A DNA stretch of 64,000 bases from Promethearchaeota archaeon (lineage in GTDB: Archaea > Asgardarchaeota > Lokiarchaeia > Sigyniarchaeales > SOKP01): contig JAUWGH010000001.1 of assembly GCA_030606485.1 (NCBI GenBank), positions 806,001 to 870,000 on the forward strand. The letters are read 5' to 3'. A model generated the notes under the pieces. It ran no database searches, was not told the origin of the DNA, and was given only the letters and a program-made list of their open reading frames with translations. Every line of letters starts with the position of its first letter. The first letter of the stretch is position 1. The position numbers and the translations under genes were made by a program. This document shows positions 1 through 64,000 of this stretch, piece after piece.

Positions 1-184
1 TAAAGATCGTAGAAAACAAGTATTAACAACTCTTGAAAGTCAAAAAGATTTCAATCAAATTTTTTTAATTACACATACAGATATTCCAGAAGAAATTAAG
101 CCAAATTTTATAAAAATCAAGAAAAATTTTGAAAATGGGTTAAGTTCAGCCGTTTATATAGATAAAGAAAAAAATCAATTATAA
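1..184 (+). CDS. rad50: Rad50/SMC-like ATPase, C-terminal end (partial)
   Basis: Only the last 60 codons are inside the window (frame beginning at base 2, TAA at 182-184). The visible part has the end of an ABC-ATPase head: a basic RRKQ segment where the D-loop region ends, a helix, then the beta strand IFLITHTD whose His is the expected H-loop. In Rad50 this domain binds ATP and works with Mre11 in processing double-strand breaks. The assignment rests on this short tail and on the herA and nurA genes that follow 20 bases downstream, because mre11-rad50-herA-nurA is a standard archaeal operon. Another SMC-type ATPase is possible from the tail alone. Confidence 0.72.
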   Translation, partial: KDRRKQVLTTLESQKDFNQIFLITHTDIPEEIKPNFIKIKKNFENGLSSAVYIDKEKNQL

Positions 185-204
185 AAAAATGAGAGTGAAA
201 AAAA

Positions 205-1962
205 ATGATAATAAATATAAATGCATTAGAAAGAGTTATTGAAATTAATATTGAAAAATATTATCCCGTCCATAGTTATATAAAATTAGAATGCCCAAAA
301 GACAAACCAAAATATACTATTTTATGTATGAACCAACAGGTTATGACTGTTGAAGAATATATTGAATTAAGACGTCAAACTGCAAATATTGAAATCAACG
401 AATATTTGATAAAATTACTTCAGACTGGATTAAAATATGTCTTATTTGCAGCGCCTATCCTTTTAATAGACCATGAAAAAGAAACGGAAGAGTTGAAAAA
501 ACCTAAACCTGATAAAAATAATTATGTAATAAAACGTAATGTACTTATTGAAATTGAGAAGCTTATGCAAGGTGGAGTGTTATCTCCCCATACTTCAGAA
601 ATTTCGAAAGATCAAAGCGATATCCCGGTTCTATTGGAAAATATTTTTCCACAATCAAATGGAGTTTTTATTGGACGTTTACTGTATGATAAAACAAATG
701 TTTATATTCCAATCAAATCATTACCGGTTCATTTAGGAATTATTGGAACGACAGGCTCAGGAAAATCTAATTTAATGCAAGTTATGATTAATGGAGCAGT
801 TGATCATAATTTAGAAGTAAAAACTAAGAATTTAACAAATATTCCATTAGTTTCTTCACTTGCAATAGACCCACATGATGAATATGCTTTAGGACCAGAA
901 GGGAGGGGATTATATCACCTTGTTAATTTATTAGATTTAAAAATTAGAAATGATATTTTTGGTTCTTTTTTCTATTTATATCCAAGGGGAACAAGAATTC
1001 AAAGCATATTATCTCCTTTTTCTTTAGAATGTGTTATAAATTACGAGGAAATAACTCCATTGGATGTATTAAATGTTCAAAGTTTTACTGGGGTACAATC
1101 TGAAGTTATGGAAGCAGAACATTATGTTGCTCATGATGATTGGATTGAAAATATATTAACCGGTAATTTAACCTCATCTGGACACCATGATGCTTCTATA
1201 GCCGCTGTTAGAAGAAGATTGCGTCCTATTGAAAGATCAAATATTTTTCGGCCCCAATCAGCGAATAGTTCGACATTACCAGAGATTATTTACGCTTTAG
1301 AAAGTGGTAAAATCTTGGATTTTAATTGTTCCCTGTTAAGTGATTTTGAAATGTTTCTTTTTAATACAGTTGTGGCAAGAACAATTTTCAATATTAGAAA
1401 AGCACTAAAAGCGTCAGCTACTATGACTGATTTTAAAGCTCAATTATACTCTCGTTTACCCAACTTATTTGTTAAAAGTTATGATAATAAATTGAACATA
1501 TACATTAAGAAAGGAAATGAAGTTAAAGATCCAACAGATATGCCAATTGTAGTTTTTACAATCGAAGAAGCCCCATCTATACTCAATCCAGATTTGATGA
1601 GAGGACCAAATATTTTCAAAGATATCGCAAGACAAGGAAGAAAATTTCATATTTCATTGGCTGTGATTAGTCAACAGATTTCTACATTAGATAATGCAAT
1701 AATTTCAAATCTTAATACATATATTGATTTACCTGTTGGTAGTGATAAAGAGAGAAGAGGGCTTATTGATAATGCTTCAAGCTCAATCCAGATAAATGAT
1801 CTTAAATCTTTGGAGGGGACATTAGGCGTTTCAATAATAAACGGAAATTGGCTTACAAAATTTCAAAAGATCATTATTCCAAGATATAAAGATCATTTTG
1901 AAGAAAATAAAGCAAAATATGGTATATATAAATCAAAAGGTACGAAGACTCCCTTAATTTAA
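205..1962 (+). CDS. herA: HerA bipolar DNA translocase/helicase
   Basis: Hexameric FtsK/HerA-family ATPase that pumps DNA and, with NurA, resects DNA ends after Mre11-Rad50. The 585-residue protein has Walker A GTTGSGKSN at residues 181-189, an acidic DPHDEY segment near 230 typical of HerA, the Walker B strand ending in EEA at 454-456, and the RQGRKFHISLAVISQ stretch typical of the family. Length is normal for HerA. The ATG at 205 has AGTGA six bases upstream. It lies between the rad50 tail and nurA in one operon. The call is firm; the DNA-end-resection role is known family behaviour. Confidence 0.93.
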   Translation: MIININALERVIEINIEKYYPVHSYIKLECPKDKPKYTILCMNQQVMTVEEYIELRRQTANIEINEYLIKLLQTGLKYVLFAAPILLIDHEKETEELKKPKPDKNNYVIKRNVLIEIEKLMQGGVLSPHTSEISKDQSDIPVLLENIFPQSNGVFIGRLLYDKTNVYIPIKSLPVHLGIIGTTGSGKSNLMQVMINGAVDHNLEVKTKNLTNIPLVSSLAIDPHDEYALGPEGRGLYHLVNLLDLKIRNDIFGSFFYLYPRGTRIQSILSPFSLECVINYEEITPLDVLNVQSFTGVQSEVMEAEHYVAHDDWIENILTGNLTSSGHHDASIAAVRRRLRPIERSNIFRPQSANSSTLPEIIYALESGKILDFNCSLLSDFEMFLFNTVVARTIFNIRKALKASATMTDFKAQLYSRLPNLFVKSYDNKLNIYIKKGNEVKDPTDMPIVVFTIEEAPSILNPDLMRGPNIFKDIARQGRKFHISLAVISQQISTLDNAIISNLNTYIDLPVGSDKERRGLIDNASSSIQINDLKSLEGTLGVSIINGNWLTKFQKIIIPRYKDHFEENKAKYGIYKSKGTKTPLI

Positions 1963-1988
1963 ATAGTAAAATAAAAAGTGGATTATTT

Positions 1989-3152
1989 GTGGGGTTAAAA
2001 AAATATAAATTAATAGAATTAGAAGAATCACTGAAAAAGGCAGAAATACCTGCTCAAATAGACGAATTAAAGAAAAAACACGTTCAGTGGACTAAGGAAG
2101 AAAAAGAATTAAGAGATAAATATAAAGAAGAACTTGAAAAAGAAAAAACAGATATTATTATTGAACAAATGAAGTATACGCCTATTAAAGGCGTGGACGA
2201 AACATTTTTTAAGGAAGGAGGGTTATTAGTTGGATTTGATGAAAGTCAAAATTCAAAGATTGGCACTTATGCAAGAGTTTCATGCTTTAAATTCGGTGAA
2301 AGTCAGGTAAGTTATGAAGACGGAAGATATAAATATAGAGATTATATCTATGAGCCATTATTTGGATATTTAGAAGATAGCTATCAAAAAATTAAAATTT
2401 ATACTGATGCAATAGAATATTTTGTAAAAAATTTAGAAGATGAATTCAAAGGAACCTTTTTAGAACATTCAGTTACCGAAATAAGAAAATGGTATGAAAA
2501 AGTATTTCCCACGGAAACAGGATTAGAATGGAAACATAATTTACCTTCTGTAGGTCATGTTGCTGATCGTATTAGAACAGCAGATGAATTATTATGCACC
2601 GTTATAAGAATGAAACAAATTAAGACTGAATTTCCAGATCGAGATATTATATTTTTAGGAGATGGTATTAGTGCTTTTAGACCTCACATTTTTCCCCCAA
2701 TTCATTTTGTTCAATTTTTTCTTAAATTTCTCAAGGAATATAAATTAAAATATTATACTTTTTCAAAAACTTGTAGATTACGTGAAAAAGATACTGGTGT
2801 TTTTATTTTACCTGTGTTTTCTAAAATTATTGAAAAAGATCCATTTATTGTAGAGATACCACAAAAACGTTCAGTAAGCAACTCCCACCTTGTAAGATTG
2901 ATAAAAAGAGATATGCCTGCCTTGAGATTTGACGTTCCAAGAGAGATTGATTTGAATGGGGCAATTGCTATTATTAAAACAATTATCCCATTTTCTCCAC
3001 TTGGTTATCCATTATGTCTAGAACATGCTCATAATGCAAGTACTCTAACGAATTTGGAATGGAGGATTTTAAATATTAAATTTAGAGGGACCCAAGAAGA
3101 CCCTAGGACAAAAAATTTAGTTACAAATTTAAGAAAGTATGTTATATCTTAA
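1989..3152 (+). CDS. nurA: NurA 5'-3' nuclease, partner of HerA
   Basis: 387-residue NurA-domain nuclease. Visible features are an N-terminal lysine/glutamate-rich coiled coil (about residues 5-55), the first catalytic Asp in GFDES (D84), a second acidic strand FLGDGIS (D225), and the C-terminal GYP...EHAH signature (E345-H348). The start is GTG at 1989 with GTGGA six bases upstream; there is no ATG near the conserved N-terminus. It follows herA by 26 bases. NurA is known to form a complex with HerA that degrades DNA strands; that role is transferred from the family. Confidence 0.9.
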   Translation: MGLKKYKLIELEESLKKAEIPAQIDELKKKHVQWTKEEKELRDKYKEELEKEKTDIIIEQMKYTPIKGVDETFFKEGGLLVGFDESQNSKIGTYARVSCFKFGESQVSYEDGRYKYRDYIYEPLFGYLEDSYQKIKIYTDAIEYFVKNLEDEFKGTFLEHSVTEIRKWYEKVFPTETGLEWKHNLPSVGHVADRIRTADELLCTVIRMKQIKTEFPDRDIIFLGDGISAFRPHIFPPIHFVQFFLKFLKEYKLKYYTFSKTCRLREKDTGVFILPVFSKIIEKDPFIVEIPQKRSVSNSHLVRLIKRDMPALRFDVPREIDLNGAIAIIKTIIPFSPLGYPLCLEHAHNASTLTNLEWRILNIKFRGTQEDPRTKNLVTNLRKYVIS

Positions 3153-3209
3153 AAATAAATCTTCATTTTTCTAAAATATAATATTTAGGATTATTCTAGT
3201 AGATGATAA

Positions 3210-4007
3210 ATGGCGAAGATTATATTTTTCCAAGCTCATCCTGATGATTTAGAGTTTAATTGTGCTCAATTAATGCATTATCTTGCCATAAAGAGCAAAA
3301 GAAAATATATTATTAAAATTGTTTCAATAACAAAAGGAGAATTTGGGCTTCCGGGTGCTAAATATGATAAGTTTAAAGGCAAATTCCTAGCAAAAGTCAG
3401 AACTAGGGAATTATATAAAGCTCAAAGTATTCACGGAATATCTCCCAAAAATATTGTTTTTTTGGGTTATATTGATGGTTTTGTAAAATTTAATAAAGAT
3501 TTCATTAATAGAATTGCGGATTATATTAGAAAAGAAAAACCGGATATAATTTTTGCCCCAGAACCGATATATACCTGGTATTATCATATGGATCATGTAA
3601 ATACTGGGAAGGCAATATTTTATATTATCTATAATAAATTAATTGATTATATCCCAATTCTCTATTTTTATTCATCTCTAAGTCCCAATTTTTTTTTCCC
3701 CTTTAAAAAAGAAAATATTAGCTTAGTAAATCAATTACTCGCATGCCATAAAACTCAATACTGGCTAATGAATTATATGATGTTTATTTATAAACCGATA
3801 ATGAAATTAGCTGGAAGGAAAGTAAATGGTTGGAAATATGCCGAACCTTTTCGACGGATTTATTTCGGCAAGGAAAATACGAAAAAATACAAAATATCAT
3901 TGATAACACGTATTTTCAGTCATTTTTTTTCTAGTCTTCCTTTTTACAAAGCGAAATATCCACAAGAGATATTGAAAAAACTTAAGAGAGAAAAAAATCA
4001 GAAATAA
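3210..4007 (+). CDS. PIG-L/LmbE-family N-deacetylase
   Basis: 265-residue zinc-dependent deacetylase of the PIG-L family. The zinc/catalytic motif AHPDD is at residues 9-13 and the second metal-binding motif H-M-D-H at 126-129. These enzymes remove N-acetyl groups from GlcNAc-containing lipids, mycothiol precursors or related sugars. The true substrate cannot be told from the sequence. There is no signal peptide. The C-terminal 40 residues are strongly basic. It ends 10 bases from the end of the convergent broken surface-protein gene. The fold is clear, the substrate unknown. Confidence 0.85.
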   Translation: MAKIIFFQAHPDDLEFNCAQLMHYLAIKSKRKYIIKIVSITKGEFGLPGAKYDKFKGKFLAKVRTRELYKAQSIHGISPKNIVFLGYIDGFVKFNKDFINRIADYIRKEKPDIIFAPEPIYTWYYHMDHVNTGKAIFYIIYNKLIDYIPILYFYSSLSPNFFFPFKKENISLVNQLLACHKTQYWLMNYMMFIYKPIMKLAGRKVNGWKYAEPFRRIYFGKENTKKYKISLITRIFSHFFSSLPFYKAKYPQEILKKLKREKNQK

Positions 4008-4017
4008 AATACTAAAA

Positions 4018-4608
4018 TCAAGATCTTAATTTAAAGAAAATAAATAAACCTATCCCAACAATTGCAACAATTATCCCAATAAGTGGGGTTAATATAAGTG
4101 TGCGAAAAAAATAGGAATCATATTGAGATGGATCTTGATGCCAATAGAAATATACTTCTAGATCATTTCCTTCAAACCAAATTGTACAATAATCTGGGTA
4201 ATAATCTCCATTATAGAGCATAATTTCATATGCTCTACCTCCCCCTAACTCATATGTTATAAAACCAATTACACCATTTCTCTCCTTATGACAATAACAG
4301 ATATTTAAAACATCTCCAGTCCCCAGATATTCTAATAGAAAAACAGAAAAGAGTGATTCATTACCATAGTTCGTAAGTCATATATTTACAGAATCATTTT
4401 GATGGTGTTTTATGATTTTATAGTAAGTGAAATCCCAATCTTCAGTCACCCAAGTATAATAACATGTATCACTAGTATCGTCCGAGATCTTTATAGGAGG
4501 GTAGAAAAATGCGTTATAATCTTGAAAAGTAAAGGCTTCAACATAAACAATAAAAGATGGGAGTAGAGGAAAAATTAATAGTGAAATTAAAAGGATATTT
4601 CATTTCAT
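4018..4608 (-). pseudogene. Small anchored surface protein interrupted by two in-frame TGA codons
   Basis: Read on the minus strand from ATG at 4608 to TGA at 4018-4020, one frame of 197 codons stays open except for TGA at codon 3 (4600-4602) and at codon 77 (4378-4380). The conceptual protein looks complete: a hydrophobic signal-like N-terminus (LLISLLIFPLL), a Tyr/Asp-rich extracellular-type middle with several Cys, and a C-terminal membrane anchor (about 22 hydrophobic residues, then KLRS). There is no frameshift. Only the last 67 codons form an uninterrupted ATG reading frame. It is either a gene decayed by two TGG-to-TGA changes or a recoded gene. TGA acts as a stop elsewhere in this window. 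I recognise no family. Confidence 0.6.
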
Positions 4609-4682
4609 TAAATTATTTTTTGTATTTTAGATTTATAATTTATACTATATTTTTTAGGATGAATTTTTCATTATATAATATA

Positions 4683-5630
4683 ATGACAGTTATTATTCCA
4701 AAAAAAGCATATTTAACAATTGTTGCAGCCGCAGTTAGATTTGCTAATGCACGAATACCAAAAGATGATTGGTTGGAAGCTAGTGGCGTGTTAATTGGTA
4801 AGAATGTTGGTGATGATGTGGTAATTTCAGCAGCGCATCCTATTATGCACCAAGAATTAGACAAAAATGCTGTGATGGATCAATACAAATGGAAAGATGA
4901 AGATTATGAGGCACTCTCTATAATTGATGATGAGGCTTTTTCAAGAGGAGAATTCACCGTTGGATGGTATCATAGTCACCCCGGTTTTAAAGTAATGATG
5001 TCTCATATCGATATTAGAACAACATTGAGTTATCAAACAAATAATCCATTAGCTATTTCACTAGTGTTTAATCATATGAGATTAATAAAACAAATTGAAT
5101 TGCCTGATAAAAAAGGAGACCCAGATATTCCTTTAGAAAATGATCCAGGTTTTAAGATTTTTCGATTAGATGATGTAAGTGGAATTGAAGCAAGTTATCA
5201 TCCTACCGATTATAAAATAGAAGGATATGAGAGTATGACGCAATTAATTCAAACAACTCAAGCTTTTATTATCGATGTAACAAATCTACTCCCTAAAGAA
5301 GGTCTAATAGAGACGTATCAGAATCAAGTGAATAAATCAATAGAGGAATTAAATTCTCAATTAATTGGAACAGAAGAATATCTCAAAACACTTGCAAGAG
5401 AGGGAGCAACTTCGAGGATTCCAGAAGTCCTATTGAATCAAACTAGGGATATAAATAAATTTGTTGAAAGAGCAAATAAAAAAATTGAAAAAATGAAAGA
5501 AATTTTAGATTACTTAGAGTATAAAGAAAGAAATATAATTATACATCAAGCTTTAGAAGTAATTAGTCTGTGGGAACAAAAAGTAGAAAATTTAGAAACT
5601 GACTTACGTGCAATATCTCAGAAATTTTAA
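4683..5630 (+). CDS. JAMM/MPN+ metalloprotease, Rpn11/CSN5-like, with C-terminal coiled coil
   Basis: Predicted zinc isopeptidase of the JAB1/MPN+ family, which in eukaryotes removes ubiquitin (Rpn11) or Nedd8 (CSN5). With the start at ATG 4683 the protein has 315 residues. The JAMM motif is complete: E32, H97-S-H99-P-G, S107 and D110. The surrounding GWYHSHPG and the following strand resemble the eukaryotic Rpn11/CSN5 branch more than short bacterial RadC/Mec+ proteins. Residues about 200-310 form a helical coiled-coil tail. The frame is open back to 4557, but those codons encode a hydrophobic run overlapping the divergent gene start, so I chose the later ATG. No ubiquitin, E1 or E2 gene is in the window. 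Confidence 0.88.
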   Translation: MTVIIPKKAYLTIVAAAVRFANARIPKDDWLEASGVLIGKNVGDDVVISAAHPIMHQELDKNAVMDQYKWKDEDYEALSIIDDEAFSRGEFTVGWYHSHPGFKVMMSHIDIRTTLSYQTNNPLAISLVFNHMRLIKQIELPDKKGDPDIPLENDPGFKIFRLDDVSGIEASYHPTDYKIEGYESMTQLIQTTQAFIIDVTNLLPKEGLIETYQNQVNKSIEELNSQLIGTEEYLKTLAREGATSRIPEVLLNQTRDINKFVERANKKIEKMKEILDYLEYKERNIIIHQALEVISLWEQKVENLETDLRAISQKF

Positions 5631-5763
5631 TAAATTAAACATATATTCGTGTTCTATCTCAACTCTTTCAAGGATTATTTGTATCAAAAATTTAATAAAT
5701 TATCTTGGGATAATTTACTTAATTTAGAAGTTTTTAGACAATTATATAGCTGATTTTGACCGG

Positions 5764-7965
5764 ATGAGAAAAATCAATTTTCCTTTTACGGCGATAATTG
5801 GACATGAAAAAATGAAAATTGCATTAATTCTCAACGTTATTGATCTTTTAATTGGAGGTGTTCTTTTATCAGGTCACCGCGGCACAGGAAAATCTACAGC
5901 AGTCCGTTCTCTTATAGATATTATGCCTGAAATAAAAGTTATAAAAGAGTGTTATTTTAATTGTAATCCTGATTCTGATCTTGAAGATTTATGTGAGATG
6001 TGTGTTGAAAAAGTCAAAAAAGGAAACTTTGAAGTGGAAACAAGACGGATGAAACTGGTTAATCTTCCATTAGGCTCTACAGAGGATATGGTCTGTGGAA
6101 GTTTGGACATAGAACGGGTTTTAGCTGAAGGAATAAGAAGTCTTCATGCTGGTTTATTAGCAAAAGCAAATAGAGGGATTTTGTATATAGATGAGGTAAA
6201 TCTTTTACAAGATCATATAGTAGATACGCTATTGGATGCTTCTGCATCAGGTGTAAATATTATTGAAAGAGAAGGAATTTCTGTAATGCATCCTTCAAGA
6301 TTTATTTTAGTTGGTTCAATGAATCCAGATGAGGGAGATTTACGACCCCAGATTGCAGATCGTTTTGGTTTAGAAGTTAAAATTGTAGCACCTTCAGATC
6401 CAAAAGTACGAGCTGAAATTACTAAAAGAGTGATAGATTTTAATGATAATCCTAAGGAATTTATTATACAATACCAAAATGACCAAAACGAATTGAAACA
6501 GAGAATAATTCAAGCCCGGAAGATATTGAAAGATGTTAAAGTTTCAGATCGAATTTTCCAATTTGTATCTGAAGTTGTCAGTGAATTAAGTATTTTTTCA
6601 CAAAGAGCAGATATTTCATTTATTCGATGTGCTCGTGCGAATGCGGCTTTTAATAATAGAACTTATGTTCTAAATGAGGACTTAGAAATTGCTTTAGATC
6701 TTGTTTTTGAGCATAGAATGGAATCAATTGATGCAACTATAACAGCAAAAGAGATAAAGGGTAAAATTATCGATGCCTATGGAAAAATTCAAGAAGCATA
6801 TGAAAACTTAGATATTTATAAACCAAATGAAGAAACTGAAGGTCCTTTAAAATCTACTGATGAACCACAGGAACAATTTAAAAGAAATCCAATAGATAAG
6901 GATAAAATTAATTTACCTGAGACTAAAGAACAAAAACTTCCTCCACCACAAGAAGAGGATAAAAACCATAAATATGACCCTGCAGGTGGTTGGAAAGTTA
7001 AAAGATTGCCATCTAAGGAATCTTATAATAATAGAGAAGATAAAACATTCAATTTACAAAAATTTGCTTATAAATTGGAGGATAAAATAATCTCAATTTT
7101 GAATAATATCAGAAATACTAAAAGAATATCAAATTTTGGCGGTCGAGGCGTAGGAAACCGAACAAGATTTACTTCAAGTAAAAAGGGGCATTATAGTTCT
7201 TTTCGAAGACCACTAGAACATCCTAGAAATATAGCACTAGATGCTTCTATTAGGAGTTATTTAAAAAATTTGACTTATAATCCAACTGAAATTGAATTTC
7301 CATTAAAATTAGATAAAACTGATATAATGGAAAAGGTTTTTGAATTTAAAGCACCTTTAGCTTTGTTCTTTATTTTAGATGCTTCTGCATCAATGTATAG
7401 TGTTTTAAAGCAAATGACAAATATAATAGAGGCACTCCAGAGAGAAGGATATAAGAAAAAGGATAAAATTTGTATTATTATGTTCCGTGGCAAAGATGCG
7501 ATTGTACTTCAAAAACCAACTGTTGCACTAAGAAATGCGCTCAGTAAAATCAAAAATATTAAAGGTAAATCATATACACCCATGGCTTTTGCACTACATA
7601 AATGTTTGGAGATGATAAACATTGAGAAAATGAGAAACCGAAACATTTTTCCTGTCATATTTATTTGTAGCGACTGTGGTGCAAATATTTCTTATACCAA
7701 TCCTGATCTAGTTGCTCAAATTGAATCAGACTATAATTTGATTACTGAAGAATTAAAAGATATTGCAAAAATTATTGCAAAAAGAAAAATAAAAGTTGTA
7801 ATATTAGAACCCAGAAAATCTTGGGCTACAAGAAATTTGGGAATTCATCCATTTTCCGCAGAAGAAATAAAAAAAAATTTTAAACTATACTGTAAAGCAG
7901 ATATTTTTAAATTTAATGAGATTGACCCTACAAAAACTATCCTCAAATTGAAAAGAGTTCTTTAA
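5764..7965 (+). CDS. Fused ChlI/ChlD-type AAA+ ATPase with VWA domain (chelatase-like)
   Basis: 733-residue fusion of a magnesium/cobalt-chelatase-type AAA+ motor and a von Willebrand A domain. AAA+ features: P-loop GHRGTGKST at 37-45, Walker B LYIDEVN with D143-E144, and a GSMNPDEGDLRPQ sensor region. A charged, proline-rich linker (about 345-440) leads to the VWA domain with MIDAS residues D539-A-S541-A-S543, T605 and D637. In chlorophyll and aerobic cobalamin synthesis such proteins drive metal insertion by a large CobN/ChlH subunit, but none is present here. Related AAA-VWA pairs also remodel other metalloenzymes. It follows the JAMM gene by 133 bases on the same strand. The substrate is unknown. 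Confidence 0.86.
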   Translation: MRKINFPFTAIIGHEKMKIALILNVIDLLIGGVLLSGHRGTGKSTAVRSLIDIMPEIKVIKECYFNCNPDSDLEDLCEMCVEKVKKGNFEVETRRMKLVNLPLGSTEDMVCGSLDIERVLAEGIRSLHAGLLAKANRGILYIDEVNLLQDHIVDTLLDASASGVNIIEREGISVMHPSRFILVGSMNPDEGDLRPQIADRFGLEVKIVAPSDPKVRAEITKRVIDFNDNPKEFIIQYQNDQNELKQRIIQARKILKDVKVSDRIFQFVSEVVSELSIFSQRADISFIRCARANAAFNNRTYVLNEDLEIALDLVFEHRMESIDATITAKEIKGKIIDAYGKIQEAYENLDIYKPNEETEGPLKSTDEPQEQFKRNPIDKDKINLPETKEQKLPPPQEEDKNHKYDPAGGWKVKRLPSKESYNNREDKTFNLQKFAYKLEDKIISILNNIRNTKRISNFGGRGVGNRTRFTSSKKGHYSSFRRPLEHPRNIALDASIRSYLKNLTYNPTEIEFPLKLDKTDIMEKVFEFKAPLALFFILDASASMYSVLKQMTNIIEALQREGYKKKDKICIIMFRGKDAIVLQKPTVALRNALSKIKNIKGKSYTPMAFALHKCLEMINIEKMRNRNIFPVIFICSDCGANISYTNPDLVAQIESDYNLITEELKDIAKIIAKRKIKVVILEPRKSWATRNLGIHPFSAEEIKKNFKLYCKADIFKFNEIDPTKTILKLKRVL

Positions 7966-7992
7966 TTAATAATGATTTAAATTTATTTAATA

Positions 7993-9231
7993 ATGGTTAA
8001 GAAAAAAAAAGTTCTTATCTCAGGTTTTAATGCTCGACCTTTATCTAAATCGTTATATAATGCAAATTATGAAGTATATGCTGTAGATTTTTTTGGAGAT
8101 TCAGACCTATTTCCTTATATTAAGGATGCTTTAATTATTACTAAAGAATTGAAAAATAATTTTCAAAAGTTAAAATTAATTTATGGTGATGTTTTAACGG
8201 ATCTAACCCTTCAAATGATTGAAAAACATCCCCATTTGGATTATTTAATAATAGCAAGTGGTTTAGACGATAATATTATAGGTCGAGAAAAAATTTTTAA
8301 TAAAATTAAGAAATTAAATCGTCCAATTCGATATTTAGGTAATAATAATGCCCAAATCATAAAGTCAAGAGATATCTTAAGTATTTATTCCCTATTAGAT
8401 AAAATGGGATATAAAGTTCCTAAAACTTTAGCATTTAACTATGATCTAGTTGATAACAACCTTATAAATTATCCAATTATTCTTAAAAAAAAACAAAGCT
8501 CTGGCGGCTTAAACATTTTTAAAATTAATTCCAAGACTCAATTATTAAATATAATAAAAAAAAATGAAGAATTTGAGAAAGAGTCTGGGAATTGGTTGTT
8601 TCAAGAGTATATAGAGGGAATGGATGTTAGTTGCACTACAATCAGCAATAAAGTTGATGTTAAAATAGTTTCAATAAATGAACAATTAATTGGAAAAGAA
8701 TTCTTAAATGCACCAAGTGAATTTGTATATTGTGGAAACATTGTTCCTGCGGATCTTAATTATTCTCTTCAATATAAAATCTCAGAAATTTCTTTAAAAT
8801 TAGTTAGACATCTTGAATTAATTGGAATAAATGGGTTTGATTTTGTATTAAAAGAAGGATGCCCCTATTTAATGGAAATAAATCCCAGAATCCCAGGTTC
8901 GATAAATGCAGCAGAATTTGCTTTGAATAGAAATTTAATTGATGAACATATTAATTGCTGCTTAAATCCGGATAAAGAAATTATAATTTCAAATCTAGAT
9001 ATTAATACTAATTTTGTCTCAAAATTTATTTATTTCGCTCCAAAATTGATTTCACATCAAAAAATTGAGAAATTAAAACAAATTAAAAATGTGGAAGATG
9101 TCTCTGCGCCAGGTAAAGATATTCAACCATATGAACCATTGTGTTCTATATTATATAAGGCAGAGAATTACTCAAAAGCATATAAAGGGGCATTGAGTAT
9201 AGTAGAATCGATAGAATTATTGATAAAATGA
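7993..9231 (+). CDS. ATP-grasp domain ligase
   Basis: 412-residue ATP-grasp protein. The N-terminal part (KKVLISGFNARPLSK) is a Rossmann-like preATP-grasp fold. The middle has the ATP-grasp lysine and glycine-rich loop (KKKQSSGGLNIF) and the Mg-binding E295-I-N297 in the LMEINPR strand. The family joins a carboxylate to an amine or thiol through an acyl-phosphate. Archaeal members of this kind include tetrahydromethanopterin glutamate ligases and biotin-carboxylase-like proteins of unknown substrate. The start is the ATG 27 bases after the AAA-VWA gene, so the two are probably cotranscribed. It ends in TGA and converges on the Roadblock gene. The substrate is not predictable. Confidence 0.8.
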   Translation: MVKKKKVLISGFNARPLSKSLYNANYEVYAVDFFGDSDLFPYIKDALIITKELKNNFQKLKLIYGDVLTDLTLQMIEKHPHLDYLIIASGLDDNIIGREKIFNKIKKLNRPIRYLGNNNAQIIKSRDILSIYSLLDKMGYKVPKTLAFNYDLVDNNLINYPIILKKKQSSGGLNIFKINSKTQLLNIIKKNEEFEKESGNWLFQEYIEGMDVSCTTISNKVDVKIVSINEQLIGKEFLNAPSEFVYCGNIVPADLNYSLQYKISEISLKLVRHLELIGINGFDFVLKEGCPYLMEINPRIPGSINAAEFALNRNLIDEHINCCLNPDKEIIISNLDINTNFVSKFIYFAPKLISHQKIEKLKQIKNVEDVSAPGKDIQPYEPLCSILYKAENYSKAYKGALSIVESIELLIK

Positions 9232-9239
9232 AAGATCTT

Positions 9240-9977
9240 TTATTTATTTTCCTTGATTATTTCTTTTATTTTAGCAATATATTTACCAATTTGATTTTCT
9301 CTCCTATCTGGAATTGCTACACATAATATTCTATCATCATCAATCTGATGTACTATAATAGAGCCATTATCACTAGTAAGAATTGAATATTCTACGCTCT
9401 TTTTAAATAATACATCTGTAAGATTGAATAAAGCCGATGCAATCGCAGATATCATTGAATCAGGCATAACCGATTGAATCTTTATAGGTAAACCAGATTT
9501 CGTTATTATAGCAATTGAGATTGCTGTTGGAATTGCTCGTTTTATTTCTACAAATATATCTTTTTTAATATATTCCGATGTTTCGATAAAAGCAGAAATT
9601 TTAATTGCAAAATCCATTACTTTTTTCTGATATAAACCGATTCCTTCCAATTCTGTTAATTCTCTATCTAAGATCACAGAAACGTTGATATTTTTAGTTA
9701 AAGCATTTATTAATATTTTATTTTTAGCAACGGTTGTGTGATATTTTACTTTTTGGTTTAACAATTGTTTTGAAATATTTGAAGATAGAAACATTAAACT
9801 ACTTGAAGCAGCAACAATTTCATTTACCGATAATTGGATATCTTTTTTAAATTTATTACTTATTACTTGACCTGTTTCTGTACCTATGCTGATGCCAAGT
9901 ATTGGTGAATTCTCATCCATTTCTTTCAAAATAAGATAGTCAATTTCATCAAGAAATTTTGTCGATTTGTCTTCCAT
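9240..9977 (-). CDS. Tandem Roadblock/LC7 domain protein
   Basis: 245 residues that read as two consecutive Roadblock/LC7 domains, about residues 20-115 and 130-240. Each shows the pattern beta-hairpin (ILGISIGTETGQVI and SIAIITKSGLPIKI), long helix, second hairpin and C-terminal helix. Roadblock proteins are scaffolds and regulators of small GTPases (MglB, Ragulator, dynein light chain); tandem and expanded forms are frequent in Asgard archaea. No small GTPase gene is in the window. It is divergent from the coiled-coil gene at 10230 across a 252-base promoter region. The domain call rests on the hydrophobic pattern, not on a profile search. Confidence 0.72.
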   Translation of the reverse strand: MEDKSTKFLDEIDYLILKEMDENSPILGISIGTETGQVISNKFKKDIQLSVNEIVAASSSLMFLSSNISKQLLNQKVKYHTTVAKNKILINALTKNINVSVILDRELTELEGIGLYQKKVMDFAIKISAFIETSEYIKKDIFVEIKRAIPTAISIAIITKSGLPIKIQSVMPDSMISAIASALFNLTDVLFKKSVEYSILTSDNGSIIVHQIDDDRILCVAIPDRRENQIGKYIAKIKEIIKENK

Positions 9978-10229
9978 GGTTTTATCATAATAATGGAGTT
10001 ATTTAAATCTTGGTTCTTTTATAGATAAATAATAGGCATTATCGCTGAAATTTCAAAATTACCAGATAATTATAAAGGGTAAAATGTATTTGTAATGCAA
10101 AACTCTAGTGGTATATTAGAAGAAAAAATATTAATTAATGTTTAAATTGAAATACTACAAATTATATTATTATTTTATATTGTAATTATTAATATTAACA
10201 ATTTGAACTTAAGTTTGGGTCAAATAAAG

Positions 10230-11111
10230 ATGAATAATTCTGAAATTGAAGATTTAAAACGCGAACTTGCAGAAAAGGAAAAGGAGCTTGAAGAATTAAG
10301 GAAAACTTTCATAGAATATAAAAATGTAAGTGATTCCCTTTCTGAGCAGATTAAATTAAAAGATAATCAAATCAATACTATCAATACGACTATCACAACC
10401 AAGGATGATTTAATAAAGACTATTCAAGATTCAATTAGATTAAAAGATACTCAGATTGACGCATTGCAAAAAACGGTTGAAACAAAAAATAGAACCATAG
10501 ATGATTTATCTCAGCAATTAGGTTTAACCATTAATGAGAGCGTTTTAAAAGAAAAAGATAAAAAGATTGCAGAATTAGAAAGTGAATTGGGCAAATTAAA
10601 TGAAGAATTGGCTGCAACCGATGATGAAATAGAACAATTAAGTAATGAACTTGAAAAGATGCAATCTAAAGCGAGTAGAACTGGGGGTCCTTTCATCGAT
10701 TTTACAGAGATTGAAATTGATAGTGAAGAAATTATTAAAAAAATGAAAGAAATACTATTAAATGCTTTACATTCAGTTTCAATTTCAACTCCATCAATTT
10801 CAGATCTGCAAGACTTAGACTTATATGAAGTGAAATCATCAGTAAATATGAGGATAAGTTGTTTAATCGATCCCAGTGTCGAAGAGCACATTGACCTTTT
10901 AGAAGAGTTTGAAAGCCTTGATAACATCAATATGAGAAGTTATGAGAGTGAAGATCGATGGCTTATTTTTAGAGATGGAGAGGAATTATTTTTTTGCGCT
11001 GCCGGGACTAAACCTAATAATTATTTAGCTTTTTATACAAAAGATTCTGCTCATATAAAATTGTTTAACAGTTTAATCACGGAAACTTGGCTAAGATCAA
11101 GAAAAGTTTAG
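10230..11111 (+). CDS. Coiled-coil protein with C-terminal globular domain
   Basis: 293 residues. Residues 1-150 are a long, charged, leucine-heptad coiled coil (EIEDLKRELAEKEKELEELR and on), rich in Lys, Glu, Asp and Thr. Residues about 165-293 form a mixed alpha/beta domain with strands such as MRISCLIDPS, DRWLIFRDGEELFFCAAG and a final helix, resembling the phospholipase-D-like sensor domains at the C-terminus of TrmB-type regulators. No DNA-binding helix-turn-helix is visible. The frame is open from TTG at 10203, but ATG 10230 starts the coiled coil directly. With the Roadblock and proline-rich neighbours it suggests a cytoskeletal or signalling scaffold locus; that is inference. Confidence 0.7.
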   Translation: MNNSEIEDLKRELAEKEKELEELRKTFIEYKNVSDSLSEQIKLKDNQINTINTTITTKDDLIKTIQDSIRLKDTQIDALQKTVETKNRTIDDLSQQLGLTINESVLKEKDKKIAELESELGKLNEELAATDDEIEQLSNELEKMQSKASRTGGPFIDFTEIEIDSEEIIKKMKEILLNALHSVSISTPSISDLQDLDLYEVKSSVNMRISCLIDPSVEEHIDLLEEFESLDNINMRSYESEDRWLIFRDGEELFFCAAGTKPNNYLAFYTKDSAHIKLFNSLITETWLRSRKV

Positions 11112-11135
11112 ATTCGAAGTAGTATATATTTCATG

Positions 11136-12074
11136 TTAAATATTTAATAATTCTTTTTTCCATTCTTCAGCTTTTTTCTTTATACTGTTTTTAAATTCAA
11201 CAGTAACTTCTCCTTTTTCTCGATTTATTTTTGAAGCAACCTTTATCATATCAAACAATACTTTATGAAATTTAACAAATGTCTTTAATAAATCAGATGT
11301 TAATTTAATTATTGAGCCTAACTGTTGGTGATTCTCAGATAAATGAATATCTATCATTAAATTATAAAATATATCATCTGAACTTTGTATATTTAAAATT
11401 TTTTCTGGTATTTTCTTTAATGGTTCTTTAATTTTTTTTTTCTGTACCAATTTGGGAGCTAAATCCTTTAGTTCTGATGTCATTTCTTCTAATGTAACTT
11501 CTTGAGGTTTAATTTCTTGTTGTGATTTAGAAGATGTTTCTAATTTGGGTGTTAATTTTGGGATAGGAGTCAAACCTGTATCGACCGCTATTGATTGTTT
11601 TAATTTTGGTACTGGAGTTAAGCTAATATCTAATTCTGGTATACCTTTTGGTGGAGGGGTGGGGGGTGGTTGTTCTCGGGGAAATACACTTGGAGGTTCT
11701 TTTTTCTTTAAATCCTTTTTTGGCATGGCCTTGGGTTTTTCTTCCATCATAGCATCTAATGCATCTAAAACATCAGTTAATTCCTGATCTGGTTTTGAAG
11801 CTTTTTCCTCTTTTACAGTAGGACTAATTTGTGGCATATCTAAAACTTTTTGATTCAATTTTATGATATCTTTTGCTAGACCTGACATACTTTGCTTATA
11901 TTCATCACTCTGAATTTGAATTTCACTAATATTATCTAGAGTTTTTTGAATGGAAGTAATCGATTCATAAATTTCATTAAATTTTGACATTGAAGCTGAT
12001 GTAACATCATTAAATCTATCTGAAAATTTTTTAAGAATTCCTTTTAATGTTTTTATATTATCATTTTCGGACAT
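11136..12074 (-). CDS. Hypothetical protein with coiled coil, proline-rich linker and helical C-terminus
   Basis: I do not recognise a family. The 312-residue protein has three visible parts: an N-terminal helical segment (about 1-85) with heptad-like hydrophobics; a low-complexity linker (about 95-215) rich in Pro, Lys, Glu and Ser, including PPPTPPPKG and two similar LTPVPKLK / LTPIPKLT copies; and a C-terminal helical bundle (about 225-312). There is no signal peptide or membrane segment. It is convergent with the coiled-coil gene at 10230. The architecture suggests a flexible adaptor. Confidence 0.68.
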   Translation of the reverse strand: MSENDNIKTLKGILKKFSDRFNDVTSASMSKFNEIYESITSIQKTLDNISEIQIQSDEYKQSMSGLAKDIIKLNQKVLDMPQISPTVKEEKASKPDQELTDVLDALDAMMEEKPKAMPKKDLKKKEPPSVFPREQPPPTPPPKGIPELDISLTPVPKLKQSIAVDTGLTPIPKLTPKLETSSKSQQEIKPQEVTLEEMTSELKDLAPKLVQKKKIKEPLKKIPEKILNIQSSDDIFYNLMIDIHLSENHQQLGSIIKLTSDLLKTFVKFHKVLFDMIKVASKINREKGEVTVEFKNSIKKKAEEWKKELLNI

Positions 12075-12236
12075 AATTTATTTCGCGATTTCTTTATCAT
12101 CTTTACTAATATGTTTGATAAATTATTTATGGATAAATGCAAATTTTCATTGTTCTACAAAAATTTTTTATATTCTATAAATAGATATAATTTGAACTAT
12201 AAAAATTGATCTCAGAGTAATTAATTTGATATAAAA

Positions 12237-12683
12237 ATGAAGCTTGATAGGAATTTTATTGGTTATGAATTTCCATTAAGTGAAATATCTATCACACAAT
12301 GGGAAATTGCTCAATTTGCAAATGCAATTAGAGATTTTAATCCAATTTATTATAATTTAAATGAAGCAAAAAAGCAAGGTTTTAAGGATATTCCATGTCC
12401 GCCTACATTTTATACTAAATTTACATTTTCCGGGGATAAAAATTTTTTTGCTACATTGGGAATTGATTATAAGAAATTATTAGATGGTGGTAGAGAGTAT
12501 AAATATTATTCCCCATGTTTTGCGGGAGATAATATTATATATCAAACCAAAGTACAAAGCATCGATGAAAAAGAAGGTAAAAGAGGTAAAATGGATGTTG
12601 TAATCGCAGTTACAACAGGTAAAAATAAAGAATATAAAGAAAAATTGTGGGACTCAATATGCACATTTATTGTATTTCACTAA
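12237..12683 (+). CDS. MaoC/FAS1-type hot-dog subunit (non-catalytic half of a hydratase)
   Basis: 148-residue hot-dog protein similar to the N-terminal half of eukaryotic hydratase-2 and to the HadA-type subunit. The hydratase motif D-x-N-P-I-H appears as D33-F-N-P-I-Y38, so the catalytic His is replaced by Tyr. The next gene, 22 bases downstream, carries the intact motif. The pair therefore looks like a split double-hot-dog enzyme in which only one subunit is catalytic. The expected reaction is reversible hydration of trans-2-enoyl-CoA to (R)-3-hydroxyacyl-CoA. The start is ATG 12237. Confidence 0.8.
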   Translation: MKLDRNFIGYEFPLSEISITQWEIAQFANAIRDFNPIYYNLNEAKKQGFKDIPCPPTFYTKFTFSGDKNFFATLGIDYKKLLDGGREYKYYSPCFAGDNIIYQTKVQSIDEKEGKRGKMDVVIAVTTGKNKEYKEKLWDSICTFIVFH

Positions 12684-12705
12684 ATTCATTTAGAGGTAAA
12701 AAATA

Positions 12706-13125
12706 TTGATAGATAAATTAAATTTTGAAGAAATTTCGGAAGGTTTAGAACTTCCAGAAGTTAAGAAAGGTCCAATTAATCGGCAACAACTGGTAGATTA
12801 TGCATCAGCATCAGGAGATTACAATAAACTACACTATGATGAAGGTTTCGCAAAACAGACGGGAATCTCTGGGTGTATTGCGCACGGAATGCTTGTAATG
12901 TCAATGGTTGGAAGTTATATATCTGACTGGGCAAAGGAAGGTATTTTTAAAAATTTCAAAATTCGTTTCGTTGGTATGACAAATGAAAATGATACTTTAT
13001 CAATCACAGGAGAAGTTATAAAAAAATATAAAGAAAATGGTGAAAATCTCGTTCAAATTGAAGTCATTAGTAAAACTCAAGATGATAGAATCACCACTAC
13101 GGGCTCTGCAATAATTGCAATATAA
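12706..13125 (+). CDS. MaoC-like (R)-specific enoyl-CoA hydratase, catalytic subunit
   Basis: 139-residue hot-dog hydratase. The hydratase-2 motif is intact, with D38 and H43 in SGDYNKLHYDE and the following GCIAHGMLVMS helix that holds the acyl-CoA pantetheine tunnel. It pairs with the upstream non-catalytic half. The start is taken as TTG 12706 with GAGGT eight bases upstream. An in-frame ATA at 12703 is also possible, given other ATA starts in this window. An (R)-hydroxyacyl-CoA dehydrogenase of the MFE-2 type is encoded at 45941-46885 and could take its product. Confidence 0.85.
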   Translation: MIDKLNFEEISEGLELPEVKKGPINRQQLVDYASASGDYNKLHYDEGFAKQTGISGCIAHGMLVMSMVGSYISDWAKEGIFKNFKIRFVGMTNENDTLSITGEVIKKYKENGENLVQIEVISKTQDDRITTTGSAIIAI

Positions 13126-13210
13126 GGATAATAAAGAAAAATAGAGATTGGATATAAAATTCAGTGAATTAAAGTCTGAATAGATTCTAAGAAGTATTTT
13201 AACATAGTAT

Positions 13211-13780
13211 TTATGAATGAATCTGTTTTGCTACTTTTAGAATGTTAAGTCCAAGGATTTCTGCTTGCTTAAGACGGTTTTCTTGGTTTAAGATATCACT
13301 CGGCTTGTCAGCTACAGCTGTTACCCCATTTAATTCACCAGGAACGCATATAATTCCACACGAGAGCATCCATGTATAAATGGCATTAATTGTTATTGAT
13401 TGACCTCCACATGTTCCACGACCTACTGCAATGGCTCCACCTACTTTCCCTTCTAAAGGTCTTTCAATATTTACCGCATAGTGTCTATCAAGTATGGAGA
13501 GTAATTGGGAACTAACATTTCGAGAATAAACAGGGCTTGAGATTATAATAGCATTACACCAACGAAATGCATCATAAATGCCTTGCATATCATCATTAAT
13601 AATGCAAATGCCATTTTCCCTACATGAATCACATGCTTTACAAGGGTTTATAGTTAATTTACTTAAAAGAAAAATTTTAACATTCCATCCATTATTTTCA
13701 AAAGGTTTTAGAGCATATCTTAAGAGAATTTCACTATTCCCATCCTTCCTCGGAGTCCCTGATATACCAATAACATTCAT
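13211..13780 (-). CDS. Iron-sulfur flavoprotein / NADPH-dependent FMN reductase family
   Basis: 189-residue flavodoxin-like protein. The FMN phosphate loop GTPRKDGNSE is at residues 8-17. A compact cysteine motif follows (C47, C50, C53, C59), the pattern of archaeal iron-sulfur flavoproteins that bind one 4Fe-4S cluster beside FMN. A GGRGTCGGQ-like loop and the YSRNVSSQ segment fit the fold. These proteins move electrons from ferredoxin to acceptors such as oxygen or peroxide in anaerobes. The gene has a TATA-like promoter about 45 bases upstream and appears monocistronic. Confidence 0.84.
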   Translation of the reverse strand: MNVIGISGTPRKDGNSEILLRYALKPFENNGWNVKIFLLSKLTINPCKACDSCRENGICIINDDMQGIYDAFRWCNAIIISSPVYSRNVSSQLLSILDRHYAVNIERPLEGKVGGAIAVGRGTCGGQSITINAIYTWMLSCGIICVPGELNGVTAVADKPSDILNQENRLKQAEILGLNILKVAKQIHS

Positions 13781-13820
13781 TCTTTTTCAAATCAAATGAT
13801 GACTTTATTAATAAATTAAT

Positions 13821-13838
13821 TTATAAATATATATAAAA
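13821..13838 (-). promoter_or_regulatory. TATA-like promoter of the iron-sulfur flavoprotein gene
   Basis: An uninterrupted A/T block containing TTTATATATA on the minus strand lies about 40-55 bases upstream of the ATG at 13780. The position and sequence fit an archaeal TATA box. The background is AT-rich, so the call is tentative. Confidence 0.35.
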
Positions 13839-13903
13839 TTTTTAAAAAAATAACTATTTCTTGCAAATTCTTATCACTGAATATTGGATTCACTCAAAAA
13901 AGA

Positions 13904-14746
13904 TTAGCTCAATTCGATTGAAACTTCCTTATCAAATTCTAACATAATTATTTTTATTTCTGGATGATTTTCTTCCATATATTTAAAGAATGGTTTTAAG
14001 TTTACAGTCCAACTAATTGGAGGGTAAAAATCGTCCCAATGTATTGGAATCACAATCTTTGGCTTTAATATATCTATAATAATTCCAGCTTTTTTTGCAA
14101 TGTGTTTCTTACTATTTCCAGCTAAAGGAGCAAGAAAAATATCACAATTTTCATATTTTTCTAATATTTCCGGAAATTTATGCCAAAGGCTACCAAATGA
14201 CACTATTTTTTTATTATTGAAATAAGTACAAAATCCAAAAACCTTTCCTTTTGGAAAACCTTTCCCGTAGGGTAATAAACTTTTTATTTGTTTCAGTACC
14301 TTCCATGAGAATAATTTTGATAATAATGTTCTAGCATCAAACACAATGTGTTCTGATTTTATACTTTCTACAGTAACTTTTTCAGTAATTTTAATTCTTT
14401 CAAAATAATCAATAGGTTTTATATTATTCTTTCCTCTATCGGAAAGAGGGAAAGTATGTTCCTCAATAACCAATCCTCCCGCCCAATTTATCATACTCTT
14501 CTTAGCTGTTTCTGAACAATAAACGGGGATATCTAATGTTTCGGCAAAAAAAGCAGCATCGATAGCATGATCAAAATGTCCATGTGTAATAAAAATCGCG
14601 CTAATATCCTTTATGTCTTCTCTTTTAGTTCTTAATATGGGGGTTGATTGTTCATTTCGATAAAAAAATGGGTCGAAAAGTATATTCGTACCCTCAATAT
14701 CTAAAATAAAACCGGCAGTTCCCAACCAAGTAATTTTTACTATCAT
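13904..14746 (-). CDS. UlaG-like metallo-beta-lactamase-fold hydrolase
   Basis: 280-residue MBL-fold enzyme of the UlaG/L-ascorbate-6-phosphate lactonase-like group. It begins directly with the first beta strand (VKITWLGTAGFIL) and has the metal motif H55-G-H57-F-D59-H60. Later ligands lie near residues 155 (SEHIVFD) and 235 (VIPIHWDDF). The length is normal. Members include lactonases, phospholipases and many uncharacterised proteins, so the substrate is open. The gene stands alone, followed upstream by a long intergenic region. Confidence 0.82.
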   Translation of the reverse strand: MIVKITWLGTAGFILDIEGTNILFDPFFYRNEQSTPILRTKREDIKDISAIFITHGHFDHAIDAAFFAETLDIPVYCSETAKKSMINWAGGLVIEEHTFPLSDRGKNNIKPIDYFERIKITEKVTVESIKSEHIVFDARTLLSKLFSWKVLKQIKSLLPYGKGFPKGKVFGFCTYFNNKKIVSFGSLWHKFPEILEKYENCDIFLAPLAGNSKKHIAKKAGIIIDILKPKIVIPIHWDDFYPPISWTVNLKPFFKYMEENHPEIKIIMLEFDKEVSIELS

Positions 14747-15422
14747 ATACTTTTATTTATTAATTGAAATTTTATTTAATAATAATTTTTTATTTGTTGG
14801 TCCTATAAAGTTTTTATGCAAATATTAAAGGAAATTATTTATAACGCATTAAATAATTTCGCAAAACAGCATAAGGTTTTAATCTCTTGTGATGGTAATT
14901 TAAATTTCCTAATAAATTTTATTAACGCACGCTGAAATTTCTTAAAAGAGCTAAAAAAAGTGTTATGCGACACTTGCTCCCGAACCTTTTAAAAGATAAT
15001 GCTTCAATCCCTAATTTGACACGAGATAAGTTCCTTTGAATTTAACTCAAACCCTCAGCCCTTATTTATATTTCTGAGAAAAATATATCATAATCATTTA
15101 TACTTTGATAATCGTCTAAACTTAGTGATATCCACGACTATTCCATAAATTTCTAGATAAATTAAATTTTATCTTTGGATAATATGAAACTTGAATTGAT
15201 CTGTATTTTATTAATAATTTCATAATCAGATAATATAATTTGAGAAATTGATCAAATTAGAGGTAAAAAACATCTCATTTTTATCAAATAAATACAAAAT
15301 TCGGTGGATAATAGAGAAGAAAATTAAAAATAAACACAATGTTAATTTGACAAAAATATATAAATGAAAAAAAAGGATATATTTAAAGACCTAATGAAAA
15401 TTTTTTATGGGAGTAATAATCC
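14747..15422. other. 676-base intergenic region between the UlaG-like and propeller genes
   Basis: No convincing gene. It holds a 39-codon frame from ATG 14816 to TGA 14933-14935 that stays open after the TGA for 18 more codons (to TAA at 14990-14992), adding a Cys-x-x-Cys. A 6-bp hairpin (AAGTGT/ACACTT, 14958-14975) follows; on the minus strand the hairpin is followed by seven T, like a terminator. The last 80 bases contain TATA-like A/T blocks (about 15350 and 15380) and GGGAG at 15409-15413, which probably serve the propeller gene. I saw no tRNA or known RNA fold. Confidence 0.5.
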
Positions 15423-17156
15423 ATGAAACGAAGTAAATTTAAATTAGCTTTATTGATCTCTTTGTCCATCTTTTTTGGTGGCTTCACAGCTATTTATCTC
15501 TATAATAACATCAATTTGTTAAAGGATCATGTTGTCGAAGATTTAGAGAGCTTTTCAGAAGAATTAAAAATTTCTGCTTGGAATTGGACCACGACCGAGG
15601 TGGTCTCCACGGAAAGTACTGATTATTCCCAGGGTCCAACAATAGCAGTGGACGGTTCCAGAAACGTGCACATTGCATGGACTGAAGGGACGAAAAATGG
15701 CGGTTCGGGAACGGATGTAGATATATTTTATAAGCGCTGGAACCCAACCACGGCGACCTGGACCACGACCGAAGTGGTCTCCACGGAAGGTACTGGTGAT
15801 TCTTGGTATCCAACAATAGCAGTGGACGGTTCCGGTAACGTGCACATTGCGTGGTTTGGTGATGCGAATTATGGCGGTTCGGGAAGTGATAATGACATAT
15901 TTTATAAGCGCTGGAACGTGGCCACGGCGACTTGGACCACGATCGAGGTGATCTCCACGGAAAGCACTGATTATTCTCGGGATCCAACAATAGCAGTGGA
16001 CGGTTCCGGAAACGTGCACATTGCGTGGAAAGATTGGACGAATTATAACGGTTCGGGAACGGATGGGGATATATTTTATAAGCGCTGGAATGCGACCACG
16101 GCAGCCTGGACCACGATCGAGGTGGTCTCCACGGAAAGCACCGTTAATTCTTGGTGTCCAACAATAGCAGCGGACGGTTCCAGAAACGTGCATATTGCAT
16201 GGACTGAAGGGACGAAAAATGGCGGTTCGGGAACGGATCAAGGTATATTTTATAAGCGCTGGAACGCAACCACGGCGACCTGGACCACAAGCGAGGAGGT
16301 CTCCACAGAAAGCACTAATTATTCTTGTGTTCAAACATTAGCAACGGATGGTTCCGGAAACGTGCACATTGCGTGGAATGATGTTCCTACGGGTCATGGC
16401 GGTTCGGAATTGGCTTGGGATATATTTTATAAGCGTTGGAACGCAACCACGGCGACCTGGACCACAAGCGAGGAGGTCTCCACTGGTCGTTCTTTTTATC
16501 CAACAATAGCAGTGGACGGTTCCGGAAACCTGCACATTGCGTGGTATGATCAGACGAATTATGGCGGTTCGGGAACTGATCTTGATATATTTTATAAGCG
16601 CTGGAATGCGACCACGGCGACCTGGACCACAAGCGAGGAGGTCTCCACGGAAAGCACTGATAATTCTTATGATCCAACAATAGCAGCGGACGGTTCCGGA
16701 AACGTGCACATTGCGTGGTATGATTATACGAATTATAGCGGTTCGGGAGGGGATTGGGATATATTTTATAAAAAAAATCCATTTATGATTATAAATAATG
16801 GAGATGCGAGTACTAATTCTGCCTTAGTGACTCTCACGCTCTCGGCTGATGGAGCAGAAGAAATGTGCTTTAAAAATGGAACTACTGATGCTTGGACTGA
16901 TTGGGAACCTTATACTACAGCAAAACAGTTATATCTAGAAGGCTCCATAAATAATACGGAATATTCAATCTGTGTTAAGTTTCAAAATGCAGCAGGAGAA
17001 ACTTCGCCAGTTTGTGATAGCATTCTGTATTTAGCTGAAGAAGGACCTCCCTTTGCAAATATCATTGCTATTATCGCAGCAATTGCAGGTGGAGGATTAG
17101 CTGTTTCTATAACAACAATATTATTAATTCGAAAACGTCGGAGAAAAGTACAATAA
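15423..17156 (+). CDS. Surface-anchored seven-bladed beta-propeller protein
   Basis: 577 residues. An N-terminal hydrophobic signal segment (about 8-30) is followed by seven copies of a 55-59-residue unit (from residue 56 to about 455). Each has the pattern TT-EVSTES--S-PTIAVDGSGNVHIAW---NYGGSG-D-DIFYKRWNATTATW, a sialidase/BNR-like or Tolb-like blade; seven copies would close a propeller. An Ig/Fn3-like domain with two Cys follows (about 457-540). Then come a transmembrane helix (about 545-570) and the tail RKRRRKVQ. The protein is therefore displayed outside the cell and anchored at its C-terminus. The role is probably binding; no enzyme motif was seen. Confidence 0.85.
   Translation: MKRSKFKLALLISLSIFFGGFTAIYLYNNINLLKDHVVEDLESFSEELKISAWNWTTTEVVSTESTDYSQGPTIAVDGSRNVHIAWTEGTKNGGSGTDVDIFYKRWNPTTATWTTTEVVSTEGTGDSWYPTIAVDGSGNVHIAWFGDANYGGSGSDNDIFYKRWNVATATWTTIEVISTESTDYSRDPTIAVDGSGNVHIAWKDWTNYNGSGTDGDIFYKRWNATTAAWTTIEVVSTESTVNSWCPTIAADGSRNVHIAWTEGTKNGGSGTDQGIFYKRWNATTATWTTSEEVSTESTNYSCVQTLATDGSGNVHIAWNDVPTGHGGSELAWDIFYKRWNATTATWTTSEEVSTGRSFYPTIAVDGSGNLHIAWYDQTNYGGSGTDLDIFYKRWNATTATWTTSEEVSTESTDNSYDPTIAADGSGNVHIAWYDYTNYSGSGGDWDIFYKKNPFMIINNGDASTNSALVTLTLSADGAEEMCFKNGTTDAWTDWEPYTTAKQLYLEGSINNTEYSICVKFQNAAGETSPVCDSILYLAEEGPPFANIIAIIAAIAGGGLAVSITTILLIRKRRRKVQ
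15588..16779 (+). repeat. Seven tandem DNA repeats of about 174 bp inside the propeller gene
   Basis: Repeat starts are at 15588, 15762, 15936, 16110, 16284, 16461 and 16626, giving spacings of 174, 174, 174, 174, 177 and 165 bases. Long stretches are nearly identical between copies, including synonymous positions (for example CACATTGCGTGG and GACGGTTCCGG). The block is visibly richer in G and C than the flanking DNA. All spacings are multiples of three, so the reading frame is kept. This looks like recent amplification or gene conversion of one blade. Confidence 0.93.
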
Positions 17157-17552
17157 TTAAATTTTTCTCTTTTTTTTCTTTTAAATGATTCTATTCCTAA
17201 TTCACAATAAAAATGGGGTAGATAAGAAGAATTCAAAAAAATTCTACCTCTTTTTTGAAGCCATCTAGTTTTTGTTATTTCATTATGTAAATTAACTCCA
17301 AAAATGTTTAATTTTGAATATAATCGATTTGTGGTCATATATATCTTCATTGTTTGAGAACCGATCGTTTTTCTTTTTAATATACTGAAATGAAAATTGA
17401 ATTGAAAGTAAAATTCATTTTTTAATTTTACAATGTACCTATCATAAATTATACCTCATATGAGAGGAAATCTATGGTTAAAACTAAATATATTAAAATT
17501 ATTTAATGCGTTAAAAATATAATAAAATGAATTTTTTAAACAAGGTAATTTT
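17157..17552. other. Intergenic region after the propeller gene, with terminator-like signals
   Basis: T-rich tracts right after the propeller stop (17162-17180) look like an archaeal poly-T terminator. At 17217-17256 an imperfect hairpin (GGTAG/CTACC outside, AATT/AATT inside, with a bulge) is followed by TCTTTTTT, a second terminator-like element. No gene is evident in the remainder; it probably holds the promoter of the gene at 17553. Confidence 0.45.
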
Positions 17553-19043
17553 ATGAAAAAAGATGTTATTATTGTTGGAGCGGGAATCGGTGGATTGAGT
17601 TGTGCTGCTTTACTAGCCCATGGAGGGCATAAAGTCGTCGTCTTAGAAAAAAATTCTTACATTGGCGGTGCTTGTAGTTCTTATAAAAAACAAGGATATA
17701 GTTTTGACCGAGCTGTTCATTTATTTACTGCAGGATTAAACGGCCCATACGGCGTAATTTTGAAAAGATTGGGGATAGATAATTTAAAGTTTATAAAAGA
17801 AATCAATACCAGAACAGCAATGAAAATATATAAGAGAGAAGGCTATTTTCCATTCGATTTGAATATTAATCAAATATTCAAATTAATAAAACCACAAGGT
17901 GTTAAAAAGAAAGGTAGCGCTGCTACGAAAGGAACTGGAGCTAAATTAGTAATGGGGGGGTTAAAAGGAATGGGATTTTCTTCTCAGACATTTAAAGGTT
18001 TGACGAGCGTGATGACAAATATCCTAACTATGAGTAAAAAAAGATTAAACAAATTATATGACGAGCAATTAACAGTTACGCAGTACCTAAATCAATTCAC
18101 CGAAGATACTTTCATTCACGGTATTTTTGCCTTCCTCTTAGCAGGGATGTTTTCAATCTCGCCAAGAAAAGCAAGTGCTGCAGAATTTATCCATTGCTTC
18201 AAAGCAGAAATGACTTCAAAAGAAGGTTATCAGTATCCAATTACTGGAGGTGCTCAAGCCATCCCGAACGCAATTGCGGAAGGGATCATAAAATATGGCG
18301 GAGAAATTCGCACGAACTCCCCCGTTGATAAAATTGTAATTAAGAACGACAAGGTTCAAGGTGTTATGGTAGGTGATGATTTAATTAAAGCACCAATAGT
18401 CGTAAGTAATCTGACCCTTAAAATATCGGTTCTCAATTTAATTGGACGAGATTATTTCGATAAAAAGTATTTAGAAAAAATAGAGAGCCTAAGACCGTCT
18501 TTATCTTCGATGACGTTTAAACTTGCATTAAAAGAACCTCTAATTAAGGATTGGGGTTTCATAAACTTATATCACCCTACGTTAAACGATTGGAAAGGAA
18601 AATATGGCCCTGGTGCCCCAAAATCGAACGGATTTTTTGGACCCGTCCTTTCTAATATAGACTCGAGCTTAGCTCCTCCTGGCTGTCAAACCGTAATCTT
18701 TGGAACCGTTGTTCCATCAAAAGTTGCTAATTGGAATAAATGGCAAGAGGTCTACTACGCCGATCTATTAGAATTCTACCCAGACTTAGAAAAAAAACTC
18801 AATTTCATGGATGTGTCGTTCCCAAAAGATATCGCGGAAGCTACTGGAAAGCCAGCAGGGCCAGTAGAAGGCTTAGCACTCACACCTGCTCAAACTGGTA
18901 AAAATAAACCATCTTCTGTACTACCTATCGAGGGGTTATATGTAGTTGGAGACACTGCAGGAACGGACGCTCACGGAATTGGGACGCAGTTAGCGGCTGA
19001 TTCGGGTATAAAATGCGCTGATTTAATTCTACATCGTTCTTAA
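17553..19043 (+). CDS. CrtI/carotenoid-isomerase-like FAD-dependent oxidoreductase
   Basis: 496-residue FAD/NAD(P)-binding amine-oxidase-fold protein of the phytoene dehydrogenase-like group. The dinucleotide-binding motif VGAGIGGLSCAALLA is near the N-terminus with the ribose-binding Glu at the end of the second strand (VVVLEKN). The C-terminal FAD motif (GLYVVGDTAGTDAHGIGTQ) is intact. AGGTAA lies upstream of the ATG. These enzymes desaturate, isomerise or saturate polyprenoid chains, or act as ketone/retinol saturases. There are no other carotenoid genes nearby, so a lipid or isoprenoid substrate is only a possibility. Confidence 0.82.
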   Translation: MKKDVIIVGAGIGGLSCAALLAHGGHKVVVLEKNSYIGGACSSYKKQGYSFDRAVHLFTAGLNGPYGVILKRLGIDNLKFIKEINTRTAMKIYKREGYFPFDLNINQIFKLIKPQGVKKKGSAATKGTGAKLVMGGLKGMGFSSQTFKGLTSVMTNILTMSKKRLNKLYDEQLTVTQYLNQFTEDTFIHGIFAFLLAGMFSISPRKASAAEFIHCFKAEMTSKEGYQYPITGGAQAIPNAIAEGIIKYGGEIRTNSPVDKIVIKNDKVQGVMVGDDLIKAPIVVSNLTLKISVLNLIGRDYFDKKYLEKIESLRPSLSSMTFKLALKEPLIKDWGFINLYHPTLNDWKGKYGPGAPKSNGFFGPVLSNIDSSLAPPGCQTVIFGTVVPSKVANWNKWQEVYYADLLEFYPDLEKKLNFMDVSFPKDIAEATGKPAGPVEGLALTPAQTGKNKPSSVLPIEGLYVVGDTAGTDAHGIGTQLAADSGIKCADLILHRS

Positions 19044-19061
19044 TGTTTTTCCGATTTTATT

Positions 19062-19904
19062 TTAAAAATCAATATATTCTTTTTTTCTTTTTGTGAATCG
19101 AACCAGTTGATTAAGACCAATTTTCTTTAATTCTGATAAAACCTCTTTAAACATATACCCTACTTCAGTTAAAAGATGTGCATCCGAACCTAATAAAATT
19201 GGGATATCTAAATTATACATTTCTCTAATTATATCCCAACTAGGATATTGTTCTTTTACATCCTTTCGAAATCCACTTGTATTTATCTCAATAACCATTT
19301 CATTTCTCTTTATGGATTTTAAGACTTTAATTACTTTCTCAAAAATTCGATCATGATTTTTTGGGAATTTATTAAATTTTTTAGGTAAGTCAAAATGCGC
19401 TACTACATCGAATAAATCTGACTCCACTAAATGAAGTAATTTATCATAATACAGTTCGTAAATAGAATCAATTCCATAAATATTATAGTTTGCGATAAAA
19501 TAGGGATCATCAAAGCACCAAGCACCTAATCTACCTATTAAAACATGACATGCCCCAAAAACAAAATCTAATTTATCCGAAAATTTTTTTAGTGCATTTG
19601 AAATTTCTACTTCTTGTCCTTTCATATAATCAACTTCAATTCCAAGTTTCACAGAAATTTGTTCATTATATTTATCTTTTAATCTCTCTGCTTCATTGAT
19701 ATATTCTGGAAATTCATCCATTGTCATAGCATATTTTTCAATTGGGATGTTTTCAGGTAAGTAATACATTGGAAAATGATCACAAAAACCAATTTCACCC
19801 AATCCAATTTTAATTGCTGCTTTAACGTAATCTTCTAAATTTCCTGCTGCATGTCTACACAGTTGATTGTGAGTGTGATAATCAGAAATATTCCTTAAAT
19901 CCAT
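19062..19904 (-). CDS. PHP-domain phosphoesterase, histidinol-phosphatase (HisJ/HisK) type
   Basis: 280-residue PHP-fold metal-dependent phosphatase. It starts with the first metal motif D-Y-H10-T-H12, continues with GFCDHFP (third-strand His), EVDYMKG (Glu), and near the C-terminus the GSDAH metal-binding motif. The layout and length match HisJ-type histidinol-phosphatase, which hydrolyses L-histidinol phosphate to L-histidinol. No other his genes are in the window, so another small phosphoester is possible. It converges on the oxidoreductase gene with an 18-base gap. Confidence 0.8.
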   Translation of the reverse strand: MDLRNISDYHTHNQLCRHAAGNLEDYVKAAIKIGLGEIGFCDHFPMYYLPENIPIEKYAMTMDEFPEYINEAERLKDKYNEQISVKLGIEVDYMKGQEVEISNALKKFSDKLDFVFGACHVLIGRLGAWCFDDPYFIANYNIYGIDSIYELYYDKLLHLVESDLFDVVAHFDLPKKFNKFPKNHDRIFEKVIKVLKSIKRNEMVIEINTSGFRKDVKEQYPSWDIIREMYNLDIPILLGSDAHLLTEVGYMFKEVLSELKKIGLNQLVRFTKRKKEYIDF

Positions 19905-20262
19905 TTTATGATGCCTAAATGATGATTCATAAAAACTCCAAAATTTATTATTTATTTTATAAATTTAAGAAATTAGTTAAATGTTTCAAAAACCTTCAAA
20001 ATAAAAATTAAAAGAACTGAGAACTATTTAAAATATTTTATTATTAATATACATAATGAGTTCTTTTAAGGAAAAAATATTTGATGGCTCATATGAAGTT
20101 GTGGAAATTCAAATAACGAATGAAGGAAAAAAATTTAATTGTACAAAAATTCTCAAGATTTTTTAGAGAATTAATTTAAATAAAAACGATTTTATTTCAA
20201 TACAAATGAATTTAATTATATTTTTCATTTTATTATTTCACTTAAAAAAGTAATTATTCAAA
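19905..20262. other. Intergenic region upstream of the RACo-like gene
   Basis: It holds the divergent promoters of the PHP phosphatase and the RACo-like gene and one 36-codon frame at 20056-20166. A/T-rich blocks such as TTTAAAATATTTTATTATTAATATA (about 20029-20052) could hold TATA elements. Nothing else is recognisable. Confidence 0.4.
20056..20166 (+). CDS. Possible 36-residue small protein
   Basis: ATG to TAG, 36 codons, MSSFKEKIFDGSYEVVEIQ at the start and a lysine-rich end. There is no Shine-Dalgarno, but an A/T-rich block lies just upstream, so a leaderless transcript is possible. I recognise no family. It may be chance. Confidence 0.25.
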   Translation: MSSFKEKIFDGSYEVVEIQITNEGKKFNCTKILKIF

Positions 20263-22167
20263 ATGACACAATTTGAAATACATTTTCAACCTGATGGAAG
20301 GAGAATTAATGTAGAACAAGGAATTTCGGTTCTTGAAGCAATAAATTTAACCGGGATTGATCTTGTTTCTCTTTGCGGTGGTAAAGGAACATGTGGAAAA
20401 TGCAAAATTATCATTGAAAAGGGGGAAATAAAAGAATCCTTAACAGAAAAAGAGAAAGAATTTTTAACAAAAGATCAGATTGATGAAAATTATCGATTAG
20501 CTTGTCGAATTAGAGTATTTAATAATTTAATAATAAGAATTCCTGAAGCAAGTCGAACTGGAAAACAAAGATTGCAAATTGAAGGGATTAAAGCACCGGT
20601 AAAAGTAGAACCGTTAATAAAAAAATTATTTATACAGCTTAAAAAACCTTCATTAGATGAACCCAAATCAGATATTGATCGTTTAAATGATTATATTCTA
20701 AAAAAATTTGGAATTTCAAAATTAAAATTTAATTTTGATGCATTAAAATCTCTTGGCACGGTAATTCGAGAAGATAATTATAAATTTACCGTGTGCATTT
20801 GGAATAATTCAGAAATTATAACAATAGAACCAGGAGATACTACTGAAAAAATATTTGGTTATTCTGTAGATATAGGAACAACTAAATTAGCTGGTTATCT
20901 CATAGATTTAACTAATGGAGAAGTTTTAGCAGCTGGAGGTTTGATGAACCCACAAATTCGCTTTGGAGAGGATGTAATTTCAAGAATTGCATATAAAGAC
21001 CCTCAACAAATGCATGATGTTGTTATTGAGGGACTCAATGAACTTTTGATTGATTTAACTAACAGAGTTTCAATTGATTTAGAAAATATTTATGAGATGA
21101 CAGCAGTCGGAAATACTTGTATGCATCATCTTTTCCTAAACTTAGATGCAAAGCAATTAGGTTATTCCCCCTATGTCCCGGTTATAAGAAATGGTTTAAG
21201 TGTTAAAAATAATAAAATTGGAATGAATATTAATAGATTCGGAAAAATTTTTACACTTCCCGTTGTAGCAGGCTTTGTAGGTGCTGATACAATCGGCGTG
21301 ATACTAGCCTCTGAAATATATAAGCGTGATGAATTATGTATGGCTTTAGATATAGGTACAAACACTGAAGTAGTTCTTGGTAATAAAGAACGTATTTTAG
21401 CTTGTGCTTGTGCTTCAGGTCCCGCTTTTGAAGGGGCACATATTAAATTTGGTATGCGTGCTGCAAATGGTGCAATTGAAAAAATAAAAATTAATCCTGA
21501 AACATTAGAACCTACTTATTATACAATTGATAATGTCAAACCTCGAGGCATTTGTGGCTCAGCAATTGTTGATATTCCTGCAGAAATGCTAAAAACAAAA
21601 ATAATCGATTTAAGAGGAAAAATAAATAAGAATCTTGAATCCGATAGAATAAGACAAGGTGATAATGGATATGAATATGTACTTGTATGGGGTAGAGATT
21701 CTTTCTCAAAGAGAGATATAACTATAAGTCAAAAAGATATTGGAGAAATAATTTTAGCAAAAGCAGCAATGCATACTGGAACAGAAATATTGATGCAAAA
21801 ATTCGGTGTAAAGGATGATGATATTGATAATTTGTTTATTGCAGGAGCATTTGGGACGCATATTGATATAGAAAATGCAAGGATGATAGGGATTTACCCA
21901 GAGATTTCTCTTGATAAAGTAAAAAGAATAGGAAATGCTGCTGGTACTGGTTCTCGAATGTGTTTAGTTTCAAAAACAATGAGAAAGCTCGCCGAGGAGA
22001 TCTCTAAAAAAATTGAGTATATTGAATTAGCAGTTCATCCTAATTTTCAAAGTATTTTCTTAAATTCTCATTATTTACCTTATGCAGATTTAGCAAGATA
22101 TCCAATAACTAGTGAATTTTTAAAAAAAATAGGAAATTATTCTGAAAAAAAAATTAGAATTTTTTAA
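20263..22167 (+). CDS. RACo-like corrinoid-protein reductive activator (2Fe-2S ferredoxin plus ASKHA domain)
   Basis: 634 residues. The N-terminus is a plant-type 2Fe-2S ferredoxin with C38, C44, C47 and C81. After a linker, the large C-terminal part is an actin/Hsp70-like ATPase domain of the DUF4445 type, with two phosphate-binding motifs (YSVDIGTTKLAG near 204 and ALDIGTNTEVVLG near 365) and GNTCMHH between them. Proteins with this architecture (RACo, RamA relatives) use ATP to reduce inactive Co(II) corrinoid in methyltransferases. No corrinoid protein or methyltransferase gene lies beside it; only an MBL hydrolase follows, 14 bases downstream. Its partner must be elsewhere. Confidence 0.87.
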   Translation: MTQFEIHFQPDGRRINVEQGISVLEAINLTGIDLVSLCGGKGTCGKCKIIIEKGEIKESLTEKEKEFLTKDQIDENYRLACRIRVFNNLIIRIPEASRTGKQRLQIEGIKAPVKVEPLIKKLFIQLKKPSLDEPKSDIDRLNDYILKKFGISKLKFNFDALKSLGTVIREDNYKFTVCIWNNSEIITIEPGDTTEKIFGYSVDIGTTKLAGYLIDLTNGEVLAAGGLMNPQIRFGEDVISRIAYKDPQQMHDVVIEGLNELLIDLTNRVSIDLENIYEMTAVGNTCMHHLFLNLDAKQLGYSPYVPVIRNGLSVKNNKIGMNINRFGKIFTLPVVAGFVGADTIGVILASEIYKRDELCMALDIGTNTEVVLGNKERILACACASGPAFEGAHIKFGMRAANGAIEKIKINPETLEPTYYTIDNVKPRGICGSAIVDIPAEMLKTKIIDLRGKINKNLESDRIRQGDNGYEYVLVWGRDSFSKRDITISQKDIGEIILAKAAMHTGTEILMQKFGVKDDDIDNLFIAGAFGTHIDIENARMIGIYPEISLDKVKRIGNAAGTGSRMCLVSKTMRKLAEEISKKIEYIELAVHPNFQSIFLNSHYLPYADLARYPITSEFLKKIGNYSEKKIRIF

Positions 22168-22181
22168 TTTGGTTTAAAATT

Positions 22182-22841
22182 ATGAGAAAAATTATCGATA
22201 ATTTATATCATGTTGGAGATTCTGGTTGTTCCATTTTTATGGTAAACTCAGGAACTGAAGGAGGTTTAATTCTAATAGATTGTGGAATGGACATTGGTTT
22301 AATTCAAAAAACTAAAAATGAGGGATTCAAGCCAAGAAATATAAAGCATTGTTTTTTGACACATTGTCACATTGATCATATTGCAGCATGTAGTGATTTA
22401 TTAGCTATTACACCAGATGTAAAATTTTATGCTCATGAATTAGATGCGGATCCAATAGAAAAAAAAGGCTTTGATAATAAAACTGCAGCTAGCTGGTATG
22501 GTGTGAAATATCAACCAATTAAATTATTTAAGAGAATTAAAGAGGAAGTAGAAGAGTTTTCTATTGGGAATTATATTTTTAAAAGTATACACACTCCTGG
22601 TCATACTCCAGGATCAATTTCTATTTATGTGAAATTGGGAGATAAAGGAGTTCTTTTTGGGCAGGATATTCATGGACCCTTTATGGAAAGTTTTAGTTCG
22701 AATTTAGAGGATTATCAGAAATCTATGCAGAAATTATTGAACTTAAATGCTGATATATTATGTGAAGGGCATTTTGGTGTTTTTGAGTCAGCAGAAAAGG
22801 TGAGAAAATATATTAAAGGTTATATGGAAAGCAATCGATAA
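22182..22841 (+). CDS. Metallo-beta-lactamase-fold hydrolase (glyoxalase II-like)
   Basis: 219-residue MBL-fold protein with the metal motif H61-C-H63-I-D65-H66, then HTPGHTPGSI (His near 140), GQDIHG (Asp) and a final His in EGHFGVF. This complete ligand set resembles glyoxalase II-type hydrolases. It begins 14 bases after the RACo-like gene, so the two are likely cotranscribed. The substrate is unknown. Confidence 0.85.
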   Translation: MRKIIDNLYHVGDSGCSIFMVNSGTEGGLILIDCGMDIGLIQKTKNEGFKPRNIKHCFLTHCHIDHIAACSDLLAITPDVKFYAHELDADPIEKKGFDNKTAASWYGVKYQPIKLFKRIKEEVEEFSIGNYIFKSIHTPGHTPGSISIYVKLGDKGVLFGQDIHGPFMESFSSNLEDYQKSMQKLLNLNADILCEGHFGVFESAEKVRKYIKGYMESNR

Positions 22842-22886
22842 TTACTGCGATAATAATTCAAAAAAAGACATAATTATTATGGATTC

Positions 22887-23201
22887 ATGAAGGTTAAATC
22901 AAGAAAAAAAGATAATCTGATAATTGGTATTTCATTTTGGGCAACAGGAATTATTTTTCTAATCCTGTCCTATTTGTGTTTTATCAATGTAATTCAAAAT
23001 TTAAATTTTCAAATTTGTGGAAGTGCATGTGAATATTGGTGGAGCTGGCTCTGGAATTTTCCTCCCCAACCACCTTGCATTTTAATATGTATTCCTCGTA
23101 ATAATTTATATAAGCCGTTTTTTGTAGTTGGGCTCATCTTGATTTTATTTGAACTTCTTAGAGAATTTATAATATTACTTGGGATTAAAATCAAGAAGTG
23201 A
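22887..23201 (+). CDS. Small membrane protein with two transmembrane helices
   Basis: 104 residues, no family recognised. Two hydrophobic helices (about 12-35 and 78-98) flank a Cys-, Trp- and Pro-rich loop (CGSACEYWWSWLWNFPPQPPC and ICIP), with four Cys that could form disulfides if the loop is outside. A basic N-terminus and C-terminus (KIKK) favour both ends inside. It ends in TGA and overlaps the end of the convergent nuclease gene by 27 bases. Confidence 0.55.
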   Translation: MKVKSRKKDNLIIGISFWATGIIFLILSYLCFINVIQNLNFQICGSACEYWWSWLWNFPPQPPCILICIPRNNLYKPFFVVGLILILFELLREFIILLGIKIKK

Positions 23202-24170
23202 TTTATTAAAAATCAAACGTTCTATCCAAGCACTTTGAATTCTTTCGAACATTTTTTTTTCATATTTCAAATTTGAGAGAGCCAGTATTCGAGAAAATAT
23301 TTCAGAAGGAATCAATATTACATTAGATCTATTTCTTTTCTTAATTGACTCATCTAAAGATACCGGTTTTTCTAATTGTAGGATATTAGGCTTAGGATCA
23401 GGATCAGAATAATATTTCTTAAACTTTCGCCAAGCATTATAGTATATATTTCGCGTATCAAAACCTTCCATATTATTTGGTCTACCCAACTTCTTGAGAT
23501 GATCGCGATATTTTCTTTTAATAAACTTAATTCTATTATCTTCAGATTGTATTTCTCTAATTTCTTCATTAAATAATGAATTTTTATTAAATGGGATGAG
23601 ATTACCTGTATGGATCAACATAAATTTTGGTGGATAAATCTGATCTGCTGTAATTTTAGCGGATAATTCTGGATCGCTACTTGCAATTGCGAAATATTTA
23701 ATTAACTGTGCAATTTCAGGTTCTCCCACAACGGTCTTACTAAAATAAGCCTTAAGTTCAATATAACATAAATACTTTCCTTTTGTTAATAGCATATCCG
23801 GAGTATTTTGATTTAAACTAGGTTCAATTTCAATTTTATAACCTAATTTTTCAAAGTAACTAGAAACAATTTGCATAAGACATTCTTCACGCTGTTTCTG
23901 AGCACTTTCAGGATCTTGGCCACCAAGTTCGCAAATTACTTTCCAAATGCTAAGATCGTTTTTTGATTTCCAAGAGTCCTTATTAGATGAAATTAAAGTT
24001 TTAAATACATTATCTTGTTTGTTTTCTTTTTTGTAAAATCTCAATGCAATTTTGTCTTTGACGTACCCCTTTTGATAAGTAAAAATTGTAGGAGTTCGCG
24101 GTTTATTATCCATTTTTAATCGAATTTTCTTTGAAACTGGATGAAACCGCGATGAATCTGATTTACCCAT
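23175..24170 (-). CDS. PD-(D/E)XK-superfamily nuclease, possibly restriction-like
   Basis: 331 residues from ATG 24170. The catalytic core is visible: helix Glu (E96) in a QREECLMQIVSSYF helix, D125 in TPDMLL, and E138-L-K140 in CYIELKAY, matching the PD-(D/E)XK pattern. A long basic, helical C-terminus follows. The frame remains open up to 24323, but that part encodes a hydrophobic run without family sense, so the later ATG is preferred. No DNA methyltransferase lies nearby, so it may be an orphan restriction, repair or mobile-element nuclease. Confidence 0.72.
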   Translation of the reverse strand: MGKSDSSRFHPVSKKIRLKMDNKPRTPTIFTYQKGYVKDKIALRFYKKENKQDNVFKTLISSNKDSWKSKNDLSIWKVICELGGQDPESAQKQREECLMQIVSSYFEKLGYKIEIEPSLNQNTPDMLLTKGKYLCYIELKAYFSKTVVGEPEIAQLIKYFAIASSDPELSAKITADQIYPPKFMLIHTGNLIPFNKNSLFNEEIREIQSEDNRIKFIKRKYRDHLKKLGRPNNMEGFDTRNIYYNAWRKFKKYYSDPDPKPNILQLEKPVSLDESIKKRNRSNVILIPSEIFSRILALSNLKYEKKMFERIQSAWIERLIFNKSLLDFNPK

Positions 24171-24231
24171 ATAAAATGTATAATTATTCTTTACCAAAAA
24201 AATTATCGAAAAAAGATGAAAAATAAATATT

Positions 24232-25095
24232 TTAATTGCTTTTGGTAGAGAAATAATATTTTTTATATAAAAAGAGAAATATAACCACAGCCATTCCCGT
24301 TGAGAATAAAGTGTCAGAAGCATAATGGGCTCCTATTACTATTCTACCCAATGCTTCAATAATACCCCAAGCGATAACTAATATTACAGTTAGATATTTA
24401 ATTACTTTATTCTTATCTAAGATTAAAAGAATTAATGGTAATAACATCCATCCCATTGCGCAATGTCCTGAGGGAAATGATTGATTACTAGTATATCCTT
24501 GAGGAATAAACCAGGGAGTGAATTCTGGATAACCTGGAGGTGTTAGATCCCTAAATCTTACCCTTCCCCAGAGGAGTTTGACTATCTGAATTAAAATCAA
24601 AGGATTTATTATAGCTAATAACAGTGTTATTTGTCCAAATTTTATATATGGTTGAAATTTATCTGAGGGGATTTTTTTAAAAACAAAATGTAAAATTAAT
24701 CCTACAACAATTCCGAAAGAAGGGATTAGAAAATATTCATAAATTCCAATATTCATTAGATTTCCTTCTGAGACTAACTCATCAATTATTCTATATAAAA
24801 GTAAAATAATCGCAATTATAATTGTTGCAATGAAGATTATATATTTCCCTTTCCCTGATCTATCAACACTTCCAATAAGAACATATATACTTATAAAAAC
24901 CATTATCCAACCAGGATATTCCCCATAATCTGCAATAAATTTAGCCCAGATTGAATTTTCATCTACAATTCCTATTGAAATCTGGAGATCAGTGAAACCA
25001 AAAATTATAGCCAATATAATCCAGATTAAAATAACTGGGATTACAAGTTTTCTAGCGAAACTATCTTTCCATTCCGATACTTCTTTTTTTTCCAT
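24232..25095 (-). CDS. PAP2-family membrane phosphatase
   Basis: 287-residue membrane protein with about six hydrophobic helices. The three PAP2 phosphatase motifs are present in order: K173 followed by R178/R180 (KLLWGRVRFRD), PSGH at 208-211 and R251 with H257 and D261 (RIVIGAHYASD). The family dephosphorylates lipid phosphates such as phosphatidate or polyprenyl diphosphate at the membrane. It lies 61 bases upstream of the nuclease gene on the same strand. In an archaeon a polyprenyl-diphosphate substrate is plausible but inferred. Confidence 0.84.
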   Translation of the reverse strand: MEKKEVSEWKDSFARKLVIPVILIWIILAIIFGFTDLQISIGIVDENSIWAKFIADYGEYPGWIMVFISIYVLIGSVDRSGKGKYIIFIATIIIAIILLLYRIIDELVSEGNLMNIGIYEYFLIPSFGIVVGLILHFVFKKIPSDKFQPYIKFGQITLLLAIINPLILIQIVKLLWGRVRFRDLTPPGYPEFTPWFIPQGYTSNQSFPSGHCAMGWMLLPLILLILDKNKVIKYLTVILVIAWGIIEALGRIVIGAHYASDTLFSTGMAVVIFLFLYKKYYFSTKSN

Positions 25096-25230
25096 AAATT
25101 ACACATCTTATTTTTTTTTATTAATAATTCACTCTTTTCTAATATAAATTTTTATATACCTATTGCTCGTCCAATTTCTTGACTACTTCACTTTAAAATA
25201 TTAATTTATTGAGGAATTATTGAATAATTT

Positions 25231-26436
25231 TTAAAACAACAATGTTATAATAATTTGATAAATCAAATTTGGATTTTTTTTCAAAATTCGGAATAGGAAT
25301 TTCAAAAAAGTGAAATTTCTTGCTAATTTAAAAATTAAACTCCAAGGAAAATCCATATCTCCATATAAAGAAATTATTTTTTCAATTTTTGTAGTTTTAA
25401 TAATCTTAAACAACTCATCAAAGTCATTTGAATTAAAATTTTCAAAGATAATCCTAATTAAATAATTAATATTTAATTGCTTTCCAATAGTTCGAGCACA
25501 TACTTTCTCATAATTCTTTTTTATAAAATTTTTAGAAAAACAGTTTTCTTTAAAACATTTTATTATACAGGTTGCAGCAATTTTCGAAGCACTTAAAAGC
25601 ATTATAATGCCCCCACCTGTAGTAGCTTTAACTTGACATGCAGAATCTCCCAATAGAAGAATGTTTTCAAATGCTATTTTATTCATCTTACCTATTGGAA
25701 TTATACCTCCTTGTTGAGATATTTTATTTTTTTTTTCAATATTTAACTGGTTTAGAAAAATTTTAAATTTCTTCGAAATATTTCTTGAAGAAGCTAACCC
25801 AATTCGATATATATTATTACCTTCAGGAACTATCCATCCAAGGAGTTCTTTCCATCGATGGTCAAAATATAAATAAACTTTATTTTCATCAAAATTTTCA
25901 TTTATACGAATTTGAATAGCAGAAATAGTGTTGTTTTGAACATCTAATAATTTTCCAACTGTTGACATTGGACCATCACATCCAACTAGAATTTTTGCTG
26001 AAATTATTCTTCTTGCTGTTTCAATCTGAATTAGTTTTTGATTATTTTCTTTAAAATAGTGAAAGTTTTTAAATTTCTCAACGAGAAAATATTCAATATT
26101 TTGTTTGATTTGGTTTTTTTTATAAAATAATCGATCCAATGCAACTCTATCGATAATATATGGCTCCTCATCACCAGATAATTCAATAGATCTACCTGAG
26201 GGACTAAAAATCTTAGCTGTTTTAACTCGATTTAAGATGATCTCTTCAGGAACATCTATCAATTGAGTTAGCTTTTTTGATATAATTCCTGCGCAGGTTA
26301 GCGGCATTCCAATTTCCTTATGTTCTTCGATTACTGCAATATTTAACCCACTTCTTGAAAGCAAATATGCTAAGTAATTTCCTGCTATACTAGCCCCAAT
26401 GATACACACATCATAAATCTTAATTGAATTATTCAT
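25231..26436 (-). CDS. Geranylgeranyl-reductase-family flavoprotein
   Basis: 401-residue FAD-dependent oxidoreductase. The N-terminal dinucleotide fold (VCIIGASIAGNYLAYLLSRSG) ends with the ribose-binding Glu pair in AVIEEH; MPLTCAGI is the segment typical of archaeal geranylgeranyl reductases, and LLLGDSACQVKATTGGGI is the second FAD motif. In archaea these enzymes saturate the isoprenoid chains of membrane ether lipids. The gene is monocistronic. Other members act on other prenyl substrates. Confidence 0.8.
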   Translation of the reverse strand: MNNSIKIYDVCIIGASIAGNYLAYLLSRSGLNIAVIEEHKEIGMPLTCAGIISKKLTQLIDVPEEIILNRVKTAKIFSPSGRSIELSGDEEPYIIDRVALDRLFYKKNQIKQNIEYFLVEKFKNFHYFKENNQKLIQIETARRIISAKILVGCDGPMSTVGKLLDVQNNTISAIQIRINENFDENKVYLYFDHRWKELLGWIVPEGNNIYRIGLASSRNISKKFKIFLNQLNIEKKNKISQQGGIIPIGKMNKIAFENILLLGDSACQVKATTGGGIIMLLSASKIAATCIIKCFKENCFSKNFIKKNYEKVCARTIGKQLNINYLIRIIFENFNSNDFDELFKIIKTTKIEKIISLYGDMDFPWSLIFKLARNFTFLKFLFRILKKNPNLIYQIIITLLF

Positions 26437-26521
26437 TTTATACTTTATTTTTACTGCTATCTAAGTAAAAAATTAAGTCTTAATAAAAAATAGTAGATTG
26501 TAAGATAAAAATTCTTAAAAA

Positions 26522-26977
26522 TTATTCCTTTTCGAAAGCTCTTTTTCCCAGATAAATAAATAGTTCTACAATTTCAAATGTAGTCAAAGGCTTTATTAAA
26601 TTAGCCATATTGAGTCGTCCGTCCACTTGCGAAAAATCCGATGTTATTAAATTTTTAATGTCTTCAACATAGTCGTCCATATCTAGAAATAATATTTCAA
26701 TCTTATCTACCCCTGTTAACTCTGAAATTTCTTTATCTAAGTGCTTCTCAATTTCATTCAAAAGACCTAGTTTATAATTTACAGGTAAATCACAATATTT
26801 TATCAATCGATTCATTTCATCTATAACAATTTTCAGCGTTAAATGCCAATCAGCATTTTCTTTATATTGAGGGATTAAAACTTCGGAAATTATCGTTTCA
26901 TAGAGGTTTTTCGGCTCTTTAGCATCAAATTCCAATTCTGTCCCGGTCGATATTTTAACTTTCTTCTTTTCTGACAT
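26522..26977 (-). CDS. Hypothetical acidic helical protein
   Basis: 151 residues, no family recognised. It is predicted mainly helical, acidic, soluble and without signal peptide. Visible stretches are a basic start (MSEKKKVKIS), an amphipathic helix with DWHLTLKIVIDEMNRLIKY and a central acidic LFLDMDDYVEDI. It lies 85 bases upstream of the geranylgeranyl reductase on the same strand and is divergent from the ThDP gene. Normal codon use for the window supports a real gene. Confidence 0.6.
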   Translation of the reverse strand: MSEKKKVKISTGTELEFDAKEPKNLYETIISEVLIPQYKENADWHLTLKIVIDEMNRLIKYCDLPVNYKLGLLNEIEKHLDKEISELTGVDKIEILFLDMDDYVEDIKNLITSDFSQVDGRLNMANLIKPLTTFEIVELFIYLGKRAFEKE

Positions 26978-27128
26978 GATTAATTCTCAATTCTTATATC
27001 TATATATTAAATTAAAACACTGAAATATTAAATTATCTTCTACCTTTTTTTATTTTTAGGATTTTATTAATTGAATATAATAATAATTATATTTTTTATA
27101 AGCTACTAAAAAAAGTTTTGGAAGTATC

Positions 27129-28952
27129 ATGCCGATTTATACTGGTGGAGAAATAATAGTTAAATATTTAATTAAAGAAAGGGTTCCTTATGTAGTAGGA
27201 ATTCCCGGGCACGGAAATCTCGGCCTTGTTGATGCATTTTATAAGAATAGAGATTCCATTAAAGTAATTCAACCCAAGCAAGAAAATTGTGCTGTTCACT
27301 TAGCAGTTGGATATTATAGAGTTACGGGGCAACCATTAGCTGTTTTTACTTCAATTGGTCCTGGAGCTATTAATACGGCAATTGGATTGGCTGACGCATA
27401 TGTCGACTCTATGCCTGTTTTGGTTATAACTGGTGATACTCATGTGCATATGCGGGGTAAAGGAGTACTTCAAGAAATTGAAAGGAAAAGAGATTCAGAT
27501 TTTCCTCGTATATTAGAACCATTGTGTAAGCGAACCTGGCAAGTTGCAAAGGTTAATCAACTCCCAACTATAATGCAACGTGCATTTAATCATATGTTAA
27601 CTGGAAGAAGGGGTCCTGTCCATATCGATTTACCGATGGATGTTCAGTCAAATTCTATTGATTGCGATATTCCAGAACCATTGGAAAGACGATCTATGGG
27701 CAAATTATTAGGAGATCCAGATTTAATAGAAAAATCAATTGACTTAATCAAGACATCAAAACGTCCAGTAATACTACTTGGTGGTGGTGCCGTTATGTCA
27801 GGTGCGTTTAAAGAAATAAAAACTCTTGCAGAAAAAATTGGAGCCGCCGTAATTACAACTATGATGGGTAAGAGTGCATTTCCAAATGACCATCCATTAT
27901 TCGCATGGCATACTGGTTCTAAAGGAACTACTTGTGGATTAGAGTTAAGCTCTAAAGCTGATGTTTTAATAGCAATTGGTTGTAGATTTGCAGATGAAAC
28001 TGCATCATCATATAAAAAAGGCGTTAGTTTTTCCATTCCTCCAACTAAATTAATTCAAATAGATATAGATCCTTCAGAAATCGGAAAGAATTATCCTGTA
28101 TCAGTGGGAATCGTGGGAGATGCTAAAGCGATTTTAAAACAAATATTAGATAAATTAAATGAGCAAAAATTCAAGGTTGACTATAAAAAAACACAGTATT
28201 ATAGTGAAATTCAGTCTTTAAAAGAAAAATGGTTTAGGTTTTTAGATGATTTTAGAGATGATTCAAAAGTTCCTGTAATGATTTCAACCGCTTTAAAAGA
28301 AATTCGAAAATTTTTCAAGAGAGATGCAATAATAGTAACCAGTTCAGGAAATGTACAAGCCCAAATGCTCCAAGAACTCCCATTTTATGAACCTAAAACT
28401 TGTATAACAGCAGGTGGATTTTCGACTATGGGTTATACATTACCAGCTGCAATCGGTGCAAAATTAGGTGTTAATGATTTAGGAAAACCAGAAACAGAAG
28501 TCGTTGGACTCTTAGGAGATGGTGATTTTATGATGAGTATGCAAGAATTATCAACTGTTGCTCAATTAAAACTATCTAATTTCTTCATAATAATCTTTAA
28601 TAACATGGGATGGATTGCAATAAAGGATTTACAACAAGCAGCCTATGGCGAGGAAAGAGCTTGGGCTAATGATTTCTATGATATAGATGGAAAAATTTAT
28701 AGTCCGAATTTTGCGGAGGTAGCGAAAGCATTCGATTGTTATGGTGAGAGGATATCTAAAAGAGAAGAAATAATACCCACGTTAAAAAAAGCTTCAGAAT
28801 CAGGAAAGCCAGCAATAATAGAGATTATGGTAAATCGCGAATTTCCATATTCTGGCTCACCTGCAGTTGGTTGGTGGGACGTACCTAGGCCAACATATCT
28901 TAAAGAACAACGTAGAACATATGAAGAAGAAATTAAAGAAGAAAGATTATAA
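27129..28952 (+). CDS. ThDP-dependent enzyme of the acetolactate synthase/IolD-like family
   Basis: 607 residues with the three-domain layout of ThDP decarboxylases. The N-terminal domain carries the cofactor-activating E52 in KQENCAVHLA after a GIPGHGN loop that recalls IolD (GHGN). The middle domain binds nucleotide or is structural. The C-terminal domain has the ThDP motif GDGDFMMSMQEL followed by Asn in IIFNNMGW. Acetolactate synthase, IolD and sulfoacetaldehyde acetyltransferase all share this architecture. No IlvN regulatory subunit or IlvC lies nearby and the neighbours are sugar-acid type, so a catabolic 2-ketoacid or dione reaction is preferred over branched-chain synthesis. Confidence 0.8.
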   Translation: MPIYTGGEIIVKYLIKERVPYVVGIPGHGNLGLVDAFYKNRDSIKVIQPKQENCAVHLAVGYYRVTGQPLAVFTSIGPGAINTAIGLADAYVDSMPVLVITGDTHVHMRGKGVLQEIERKRDSDFPRILEPLCKRTWQVAKVNQLPTIMQRAFNHMLTGRRGPVHIDLPMDVQSNSIDCDIPEPLERRSMGKLLGDPDLIEKSIDLIKTSKRPVILLGGGAVMSGAFKEIKTLAEKIGAAVITTMMGKSAFPNDHPLFAWHTGSKGTTCGLELSSKADVLIAIGCRFADETASSYKKGVSFSIPPTKLIQIDIDPSEIGKNYPVSVGIVGDAKAILKQILDKLNEQKFKVDYKKTQYYSEIQSLKEKWFRFLDDFRDDSKVPVMISTALKEIRKFFKRDAIIVTSSGNVQAQMLQELPFYEPKTCITAGGFSTMGYTLPAAIGAKLGVNDLGKPETEVVGLLGDGDFMMSMQELSTVAQLKLSNFFIIIFNNMGWIAIKDLQQAAYGEERAWANDFYDIDGKIYSPNFAEVAKAFDCYGERISKREEIIPTLKKASESGKPAIIEIMVNREFPYSGSPAVGWWDVPRPTYLKEQRRTYEEEIKEERL

Positions 28953-29002
28953 ATAATAATTAAATATCGTGTGGTCAACTTCCGCCGTTTATTGGTAATA
29001 TG

Positions 29003-30415
29003 TTATTGATTAATTTTCATATTCTTTTTTCTTTGTATCTCAGAAATCCAATCATCGATTTTTTTTATCAATTCTCGTTTTTCTTTTAGCCCTAACCCTA
29101 GACTTGCTTCCTTACGTTGATAAATATTTGCATATTTGCTCATCTCCCACATATAATCCGATTGCAGTATAATTTTCCTCAGATTATCCCGAGCTAGTTC
29201 AAATGCTTTCCCAATGGATTGCATTTCGAAATTTTCTTCAATAATTTTTTTCAAGTATAAAAGAATTTCCACAATATCACCTTTTGGCGGCTGGGGAAGC
29301 GGCTTACTTTCAACCTCGCGACTTTTCATCAGCCTTAATTCAAATTTTTCCTCTTCTTCTTTAGACTCATTGATTTCGGGTATTTCAATTTTATCTATAT
29401 CGGAAGGTTGCATGAATTCCATATAACGCTTCGTATATTCAGCTGCTAGATCCAACTTTTCCTTAACATTTCTCTTGAATTGATTGGGCCATTCAATAAA
29501 AGAGTCCATACGGCTCTCTGCAGAGAAGAATATTGATTCCTTTAGCATCCTTTTTGGGAGAGTTATATTTCTATCTTTAGGAAGTTGTGGAGTGCTAGGT
29601 ATCAATATTTTTGAAGCATTTTCAAGTATTGAGGATAACAAAATAGGATCATATTCGAGATTGGAATAAATTTTCTTCAAATTTAAGATAATTTCTCTAA
29701 TTTTAAGGATTTCTAAGGGGGAAAAATTTTCTTTTAAGATCTCATCTGCTCCGAAGATGATATCATTTATTCCTGCTCTTGAATTAATATAATTACGTAC
29801 TTTATTTTCATTCATTTTTTTTGATACTAAGATTTTATTGTAAAAATCCCCGTGTGTGCTTAATAGTAAATGACCATCTATATCCAATAGATACGTATCT
29901 GGTTTGCGGATTTCATCCATCATATCCAAAATAATATCCTTATTTGGAATAAATACATTTCTCATTAAAGTTCCCTTAATAAATGTTTTCTGGGTATCAG
30001 ATTTGTTAGATAAATCAATTGGAACTTTAATTACCTCTTCGCCAATAATTACATCGCGATCACTCTCTAATGTAATGTTTTTCGAGGTCGCCATATGATC
30101 GTAAACAAAATCCGATAAAATTAATCCAGTTAGTTGTTTTTTATCTATAATATACTTACCATGTTGAAGTTCAAATTTTGTGTAATAATATCCCAAACCA
30201 AATAGAAAATGAAGCGTTCCATTTTCTATGGTAATTGAACTTTCAATTCCAGTTAAAAAGACTACAAAATCAGAGTGGATTTTCGATATATCTTGACTTA
30301 CATATTTACCCAATGTAGGATAACCTAATAAATCTCCCCAGCTAGGAATAATAAAGAGCATATTATTTGTAATTAACTTATCTTGCATGATTTCACTACG
30401 CGAGTTGGATTCCAT
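29003..30415 (-). CDS. Hypothetical 470-residue protein
   Basis: I do not recognise a family. The N-terminal half (about 15-230) is alpha/beta with strands such as NMLFIIPSWGDLLGYP, DFVVFLTGIESSI and YLLDIDGHLLLSTHG, and could be a ligand-binding or Roadblock-like fold. The second half is helical, with an acidic/proline linker (EEEEKFELRL through PLPQPPKGD, about 355-395) and a basic helical C-terminus. There is no membrane segment. It converges on the ThDP gene. The length, own start and normal codon use support a real gene. Confidence 0.62.
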   Translation of the reverse strand: MESNSRSEIMQDKLITNNMLFIIPSWGDLLGYPTLGKYVSQDISKIHSDFVVFLTGIESSITIENGTLHFLFGLGYYYTKFELQHGKYIIDKKQLTGLILSDFVYDHMATSKNITLESDRDVIIGEEVIKVPIDLSNKSDTQKTFIKGTLMRNVFIPNKDIILDMMDEIRKPDTYLLDIDGHLLLSTHGDFYNKILVSKKMNENKVRNYINSRAGINDIIFGADEILKENFSPLEILKIREIILNLKKIYSNLEYDPILLSSILENASKILIPSTPQLPKDRNITLPKRMLKESIFFSAESRMDSFIEWPNQFKRNVKEKLDLAAEYTKRYMEFMQPSDIDKIEIPEINESKEEEEKFELRLMKSREVESKPLPQPPKGDIVEILLYLKKIIEENFEMQSIGKAFELARDNLRKIILQSDYMWEMSKYANIYQRKEASLGLGLKEKRELIKKIDDWISEIQRKKNMKINQ

Positions 30416-30631
30416 TTTTTAATTCAACTTCTTGATTAAAACATTTATTTCAAAAAGTTCAAGTTAAATTATTTTTTAGTGTTTTTAAGCTTTTTAGTTG
30501 CTTTGAAATTGACTTATTATTTTAATCATTAAATTGAGTTTGTACATATCCCAGAGTTAAGTTCTTATCATCTTTTTTTGGTCTTTCTTCTAATTAGAAT
30601 TAAAGATTTATAAGTTAGAAAAATTAAAGTT

Positions 30632-32302
30632 TTAAATTTTATAAATCGCACCGTATTTTGCGGAGGAAACGATTTTAGAATAAATACTTAAATATCCAAT
30701 ATCTATTTTTTGTTTAGGTTGCTTCCATTGACTTAGTCTTTCTTTTATCTCATCATCAGATAGTTTTATTTCCAACTTTCTATTAGGAATATCGATATTT
30801 ATCATATCATTCTCTTGAACGATAGTAATAGGTCCGCCCTCATATGCTTCAGGACATACATGACCTATACACGGACCACGCGTAGCACCAGAATATCTCC
30901 CATCTGTAATCATAGCGACTGAATCTCCTAAGCCCATTCCAACGAGAACGGCGGCTGGAATAGATAACTCTCGCATACCAGGAGAACCTTTCGGACCCTC
31001 ATATCGAATTATTAAAACATCCCCTTTTTCAATCTTTTTAGAAAATAAAGCATCTCTTAAATCTTCTTCGCATTCAAATACTTTGGCTGGACCTTTATGT
31101 TGGAGCATTTCAGGATTTACCGCACTTATTTTTACTACTGCTCCTTCGGGTGCCAAATTTCCTTTTAGTATCGCAATCCCTCCTTCGTTTGCGAGTGGGT
31201 TTTCTAATGGTCTAATAATTTCGTTTTCAATAATTTTTACTTGTTCTAAAGATTCTTTTAATGTTAGATTCAAAATATTTTTTGTATTGAGATTTAATTT
31301 GGGACTCAATTTCTTAATTATTGACATAACACCACCAGCCTTATGAAAATCTGTAATGTTATAATTTGAAGCCGGTTTAAATTTCGCTAAAAGAGGAACT
31401 GATCTGCTTAAGGTTTCAAAATCATCATGAGTTAGTTTCCCTCCAATCTCATGCGATAAAGCACACATATGCAAGATCATATTTGTTGAGCCGCCAAATG
31501 ATAGTGCGACCTTACATGCATTCTTAATTGATTCAGCATTTATTAAATCCCGTGCAATAATCCCATTTTTTATTAAGTCCATTACACACCGACCAGATTT
31601 AATAGCGATCTTAAATTGCTCAGGCTCATTTGCAGTAATCGTAGCAGTTCCAGGTAAAGATAAACCTAACACTTCAATAATACAAGCCATTGTAATGGCA
31701 GTTCCCATCATATTGCATGTACCTGAGGTATAACATGTCTCTTGGGTTATCATATCTAACTGTTTTTTTGTAATTTTTCCAGCACTATACATTCCAATTG
31801 CCTCTTTTATATCACATGTGACGAAAATTTTGCCCTTGAACACCCCCTCTGTAAAAGTTCGAGGTTTCATTACCCCACCCGTTAAAAACACGGTCGGGAT
31901 ATTACATCTTGCAGCAGCCATCAACATCCCAGGAATAATTTTATCACAAGAGCATATCATTACCATTCCATCAAAATTATGAGCTTTTATAACGCATTCA
32001 ACTGAAGAGGCAATAAGTTCTCGAGATGGTAGAATATATTTTGAGAAATTACCGCTGTTGGCAATACCATCACATGGAGCAATTGTATTAATTTCCATTG
32101 GAGTGCCGCCTGCATCTGCAACTCCCATTTTAACATATTTACTAAGTTCTCTTAAATGAATATGACCAGGATTTATTTCAGTCCATGAATTTACTATTGC
32201 AACTCTAGGTTTTTCAAGATCTTCATCTGAATACCCGCATGCATGATATAAAGCTCTCTCATATAGTCTGGAAATATCGGCTTTTTCATTCTCTTTACTC
32301 AT
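30632..32302 (-). CDS. IlvD/Edd-family dehydratase (dihydroxy-acid or sugar-acid dehydratase)
   Basis: 556 residues from ATG 32302; an in-frame TTG at 32317 is the alternative. The three iron-sulfur cysteines are visible in [15 protein letters not shown] and [10 protein letters not shown], with the conserved [13 protein letters not shown] near the start and [11 protein letters not shown] and [15 protein letters not shown] toward the end. The family eliminates water from 2,3-dihydroxy acids: IlvD in valine/isoleucine synthesis, others on gluconate, xylonate or arabonate. It is divergent from a Gfo/Idh oxidoreductase and lies in a cluster of sugar-acid-like genes, so a catabolic role is plausible; IlvD cannot be excluded. 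Confidence 0.87.
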
Positions 32303-32413
32303 TTTAATCAATTTCAAGAATTTTTTAAATCAAAAAATAATAATTCATAAATATTTTAGAATCATTAAAATTAAAATATTATATAATAATTACAATTACT
32401 TTAAGGTTTTATT

Positions 32414-33538
32414 ATGGAAAGGTTAAAAGTTGGAATTATTGGTTGTGGTATGATTTTTGATTTAAATGTTCTTGGCTATTTGGATAATAATGATGTAGAA
32501 ATTACATGTCTTTGTGATCGAAGGCAACGGAGAATAAAAGAAAAAATAAATAAATTTAACTTAAATTCAAAGATAAAGACTTATACAGATTATAAGAAGA
32601 TGCTTGATTCTGAAAGTATTGATATATTGGAAATCCTTCTGCCTCACAATCTACATTGTGAAGTTACAGTTTATGCTGCCCAAAAAAAGTTAAAGGGCAT
32701 ATGTGTTCAAAAACCAATGGCAACTACTATTTCAGAATGCGATAAAATGATTAAGGCATGTAAAGAAAATAATATAAAATTGAAAGTTTTTGAAAATTTT
32801 ATGTTTTATCCTCCTATTCTTCGAGCAAAAAAATTGTTAAAAGAAGGAATAATCGGAGAATTAAACTCAATTCATATTAAAACCCTAGAAGGTACAAGTG
32901 GAGGATGGGAGATTCCAACTAGTACTTGGAAGTGGAGATTGGATCCAGAAAGTTGTGGAGGAGGATTGGAATGTGGCTCACCCTTTATATTTGATGATGG
33001 TTATCATAAATTTTGGCTTGCATTACATTTAATGGATGAAAAAATAGAGAAGGTCTATAGTTGGATTGATAGACATATAGATATGGATATTCCCGCATAT
33101 GTTATGTGGAAATATCGACCTCCAGAAGATTCAGAATTTATCATGCCACATTACGGGACATTAGAATTTAATTATGCTCAGGAGATGAATCTACCTAGCC
33201 CTTATTACCCAGGGGATGAATTTATTTCAATAGTTGGATCAAAAGGAATAATGTGGATCAATCAAGCAACGTCAGGCGGAAATGTGATGTCTAAATCTGA
33301 AGTTTTTCCACCTATTGTGATATTTCGAGACGGTAAAATTGAAACGATTTCAGATATGGAAAGAGATTGGAAGTATGGGTTTATTAATTCTACCAAGCAT
33401 TTTATTGAAGTTATTAAAAATAATGGAGTTCCTTTATTAACAGGAGAAGAAGGGAAGTATTGCACTCAATTTACCTTAGCCGCATTAAAATCTTCAGTGC
33501 TTGGAAAAGAAATTTGTCCAGATGAAATTACTGAATAA
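32414..33538 (+). CDS. Gfo/Idh/MocA-family NAD(P)-dependent oxidoreductase
   Basis: 374 residues. The N-terminal Rossmann fold has GIIGCGMIFD; the catalytic Lys lies in VQKPMATT; the second domain includes the conserved E/N segment FENFMFYPP and a His-rich patch (DDGYHKFWLALHLMD) for catalysis. Such enzymes oxidise sugar or cyclitol hydroxyls. Divergence from the IlvD/Edd dehydratase (111 bases apart) suggests one pathway: oxidation followed by dehydration of a sugar acid. The substrate is not predictable. Confidence 0.84.
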   Translation: MERLKVGIIGCGMIFDLNVLGYLDNNDVEITCLCDRRQRRIKEKINKFNLNSKIKTYTDYKKMLDSESIDILEILLPHNLHCEVTVYAAQKKLKGICVQKPMATTISECDKMIKACKENNIKLKVFENFMFYPPILRAKKLLKEGIIGELNSIHIKTLEGTSGGWEIPTSTWKWRLDPESCGGGLECGSPFIFDDGYHKFWLALHLMDEKIEKVYSWIDRHIDMDIPAYVMWKYRPPEDSEFIMPHYGTLEFNYAQEMNLPSPYYPGDEFISIVGSKGIMWINQATSGGNVMSKSEVFPPIVIFRDGKIETISDMERDWKYGFINSTKHFIEVIKNNGVPLLTGEEGKYCTQFTLAALKSSVLGKEICPDEITE

Positions 33539-33596
33539 ATGTGTAGCAAACTAATTTAAAAAATAAAAATTTTAGAAATTTTTTCGATATTATTTT

Positions 33597-34778
33597 TTAT
33601 TCTAAAGAAAATGGAAAAGTACCACGGACTCTCCATATTGCAATTTCATCAAAACCTAATATTTCAGCTTGCGTCTTCTCTCCATTGCAAATATCCTTTA
33701 ATTTTTGCCATAAAATAGCCGATACATCTTCAATTTTTTTATTTTCTGTTATAATTTTACTGGCATCTACATCAATATTACATCCCATCCAATCACAAGT
33801 TTTTGGGTTTCCACAGATCTTTATAACCGGCGATATTAAGTTCCCCACAGGGCTGCCTCTTCCAGTTGTCATTATTATTACCTGAGCACCTGCAGCTGCC
33901 AATCCCGTCATAGATTCCACATCTAATCCAGGTTCTATCATTAACCATAATCCCTTTCCTTTTGGTTTTTCAGAATAATTTAAGATCCCTTGAATAGGTG
34001 CTTTTCCTGCCTTTGCAATTGTTCCCAACGATTTCTCCTCTATTGTACTTAGACCACCTTGAATATTACCTGGTGTGGGTTGTATTCCTCTGAAATCGAT
34101 GCCTAATTTCATAATATTTTCTAAAAAATTATTCAATGTAGATTGTATTTTCTCTGCAACTTGTTCATTATTCGCACGTTCCATCAATAAATGTTCAGTT
34201 CCGATCCATTCAGTAAATTCTGGAAGTATCGAGGTTCCACCTAATTTAACGATTTTATCTGATATAATTCCAACGGCAGGATTTGCAGTGATCCCTGATA
34301 TCGAGTCAGATCCTCCGCATTCTAAGCCTAAAACTAGATTTGAAAAATCAAACGGCTCTCGTTTAATTTCATTAGCTTCAGCTGTCATTCTTTTACCTAT
34401 TTTTATTCCTTTTTCGATGGCAGCAATTGTTCCGCCTTTTATATCCTGAACATTAAAGAATTCAACTGGTTTCTTGGACCTTTTAATCTGATTTGCTAAT
34501 AATTTGCTTGTAAGATTTTCACAACCTAACCCTACTATTACAACTCCATAAATATTAGGATTACTGGCAAGACCAACTAATGTATTAATAGTATATGTTA
34601 AATCTGGACCAAATTGACCACAACCAAGAGGATGAGTTATTGCTATGGAATTTTCTAATTTGTTTGAAATTTGTTGCGCAACATTATTAACACAAACTAC
34701 AGAAGAAAGAATAGCTACTTTATTGCGAATTCCAACCAAACCTTTTGCCCGTTGATACCCTAAAAATCCATCGCTCAT
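33597..34778 (-). CDS. UxaA-family hydro-lyase, large (C-terminal) subunit
   Basis: 393 residues homologous to the C-terminal domain of altronate/galactarate dehydratase and the large subunit of sulfolactate sulfo-lyase. It begins with the family signature FLGYQRAKGLVGIRN and continues with GCGQFGPD, GLGCEN, GLECGGSDSISG and a C-terminal TTGRGSPVG. The small SAF subunit is encoded immediately upstream with a TAATG overlap, so the enzyme is split into two chains as in many archaea and Firmicutes. The reaction is a metal- or FeS-dependent elimination from a (R)-2-hydroxy acid. Which acid is unknown. Confidence 0.87.
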   Translation of the reverse strand: MSDGFLGYQRAKGLVGIRNKVAILSSVVCVNNVAQQISNKLENSIAITHPLGCGQFGPDLTYTINTLVGLASNPNIYGVVIVGLGCENLTSKLLANQIKRSKKPVEFFNVQDIKGGTIAAIEKGIKIGKRMTAEANEIKREPFDFSNLVLGLECGGSDSISGITANPAVGIISDKIVKLGGTSILPEFTEWIGTEHLLMERANNEQVAEKIQSTLNNFLENIMKLGIDFRGIQPTPGNIQGGLSTIEEKSLGTIAKAGKAPIQGILNYSEKPKGKGLWLMIEPGLDVESMTGLAAAGAQVIIMTTGRGSPVGNLISPVIKICGNPKTCDWMGCNIDVDASKIITENKKIEDVSAILWQKLKDICNGEKTQAEILGFDEIAIWRVRGTFPFSLE

Positions 34779-35053
34779 TATTTTGTCTCCTCTAAATAAT
34801 GACTTTGAATATTATGAAGATGAACCCAATCTCCAGCTTTTATATCTTTAATTGCTATACCGATAATTTCGCCATATTTTATTACTTGATTTCCCTTATT
34901 TATATTTTTTAAAGCAAACTTATGACCAAATGGTATCTCTTGTTTGATTTTAATTAAATTATTGTGTATTTCTAATACCTCATCCTGAAGGATTTTATCT
35001 AGAGATGTAGCGCAATTGTCTTCAATATTTATGATAATGTATTTGTTTTTCAT
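34778..35053 (-). CDS. UxaA-family hydro-lyase, small SAF-domain subunit
   Basis: 91-residue SAF-domain protein, equivalent to the N-terminal domain of UxaA/GarD and to SuyA. Features are a short strand-rich start (KYIIINIEDNCAT), the GHKFALKNINKG loop, and the ending GDWVHLHNIQSHY with the HxHN-type motif typical of these subunits. The stop codon overlaps the start of the large subunit (TAATG), which indicates coupled translation. Confidence 0.86.
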   Translation of the reverse strand: MKNKYIIINIEDNCATSLDKILQDEVLEIHNNLIKIKQEIPFGHKFALKNINKGNQVIKYGEIIGIAIKDIKAGDWVHLHNIQSHYLEETK

Positions 35054-35150
35054 TTTTAATTCAGGAAAAATTTTTTTCTTTTAAAATAGACTAAGAAGTT
35101 TAAAAAAATAAATTAAGTTAAAAATAAGAAAAAAATAATATATATTAAGT

Positions 35151-35528
35151 TTAAATGGTTGCTATTACATCTATTTCAATTAGCATACTTTCTAAGGGCA
35201 AATTTGAAACTTCTATAGTGGTTCTTGCAGGAAATTTTTCATCTACTCCATTTGATTCAAAAAAGCTTTTATAAGCGCTGTTCATACTTTTAAAGTCTCC
35301 CATATTTTTTAAATATACAGTGACTTTAACAATATTTGAAACACTGGCACCTGCTGCCTCTAAAATTGTTTTTATCTTTTCAAAACCAGTAGTTGTTTGT
35401 TCAGTAATATTAGTTGTTCCGGGAGATGCTCCTTGCCCTGATACAAATATCAAATTACCCACCTTTATAGCATGACTATAGGGTCCAACTTTTGGAGTTC
35501 CCGCATCTACAACTTCTTTTTCTACCAT
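35151..35528 (-). CDS. RidA/YjgF family enamine/imine deaminase
   Basis: 125 residues, start ATG 35528 with AGTGA five bases upstream (an in-frame GTG at 35537 is the alternative). RidA signatures are VGPYSHAIKVGNLIFVSGQ, the conserved ARTTIEVSNLP with the catalytic Arg, and the C-terminal LIEIDVIATI. RidA hydrolyses reactive 2-aminoacrylate-type enamines released by PLP-dependent dehydratases. It begins 10 bases after the DSD1-family gene, which would produce such an enamine if it acts as a dehydratase. Confidence 0.92.
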   Translation of the reverse strand: MVEKEVVDAGTPKVGPYSHAIKVGNLIFVSGQGASPGTTNITEQTTTGFEKIKTILEAAGASVSNIVKVTVYLKNMGDFKSMNSAYKSFFESNGVDEKFPARTTIEVSNLPLESMLIEIDVIATI

Positions 35529-35538
35529 TTTTATCACT

Positions 35539-36618
35539 TTAATAATTTTTTCCTCGAGCTGATATTTCCCATTTATCTATTAATTTATCATCCTTTATAA
35601 CATTAAAAAAGTCATATAAATTTACAGTTGGACATACATGACCGGGGATTAGTTCTACCTTTTGACCAATTTCAAAAGAATCATCTTTACCTGCTTTAAA
35701 TTGACCATGCTCTTCAGTCAATAAGGTCATTTTTGATTTAGGATAATCTTTAAAAATGGGTTTTCCATCTACAGTTGAACATGCTTTTGAACCCATATCT
35801 AATGTGAAATTTCTCTTTCCAGTTTGATTATTAATGGTCGCTAAAATAGTAAGAGCGATTTCAAAGTTAGGAACGCATTTGCTCATATGCTCATCAAAAA
35901 AAGGATACGTTCCAGGTTGAATTTCTGTTATACCAGGATATTTTCCCGCAATCATATATGTTCCAGACCCAGATGTAGTTATATATTCAATTTTAAAATC
36001 ATTTTCATTCAATAAATCTCGAGTATCAACTAACATCTTCATGCATAACTCTGTTTGTTGTTTTTTATACCCAAAATCTTTTAAATATGTTAAATGTCCT
36101 TCATAACCCATAAACCCTACAAGCTCAAGATTAGGTAATTCTTTTATAAATTTAGCCAATTCTAATACTGGCTCTCCGGGTTTAACTCCAGTTCTTCCTA
36201 AACCTACATCAATATCAAACAATATTTCCAATTTAACATTTTCTTTATTAGCCAATTTACTTAAATCATTTATATTCTTTTTTGAATCAACACAAACCCT
36301 TACTAAATTTTTCTTATTAATTTCTATGAGTCGTTTCATCTTATTAATTTCTACAACTTCATTAGCAATTAAAATATCATTAAATCCTTTTTCTGTAAAT
36401 ACCTCCGCTTCTCCAATTGTTGCCACGCATATTCCAATTGCACCCGCTTCTAATTGCATTTGACCAATCTTAGGGCATTTATGGGTTTTTATATGTGGTC
36501 GAAGATTAACTTTATTTTCCTTAGCAAAATTTGCCATAGTTTCAATATTTTTTACTAATTTATTATAATCAACCACTAATGCTGGAGTAGATACATTTTC
36601 ATGCCAACTTAATCCCAT
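35539..36618 (-). CDS. DSD1-family PLP enzyme (D-threonine aldolase / D-serine dehydratase-like)
   Basis: 359 residues from ATG 36618, which has AGTGGA upstream; a GTG at 36630 is less likely. The alanine-racemase-type TIM barrel is visible with the PLP Lys in LRPHIKTHK, the barrel strand GFMGYEGHLTY, and TSGSGTYMIAGKYPGITEIQPGTY binding phosphate. The C-terminal P-G-H-V-C-P motif supplies the H-x-C metal site typical of D-serine dehydratase, D-threonine aldolase and beta-hydroxyaspartate aldolase. It is first in a four-gene operon with RidA and the UxaA pair, pointing to breakdown of a hydroxy-amino acid. Confidence 0.87.
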   Translation of the reverse strand: MGLSWHENVSTPALVVDYNKLVKNIETMANFAKENKVNLRPHIKTHKCPKIGQMQLEAGAIGICVATIGEAEVFTEKGFNDILIANEVVEINKMKRLIEINKKNLVRVCVDSKKNINDLSKLANKENVKLEILFDIDVGLGRTGVKPGEPVLELAKFIKELPNLELVGFMGYEGHLTYLKDFGYKKQQTELCMKMLVDTRDLLNENDFKIEYITTSGSGTYMIAGKYPGITEIQPGTYPFFDEHMSKCVPNFEIALTILATINNQTGKRNFTLDMGSKACSTVDGKPIFKDYPKSKMTLLTEEHGQFKAGKDDSFEIGQKVELIPGHVCPTVNLYDFFNVIKDDKLIDKWEISARGKNY

Positions 36619-36775
36619 AATCAAATCCACTTCAAATATTTAAATGTTATACATAATAAATGGGTTTTTAAATTAAAGATTTAGAAATTTTATTGAATCC
36701 TTTTTTCGCATTTTAATTTTTATTAAATTTAACAAAATTTAATTAGATTTTTTAATTCTTTTCTTTATCATTGTT

Positions 36776-36780
36776 GAGGT
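36776..36780 (+). promoter_or_regulatory. Shine-Dalgarno GAGGT, displaced from the ATG of the MFS gene
   Basis: GAGGT at 36776-36780 lies 15 bases before ATG 36796 but six bases before an in-frame ATC at 36787. The six-base spacing matches other genes here, so the ATC may be the real start. Confidence 0.45.
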
Positions 36781-36795
36781 AAATTTATCAGAAAG

Positions 36796-37998
36796 ATGAA
36801 GGGCATTAATTATCGATTCTATCCATTATGGTACTTGGCATTTATAAGAGTCGCTATTGGAATGATGATTGGATTGGCTACACCCTTATATTTTATTGAA
36901 GAAGGGCTAAATCCCGAGATCCTAGGCTTTCTTATCTCTGCAACCGCTTTAGCTTATTTGTTTTCACCCTTCCTTTTAAGAAATGTGCCAAAGAAAATAG
37001 GAATAAAAAAAAGCCTAATAATTTCAATGGTTGGAACTCTAATTGTGCAAATAGGATTTCAAATTTCAATGGATCCCTTAGTAGCATTCATTCTAAGATT
37101 TGCGGATGGAGTCTTTTTGGGGTTATTTTGGCCCGTTCTTCAGGGTTCGATTTCTATTATTTCAACCTATGAGGGTTTACGGGAAAATAATGAGTTAAAA
37201 GATAAGGTTATGAAACTTTATTCTATTTATTGGAATATAGGAGGTGTTTTCAGCTATGCAATAGGCACAATCGTTTTATTTTTTATTGATAATGTCCTTT
37301 TAATGTTTGATATTTCCTTAATTTACGCAATAATAGGCTTTATTTTAGTTTTTATTTTTGAAGAACCTAAATTTAATCTATCTAAAGAAAATTTTTCATT
37401 AAAACAAGAAAGATTAAAACCTAATTCTCAAAGAGAACATGTAAAATTTCCAATTTTTATTCCACTTTTTTTAATGGGGATATATGCGCTATTACTTAGT
37501 TCTGTTGGATATATTTATCCAGCAAAATCTGAATTTTTAAATTTTGCAATTTTTACAAATTACTTGTTCTTTTTCATCCGGCTCAGTGTGCAAGCTTTTT
37601 TAATTTCACAAACAATGCATTTATTAATTAATTCTTTTAAGAAGATAATGCCGTACCTCATGATAACTCTGAGTCTTTGTTTATTAATATGGGGGTTAAC
37701 CGAAAATCTCATTATATTTGGAATTTTATTTTTTACTTTTGGGTTATGTATCTCATTTTTCTACAGTTTTTCGTTCAAATTAGTAATTTTTCGTAATATT
37801 GCCGAAGATACAACAAAATATAGCATATATTTTGAAACTGCGGTCGGTATTTTCTTCTTTATTGGGCCGATATTAAGTGGTTTTTTAATCGCAATCGATT
37901 TTAACTTAGCGTTTTTTATTATGTCGTTTATTGCACTTCTTAGTCTCATTATTTATCTTTCATTGAAAAATAAAATTAAAAGTGAAAAGATTAAATAA
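36796..37998 (+). CDS. MFS-type transporter
   Basis: 400-residue polytopic membrane protein with about 12 hydrophobic helices, basic loop after helix 2 (NVPKKIGIKKS) and a central cytoplasmic loop (about 200-220). This is the layout of the major facilitator superfamily. The substrate is unknown; its place between the hydroxy-acid operon and acyl-CoA genes suggests uptake of an organic acid. ATG 36796 is the first standard start; an ATC at 36787 fits the Shine-Dalgarno better and would add three residues. Confidence 0.82.
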   Translation: MKGINYRFYPLWYLAFIRVAIGMMIGLATPLYFIEEGLNPEILGFLISATALAYLFSPFLLRNVPKKIGIKKSLIISMVGTLIVQIGFQISMDPLVAFILRFADGVFLGLFWPVLQGSISIISTYEGLRENNELKDKVMKLYSIYWNIGGVFSYAIGTIVLFFIDNVLLMFDISLIYAIIGFILVFIFEEPKFNLSKENFSLKQERLKPNSQREHVKFPIFIPLFLMGIYALLLSSVGYIYPAKSEFLNFAIFTNYLFFFIRLSVQAFLISQTMHLLINSFKKIMPYLMITLSLCLLIWGLTENLIIFGILFFTFGLCISFFYSFSFKLVIFRNIAEDTTKYSIYFETAVGIFFFIGPILSGFLIAIDFNLAFFIMSFIALLSLIIYLSLKNKIKSEKIK

Positions 37999-38158
37999 AC
38001 AGATAAACAATAAACCTAAGAAAAAGTGAAGATTAGAAATAATTTTAATTTTTAATGAGTTTTAGTGAGAATTTATAAGTAAAAGGTTTAAATATTCTTA
38101 GACTCATTTGTTAATTTATAAACAAGATTTTTTATAAAAAATAATAGAGTTGTAAATA

Positions 38159-38674
38159 ATGGGCGCTGGAAAAGGTTTAAGTATTTTAGCTGGAATTTTA
38201 ATCATAGTCGCTACTTTTGTATTATCTTGGTTTACAGTTGCTGGTCCCGAATATGCTTATGGTATTGGATTAGTAAAGAATATAATGGGAATGTTTACAG
38301 ATGCTGCAACTTTAGCAACTTCATGGGGGGTTGAAACATTTGTAATTTACATTGTAGCAATTGTGTATATTTTATTCTTGGTTTCTGGAATTTTAGTGCT
38401 AATCGGGGCAAAAGTTCGCGCACTGGCAATAATAGGAGCAATTGTACCTATACTTTTATGTTATGCGATCATAGCGGGTGCTTTTAATATTCCACCAGAT
38501 TTTTATCCTTATATTTCAGTATTTTTGGACTCTGAACCACTAGTTGCAGGTATTATTCCTTTCGATTTACCTTTAGCTCCTGCCAATGCATCAGCAACAG
38601 TATCTCTCGGGACTTATGTGCTTCTTGCAGGCGGTGTTTTAGGTCTTATTGGCGGAATTATGGGTCGAGATTAG
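38159..38674 (+). CDS. Small membrane protein with four transmembrane helices
   Basis: 171 residues, no family recognised. Hydrophobic helices are near 8-28, 62-85, 90-112 and 145-168. The segment between helices 3 and 4 (about 113-140) is Pro-rich and would lie outside. Gly- and Ala-rich helices resemble uncharacterised archaeal membrane proteins. It stands alone between the two MFS genes, which are oriented away from and toward it. Confidence 0.62.
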   Translation: MGAGKGLSILAGILIIVATFVLSWFTVAGPEYAYGIGLVKNIMGMFTDAATLATSWGVETFVIYIVAIVYILFLVSGILVLIGAKVRALAIIGAIVPILLCYAIIAGAFNIPPDFYPYISVFLDSEPLVAGIIPFDLPLAPANASATVSLGTYVLLAGGVLGLIGGIMGRD

Positions 38675-38742
38675 AAAATTTAAAATTTAAAATTTATTTT
38701 TTTCATTTTTACTCTTTGATAACATTCTCTTTAGGTTAAGGT

Positions 38743-40026
38743 CTAATTGTGATGTTTATGCTTAATTCGATTCATATAGATTTTTAAAAATATAAAAATT
38801 ATCAATCCAATTGAGCAAATGAACACCCCTGCAAAAAATGATACTTGATAGGCAAAAACTTCTTCTCTGCCTTCACTGATTAAAAAGTCAATTAGGGGTC
38901 CGGAGATAATGGTGCAAGCCAATCCCCAAGAAAGGAAAAACGTTGTGTTGTATACTGCAAATAACTTAGCTCGCTTTTTTGGGGGCATTAAAGCTGAGGC
39001 AATGGCATATGATGATGCCATAATTAAAACATCTGCAATTCCAATTAAAAAACTCCCTGTGAATATCAGCGGTAAATACATGGAAACAGCCGTAATTATA
39101 ATTGCAAGTATACCTATAAATGTTCCGAGGATTAAAGCAATCGCATGTCCTAATTTTTTGCTCAGTAATCCTGCAAAAAATCCAATCATTATATTTGCGA
39201 TTGAGCGAGTGTTTGCTATAAAACTTAGCAGAATACTATCTACTGCTAAACCAGACTCCAAGGTTAAAAATTGCGAATAAGTTGTCGCTATAGAATTTCT
39301 ACCGAAATTGATAAATATTAAAGCAATGATAAAAACTATAAAAATAGTTGTGTTTTTTTCACTATTCTGATTATTATTATTGGAGACAATCTCCAATTTT
39401 TCTATTGGATTAATTCCACCCTCTGGAGTGAATAACATGGGAATAGTGGATATAAACATAACAAAGGATGCAATAAAAAATAACGGTCCATTCCTAAATC
39501 CTAAACCATTGTCGTATAATAATCCACCAATTGAGATTCCAATTATACGCCCTACTCCTCCAAGACTAGTTAAGTTACCTATTATTCTGCTTCTATCTTT
39601 AAATGGGTAAATATCGGATAATAAAGCACTCCAACCAATATTGGACATGCTCCAAAAGATTTCTACACAAGCAAGTCCAATAATAATTACATACCCTGCA
39701 ATAAATAAATCGGCAATCGATGAATGAATAAACCAAACAGAAATAGTTCCAATGCCAGCCAAAACTTCACCCATTATAATTAATGTTCTACGTCGCTGAA
39801 ATTTATCGGATAATGGACCCCAAACAAGGTTCTGAAAGATTACACTCATTATCATGGGAAGAGTGGCATATAGGGTAGTCTCAGTTACAGACAGGTTCAA
39901 ATAAAATCTTAAATAAATAGATAAATAGGTGTAGAATAGCCCTCGTCTAAACATTGCAAGCATTTGAAAAGAGGTTAAACCAATAAATATGCGTGGTGAT
40001 GATATTTGATGTTTTTTAATTTCCAT
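38743..40026 (-). CDS. MFS-type transporter
   Basis: 427-residue polytopic membrane protein with about 12 helices. The MFS motif A-like loop between helices 2 and 3 is present (WGPLSDKFQRRRTL), and again a related loop in the second half (GLLSKKLGHAIAL). The middle loop (about 200-225) is Asn-rich and hydrophilic. It is not a close paralogue of the MFS protein at 36796. Divergent from the flavin-reductase gene. The substrate is unknown. Confidence 0.86.
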   Translation of the reverse strand: MEIKKHQISSPRIFIGLTSFQMLAMFRRGLFYTYLSIYLRFYLNLSVTETTLYATLPMIMSVIFQNLVWGPLSDKFQRRRTLIIMGEVLAGIGTISVWFIHSSIADLFIAGYVIIIGLACVEIFWSMSNIGWSALLSDIYPFKDRSRIIGNLTSLGGVGRIIGISIGGLLYDNGLGFRNGPLFFIASFVMFISTIPMLFTPEGGINPIEKLEIVSNNNNQNSEKNTTIFIVFIIALIFINFGRNSIATTYSQFLTLESGLAVDSILLSFIANTRSIANIMIGFFAGLLSKKLGHAIALILGTFIGILAIIITAVSMYLPLIFTGSFLIGIADVLIMASSYAIASALMPPKKRAKLFAVYNTTFFLSWGLACTIISGPLIDFLISEGREEVFAYQVSFFAGVFICSIGLIIFIFLKIYMNRIKHKHHN

Positions 40027-40173
40027 TTTTTGTTATATTAGTTAGTGTAGTGTTGTTTTTCTACTATAGTGTTTTGATATTTTGGAATTTTATTTAAATT
40101 TCTCTTTATAAAAAATAAAATTAAAAGTGATTAGAGAGTAATTAATACATAAAAATAAATAAGGTTAGAAAAT

Positions 40174-40650
40174 ATGGCAGAAAATCGAATTAAAATTGAT
40201 CCTTATGAACATATTGATAAATTTTTCACAAGAGCTTCATTATTGGCGACAATGAGTAAGGATGGAAAACCGAATGTAATGTCAATTCTTTGGAGGTCTA
40301 TAGGCGAATTGTGGATGTATCCAGTAATTACCGTAGCAGTTTCACCTTCCCGCTATAGTTATGAACTCTTAACAAAAGGGATTAGAGAGTTTACATTAAA
40401 CGTTCCTTCAGATAAGATAAGCTCTGCTATTGATATTTGTGGTACGTATTCAGGGAGAAATACTGATAAATTTAAACAAGCAAACTTAACTATAATTCCG
40501 GGAAAACGAGTTAAAGTTCCTACAATAAAGGATTGTGTGCTGAGTTATGAATGTAAAATAATTCACGAGACAGATTCAGGAAATATTGAACCACATCATT
40601 TATTTTTTGGTGAAATTCTTGCTGCTTATACTCTAAAGGAAGAGATTTAA
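40174..40650 (+). CDS. Flavin reductase-like / flavoredoxin-family protein
   Basis: 158-residue FMN-binding split-barrel protein. The strand ASLLATMSKDGKPNVMSI followed by the loop VSPSRYSYELL and the FTLNVPSDKI strand match the flavin reductase-like domain of archaeal flavoredoxins. Catalytic detail is not visible. It precedes the enoyl-CoA hydratase gene by 175 bases on the same strand and may hand electrons to or from the acyl-CoA pathway; that is inference. Confidence 0.78.
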   Translation: MAENRIKIDPYEHIDKFFTRASLLATMSKDGKPNVMSILWRSIGELWMYPVITVAVSPSRYSYELLTKGIREFTLNVPSDKISSAIDICGTYSGRNTDKFKQANLTIIPGKRVKVPTIKDCVLSYECKIIHETDSGNIEPHHLFFGEILAAYTLKEEI

Positions 40651-40825
40651 AGTATTATTTTTTTTTATAAATTCGTAATTATTCTTATATTAGTAATTTT
40701 CATTCACTTTTTTCGAAAATTGAGTTATCAATTTAAAAAAGCTTTTTATTTTTTTTCTCAAATTATTAACTGTATTCAAAAATGAATTAAAATATCAATA
40801 AATACAAAAAAAGTGTGTGATAAAT

Positions 40826-41653
40826 ATGGCAGAAGAAAAAAAATATGAGCATATTGTTATAGAAAGAGTATCTGATGGAAACTATGCTGTTATTAGTTTG
40901 AATCGTCCAGATAAGTTAAATGCACTCACTGCTCAAACATGTCGAGAAGTAGCCGATGCATTAGAAAGTATGGAAATGGACCCAGATATCCGATGTGTTG
41001 TCCTTAGAGGGACTAAAAATGTTACTAAAAAACCTGCATTCTCTTCAGGTGCTGATTTATCAGCAGGATTTGGTCCTGGATTAAACCCAAAAATTCCAAT
41101 GCATATGGATTATTCAATGTTTGATCGTCATAGAAGTTATTTACGAATCGAAGCCTTTCCAAAACCATTAATAGCTGCAGTAGATGGTTATGCTTTTGGT
41201 GGTGGTTGTGAATTAACTCTCGTTTGTGATTTGGTTATTGCATCAAAGAGATCGTTTTTTGGGTTTCCTGAGATAACTAGGGGTATTTTGCCTGCAAATG
41301 GTGGAACGCAAAGGATGGCACGGCATATCGGGTTAGGTAGAGCTAAATGGATGATTTACACGGGTGATAGATTTTCTGCAGAAACGATGTATGAATGGGG
41401 GTACGTTTCTAAGGTTGTAGATGATGACAAATTTGAAGAGGAAGTTCACAATTTGGCTTCAAAAATAGGAAAAGGGGCCACAACAGCTTATTATGTTATA
41501 AAGAAAGCTATGAACTATGGAACTCAGGCGCCTCATTATATTGGAATCAATTTTGAGCAATTAGGATTCGCTGTGAATTCTCAAGCAAGTGATGTAGTAG
41601 AAGGAGTTAATGCCTTTTTAAGGAGAAGAGAGCCTAACTTTAAGGGTATATAA
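40826..41653 (+). CDS. Enoyl-CoA hydratase/isomerase (crotonase family)
   Basis: 275 residues from ATG 40826, with TGTGA five bases upstream. Crotonase signatures are VISLNRPDKLNALT, the oxyanion-hole segment FSSGADLSAG, the FGGGCELTLVCDLVIAS helix and FGFPEITRGILPANGGTQR. Both Glu residues used for syn hydration are present (in GGCEL and in FPEI), so hydratase activity is expected: trans-2-enoyl-CoA to (S)-3-hydroxyacyl-CoA. The product is the substrate of the three dehydrogenases that follow. Confidence 0.9.
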   Translation: MAEEKKYEHIVIERVSDGNYAVISLNRPDKLNALTAQTCREVADALESMEMDPDIRCVVLRGTKNVTKKPAFSSGADLSAGFGPGLNPKIPMHMDYSMFDRHRSYLRIEAFPKPLIAAVDGYAFGGGCELTLVCDLVIASKRSFFGFPEITRGILPANGGTQRMARHIGLGRAKWMIYTGDRFSAETMYEWGYVSKVVDDDKFEEEVHNLASKIGKGATTAYYVIKKAMNYGTQAPHYIGINFEQLGFAVNSQASDVVEGVNAFLRRREPNFKGI

Positions 41654-41866
41654 GAAAATAAATGATTCTATAAAGAAAATTTGATTAATAAATTATTTTT
41701 TTCCTTTTTTTCATTTTGATTTTTATTTTTTTCTTAAAACTATTTTAAGGAAGATATTTCGTGGAGAAATATAATTAAATTTAAGATTTTAAAAATTCCA
41801 TTTTCAATTTCATTATATTCTTTGATCTTTTTAGAAATAAAATGTTAAAGATTAAAAAAAAAATAA

Positions 41867-41880
41867 GATATATTTATATG
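41867..41880 (+). promoter_or_regulatory. TATA-like element before the first 3-hydroxyacyl-CoA dehydrogenase
   Basis: ATATATTTATATG, 56-69 bases upstream of ATG 41936, in a 280-base intergenic region. It is a reasonable archaeal TATA box but sits in AT-rich DNA. The remaining intergenic sequence shows nothing else. Confidence 0.35.
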
Positions 41881-41935
41881 TCTTAAAAATAAAAAAAACT
41901 ATTTTATATTATAAAAAAAGGTTGAAATAGAGAAA

Positions 41936-43111
41936 ATGGTCGATGTAAAAAATATTGTTGTAGTTGGCAGCGGTCTTATGGGCAATGGAATTGCACAAGT
42001 AAGTTTAATGGCTGGCTATAATGTGACTTTAGTTGATGTTAAGGATGAATTTCTTGATAAAGCTTTTGCTAATATTGAAAAAGGTCTCAAAAAATCTGAG
42101 TCTAAGGGACAATTAGGTGAAGGAGTAACTGCTGACGCTCTCATGGCAAAATTGAACCGAACATTAGATTTGGCATCTGCTGTAAAGGATGCAGACTATA
42201 CAATCGAGGCAGTTGTCGAAAATATGAAAGTCAAAAAAGAAGTTTTTAAAACAATGGCAGAAAATTCTCCTGCACACTGCATTTTGGCAACGAATACTTC
42301 TACAATGAGTATTACTGAGATTGCGAAAGATTGTGGAAGACCTGAAAATGTCATCGGTATGCATTTTTTTAATCCCGTTCCTTTGATGCGATGTATTGAA
42401 GTAATTGCTGGTGAGAAAAGCTCTGAAGAAGCTATTGAGACAGGAATGGCTGTTTCAAATTCATTACCTTGTTTAAGAGGAAATAGATATGTCGCTAAAG
42501 TTTTAAAAGACAAGCCTGGATTTATCGTAAATAGAATGAACGCTCCTGGTCAAATATATTTAAGCTGGGTCTTTGATCAAGCCAAAGAGAAACAAATACC
42601 ATGGAACCAAATAGATGCTGATGGTGGGCATGCAATGCCGATGGGTCCATGCGAATTATGTGATTATGTTGGATTGGATACCATGCACCATGTAATGGAA
42701 TATTATTCAGAAACACTTTCACCCGATTTTAAACCAGGAAAGGTTCTCAATGAATTAGTTGAGGCAGGAAATCTAGGTGCTAAGACCGGTAAAGGCTTTT
42801 ATGATTGGTCTGGAGGAAGACCTAAAATTGACAAATCGCAGAAAGCAGGATTGTTTAACCTTCAAACTATGATTGCTATTATGTTAAACGAAGGTTGCAG
42901 GATTTTAGACGAAGGTGTGGCTTCTGGATTTAAAATCATTGATGATGCAAACATGGCAGGTATGAATATGCCTGGACCTTTTGGTGCTGGCAAAAAGAAT
43001 TTCGAAGCATGGTCAAAACTATTAGATGAAATAGCAGACAAGACGGGAAAGGAATATTTAAGGCCTTGTGAGCTTATGAAGTCAGGTGGCTTCGTGAAAA
43101 TGCGAAAATAA
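41936..43111 (+). CDS. 3-hydroxyacyl-CoA dehydrogenase, copy A
   Basis: 391 residues. The NAD-binding fold begins at IVVVGSGLMGNGIAQVSLMAG. The catalytic set is complete: Ser in TNTSTMS, the H-FFNP motif with Glu twelve residues later (HFFNPVPLMRCIEVI), and Asn in GFIVNRM. A C-terminal helical dimerisation domain follows with GAKTGKGFYDW. It oxidises (S)-3-hydroxyacyl-CoA to 3-ketoacyl-CoA with NAD. It is the first of three tandem paralogues and the one with the canonical HFFNP motif. All three end in the same (V/I)KMRK tail. Confidence 0.93.
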   Translation: MVDVKNIVVVGSGLMGNGIAQVSLMAGYNVTLVDVKDEFLDKAFANIEKGLKKSESKGQLGEGVTADALMAKLNRTLDLASAVKDADYTIEAVVENMKVKKEVFKTMAENSPAHCILATNTSTMSITEIAKDCGRPENVIGMHFFNPVPLMRCIEVIAGEKSSEEAIETGMAVSNSLPCLRGNRYVAKVLKDKPGFIVNRMNAPGQIYLSWVFDQAKEKQIPWNQIDADGGHAMPMGPCELCDYVGLDTMHHVMEYYSETLSPDFKPGKVLNELVEAGNLGAKTGKGFYDWSGGRPKIDKSQKAGLFNLQTMIAIMLNEGCRILDEGVASGFKIIDDANMAGMNMPGPFGAGKKNFEAWSKLLDEIADKTGKEYLRPCELMKSGGFVKMRK

Positions 43112-43205
43112 ATTATTAGAAAAATATTAAAATTTTTATTCATTTCTTTTTTTTCTTATTAAGCATTAATCTTCTTAATTAAATATTGGAAATTGTATAC
43201 AAATT

Positions 43206-44396
43206 ATGGTTGATATTAGCAATATTAAGACATTTGCAGTTATTGGTGCCGGTACTATGGGTCGAGAAATTACACAAGTAGCCCTCATGGCTGGCTTTGA
43301 GAAAGTCATATTGAACGATATTGAAAAGGATGTAATGAATAGAGCTGAAGAATATATTATCAATGGACTTAAAAGGCTTGAGGCTAAAAATAAATTAGGT
43401 GAGGGAGTTAGTACAGAAATGATCATGGCTAAATTAGTAAAAGAAACGGATTTAATAAAGGCAGTGTCAAATGCAGATTTCGTGGTTGAAGCGGTTCCCG
43501 AAATTATGAAGATAAAGCAAGAATTATTTGAAAAATTGGGTAAATTTTCAGCCGAACATGCAATTTTAGCATCAAATACATCAACTATGAGTATAACAAA
43601 AATAGGAGAACGTTCCGGAAAACCTGAAAAGGTAATAGGGATGCATTTCTTTATTCCTATTGTAGTCCTTAGGTTAATTGAATTAATTAAAGGAGAAAAA
43701 ACATCTCAAGAAACGATGGATATTAGTTATGGGGTTGGAATGAAATTGCCAGCCCTTAAGGGTAAAAGATTTATTGTTCAAATTGAAAAAGAAAGCCCAG
43801 GATTTATCGTAAATAGATTAACAATTGGAGGTAATATGTATTTAAATTGTGTTATTGATGAAGCATTCGAGAAAGGAATTCCATGGGAAGACGTTGATGC
43901 TGATGCTGGAGATTTAACACAATGGGGTCCTTTAGTAAAATTGGATTTTTTCGGCTTAGATGTAATAAATCATTGTCAAAAATATTTTGAATCTGTTCTC
44001 TCCCCAGATTTCAACCCAGGAAAAGTCATTACAAACCTTGTAAAAGAAGGCAATTTAGGAAGCAAAACTGGCAAGGGTTTTTATGAATGGACAGCAGATG
44101 GAAAACCTATAATAAAAAAGGGAAAAAAAATAGGGCTTTTTGATCTTGAAACTTATATGGCTGTTCAATTAAATGAAGGATGTAGATTATTAGAAGAAGG
44201 AATCGTTTCTGGATATAAAATAATTGATAACACAATATTAGCAGGTATGAATATGCCAGGTCCATTTAGTGCTGGGAAAAGAAATTATAAAAAATGGGCT
44301 GAATTGTTAGAACAATTAGCAAACAAGACGGGAAAAGAATATTTTAGACCTTGTACTCTGATGAAATCGGGTGGTTTTATTAAGATGCGAAAATAA
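43206..44396 (+). CDS. 3-hydroxyacyl-CoA dehydrogenase, copy B
   Basis: 396 residues, clearly a paralogue of copies A and C over the full length (same GAGTMGREITQVALMAG start, same GSKTGKGFYEW and FIKMRK end). Catalytic Ser (SNTSTMS), His, Glu twelve residues later and Asn (GFIVNRL) are kept, but HFFNP has become HFFIP. The Asn-to-Ile change lies next to the catalytic His and may alter substrate range. It starts 94 bases after copy A. Confidence 0.9.
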   Translation: MVDISNIKTFAVIGAGTMGREITQVALMAGFEKVILNDIEKDVMNRAEEYIINGLKRLEAKNKLGEGVSTEMIMAKLVKETDLIKAVSNADFVVEAVPEIMKIKQELFEKLGKFSAEHAILASNTSTMSITKIGERSGKPEKVIGMHFFIPIVVLRLIELIKGEKTSQETMDISYGVGMKLPALKGKRFIVQIEKESPGFIVNRLTIGGNMYLNCVIDEAFEKGIPWEDVDADAGDLTQWGPLVKLDFFGLDVINHCQKYFESVLSPDFNPGKVITNLVKEGNLGSKTGKGFYEWTADGKPIIKKGKKIGLFDLETYMAVQLNEGCRLLEEGIVSGYKIIDNTILAGMNMPGPFSAGKRNYKKWAELLEQLANKTGKEYFRPCTLMKSGGFIKMRK

Positions 44397-44495
44397 AAAG
44401 ATTAAATAATTGCAAAAGCATAATCAATTTTATTTGAATAGTTTAATTTAACGATTTTTAATAAAGAAAAGAACTTCAACTAGAGGGGAAAAAAG

Positions 44496-45683
44496 ATGGT
44501 AGATATTAGCCATATTAAAAATATTGTTGTGATTGGAGCTGGTATTATGGGTCTCGGTATCACTCAATCTGCATTATGGGGTGGTTTTGAGAAGGTTGTC
44601 TTGAATGATATCAAAAAGGAATTCATTGATAATGGAGTTAAAAAGATTGAAGAGGGGTTGAAAAAATCCGAATCTAAAGGAAAATTAGGGGAAGGGATTA
44701 TTACTGATGCACTTATGCCAAATCTGATTAAAGAAGTGGATCTCGTAAAAGCTATTGCAGACGCTGATTTTATATTTGAAGTAGTTACTGAGGATTTGAA
44801 AATTAAACAACAATTATATAAAAAATTAGGTGAAAATTCTCCTGAACATACTATTTTCGCATCAAATACCTCAACTATAAGAATTACAGAATTGGGAGAA
44901 GCTTCAAATCACCCTGAACAAGTAATAGGGATGCACTTTTTCCTACCTCCATATCGTCAAAGAGGGATAGAAATAATGAAAGGTGAAAAAACTTCTGATG
45001 AAACTATGGAAATTGGTGTGGCTGTTGGCCAAAAATTACCATGTCTTGATGGGAAAAGAGTGATTGCTCAACTTGAAAAAGAAAGTCCAGGATTTATTGT
45101 AAATAGGCTACTTTTATCCGCCCAAATTTATTTTAATTGGATTCTTGATCAAGCAGAAGAAAATAAGATTTCATGGGAACAAATTGATGCAGATGCAGGT
45201 GATTTAATATTAATTGGTCCATGTGAATTATCTGATTATCTAGGATTAGACACTTCTTATAATAGTATGAAATCATTTGAAACAATACTTTCTCCAGATT
45301 TTGCTCCTGGAGAAGTCCTCACAAAATTGGTCTCAGAGGGACATTTTGGAAAAAAAACCGGGAAAGGCTTCTATGATTGGATTGAAGGAAAACCCAAAAT
45401 AGATAAATCAAAAAAGGCAGGATTTTTTAATCCAGAAGTGATGATGGCTATTCAATTAAATGAGGGGTGTAGGCTTTTAGAAGAGGGAGTTGTTAAGGGA
45501 TACAAGATTATTGATGATATTATGTTAAGTGGTACTAGCATGCCCGGTCCATTCAGCGCTGGTAAAAGAAATTATGAAAAATGGTCTCATATGTTAAATA
45601 AATTAGCGACCCAGATTGGAAAAGAATATCTTAGACCTTGTAAATTATTAAAGTCTGGAAATTTTATTAAAATGAGAAAATGA
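44496..45683 (+). CDS. 3-hydroxyacyl-CoA dehydrogenase, copy C
   Basis: 395 residues, third tandem paralogue. NAD fold GAGIMGLGITQSALWGG; Ser in SNTSTIR; His and Glu kept in HFFLPPYRQRGIEIM, again without the HFFNP Asn; Asn in GFIVNRL. GAGGGG lies seven bases before the ATG. It ends FIKMRK-TGA at the position where copies A and B have TAA, which shows that TGA is a stop in this genome. The substrate probably differs from that of copy A. Confidence 0.9.
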   Translation: MVDISHIKNIVVIGAGIMGLGITQSALWGGFEKVVLNDIKKEFIDNGVKKIEEGLKKSESKGKLGEGIITDALMPNLIKEVDLVKAIADADFIFEVVTEDLKIKQQLYKKLGENSPEHTIFASNTSTIRITELGEASNHPEQVIGMHFFLPPYRQRGIEIMKGEKTSDETMEIGVAVGQKLPCLDGKRVIAQLEKESPGFIVNRLLLSAQIYFNWILDQAEENKISWEQIDADAGDLILIGPCELSDYLGLDTSYNSMKSFETILSPDFAPGEVLTKLVSEGHFGKKTGKGFYDWIEGKPKIDKSKKAGFFNPEVMMAIQLNEGCRLLEEGVVKGYKIIDDIMLSGTSMPGPFSAGKRNYEKWSHMLNKLATQIGKEYLRPCKLLKSGNFIKMRK

Positions 45684-45732
45684 GTAGTTAGAGAACTTAT
45701 TTTATTCAGAGAGAATTTATCGATATTATTAG

Positions 45733-45882
45733 TTATTCTATTGCTGCAGTAGCTCCTTTTTGCAAGATACCTCTGATTTTTTCAGCATCTTTAAGAAAAA
45801 TTTTAAATTTAAATTTATTTACTAAGGTTTTTTCTAACAAATAAATTTGGAGATTTAGGACCAAATTAAAAAATAATACCAA
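45733..45882 (-). CDS. Possible 49-residue small protein or gene remnant
   Basis: TTG 45882 to TAA 45733-45735 on the minus strand. The hydrophobic start is followed by a Lys-rich segment and the regular-looking end FLKDAEKIRGILQKGATAAIE. It lies downstream of, and on the same strand as, the SDR gene. No Shine-Dalgarno is visible and no family is recognised. It could be the decayed end of a lost gene. Confidence 0.28.
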   Translation of the reverse strand: MVLFFNLVLNLQIYLLEKTLVNKFKFKIFLKDAEKIRGILQKGATAAIE

Positions 45883-45940
45883 TTAGAAAGTTTTTTAAAA
45901 ACGCTAATAAAGGAAAAAATAAAAAAAATTGTTAAATATT

Positions 45941-46885
45941 CTACATCTTAATTAATTGTCCAATTGCATCCATTAAAGTCTCTTTTTTAGGAGCCCCTTT
46001 CAGTAATTCCGTTTTGATTCTTTCTGCTAATTCTTGAGGAGTAAATTTCTTTCCATTATTGCTGATGCTATTGTAAGTGTGCCATCCTTGAAAGACCCAC
46101 ACTCGATCTGCGACCACTCGAAATACTTCACCGGTTATTCTTTTAGCAGCGTCAGAAGCTAGAAAAACAACCATTGGAGCAATATTTTCTGGATTAAACA
46201 CATCAAAGCCGCTTTCATCCAATTTACTCATAATTTCAATCATTTTAGGTGTTGCATCAGTTGTAAGTCTTGTTCTCGCTACCGGAACTACGCAATTCAC
46301 TGTTGCATATTTCTTTAACTCCATTGCTGAAATAACCGTAAATGCTGCAATTCCTGCTTTTGCTGCTCCATAATTCGTTTGTCCCATGTTTCCTAGCAGT
46401 CCAGCATCAGAAGCGGTGTTGATAACCCTTCCAAAGTTTTTTAATGATGGATCCGCTTTACCTTGTTGTCTAAAGTAGTTAGCAACATGGCGAGTCATAT
46501 TAAATGTACCTTTCAAATGAACAGCTATTACATCATCAAATTCTGCTTCACTCATGTTAAAAAGCATACGATCACGGAGGATTCCAGCGTTATTTACCAC
46601 AATATCTAATTTTCCAAATTCGGATACAGCTTGGTCAATCATTCCCTTGGCTTTATCAAAATCTGTTACGGAATCGTAATTACCTACAGCCTTTACCCCC
46701 AACTTTTTGCATTCTTCAGCTACCTCGTCTGCAACTTTCTTTTCAGAACCAGATCCATCAAATGCTGCCCCCAAGTCATTTATTAATAAATTACATCCTT
46801 CTTTTGCCATAAGTAATGCTTCTTCACGACCTAAACCTCTTCCAGCACCAGTTATTATTGCGACCTTTCCATCCAACAATCCCAT
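45941..46885 (-). CDS. Short-chain dehydrogenase, MFE-2 (HSD17B4)-like (R)-3-hydroxyacyl-CoA dehydrogenase
   Basis: 314-residue classical SDR. The cofactor motif TGAGRGLGREEAL is followed by the segment LLINDLGAAFDGSGSEKK, typical of peroxisomal multifunctional enzyme 2 dehydrogenase domains. NNAG and the catalytic S/Y/K set (NTASDAG, then YGAAK) are present. A C-terminal extension past the SDR core (about 265-314) is also found in MFE-2 relatives. The expected reaction is NAD-dependent oxidation of (R)-3-hydroxyacyl-CoA, complementing the split hot-dog hydratase at 12237-13125. It converges on the HAD cluster. Confidence 0.87.
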   Translation of the reverse strand: MGLLDGKVAIITGAGRGLGREEALLMAKEGCNLLINDLGAAFDGSGSEKKVADEVAEECKKLGVKAVGNYDSVTDFDKAKGMIDQAVSEFGKLDIVVNNAGILRDRMLFNMSEAEFDDVIAVHLKGTFNMTRHVANYFRQQGKADPSLKNFGRVINTASDAGLLGNMGQTNYGAAKAGIAAFTVISAMELKKYATVNCVVPVARTRLTTDATPKMIEIMSKLDESGFDVFNPENIAPMVVFLASDAAKRITGEVFRVVADRVWVFQGWHTYNSISNNGKKFTPQELAERIKTELLKGAPKKETLMDAIGQLIKM

Positions 46886-47020
46886 ATTTCTATATCCCTC
46901 TTATTATATATTTTAAAACTCTTTTTTGTTATATTTAAAAAATTTGATGGAAATTATTTATTTCTTATCAAACGGTTTAATATTTTTTAAAAAATCGAAT
47001 AAAATGAAAAAATTGAAAGC

Positions 47021-47746
47021 TTATAAAATCTCCTTATTTACTTTTTTAATTCCAAAAATCAATTCTTTATTTCTATCTAAATAATTATGACCAAAACCTT
47101 TAATCTTACTAAGTGGTCCCTCAATTCCCTTTGGATTTCCGGTTTTGGTGTATATCACAAAAGAATGTTTAATTGCTTTTAGAACATTATATGGAGTTTT
47201 AAAATTATAAATCAATTGGATTGCTTTTTTTGGACCAGTATCATAAAGTCCTTCGAGGATAAAAGACATTCTTTCTTCAATAGATAAACCTTTGGGCGCT
47301 TTTCGAGAAATTATAGGTCCTTTATCTTTTATTTGTTCCCTTATTGCAATTCTTTCAATCACGATTGCAGTATCATTAATATTTCTGGTAGGGATCACAC
47401 TGATTCCTAGCTTATATGAAACATATGCTAATGCACCATAAATTGAGCTTATTTTCATTCCAGTATTATCAAAAACCTCGTCATTTAGGCCTTCAATTAT
47501 AAGAATTGGTGTGGAATATGTATCTTTTAACCTTAAAAGTTGCTCAAACAAGCGATTATCCATAATTGATACCACAAAATCAAAACCAGTCTTACGTTCT
47601 ATGGCAATTTCATTAGTGATAATAATATCTGCAACATCTAATTGCTTAGTTTGAAGTAATATTTTATCCTTCTTTTTAGAAAAGATATCTATCAATTTCC
47701 TTTCGCGATTATCCAAAATAATTTGGAGGAGATTATTTAAAGCCAC
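47021..47746 (-). CDS. ERCC4-domain nuclease (XPF/Mus81-like) with helix-hairpin-helix
   Basis: 241 residues. The ERCC4 nuclease domain starts with LDNRERK and carries the catalytic core EIAIERKTGFDFVVSIMDNRLFEQ, that is the E-R-K-x-x-x-D signature, with an acidic VADIII strand before it. The C-terminal third (about 150-235) contains a helix-hairpin-helix-like region (LEGLYDTGPKKAIQLI and LSKIKGFG). There is no helicase domain, so it resembles short crenarchaeal-type XPF rather than Hef. The start is GTG with GGTG seven bases upstream. XPF nucleases cut branched DNA; in archaea they need PCNA. Confidence 0.85.
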   Translation of the reverse strand: MALNNLLQIILDNRERKLIDIFSKKKDKILLQTKQLDVADIIITNEIAIERKTGFDFVVSIMDNRLFEQLLRLKDTYSTPILIIEGLNDEVFDNTGMKISSIYGALAYVSYKLGISVIPTRNINDTAIVIERIAIREQIKDKGPIISRKAPKGLSIEERMSFILEGLYDTGPKKAIQLIYNFKTPYNVLKAIKHSFVIYTKTGNPKGIEGPLSKIKGFGHNYLDRNKELIFGIKKVNKEIL

Positions 47747-47815
47747 TTTAATACACCTTTAAAAAATAAATGATTTTAGATTTAAATATGCAATGACTGA
47801 CAAAATTTTTTTATT

Positions 47816-48634
47816 CTATTCAATGGAACCTTTAAATTCAACTCGTTCACCTGTATCAACTATTCTTCTAACTCTTTGCACATTTACTTTACGCATTTCT
47901 GTATTATTTTTAAATTTTCGAGCAGGTTGGCCAATATAAGTCCAATCTTTTTCTAACCTTTGTCCTACATTAGTCATTGCCCAAACACCAAGAACAGAAC
48001 CCTTTTCCATAACAGTTCCGGGAGAGACAACAGCATAACCTCCAATAATGCAATGATCTCCAATTATAACCTTTTTAAGAAGCATATAATCTCCAATAAC
48101 AATACTAGAAAGAATTATAGCACCCTGTCCAACCATAATATTTTTTCCAAATTCTACAAACTCATAATCTACCCATCCATCAAATAAAGTAGATTTAAAA
48201 TCAGCTTTCATTCCACAAATTTTAAACGCGAGGTTTGTGACCCATGGAACTGGAAAAGAATTCCATACATAAAAAATAAATTTTTTAATAGTTGCACGAA
48301 AACAATAGTAAGAATAATCTTTATCTTTAAGATTAATTTTAAAGATTCCTTCTCTTGGTTTATGGATTAAATTTAAAATAATTAATAGACATTTACCTAC
48401 TCCTAAAGTTATAAGTAAAAAGCAAAAATACCAAGCCAAAATATCGATTGGCAACCTAATAATCATAAGATTTAGAATTGTATTTTTCAACACATTATTA
48501 TAAAATGTAAAAGCAAGATATATTGTTGGGAAAAAGGATACAAAAATCAAAAAAATATAAATAAGACTAAATCTTTTAGCGATAGGAGGGCTAGTTATAA
48601 TAGGAATCTCATTAAAAACATTTTTATTCTTCAA
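47816..48634 (-). CDS. Membrane-associated left-handed beta-helix acyltransferase
   Basis: 272 residues. Two or three N-terminal transmembrane helices (about 20-85) precede the NLIHKPREGIF linker and a hexapeptide-repeat left-handed beta-helix (about 150-235: NIMVGQGAIILSSIVIGDYMLLKKVIIGDHCIIGGYAVVSPGT). It is homologous to each half of the next protein upstream and to the C-terminal part of Pls/PosA-type proteins. The start is TTG with GGAGGT seven bases upstream, overlapping the end of the previous gene by 11 bases, so translation is coupled. The acyl acceptor is unknown, possibly a surface polymer or lipid. Confidence 0.8.
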   Translation of the reverse strand: MKNKNVFNEIPIITSPPIAKRFSLIYIFLIFVSFFPTIYLAFTFYNNVLKNTILNLMIIRLPIDILAWYFCFLLITLGVGKCLLIILNLIHKPREGIFKINLKDKDYSYYCFRATIKKFIFYVWNSFPVPWVTNLAFKICGMKADFKSTLFDGWVDYEFVEFGKNIMVGQGAIILSSIVIGDYMLLKKVIIGDHCIIGGYAVVSPGTVMEKGSVLGVWAMTNVGQRLEKDWTYIGQPARKFKNNTEMRKVNVQRVRRIVDTGERVEFKGSIE

Positions 48635-50300
48635 GCTCTAAACCTCCTAAATATTTTTTTAAATCTTCTTTGGTAATTCTTTTTAATGGAAAACCAGCAT
48701 AATAACCATTATTACCTAATTTATCTAATTTTACAGTAGCACTCATCGGTAATAACGTAGAATTTTCACCAATCTCTGTTCCGGGAAAACCTCCACAATA
48801 GGCAGATAATACAGAATTATTACCAATTTTCACTCCGAAAAATGTTATATTTTCCTCTCCGAAAAAACCATCAACAAGATGATTGGTTAGATAACAAAAT
48901 TGACCAAAATAACAATTTTCCCCAGTATTTAAAAATTCCTTAGTAATAAATTGGTCTTCGAAAGTTGTTCTTTTTCCTATTTTATCAGCACCTATAAAAT
49001 TTAATGCCCAATTAGTTAGCCAGGGAAATGGACTTTTTGTAAATGCTAATATTGGATATTTTAATAGGAAGGAACGGTGATGATAGAAATTTAATTCTCT
49101 TGACTCAAAATTCCTATCTAATACTCCTTGTCTTGAGGGAGAAAGTTTCTCACTCCACTTATACAACAATTTTGTGAATAATGCCACAAAAAATAGATGC
49201 AATAGATACAAGCCCATAAGGACAAGTGGCGTAATTAATAAAAAAAATTGTGTAAATAAATTTGTAAAATTAACCCACCCAAAAGGTGTGCTAAAAATAG
49301 AAGGTATTAAAATTTCAAATAGAAAGAGAAAAAATAGAATTGCAGGAATTAAAAATGACACGCCAACATTTAAAATAATTATCGGAATGTAAATATGGAA
49401 TTGCACTCTAATATGGTGTTTATCATCTTTCTTTAAATTATTAGTTTGTTGCTGAATATCTGATTTATCATAAATTAAAGTTTCTGTGTGAACATTTTGG
49501 TATATATCTTTACTATCGCTTTTTTCAAATAATATTGCTTTAAGATTATCAATTTTTTCATTAATATTATAATCCCCAATTTTTATTGCTGGAGTTCCTT
49601 TATAAATACAGCCAGAATCTAAGATTTGATTTATATGGGTTGAAGATACGGCATTTAAAATAGCACCCTTTCTAAATTTTGTTCCGGGCGCAACTAAAGA
49701 ATGAGCACCAATTATTGAATCATCTTCAATGATTGTTTTTTGAATAATCAAATAATTATCAATGATAATTGCCCCCATTACGACACTTCCTACACCGACA
49801 ATCACATTTTTTCCAAATTCAATGAATTCACAATCGATCCATCCTTCAAACATGTAATTATGAAAATTTGTTTTCACACCAAACACTTTAAAAAGAAGAT
49901 TATCCAAATACGGCATAGGAAAGTTGTGAGTTATCCATACAGGCCATTTTTTAATAAGCCCTCTTAGACTCCAATAGATATAATCTTTATTATCTTTATT
50001 TCTCTTAAATATTCCTTCTTTTGGTTTATGAATTAAATTAACAATTATTAGAAATATTTTTGCAATAATTATTGATGAGAAAATCATAATTAAATAACAG
50101 AATAAGAGTTCAAATGGAAAGAGAAGATAAAATACTATAGTTACGGGATTTGCAAAATTAGTCAAAAAAATCCAAAAACTGACTAAAGCCGGATAAAAGC
50201 TTAGAGTTATAATACTTAAATAAATTAACATAAATCTTTTCTTATATGGTAAAGTATTTGTAGTGAATGGTCCAACTCTTAGTGAAGCCGGGATTGAGAT
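48624..50300 (-). CDS. Two-module membrane left-handed beta-helix acyltransferase
   Basis: 558 residues if started at ATC 50300; 535 from ATG 50231. Two modules, each of membrane helices plus hexapeptide beta-helix, are fused: module 1 about 25-240 with NLIHKPKEGIFK, module 2 about 300-558. Both are related to the 272-residue protein downstream. Codons between ATC 50300 and ATG 50231 encode PASLRVGPFTTNTLPYKKRF, which matches the start of that paralogue (EIPIITSPPIAKRF), so they are probably translated. No ATG, GTG or TTG exists there. AGTGA lies seven bases before the ATC and TAA directly before it. Confidence 0.75.
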   Translation of the reverse strand: MSIPASLRVGPFTTNTLPYKKRFMLIYLSIITLSFYPALVSFWIFLTNFANPVTIVFYLLFPFELLFCYLIMIFSSIIIAKIFLIIVNLIHKPKEGIFKRNKDNKDYIYWSLRGLIKKWPVWITHNFPMPYLDNLLFKVFGVKTNFHNYMFEGWIDCEFIEFGKNVIVGVGSVVMGAIIIDNYLIIQKTIIEDDSIIGAHSLVAPGTKFRKGAILNAVSSTHINQILDSGCIYKGTPAIKIGDYNINEKIDNLKAILFEKSDSKDIYQNVHTETLIYDKSDIQQQTNNLKKDDKHHIRVQFHIYIPIIILNVGVSFLIPAILFFLFLFEILIPSIFSTPFGWVNFTNLFTQFFLLITPLVLMGLYLLHLFFVALFTKLLYKWSEKLSPSRQGVLDRNFESRELNFYHHRSFLLKYPILAFTKSPFPWLTNWALNFIGADKIGKRTTFEDQFITKEFLNTGENCYFGQFCYLTNHLVDGFFGEENITFFGVKIGNNSVLSAYCGGFPGTEIGENSTLLPMSATVKLDKLGNNGYYAGFPLKRITKEDLKKYLGGLELEE

Positions 50301-50307
50301 TTATTTT

Positions 50308-50312
50308 TCACT
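50308..50312 (-). promoter_or_regulatory. Shine-Dalgarno-like AGTGA before the ATC start
   Basis: AGTGA on the minus strand ends seven bases before ATC 50300. The same AGTGA element precedes standard starts here (herA, RidA, slipin), which supports its use. Confidence 0.4.
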
Positions 50313-50431
50313 TCTTCTTTTTTACTAAATCATTGGAAAAAATATATAATCATTATAATAAGTTTAAAATTTATTAATCTTCCTTAAATTGATAATTAAA
50401 TTGAAAATTACATAAAAATAGTTAGAAATTA

Positions 50432-51976
50432 TCAAAGATCTATGCAATTAAAACATAAATCCATAGAATGAACGATTAAAGGAAAATCCTTTATATCACA
50501 ATTAGGTAAAATAAAATTTTTTAAAGCAAAAAAATTATTCATAGAGGGTGTTTGTATAGATACACTTCCTAAATTATCTTTTCCCGGACGATCTGAAGTC
50601 TTTAAGATATAGACCAATTCTCCCTGAGGGGCTTCTACAACAGAAATTCCAATTTCATCAGCAATCAATTTGACATTTGCTAAATCAATAGCCTCTATTT
50701 TTGCAGTATCATTCTTAAGATAATCTATAGCTCCTTTAATAATAGAAACAGAATTTTTTAATTCCCATAATCTAACCTGAATGCGAGAATAAGCATCTCC
50801 TCCATTAAATGTTACAACTTCCCATTTATCAACAATATCTTCATCTAGATATGAATTATATGGAGAAAAATAGCGAATATCGTAGATGTGGCCTGAAGCT
50901 CGAATATTTGGGCCAGTTATTCCTGATTCTAGAACACTTTCTTCTAATAATGTACTTAAACCCTTAAATCGATTTTTAAGATTAGAATTATAGATGCGAT
51001 TATATAAAATTTTAAATGACGATGAGTAAATTTCATCGACGGCTTCTTGTAAATCATTTAATGAATACCAGAGTATATCTTTCACATAACCTATATAATT
51101 TAATTCTTCAAAATATCTTGTGCCTAATTCTTTTTCTAAAAAATTAAGAAAATACAGAACTTTATTAAGAAGATTATAATATTCCTTAAAATGATAGGTT
51201 AAATACATTAGATTTGCAAACCAAAGTATGTGATTTGTTATTCTCTCCAATTCACAATAAATGGTTCGGATCATTTTAACCCGATTTGATACCGAAACAT
51301 TAATAATCGATTCCATTGCTAAAGAATAAGCTAAACTGTGATGGAATGAACTAGTTGAGCATATTTTTTCTACAAGTTTGAGATTTTCCTTATCCCAATT
51401 CTTATATTTCATCAATGGGATAATTCCTCTATACAGCCAACCTGTTTTAAAATTTACAGACTTTATAATATTTTTGTCTAAATTAAAGTGAAAATAGTTA
51501 TCTGTAAGGTGAATTCTATTAAAAACACCTTGAGAAAGAATATTTTTTGCAGAATGTGCTGGGAATAATTTAACTGGAAAATTATACAAGCTCTCTTCAA
51601 GTTCTTCCTTAAAATATAAAAATTTAATCCCATATCTTTTAGATATTTCATCTTCATAATTTTCTACTTGAGGATAAGCGACCCTCACGGAATCAATTTC
51701 GTTGGAATCTTTATCCACTTCAGTAATTACAAATAAATATTGATTATCTGGAATATATTCGCCAAAATATTCATAAATTACTTCATATTTATTTTCAAAA
51801 TCATTAATTAATATATTTTTTAAATTAACCGATTTTTCACCGAAAAAAAAAGCAATATCTCTAACACGGGCTTTATTAATATAAAAAACATTTTCAAAAT
51901 TTCGAGTAGGTGCGCCTTTTAACTCATTCCCAAGGTAATTTTTAAATTCTAATAATAATTTAGAGTAAATTTGCAT
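50432..51976 (-). CDS. HycE/NuoCD-like hydrogenase large-subunit homologue with incomplete NiFe site
   Basis: 514 residues. The N-terminal 125 residues match the 30-kDa/NuoC-type domain, ending in YEDEISKRYGIKF (compare W-x-ERE-x-x-D-x-FGI-x-F). The rest is the group-4 NiFe hydrogenase/NuoD-type large subunit: GWLYRGI near 180, the L1 region EKICSTSSFHHSLAY, ELERITNHILW at about 242-252, APQGELVY near 441 and the C-terminal L2 region DLCFNCIDL. Of four Cys ligands three remain: C206, C508 and C511; the fourth is S209. The Pro of DPCxxC and its Arg are lost. No small subunit, ferredoxin or membrane subunits are nearby, so it is an orphan with unknown activity. Confidence 0.8.
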   Translation of the reverse strand: MQIYSKLLLEFKNYLGNELKGAPTRNFENVFYINKARVRDIAFFFGEKSVNLKNILINDFENKYEVIYEYFGEYIPDNQYLFVITEVDKDSNEIDSVRVAYPQVENYEDEISKRYGIKFLYFKEELEESLYNFPVKLFPAHSAKNILSQGVFNRIHLTDNYFHFNLDKNIIKSVNFKTGWLYRGIIPLMKYKNWDKENLKLVEKICSTSSFHHSLAYSLAMESIINVSVSNRVKMIRTIYCELERITNHILWFANLMYLTYHFKEYYNLLNKVLYFLNFLEKELGTRYFEELNYIGYVKDILWYSLNDLQEAVDEIYSSSFKILYNRIYNSNLKNRFKGLSTLLEESVLESGITGPNIRASGHIYDIRYFSPYNSYLDEDIVDKWEVVTFNGGDAYSRIQVRLWELKNSVSIIKGAIDYLKNDTAKIEAIDLANVKLIADEIGISVVEAPQGELVYILKTSDRPGKDNLGSVSIQTPSMNNFFALKNFILPNCDIKDFPLIVHSMDLCFNCIDL

Positions 51977-52129
51977 TGTTTTCTAATATCTATTTATTTT
52001 TCCATATTTAAATAGTTTTAAATGGTTTTTATTTTCTAAGAAAATACTAGTATTTTTGTAATTTTGAAATACTAATCCCTCTTAATAAAGTAGGAAAAAA
52101 AGTAAAAAAAAATTGAATTTTATATTTTT

Positions 52130-52282
52130 TTAAAGATTCATCGGGCAACACTCGTGGTGATTTCGGTTATTTTTGAATTTTCTCGTTAAAATTATAGCAA
52201 TTGCAGAAGCTGAGATTAAAAGAATTAAAAGATCATAATCATTAATAATAGGACTGGGGCATTGATTTAGATCAATATAAAG
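52130..52282 (-). pseudogene. Orphan C-terminal membrane-anchor fragment behind the subtilase gene
   Basis: A 50-codon open stretch bounded by TGA at 52283-52285 and TAA at 52130-52132. It encodes a Pro-containing linker (CPSPIINDYD), a hydrophobic helix (LLILLISASAIAIIL) and a basic tail (TRKFKNNRNHHE). This is the layout of C-terminal anchors of archaeal surface proteins. It has no ATG, GTG or TTG. The first codons overlap the end of the subtilase gene in the -1 frame. It may be the remnant of a longer surface protein, a former C-terminus of the subtilase, or a frameshift product. Confidence 0.5.
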
Positions 52283-53589
52283 TCAAGAAATCGAATTGAA
52301 TAGAAAAGAATAAGACAAATTATTAGAAAACCAATTGATAAATAAATTGCCTTTTTTACGAGTGTGGAGTATGGAACGGGTTTTTCCTCATATAACCCTA
52401 ATATTTTGAAAATTTGTACTACATCAATAAATCCAACAACATTCTCGGATTTTCGCTTTAACATGAAAGTTTTTGATTTATTAAAAAGTTCTAAGATCTC
52501 ATCTTTCGTTATTTGAGGTTTTGCTTCCTTTATTAAGGCAATTAATCCAGCGCAAACTGTCGCTGAAATTGAAGTCCCAGATATCTCATAAGTATCAATT
52601 CCTTTAACTGGAACCGTAATCTTCGAGCCGGGAAAATATACTTCTGGTTTATAATTATTCACATCAATTAAATCCTTTCCGCTGAAATAAGTGATTTTCC
52701 CTTCTTTAGATATTGCACCTACAGTTATAGCACTCTTTGAGGCTCCGGGACTCCCTATTGTATTAAATTCAGGCCCAAAATTACCTCCAGAGGTAACAAT
52801 AATGATGTTTAATTTATTAAATAAAATATCACAAGATTTGGATAAGATATCATTTTCATTAGATACTGGATTTAAAGTAGAACTACATATCAGAAGGATA
52901 TTGAATTTAAAATCATTTTCCAAGATATGATCAAATGCTTTTAAAAAATCAGAGAAATAAGCAACTCCCGCATTATTAAATATTTTAAAATCAATTATTT
53001 TGACATCGGGGCATAATCCAATATATCCTTCACCAAATTCACTTGATTTATTCTTTAAAATGTGTGTTAATAACGTTGCATGGAAATTTTCATCGGATGG
53101 TTCTTCGTTAGTGAAATTAATTTGATGAATTGAAGAATAATCAAGCGAAACGAAATTTTTACCTATTCCTGAATCTAAAAGTGCAATTGAAACATTTTTC
53201 CCGGTGAAAGGGAGCAAGGAATTTTTAAATCTCTTAATATTTAATAATTCAGAGACATTATTCATTGATTGATAAAGTCGTTGATTTTCTTCTATACATT
53301 CTATAAGCTCATCTTCCGATAAATCAAAAATCGTTTTCGGGTCAATTTCCATTAACAATGAGAGGACTATTTCAAAAGTTGATATAATTTCCAGATTTTT
53401 ATGATTCTTAATGAATTTTTTTCGATCAGAATCATTTTTAAAGGAGATTATTGTTTTAATTTTAGATTCTCTAGCTGATATCAACTGATCTAATGTACTT
53501 TTCCCAATTCTTTCTTCGATTTCCTTAGAAATTATTGGTTTGAGTTTTATTTTTTCAAGAAAAGAAGGATGTATTTTATCAACATTCAT
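52267..53589 (-). CDS. Tail-anchored subtilisin-like (S8) serine protease
   Basis: 440 residues. Residues 1-120 look like an I9-type propeptide or inhibitor domain. The catalytic triad is D139 (SIALLDSGIG), H170 (ENFHATLLTHIL) and S340 (ISGTSISATVCAG), with oxyanion Asn N270 (TSGGN). A hydrophobic helix near the C-terminus (about 408-435) is the only membrane segment. There is no signal peptide, which would place the protease domain in the cytoplasm unless export occurs by another route. The anchor fragment at 52130-52282 follows in another frame. Confidence 0.83.
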   Translation of the reverse strand: MNVDKIHPSFLEKIKLKPIISKEIEERIGKSTLDQLISARESKIKTIISFKNDSDRKKFIKNHKNLEIISTFEIVLSLLMEIDPKTIFDLSEDELIECIEENQRLYQSMNNVSELLNIKRFKNSLLPFTGKNVSIALLDSGIGKNFVSLDYSSIHQINFTNEEPSDENFHATLLTHILKNKSSEFGEGYIGLCPDVKIIDFKIFNNAGVAYFSDFLKAFDHILENDFKFNILLICSSTLNPVSNENDILSKSCDILFNKLNIIIVTSGGNFGPEFNTIGSPGASKSAITVGAISKEGKITYFSGKDLIDVNNYKPEVYFPGSKITVPVKGIDTYEISGTSISATVCAGLIALIKEAKPQITKDEILELFNKSKTFMLKRKSENVVGFIDVVQIFKILGLYEEKPVPYSTLVKKAIYLSIGFLIICLILFYSIRFLDFILI

Positions 53590-53609
53590 TTTTTAACATA
53601 CAGAAGGTC

Positions 53610-54413
53610 TTAAATTTTAAATTTGAGTTCTTTAATAATTTCTTCCACAGTATAATTACGATGCACTAATAGAGAGATTGCGTTTACCATTTTGGTTGGA
53701 TCCTCTGCTTGAAATACATTTCGACCCATTGCTACTCCAGATCCTCCAGCCTGAATGGATTCATATATCATATAAAATACATCAATTTCTGTATTCATTT
53801 TAGGTCCCCCTGCAATAATCACCGGAACTGGGCAACCTTTAACAATTTCATGAAATGAATCAATATCACCAGTATAATTTGTTTTCACAATATCCGCACC
53901 GAGTTCAGCACCTACTCTAACTGCAATATTTACCACTTCGGGGTTATGCTCATCTGTAATTTTCTTACCTCTTGAATACATCATAGCAAGTAAAGGCATA
54001 CCCCACTCTCTTGCACTCTCAATAGCTTTATGAGCGTCTTGAAGCATTTCAGGCTCATCATTTGCTCCAATATTAATATGGATTGATACACCATCAGCTC
54101 CCATTTTTATGGCTCTTTCTACACTACAAACTAACACCTTTCTATTTGGATCGGGAGATAAACTGGTACCTCCACTTAAATGAATTATAAGTCCAATATC
54201 TATTCCATATTGTCTATGTCCAGCACCAACCATACCAGTATGCTCAACAACTGCATTTGCCCCACCGATAGCGACACTATCAACCATAGCTGCCATATCT
54301 TCAAGACCTTTTATGGTTCCTTCAGACATTCCATGGTCCAGTGGGATAATAATAGTTCTTTTTGTTTTTCTATCAAAAATTCTTTCGAATCTAATTCGCT
54401 TACCTATATCCAT
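53610..54413 (-). CDS. 2-amino-3,7-dideoxy-D-threo-hept-6-ulosonate synthase
   Basis: 267 residues from ATG 54413 (an in-frame TTG at 54425 is the alternative). It is a class-I-aldolase TIM barrel very like the Methanocaldococcus ADH synthase (MJ0400 type). Visible signatures are [38 protein letters not shown] and [12 protein letters not shown] with the Schiff-base Lys. ADH synthase makes the first intermediate of the archaeal shikimate route from 6-deoxy-5-ketofructose phosphate and aspartate semialdehyde. The partner dehydroquinate synthase II is not in the window. A fructose-bisphosphate aldolase role is the alternative for this family. Confidence 0.86.
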
Positions 54414-54498
54414 AATTTTTTTCAAATTTTTATTTAAATAATGAAATTATTAGTATAAAAAATAATACATCTATGAATTTAAATGAAATTTATAATTT

Positions 54499-56061
54499 TT
54501 ACCATGGAACTCTTATATAAGTATTTCGCGGAATATTAGATTTATTAGGATAATCTAGATTATGATGAATCCCTCTACTTTCTTTACGAGAAATGGCACT
54601 AACGATAATTATCTTTGCAACTGTTGCCAAATTTCTCAGTTCCACCAGATCACTTGAAATTTTGAAATCCCAATAATATTGATTTATTTCATCCAAAAGC
54701 ACATTAATTCTTTTTTTAGCTCTCTGCAATCTTTTATCGGTTCTTACAATACCAACATAATTCCACATAAATCTTCTAATTTCGTCCCAATTTTGCGAAA
54801 TGACTACAGCTTCCGTCGAATCCACTGCATTTCCGGGTTCCCATTGAGGAAAACTCTCATTTTTTACAGAATTCACTTTATCCTTCAAAAATTCAGAACA
54901 ATTATGTGCAAAAGTTAAACTTTCTAAAATAGAATTACTTGCCAGCCGATTAGCTCCATGTAAACCAGTGTATGATACTTCTCCTATTGCGAACAAGTTT
55001 TTAATATCACTTTGTCCATTGAGGTCTACCTTTATACCTCCACAACAATAATGAGCTGCTGGAACTACTGGAATTGGATCTTTTGTTATATCAATATCAA
55101 ACTTTAAACATTGCTCATAAACTCCTGGAAAATGTTCTTTTATGAATTCCAGTTCTTTTACTGATGCAATATCTAAATATACACAATCATCACCAGATTT
55201 TTTTAATTCTGCGTCAATTGCTCTTGAAACAATATCTCTAGGTGCCAATTCTTTTAATTTATGATACCTTTCCATAAATGTTTTTCCACTTTTATTTTTT
55301 AATATTGCTCCTTCTCCTCTCAATGCTTCAGTTATCAAAAATGATTTTGCAAAGGGATGATATAAACAAGTTGGGTGAAATTGAACGAACTCCATATTGG
55401 CAATTGTGGCTCCGATTCGGTATGCCATTGCCACCCCATCACCAGAAGCAACATCAGGATTAGAAGTATATACATATATTTTTCCAACACCGCCAGTTGC
55501 TAAAATCGTAAACTTAGCAGAGATATTATAAATCTCATTATTCTTTTTGTCTAAAACATAAGCTCCTAAGCACACACGATCTATTCCAAATAAATTTATT
55601 ACAATATTGTGTTCTCTTATTTCAATGTTATCTAATTCTTTTACTTTAGAAATTAATGCATTTTGAACAGCTTTACCAGTTAAATCATTTACATGAAAAA
55701 TTCTGCGCCTTGAATGCCCACCTTCCTGACCTAGATCATAAAAGCCATTTTTTTTCTTTGTAAAATCAACCCCCCAATTAATCAATTCTTGCAATCTTTC
55801 GGGAGCTTGAGTTATTACATTTCTAACAACTGTTTTATCACATAAATCATCCCCAGCAATAATTGTATCATTTATATGAGACTCAAAACTATCATTTTTA
55901 TCCCAAACACATGCGATCCCTCCTTGAGCATACCAAGTGTTAGTTTCAAATATGCTTTCCTTTGATAATATTAAGACTGACCCAAATTTGGATAGTTTAA
56001 TTGCACTTCCTAAGCCAGAAACTCCTGTTCCTATGATTAAAAAGTCAGTTTTCGTATTCAA
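54499..56061 (-). CDS. nadB: L-aspartate oxidase
   Basis: 520-residue flavoprotein of the fumarate reductase/succinate dehydrogenase type. FAD motif IIGTGVSGLGSAIKLSKFG; NTWYAQGGIACVW and the active-site region EGGHSRRRIFHVNDLTG; FVQFHPTCLY and GEVSYTGLHGANRLASNS, all typical of NadB. A C-terminal helical domain is present. NadB oxidises L-aspartate to iminoaspartate for NAD synthesis. NadA and NadC are not nearby. It precedes the ADH synthase gene by 85 bases on the same strand. Confidence 0.92.
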   Translation of the reverse strand: MNTKTDFLIIGTGVSGLGSAIKLSKFGSVLILSKESIFETNTWYAQGGIACVWDKNDSFESHINDTIIAGDDLCDKTVVRNVITQAPERLQELINWGVDFTKKKNGFYDLGQEGGHSRRRIFHVNDLTGKAVQNALISKVKELDNIEIREHNIVINLFGIDRVCLGAYVLDKKNNEIYNISAKFTILATGGVGKIYVYTSNPDVASGDGVAMAYRIGATIANMEFVQFHPTCLYHPFAKSFLITEALRGEGAILKNKSGKTFMERYHKLKELAPRDIVSRAIDAELKKSGDDCVYLDIASVKELEFIKEHFPGVYEQCLKFDIDITKDPIPVVPAAHYCCGGIKVDLNGQSDIKNLFAIGEVSYTGLHGANRLASNSILESLTFAHNCSEFLKDKVNSVKNESFPQWEPGNAVDSTEAVVISQNWDEIRRFMWNYVGIVRTDKRLQRAKKRINVLLDEINQYYWDFKISSDLVELRNLATVAKIIIVSAISRKESRGIHHNLDYPNKSNIPRNTYIRVPW

Positions 56062-56283
56062 TGAATTTTCCTCAGTTCAATAAACAAAAGAAATTATACG
56101 ATTATTAAATACATCAATTTTTTCTAAAATAATATTTTAACTATATAATAATTATTCGAATTAAAAAAATTATGAGAAAAGACTTGCCAAATTTTTAAAT
56201 TAGAAAATATTTTTTATTTTTTAATCAAAGAAAACTTAAAAATTTTGAATCTTGTTATTTTAATATACGTTTTAAAACTATTT

Positions 56284-56288
56284 GGTGA
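56284..56288 (+). promoter_or_regulatory. Shine-Dalgarno GGTGA placed for an ATA start
   Basis: GGTGA at 56284-56288 is followed by exactly six bases and then ATA at 56295. The GTG at 56313 has only an A/T run upstream. The TGA inside this site also closes the frame, so translation must begin after it. Confidence 0.6.
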
Positions 56289-56294
56289 CTTTTA

Positions 56295-56792
56295 ATAAAA
56301 AAAATTAAAAAAGTGTTATTTTTATGTTATGGAAATTCTTGTAGGTCTCCTGCAGCAGAATATCTAGCAAAAGGTTTAGCAAAAAATAAATATGAAAAGG
56401 ATTTGTTTGATGTGGAATTTGTATCTGCTGGTCTTATTAATGTTTTTGGATATGCTCAGCCAGAAACAGTCAAATTTGCTAAATCTAGAGGAATAAATAT
56501 GTCAAACTTCATACCACAACTAATTGATTATTATCTTCTAGAATTAAATGATTTAATTTTAACTATGGAACAAATACAAGTGAATAAAATCCTTCAACAT
56601 TTTCCGAAAATTCCAAATCTAAAAGCGAAAGTTTTTACCCTAAAATCATTTGCAGGTGAAACTAAAGATGTTGATATCCCAGATCCTTATATGACAACTG
56701 ACGAATATTATAATAAGATATTAGAGGAAATTGAGAAATCCGTAGAATTGAGCATAAAAAGAATAATCGAATTAAATAAAAACCAAACTTGA
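56295..56792 (+). CDS. Low-molecular-weight phosphotyrosine phosphatase / arsenate reductase family
   Basis: 165 residues from ATA 56295; 159 from GTG 56313. The catalytic P-loop C-Y-G-N-S-C-R-S-P and the late D-I-P-D-P with the general-acid Asp are present, with the DLILTM strand between. LMW-PTP-fold proteins dephosphorylate phosphotyrosine or reduce arsenate. The usual N-terminus of the family is a few residues, some basic, before VLFVC; reading from the ATA gives MKKIKKVLFLC, which fits, whereas the GTG start would remove the basic part and trim the first strand. It is a single gene with a long upstream region. Confidence 0.83.
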   Translation: MKKIKKVLFLCYGNSCRSPAAEYLAKGLAKNKYEKDLFDVEFVSAGLINVFGYAQPETVKFAKSRGINMSNFIPQLIDYYLLELNDLILTMEQIQVNKILQHFPKIPNLKAKVFTLKSFAGETKDVDIPDPYMTTDEYYNKILEEIEKSVELSIKRIIELNKNQT

Positions 56793-56930
56793 ATTTCAAT
56801 TTTTTTGCGAAATTAAATTATCTCTTAATTTTTTCCGAATCATTTCAAAACTTTTAAATAGTTTCTTTATCCTTACTGTTTTGAATATTCTTTCAAGAAT
56901 ATCGTAAATTAAGAGTTTAAAGTGATTATT

Positions 56931-57701
56931 ATGGGATTAGAGATATGGATGGTTTTTTGGCCTATAATTATAGTTATTGCTGTAATTATTGGAATCTGGT
57001 TTTTAGCGGGGATTAAAGTAATATTGGAATATGAGCGGTTAGTTATATTTCGTTTAGGAAAATACAAACGAACTATTGGTCCAGGAGTAGTATATGTTTT
57101 ACCAATCGTTGAATCTTCACGAAAGGTTGATTTGAGGATTGTAACTCAAGATATTCCTAGGCAGGAAATTATTACAAGAGATAATATTCCAGTTTTAGCA
57201 AATACTGTTGTTTATTTTAAAGTGGAGAGACCAGAAGATGCGGTAATAAAGATTGAGAATTACACCTATGCTGTGCGGCAATACACACAGGCTGCTCTCA
57301 GAGATGTCGTTGGTACTATGGAATTAGATGGTGTATTAACAGAACGAGATAAGATTGCACATGATATTAGAGAGATTGTTGATTCGGAAACAAACGAGTG
57401 GGGAGTTGATATAAAAGCAATAAAAATCCAGGAAATTGAATTACCAGCTGAAATGAAACGAGCCATGGCTAAACAAGCAGAAGCTGAACGTGATAAACGT
57501 GCAGTAATTATTACTTCAGAAGGAGAACTTATGGCTGCAGAAAATCTACAAAAAGCAGCTGCGCTTATGGCATCTGAACCAGGAGCTCTACAGCTTAGGA
57601 CGTTACAAACTATTAGGGATATTGCTCAAGATCCATCCGAAAAAGTTGTTATTTTCATGCCAAGTGGTGTTGAAAAGTTAATCCGGAAATTTACAGATTG
57701 A
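56931..57701 (+). CDS. SPFH/stomatin-family protein (slipin)
   Basis: 256 residues from ATG 56931 with AGTGA five bases upstream (GTG 56922 is rejected). An N-terminal transmembrane helix (about 3-28) is followed by the SPFH domain: YERLVIFRLGKYKRTIGPGVVYVLP, RKVDLRIVTQDIPRQEIITRDNIPV and YTQAALRDVVG. A helical, Ala/Glu-rich segment (EMKRAMAKQAEAERDKRAVI) ends the domain. Prokaryotic slipins scaffold membrane microdomains and often pair with an NfeD partner, which is absent here. The protein faces the cytoplasm or exterior from a single anchor. HPS follows 13 bases downstream. Confidence 0.93.
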   Translation: MGLEIWMVFWPIIIVIAVIIGIWFLAGIKVILEYERLVIFRLGKYKRTIGPGVVYVLPIVESSRKVDLRIVTQDIPRQEIITRDNIPVLANTVVYFKVERPEDAVIKIENYTYAVRQYTQAALRDVVGTMELDGVLTERDKIAHDIREIVDSETNEWGVDIKAIKIQEIELPAEMKRAMAKQAEAERDKRAVIITSEGELMAAENLQKAAALMASEPGALQLRTLQTIRDIAQDPSEKVVIFMPSGVEKLIRKFTD

Positions 57702-57706
57702 GGGGG
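57700..57706 (+). promoter_or_regulatory. Strong Shine-Dalgarno (GAGGGGG) before a CTG start
   Basis: GAGGGGG at 57700-57706 overlaps the slipin stop and lies eight bases before CTG 57715. GAGGGG is used before the ATG of the dehydrogenase at 44496, so it is a valid element in this genome. Confidence 0.6.
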
Positions 57707-57714
57707 ATTTTTCA

Positions 57715-58392
57715 CTGAGCACACACCTAATTCCTAACCGTCGTTATATTCAAATAGCATTCAACCATACTACTCAAGAAGTGTGGAGAATAATACGACA
57801 AATACCTCGGGACCCAAGGATAATAATTGAAGCTGGTACTCCATATTGTAAATTAGAGGGAATGGAAGGTGTAAGATTAATTCGAAGATTTTGGAGAGGC
57901 ATGATTGTAGCGGATTTAAAAACAACAGATGGAGCTATAGCAGAAGTAGCATTTGCATATAGAGCGGGGGCAAACGCCGTAACTGCAGCGGGTAGTGCAC
58001 CAGTTGAAACACTTGACTTTTTTACTCAAATCTGTCAGAGATATCAAATTTATTCAATGATTGATATGTTAGGTGTTGATAATCCTCTTAGAAAAGTGAT
58101 GCGTCTAAAAACCAAGCCTGATTTTGTAGTAATTCATAAGGGTAGGGATGAAGAAAGCAATCCCAGAAGCATAATTCGATATAAAGATATTAATAAAGTT
58201 AGATCAAAATTCGATGTATTCATTAGTGTTGCAGGGGGGTTGAAACCTGATAATGTACGAACCGCATACTTTAATGGTGCAGACGTAGCGATTTTAAATA
58301 TAATTAGATCTGGTGAACCAAACGCTGGAATCTATGAAAATGCTAATTTTAGAATTTTAATTCCGAAATTGTTGGATGAAATTGGAAAGTAA
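57715..58392 (+). CDS. 3-hexulose-6-phosphate synthase (HPS/OMPDC superfamily)
   Basis: 225 residues from CTG 57715. The OMPDC-type barrel has the first strand YIQIAFNHTT, IEAGTPYCKLEG, the catalytic A-D-L-K-T-T-D (D-x-K-x-x-D), DMLGVDNP, VVIHKGRDEE and the phosphate-binding GGLKPDNV. HPS catalyses the reversible aldol reaction of formaldehyde and ribulose-5-phosphate and supplies pentoses in archaea. No Fae domain is fused. The first standard start is GTG 57781, which would delete the first beta strand. The frame from the slipin stop to there has no ATG, GTG or TTG, hence the CTG. Confidence 0.84.
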   Translation: MSTHLIPNRRYIQIAFNHTTQEVWRIIRQIPRDPRIIIEAGTPYCKLEGMEGVRLIRRFWRGMIVADLKTTDGAIAEVAFAYRAGANAVTAAGSAPVETLDFFTQICQRYQIYSMIDMLGVDNPLRKVMRLKTKPDFVVIHKGRDEESNPRSIIRYKDINKVRSKFDVFISVAGGLKPDNVRTAYFNGADVAILNIIRSGEPNAGIYENANFRILIPKLLDEIGK

Positions 58393-58408
58393 TCTTAATT
58401 AAAATTAA

Positions 58409-58425
58409 TTTTTCTCTTTTTTTTT
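58409..58425 (+). terminator. Poly-T terminator after the HPS gene
   Basis: TTTTTCTCTTTTTTTTT about 17 bases past the HPS stop, the form used by archaeal RNA polymerase for termination. Confidence 0.5.
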
Positions 58426-58532
58426 ATATTTATTTCAAAGATAGATTAAGTTAAACTTATATATTCACTTCAATATTATTAATTCCAATTAAGGAATTTG
58501 AACTGATCCAAAATTTATAATTTAAAACATAA

Positions 58533-58706
58533 ATGAGTGGGCAAATTTCTCAAGAAAACGTCTTGAGAGAAAAATATGTTAAAAAATTGACAGACCAAGA
58601 GAACAAATTCGAAAAAATATCTTCTGAGATAAAAACAATAGATAAAGATCTTGAAGGTTTAAATGATAACATTTCAAAAAAAATGGATAAACTTAGAGTT
58701 AGTTAA
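58533..58706 (+). CDS. 57-residue coiled-coil small protein
   Basis: ATG to TAA, 57 codons, MSGQISQENVLREKYV at the start. It is lysine/glutamate rich and helical with heptad-like hydrophobics (LTDQENKF, IKTIDKDLEGLNDNI), like a small prefoldin-type or scaffold coiled coil. No Shine-Dalgarno is visible; a leaderless transcript is possible. It is on the same strand as its neighbours and lies in the 517-base space between HPS and acetone carboxylase. Confidence 0.55.
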   Translation: MSGQISQENVLREKYVKKLTDQENKFEKISSEIKTIDKDLEGLNDNISKKMDKLRVS

Positions 58707-58898
58707 AAACCGAGAAAAATTTCATAAAAAATATCCTTTTTCTTAATTTTTTCCTTTTAGAAAATTCTTTGAAATTAGATGAATGATAAAATACTTTAAA
58801 AATTAAAGAAATCTCTTTATAAAATTTTTATACTATTGGTTTATAATATATCTTCATAGCAATTTTTTGCAAAAAAAAATTAATTATTATTATTATTT

Positions 58899-58904
58899 GG
58901 GTGA
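58899..58904 (+). promoter_or_regulatory. Shine-Dalgarno GGGTGA placed for an ATA start
   Basis: GGGTGA at 58899-58904, then six bases, then ATA at 58911: the same geometry as for the phosphatase gene at 56295. The TGA of the site is in frame with the gene, so the start must be after it. Confidence 0.6.
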
Positions 58905-58910
58905 ACAAAA

Positions 58911-61172
58911 ATATCAACTAAAACTAATAGTGAAATTAAAAAGATTAAGGCTGAAAAAAAGCTAAAGGAATCTAAAATAAAAAAGGAAAAAAAGAAATCT
59001 AAAATAAAAAACGAGAAACAAAAAGATACTTCAGAAATAGAGAAAAAAGAACACTCTTTAAGGGCCATTGCATTAGATACTGGCGGAACAATGAGTGATT
59101 CTTTTGTAATTGACGAAGATGGAACATTTATAATAGGAAAAGCAATTACTACTCCAGAGGATGAATCTGAGGGGATATTAAATTCCGTAAAGGATGCTTT
59201 AAACTACTGGGATAAGACTTTAGAAGACTCAGGGGGATCTGTAGAAGCTTTAGTATATTCTGGAACAACAATGATAAATAGGCTTTTAGAGAGAAAGGGA
59301 AACAGTAATATTGGAATTATAGTTAATGCAGGTTTTGAGGATCTCCACAGATTAGGAAGAGCATTACAATGCTGGATATGGCTCGACTATGCAGGGCGTC
59401 TCCACGCGAGGGAACATGAACACCCCAAACCACTAGTACCAAGGAAACAGATTAAAGGTGTTCGCGGAAGAATTAATTTTTGGGGGGAAGAACTAATTCC
59501 ACTTTATAAGGATGAGGCAAGAGTAGCAGTAGAAGAATTACTTGATATGGGTGTTGAAAGTATTTGTGTATGCTTACTTTGTTCCTATATGAATCCGGCT
59601 CATGAAAAACGTGTGAAAAGGATTGCAGAACGGATAATGAAGGAAAAAGGTAAAAAAATTCCAATAATATTATCTTGTGAACATAATCCGGTTAGAGGTG
59701 AAACTCCTAGATTAAATGCTCTTATCATTGAACAATATGCTGCAGAACCATCAAGAAAATTGTTAGCTAAAATTGCCGAAACTTTTAAAGAAAAACAAGT
59801 TCCCGCGCCTCTTAGAATCTTAACAACTTATGGAGGAACAATTTCACCGTATCACAAACAACTCATCACAACCCTAGTATCAGGTCCTATCGGTGGAATA
59901 ATAGGTAGTAAATTCATAGCCAAGGAATATGGAATAAAGAACTTAGTATCCTCAGATGTAGGGGGTACCAGTTTCGATGTAGGTCTTATAATGGAAAATT
60001 ATGTTCCTACCAAATGGGAGAGTTCTGTTGGAAAATTCATTTTAAACATACCCATGATAGGTTTAAACTCTATAGGTGCAGGTACGGGCATGTATGTGAG
60101 ATATAATAAAGTTTCAGGAAGATTAGAATTTGGACCTGAAAGTGCAGGGTATCGTATCGGAGTATGTAATGAGGCATCTGGAGTTGAAACAGTCACAATG
60201 ACGGATTGTAGTTTAATTTTGGGATATCTCAATCCAGACTATTTTCTCGGAGGAAATATTCCATTAGACAAGAAGCGAGCATATAAATATATCAAAGAAC
60301 AGTTGGCAGACCCTTTTGGTGTGGATCCGGAAAGAACTGCACGAGGTGCACTTGATTTAATAGAGATTAACATGAAAAATCATCTTAATGGAATGATTCA
60401 AGGTCTTGGTTTCAGACCAGAGAACTATACACTCATCTCCTTCGGAGGAGCTGGGCCACTTCATGTGGCAGGATATGCTAAGGAGTTAAAGTTTCAAAAT
60501 ATTATGATACCAGAATGGGCAGCTGCGTTCTCAGCGTATGGTTGTGCATGTGCCGATCATTCTTACAGACATGAAAAGTCTGTGGATTTATTGGTATCTC
60601 CTGATGGGAGCATGAATGAAATTGTATCTATGATGCTCAACGCTACGTGGAGTGAATTAAAAAAGAATATAATAAAAGAGTTTGAAAAAGAGGATAGAGA
60701 TCCTAGTGAAATGGAATTTATTCCCTCAATTCGAATACAATATTTTGGCATGTTTGATGATTTAGAAGTAAAGAGTTCATCTGATAATCTTAAAGCCGAA
60801 GATGTGTGGAAACTGGCAAGAAGTTATGATGATCTTTTCGAACAAATATTTCGAAGAGGTACAAAAAGCCCAGATCTTGGATATCATATAACCAAGGCGG
60901 TGGCAACAGGGATTGTCCCAGTTCCTAAGCCAAAATTACCAGATTATAAGTTGAGTGGGAAGGATCCGGACAAAGGAGCAAATAAAGGAAAGAGAAAAAT
61001 ATTCTGGGAAGCTGATTGGCATAATGCTTCACTTTGGGAGATGAGTTTACTTAATCCTGGAAATTTAATAGATGGTCCCGCAGTTATCGAGGCTCCGGCA
61101 ACCACTTTACTGGTTCCACCAGGTTTTAAAGTTTTTCTTGATAAACATAGAATTTTTCATATGGAGGTGTAA
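58911..61172 (+). CDS. acxA: Acetone carboxylase beta subunit (HyuA family)
   Basis: 753 residues from ATA 58911. A Lys/Glu-rich N-terminal extension (about 1-50) precedes the ASKHA ATPase fold. The first phosphate motif LDTGGTMSDSFVID lies across ATG 59091, so that ATG cannot be the start. Later features match AcxA closely: YSGTTMINRLLERKG, the middle HEHPKPLVPRKQIKGV, VSGPIGGIIGSKF, SDVGGTSFDV, FGPESAGYRIGVCNE and SFGGAGPLHVAGYA. The subunit phosphorylates acetone/bicarbonate with ATP in the alpha2beta2gamma2 enzyme that makes acetoacetate. GGAGGTG at its end serves the next gene. Other HyuA-type carboxylases are less likely given the gamma subunit. Confidence 0.88.
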   Translation: MSTKTNSEIKKIKAEKKLKESKIKKEKKKSKIKNEKQKDTSEIEKKEHSLRAIALDTGGTMSDSFVIDEDGTFIIGKAITTPEDESEGILNSVKDALNYWDKTLEDSGGSVEALVYSGTTMINRLLERKGNSNIGIIVNAGFEDLHRLGRALQCWIWLDYAGRLHAREHEHPKPLVPRKQIKGVRGRINFWGEELIPLYKDEARVAVEELLDMGVESICVCLLCSYMNPAHEKRVKRIAERIMKEKGKKIPIILSCEHNPVRGETPRLNALIIEQYAAEPSRKLLAKIAETFKEKQVPAPLRILTTYGGTISPYHKQLITTLVSGPIGGIIGSKFIAKEYGIKNLVSSDVGGTSFDVGLIMENYVPTKWESSVGKFILNIPMIGLNSIGAGTGMYVRYNKVSGRLEFGPESAGYRIGVCNEASGVETVTMTDCSLILGYLNPDYFLGGNIPLDKKRAYKYIKEQLADPFGVDPERTARGALDLIEINMKNHLNGMIQGLGFRPENYTLISFGGAGPLHVAGYAKELKFQNIMIPEWAAAFSAYGCACADHSYRHEKSVDLLVSPDGSMNEIVSMMLNATWSELKKNIIKEFEKEDRDPSEMEFIPSIRIQYFGMFDDLEVKSSSDNLKAEDVWKLARSYDDLFEQIFRRGTKSPDLGYHITKAVATGIVPVPKPKLPDYKLSGKDPDKGANKGKRKIFWEADWHNASLWEMSLLNPGNLIDGPAVIEAPATTLLVPPGFKVFLDKHRIFHMEV

Positions 61173-61176
61173 AGAA

Positions 61177-63393
61177 ATGAATAATAAACCAATTGGATGG
61201 AATGGAAAAACACTTATGAAAATGCTTGAAGAAAGCGAGAAATATATAAAGGAAACAAAATCATATTATGGAATAGATAAATTAAAGTTAAAGGAAGAAG
61301 ACCCTTTTAAATATGAACGAGCATTTGCAAGTCTTAGAGGTGCATTAGTTTCTGCAAGAGAAACTGCATTACATGTTGCCGCTTCACCTATTGTTAAAGA
61401 AATTGGTGAGCTCTGCTTTGCTTTATATACTCCAGAAGGTGATTCTATTGTCGTTTCGACTGGTATCTTGGTTCATGTCCATACAATGAGCGAAGCCGTA
61501 AAATTTATGGTAAAACAGGATTATGAACAAGACCCTGGAATCAACCTAGGTGATATTTTTCTAAATAACGACCCCGAATGCGGAAATGTGCATACAACAG
61601 ATGTTCAGACTCTAATCCCAATATTCTGGAAGGAAGAATTGATTGGCTGGGCGGGAGGTGTAACTCATCAAATCGATTCTGGAGGTATTACTCCTGGTCA
61701 TGATTTAGTTTCAGCTATTCAACGTTTTGATGATGGAACCTATTATACTTGTAGAAAGATTGGCTCAAACGATAAGATCTGGAAAGACCACATGATAAAT
61801 GCTCGAAGATCAGTTAGAACTCCATTTTATTGGGAGTTAGACGAAAAATGCAGATTAGCGGGAGATTTGATGATTCGAGATGCAGTTCTAGAGTTTATAG
61901 AGAGAGAAGGAATTGAATATTATAAACAATTTATAAGAGAGGTAATAGAGGAGGGAAGAAGGATATTTCAAGAACGTGTGAAAGAGCGATTGATTCCTGG
62001 AAGATATAGAGCTGCAGCCTTCTTTGATATACCTATGAAGGAAGAAGCCTGGCAACCTAGAGCAAAAATTGATAAGATCAGCAATCAACCATTAGAAATT
62101 ATTATTAAAAATGATGGATCAATGTTTCTTTCTTTTGATGGAGCAAGTGGTCCCGGACCAAATCCTATGAATTGTGCAAAAGGAGCAATGGAAGGAGGCC
62201 AGTGGGTTCTTTTGACCCAAGTCTTAATATACGGTGATAAAGTTAATGATGGGGCGTATTTTGCTGTAGATACGGATTATCCAATTGGGACATGGTGTAA
62301 TCCAGGGGATTCTTCTCTTTCTTATCAGAGTCCTTGGGGTAACTTGATTCCTGCCTACACAGGTATGATGAAATGTCTATCTTATGGATTATATTCCCGT
62401 GGATATAGAGAAGAAATCGTTCCGGGGTATGGATTTACAGGAGATGCAATTCAAGGTGGAGGTATTTATTCAGCTGGTCCACTTAAAGGGCAAAGGTGGT
62501 CATTATCAACATTTGAGATTAGCGGTCAAGGGTTAGGAGCGAGTGGCGTAAAAGACGGACTGGATTGGGGGTATGCAATGTGGAATCCAGAGGCTGACCT
62601 TGGAGATGTTGAAACATGGGAACTATTTCAAGGAGGAATTCCTTATTTATCAAGAAGAGTTAAACCAAATACCGCAGGTCATGGAAAATACCGGGGTGGA
62701 GCGAATTATGAAGGAGTGGCAATGATTGCAAATTCGAAAGAAGTGGATTTTTTTGGAGCTAGGGATGGTTATTGTTTTCATGGTTCTGGTGGTATGCACG
62801 GGGGTTATCCTCATGCAACTGGATATCGACTTTATGCTAAAAAGACAAATCTACAAGAGATTATTCAAAATCAAAAAGAATATCCATTAGGAGATCCAGA
62901 CCCTAGCAATGGTGAATTTGAGAAATTACTAGAGGGAGATATTGTGAGAAAGAAGAACTGCACAATCTATCCTATCATCTTGGAGAATAACGATATGATT
63001 TATTATGCATTAAGTGGGGGTCCAGGATACGGTGATCCTCTAGAGAGAAAGGTGGAGAGTGTAAAACAAGACCTTAATAATGGAATTTACACAAATGATT
63101 TAGTCTATAATATTTATGGTGTAGTAGCAGAATATAATGAAGAAATGGGAGAGTGGGTAATCGACAAAATGGGCACAGACGTACGTCGAGAAGAAATTAG
63201 AGCGGAACGAAAAGATAAATCCTTGACATTTGATGATTATTGGGAACAAGAACGGTGGAAAATTACAGAAGATATGCTGAGTGAACCGGTAAAACGAATG
63301 TATTCAGAGAGTTTAAGATTATCTACAAAATGGAGAAAGGAATTCCTAGAATTTTGGAGATTACCCGAGGATTTCCAACTGGAGGTGAAATAA
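61177..63393 (+). CDS. acxB: Acetone carboxylase alpha subunit (HyuB family)
   Basis: 738 residues from ATG 61177, with GGAGGTG seven bases upstream; the frame extends back to 61072 in overlap with the beta gene but without a ribosome site. HyuB-family signatures are GDIFLNNDPECGNVHTTDVQ, GWAGGVTHQIDSGGITPG with metal-binding His and Asp, FDGASGPGPNPMN, and a late GHGKYRGGANYEG. This subunit holds the manganese site and joins carboxyphosphate to the enol. It begins five bases after the beta stop, so the two are tightly coupled. Confidence 0.9.
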   Translation: MNNKPIGWNGKTLMKMLEESEKYIKETKSYYGIDKLKLKEEDPFKYERAFASLRGALVSARETALHVAASPIVKEIGELCFALYTPEGDSIVVSTGILVHVHTMSEAVKFMVKQDYEQDPGINLGDIFLNNDPECGNVHTTDVQTLIPIFWKEELIGWAGGVTHQIDSGGITPGHDLVSAIQRFDDGTYYTCRKIGSNDKIWKDHMINARRSVRTPFYWELDEKCRLAGDLMIRDAVLEFIEREGIEYYKQFIREVIEEGRRIFQERVKERLIPGRYRAAAFFDIPMKEEAWQPRAKIDKISNQPLEIIIKNDGSMFLSFDGASGPGPNPMNCAKGAMEGGQWVLLTQVLIYGDKVNDGAYFAVDTDYPIGTWCNPGDSSLSYQSPWGNLIPAYTGMMKCLSYGLYSRGYREEIVPGYGFTGDAIQGGGIYSAGPLKGQRWSLSTFEISGQGLGASGVKDGLDWGYAMWNPEADLGDVETWELFQGGIPYLSRRVKPNTAGHGKYRGGANYEGVAMIANSKEVDFFGARDGYCFHGSGGMHGGYPHATGYRLYAKKTNLQEIIQNQKEYPLGDPDPSNGEFEKLLEGDIVRKKNCTIYPIILENNDMIYYALSGGPGYGDPLERKVESVKQDLNNGIYTNDLVYNIYGVVAEYNEEMGEWVIDKMGTDVRREEIRAERKDKSLTFDDYWEQERWKITEDMLSEPVKRMYSESLRLSTKWRKEFLEFWRLPEDFQLEVK

Positions 63394-63394
63394 A

Positions 63395-63883
63395 ATGGTA
63401 AAATATGATAAAAAGACACTTAAAAGAATGATTGATGGGGATTTAACTTGGGAAGAATTAAAACCAATAATAAGTGGTACAAAGGATCCTGATAGATTTG
63501 ATAAAATTATTGAAATTTTACAAGAAAAAGTCTCTTGGGACGAAAAAATCATCTTACCAATTCATGAACATTTACATATTGTTTCAAAGGATGGAAAGAG
63601 AATAGTAAAATGTGATTGTGGATATGAGTTTGGAGATTATAAAGAGAACTGGAAGAAAAAATGCAGAATAAGAGTGAGAGATACAGCTGAAGAGCTTGAA
63701 GAATTTTATCCAAAATATATGTCTTGTGACCCAGATTGGGAGGAACTTAGAGAATATTTCTGTCCTGGTTGTTTTACACTGCTAGATACGGAAGCTGTAC
63801 CTCCAGGATATCCAACTATTTTCAATTTTCTGCCCGACATAGATGCATTCTACAAAGAGTGGCTTGGAAGAAAGGCTCCATAA
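63395..63883 (+). CDS. acxC: Acetone carboxylase gamma subunit
   Basis: 162-residue protein matching the small zinc-binding gamma subunit. The cysteine pattern is C-D-C (KCDCGYEFGDY), later a Cys before DPDWEEL, and F-C-P-G-C, consistent with a zinc ribbon. The C-terminus (PDIDAFYKEWLGRK) is typical of AcxC. GGAGGTG precedes the ATG. The presence of this third gene distinguishes acetone carboxylase from hydantoinases and acetophenone carboxylase. Confidence 0.9.
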   Translation: MVKYDKKTLKRMIDGDLTWEELKPIISGTKDPDRFDKIIEILQEKVSWDEKIILPIHEHLHIVSKDGKRIVKCDCGYEFGDYKENWKKKCRIRVRDTAEELEEFYPKYMSCDPDWEELREYFCPGCFTLLDTEAVPPGYPTIFNFLPDIDAFYKEWLGRKAP

Positions 63884-63906
63884 TTTTATCAAATTTTTTA
63901 AAAACC

Positions 63907-63920
63907 TCTTTTTTTTTATT
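63907..63920 (+). terminator. Poly-T terminator after the acetone carboxylase operon
   Basis: A nine-T run, CTCTTTTTTTTTATT, about 25 bases past the gamma stop, in the expected position for an archaeal terminator. Confidence 0.5.
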
Positions 63921-63971
63921 TCAATTTGTAAATTGAAAAAAATAAAATAATAAATTTAATGGAACTAAAAT

Positions 63972-64000
63972 ATGATTGAAATAGACACCAATATGATTAA
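63972..64000 (+). CDS. Possible start of a further gene (partial)
   Basis: ATG at 63972 opens a frame (MIEIDTNMI) that runs off the window after nine codons. It follows a terminator-like T run and AT-rich promoter-like DNA, so a new gene is plausible. Product unknown. Confidence 0.3.

Follow-up and report, generated by a model that had tools for sequence, protein, structure and literature searches.

The acetone-carboxylase-type gene of a Promethearchaeota archaeon (Lokiarchaeia; assembly GCA_030606485.1) confronts us with a simple question: at which codon does its translation begin? The gene lies in a window of 64,000 nucleotides, which is the whole stretch of DNA analysed and the one to which bare coordinates refer.

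Results

A reading frame without a canonical start ahead of its motif

The frame is bounded by an in-frame stop, TGA 58902-58904, which is itself the end of the Shine-Dalgarno (SD) motif GGGTGA, and a scan of the open frame from this TGA to ATG 59091 returned no in-frame ATG, GTG or TTG. ATG 59091 is the first canonical in-frame start and directly follows the phosphate-binding motif LDTGGT, so that a protein begun there would lose the motif. The first-pass annotation had therefore placed the start at ATA 58911, behind GGGTGA and six further bases, and this arrangement is borne out by the sequence (Table 1). The spacer at 58905-58910 reads ACAAAA; the annotation was right to count a run of five As here but misplaced it, since the run occupies 58907-58911, its last A being the first base of ATA. 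A stop codon this close upstream follows from the geometry, as the TGA of GGTGA falls in frame whenever the spacer counts six bases.

Two sister genomes carry the same 21 bases around this ATA, GGGTGAACAAAAATATCAACT, although the three genus genomes differ from one another at 13-19% of the gene's four-fold sites. In these three genomes the hydantoinase A domain is preceded by an N-terminal stretch rich in lysine, about 45 residues long (58911-59045), which relatives in other genera lack. As this stretch is genus-specific, no homologue of the acetone-carboxylase-type gene aligns an ATG with ATA 58911, and the case for this codon is built on the SD, the geometry and the conservation. Taken with the wider comparisons below, they lead us to regard ATA 58911 as a real start codon, used through SD-assisted initiation, with a probability of roughly 0.86.

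The gene is followed by the other subunits expected of its family. The mechanical reading frame of the hydantoinase B type gene opens at ATG 61072, inside the preceding gene (61072-61176); a sister genome has AAG at this position, for which reason ATG 61177 is the likely start. The ATG of the gamma-type gene is preceded by GGAGGTGA, also at six-base spacing. The subunits of an acetone/acetophenone carboxylase-type enzyme (hydantoinase A type, hydantoinase B type and Acetone_carb_G) are present, the B type by a match below its cut-off, and the name "acetone carboxylase type" for 58911-61172 appears sound in view of its Hydant_A domains and the Acetone_carb_G gene downstream. The curated equivalog cut-off was missed (376 bits against 1500 for ApcC) and other NCBIfam models scored lower; because the NCBIfam matches stay below their cut-offs, we assign no specific substrate.

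Table 1. Coordinates of the genes and initiation signals discussed in the text
Feature	Position	Strand	Remarks
SD GGTGA, phosphatase gene	56284-56288	+	kept in four genus genomes
Putative ATA start codon, phosphatase gene	56295-56297	+	kept in 4/4 genus genomes
Low molecular weight phosphatase, 165 aa	56295-56792	+	Pfam LMWPc (PF01451), E 3.9e-25
SD GGGTGA	58899-58904	+	identical in two sister genomes; matches own 16S 3' end
Putative ATA start codon, acetone-carboxylase-type gene	58911-58913	+	six bases past GGTGA
Acetone-carboxylase-type subunit, hydantoinase A type, 753 aa	58911-61172	+	Pfam Hydant_A_N, Hydantoinase_A, Hydant_A_C
LDTGGT phosphate-binding motif	59073-59090	+	kept in relatives compared
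Hydantoinase B type subunit, ATG start	61177-63393	+	NCBIfam acetophenone carboxylase delta, E 1.5e-44, below cut-off
Acetone carboxylase gamma-type gene, ATG start	63395-63883	+	Pfam Acetone_carb_G, E 3.9e-42
Initiator tRNA gene	C6:44352-44448		CAU anticodon and GGG:CCC stem; one found, further copies possible
aIF1 gene	C6:14493-14708		

The same geometry in a phosphatase gene and in other families

The first-pass annotation had also noticed that a phosphatase gene shares the SD, the six-base spacing and the ATA, and this parallel holds: the two ATA codons lie 2616 bases apart and the spacer of the phosphatase gene is CTTTTA. Apart from one changed base in the spacer, GGTGA-N6-ATA is kept in all four genus genomes, even in one whose protein is just 70% identical. 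Outside the genus, homologous stretches carry ATG (21 stretches) or TTG (7 stretches) at the codon aligned gap-free with this ATA, and none of them has GGTGA ahead of it.

A longin-like gene (C10:298157; its score against Fuz_longin_1 falls just under the cut-off) shows GGTGA-N6-ATA in six of six genus sequences, the most divergent at 71% DNA identity, its second codon alternating between ATA, ATT and ATC, while the homologues in other genera of the family have ATG and no GGTGA (12 of the 12 shown). In the ISINW family the frame begins with ATT or ATA behind an SD, and with ATG in paralogues devoid of GGTGA. The codon concerned, one of AUA, AUU and AUC (hereafter AUH), thus aligns with the start codon of homologues in the phosphatase, longin-like and ISINW families. 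The exchange may even be caught between close relatives: in one gene, with an ORF of 893 codons and the next canonical start 19 codons downstream, GGTGAAATAAAAA is followed by ATG in this genome, whereas a sister species at 96% identity has ATA behind the same GGTGAAATAAAAA. The gene of the electron-transfer flavoprotein alpha subunit keeps its ATA in four genomes. Judged by sequence comparison, the start position of the phosphatase and longin-like genes, their SD, its favoured spacing, the conservation within the genus and the exchange between AUG and AUA can be considered established; AUA and AUU would serve as starts in this genus, and probably AUC as well.

Some further loci deserve mention. 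The ISINW/MSINW proteins are small and coiled-coil-like (C10:169941 and C2:152021, both on the minus strand), and their paralogues, which start with ATT, ATA or ATG, offer useful material for studying start-codon exchange. At C10:380539, a gene that looks E2/UBC-like by eye has an apparent ATT start behind AAGGTG, kept in two sister genomes. The frame at C8:382094, by eye an SMC/Rad50-like ATPase, opens with ATT TCG ACA AAA ACA, and its first residues, ISTKT, are those of the acetone-carboxylase-type gene.

Ribosome and initiator tRNA

The 16S rRNA of this genome ends in GGATCACCTCCT, a normal anti-SD, and GGUGA can consequently pair with UCACC. SDs are uncommon here: at least five matching bases precede first ATGs in 15% of cases, TTGs in 10% and GTGs in 8%, compared with 2% inside genes, in line with the scarcity of SD motifs reported for Lokiarchaea (PMC7531240, PMC12993045). 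ARAGORN missed most tRNAs, probably owing to introns, and the Rfam model was used instead; introns seem to interrupt many tRNA genes of this genome, and in that of the initiator tRNA the intron follows the anticodon.

Genome-wide occurrence

The genome comprises 3.75 Mb in 13 contigs, from which 2.06 Mb were read and 1837 ORFs taken; named relatives are for the most part Lokiarchaeota/Lokiarchaeia assemblies. The excess of SD-spaced ATA codons anticipated by the first-pass annotation is seen at ORF starts but disappears when GGTGA-N6-ATA is simply tallied over the whole genome (103 matches, compared with 114 of the reversed pattern), because few of these matches are gene starts. Among ORFs opened by GG|TGA, 10 of 25 have ATA, ATT or ATC at codon 3, compared with 39 of 360 in other TGA contexts (P=3.4e-4); for ATA alone the figures are 6/25 and 13/360 (TGA without GG; P=6e-4). 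Seven other codon positions behind GG|TGA gave no comparable AUH excess. ATG is raised at codon 3 too (10/25 against 79/360), as expected for a start position. Two members of this count are doubtful, one ATA standing directly before an ATG and one ATC having an ATG eight codons on.

A second set was assembled blind to the SD and consists of 71 ORFs in which coding potential sets in ahead of any canonical start. Of the 134 AUH codons in this set, 14 have an in-register SD of at least five bases before them, as have 9 of the 862 other codons (odds ratio 11, P=9.5e-8). The spacing is six in 12 of the 14, and only one of 500 shuffled motifs reached 14. All these P values treat genes as independent, although the AUH genes include at least one paralogous pair, and more than one of several tests made was reported. 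A census of the codons that follow SD-like motifs close to ORF starts, filtered by coding potential, scarcely separated ATA (7) from the reversed motif (6) and was replaced by these two matched tests. Few SD-preceded AUH cases occur in 384 kb of a sister genome; the comparison with other genera draws on single gene families and on some 420 kb of mixed loci, the latter with two SD-preceded AUH codons and six other codons, no clear signal. By an uncurated estimate made by eye, the 2.06 Mb hold about 20 plausible AUH starts, probably some 1% of genes.

Discussion

How AUH codons may be used as starts

The simplest reading is that SD pairing keeps an AUH codon in the P site until an ordinary initiator tRNA is accepted. 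GGUGA of the mRNA would pair with UCACC at the 16S 3' end and so put AUA, six bases downstream, in the P site, where the CAU anticodon would pair with the first two bases and a third-base mismatch would be tolerated. The usual initiator tRNA would thereby read AUH and presumably insert methionine, probably less efficiently than at AUG. The same device would serve a small set of genes of this Lokiarchaeal genus, which would start at AUA, AUU and probably AUC; most genes start at AUG, UUG or GUG with no clear SD. It is tempting to go further and to suppose that the third position is relaxed under control of the SD, GGUGA six bases upstream making a start of any AUN, a generalization that we hold tentatively and at rather less than even odds.

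Alternative explanations

Since homopolymer runs are prone to error, one may ask whether an extra A in the A5 run hides a real start at GTG 58901, which would then enter the frame, as the first-pass annotation had allowed. This is extremely improbable: three separately assembled genomes of the genus share exactly these bases, and the ATA geometry recurs in genes devoid of such a run, among them the phosphatase, whose site is kept in four genomes and whose ATA aligns with ATG in homologues from other genera. We consider it very improbable, too, that ATA is an internal isoleucine codon, reached from an upstream start by readthrough of TGA as selenocysteine or another residue, or from the GTG within GGTGA by a frameshift. 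UGA recoding as selenocysteine has been reported in Lokiarchaeia (PMC9723677), and the interchange of ATA, ATT and ATC, which isoleucine codons would display as well, would by itself also fit such an internal position. However, upstream of the TGA neither window gene has a canonical start before the next stop is reached, the spacers vary among genes so that no common slippery site emerges, and homologues place their ATG precisely at the ATA. Editing of AUA to AUI was rejected as a candidate, as it would not explain AUU and AUC starts.

The remaining alternatives concern why AUH is accepted or kept. An altered initiation apparatus in the genus (initiator tRNA modification, aIF1, aIF1A or aIF2) might accept AUH generally, the SD being a mere accompaniment, which would suit a genus that uses AUH where other genera have ATG. 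We judge this unlikely, given that an SD stands before those AUH starts that homologues support, whereas most genes lack one, and that the initiator tRNA found looks normal, even if intron-bearing tRNA genes may have been missed. That AUH starts are kept as a deliberate brake, for low or responsive expression as in bacterial infC and ccpN, is compatible with SD-assisted initiation and differs from it on the reason for which AUH persists. The retention of ATA and SD in the longin-like and phosphatase genes over marked divergence speaks for such a brake, as does the fact that AUA and AUU starts cut yield and respond to the medium in Staphylococcus aureus (PMC13009471). Yet a carboxylase, a phosphatase, a flavoprotein, a kinase and a glycosyltransferase have no obvious regulatory theme in common, and the drift of starts among ATA, ATT and ATG resembles tolerance more than a tuned brake, making this explanation somewhat unlikely.

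Relation to known systems

SD-assisted initiation at AUA and AUU, as we propose it here, has bacterial counterparts. Escherichia coli infC begins with AUU. The same start is attributed to E. coli pcnB in a reference cited in PMC13009471, and both resemble the genus in combining an AUU start with an SD and a normal initiator tRNA; they are, however, few, regulated and bacterial, while nothing seen in the genus points to regulation. In S. aureus, infC, ccpN and citZ start with AUA and cvfC1 with AUU, and AUA or AUU starts with an extended SD retain roughly 10-30% of AUG activity (PMC13009471); by analogy, a similar dampening may affect the AUH starts of the genus. The S. aureus system relies on a bacterial ribosome with IF3 and on extended SD motifs in a handful of genes, whereas the genus is archaeal, has factors of the aIF1/aIF2 type and shows a short GGTGA at mostly fixed spacing, in a genome where the SD is otherwise uncommon and in what we estimate to be tens of genes. 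With canonical archaeal initiation the genus shares SD-anti-SD pairing and an initiator tRNA with CAU; the start codons named in a review of archaeal mRNAs are AUG, GUG and UUG, and the SD is described there as not prevalent in a Lokiarchaeote (PMC7531240). Our search of the open-licence literature found no report of AUA or AUU starts with an SD in archaea or Asgards. This absence is weak evidence, because only open-licence papers were covered and because a 2017 survey accepts annotated AUA, AUU and AUC starts in prokaryotes including archaea (PMC5397173); SD-assisted AUA/AUU initiation is known from bacteria, and the archaeal case is apparently unreported.

For annotation, the practical consequence is that gene finders limited to ATG, GTG and TTG truncate or misplace such proteins, and in the acetone-carboxylase-type gene the truncation would delete the catalytic motif. 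The several gene families compared indicate that, given an SD, ribosomes of archaea can start at AUA and AUU. Were the relaxed third position to hold true, an AUG could mutate to AUA or AUU and the gene would not be lost; these archaea, whose initiation factors resemble those of eukaryotes, would then possess a natural class of genes that begin at codons other than AUG. Asgard archaea are the closest known prokaryotic relatives of eukaryotes, and these genes may offer a natural test of how start codons are discriminated in Asgard archaea by factors of the aIF1/aIF2 type, which are homologous to those of eukaryotes.
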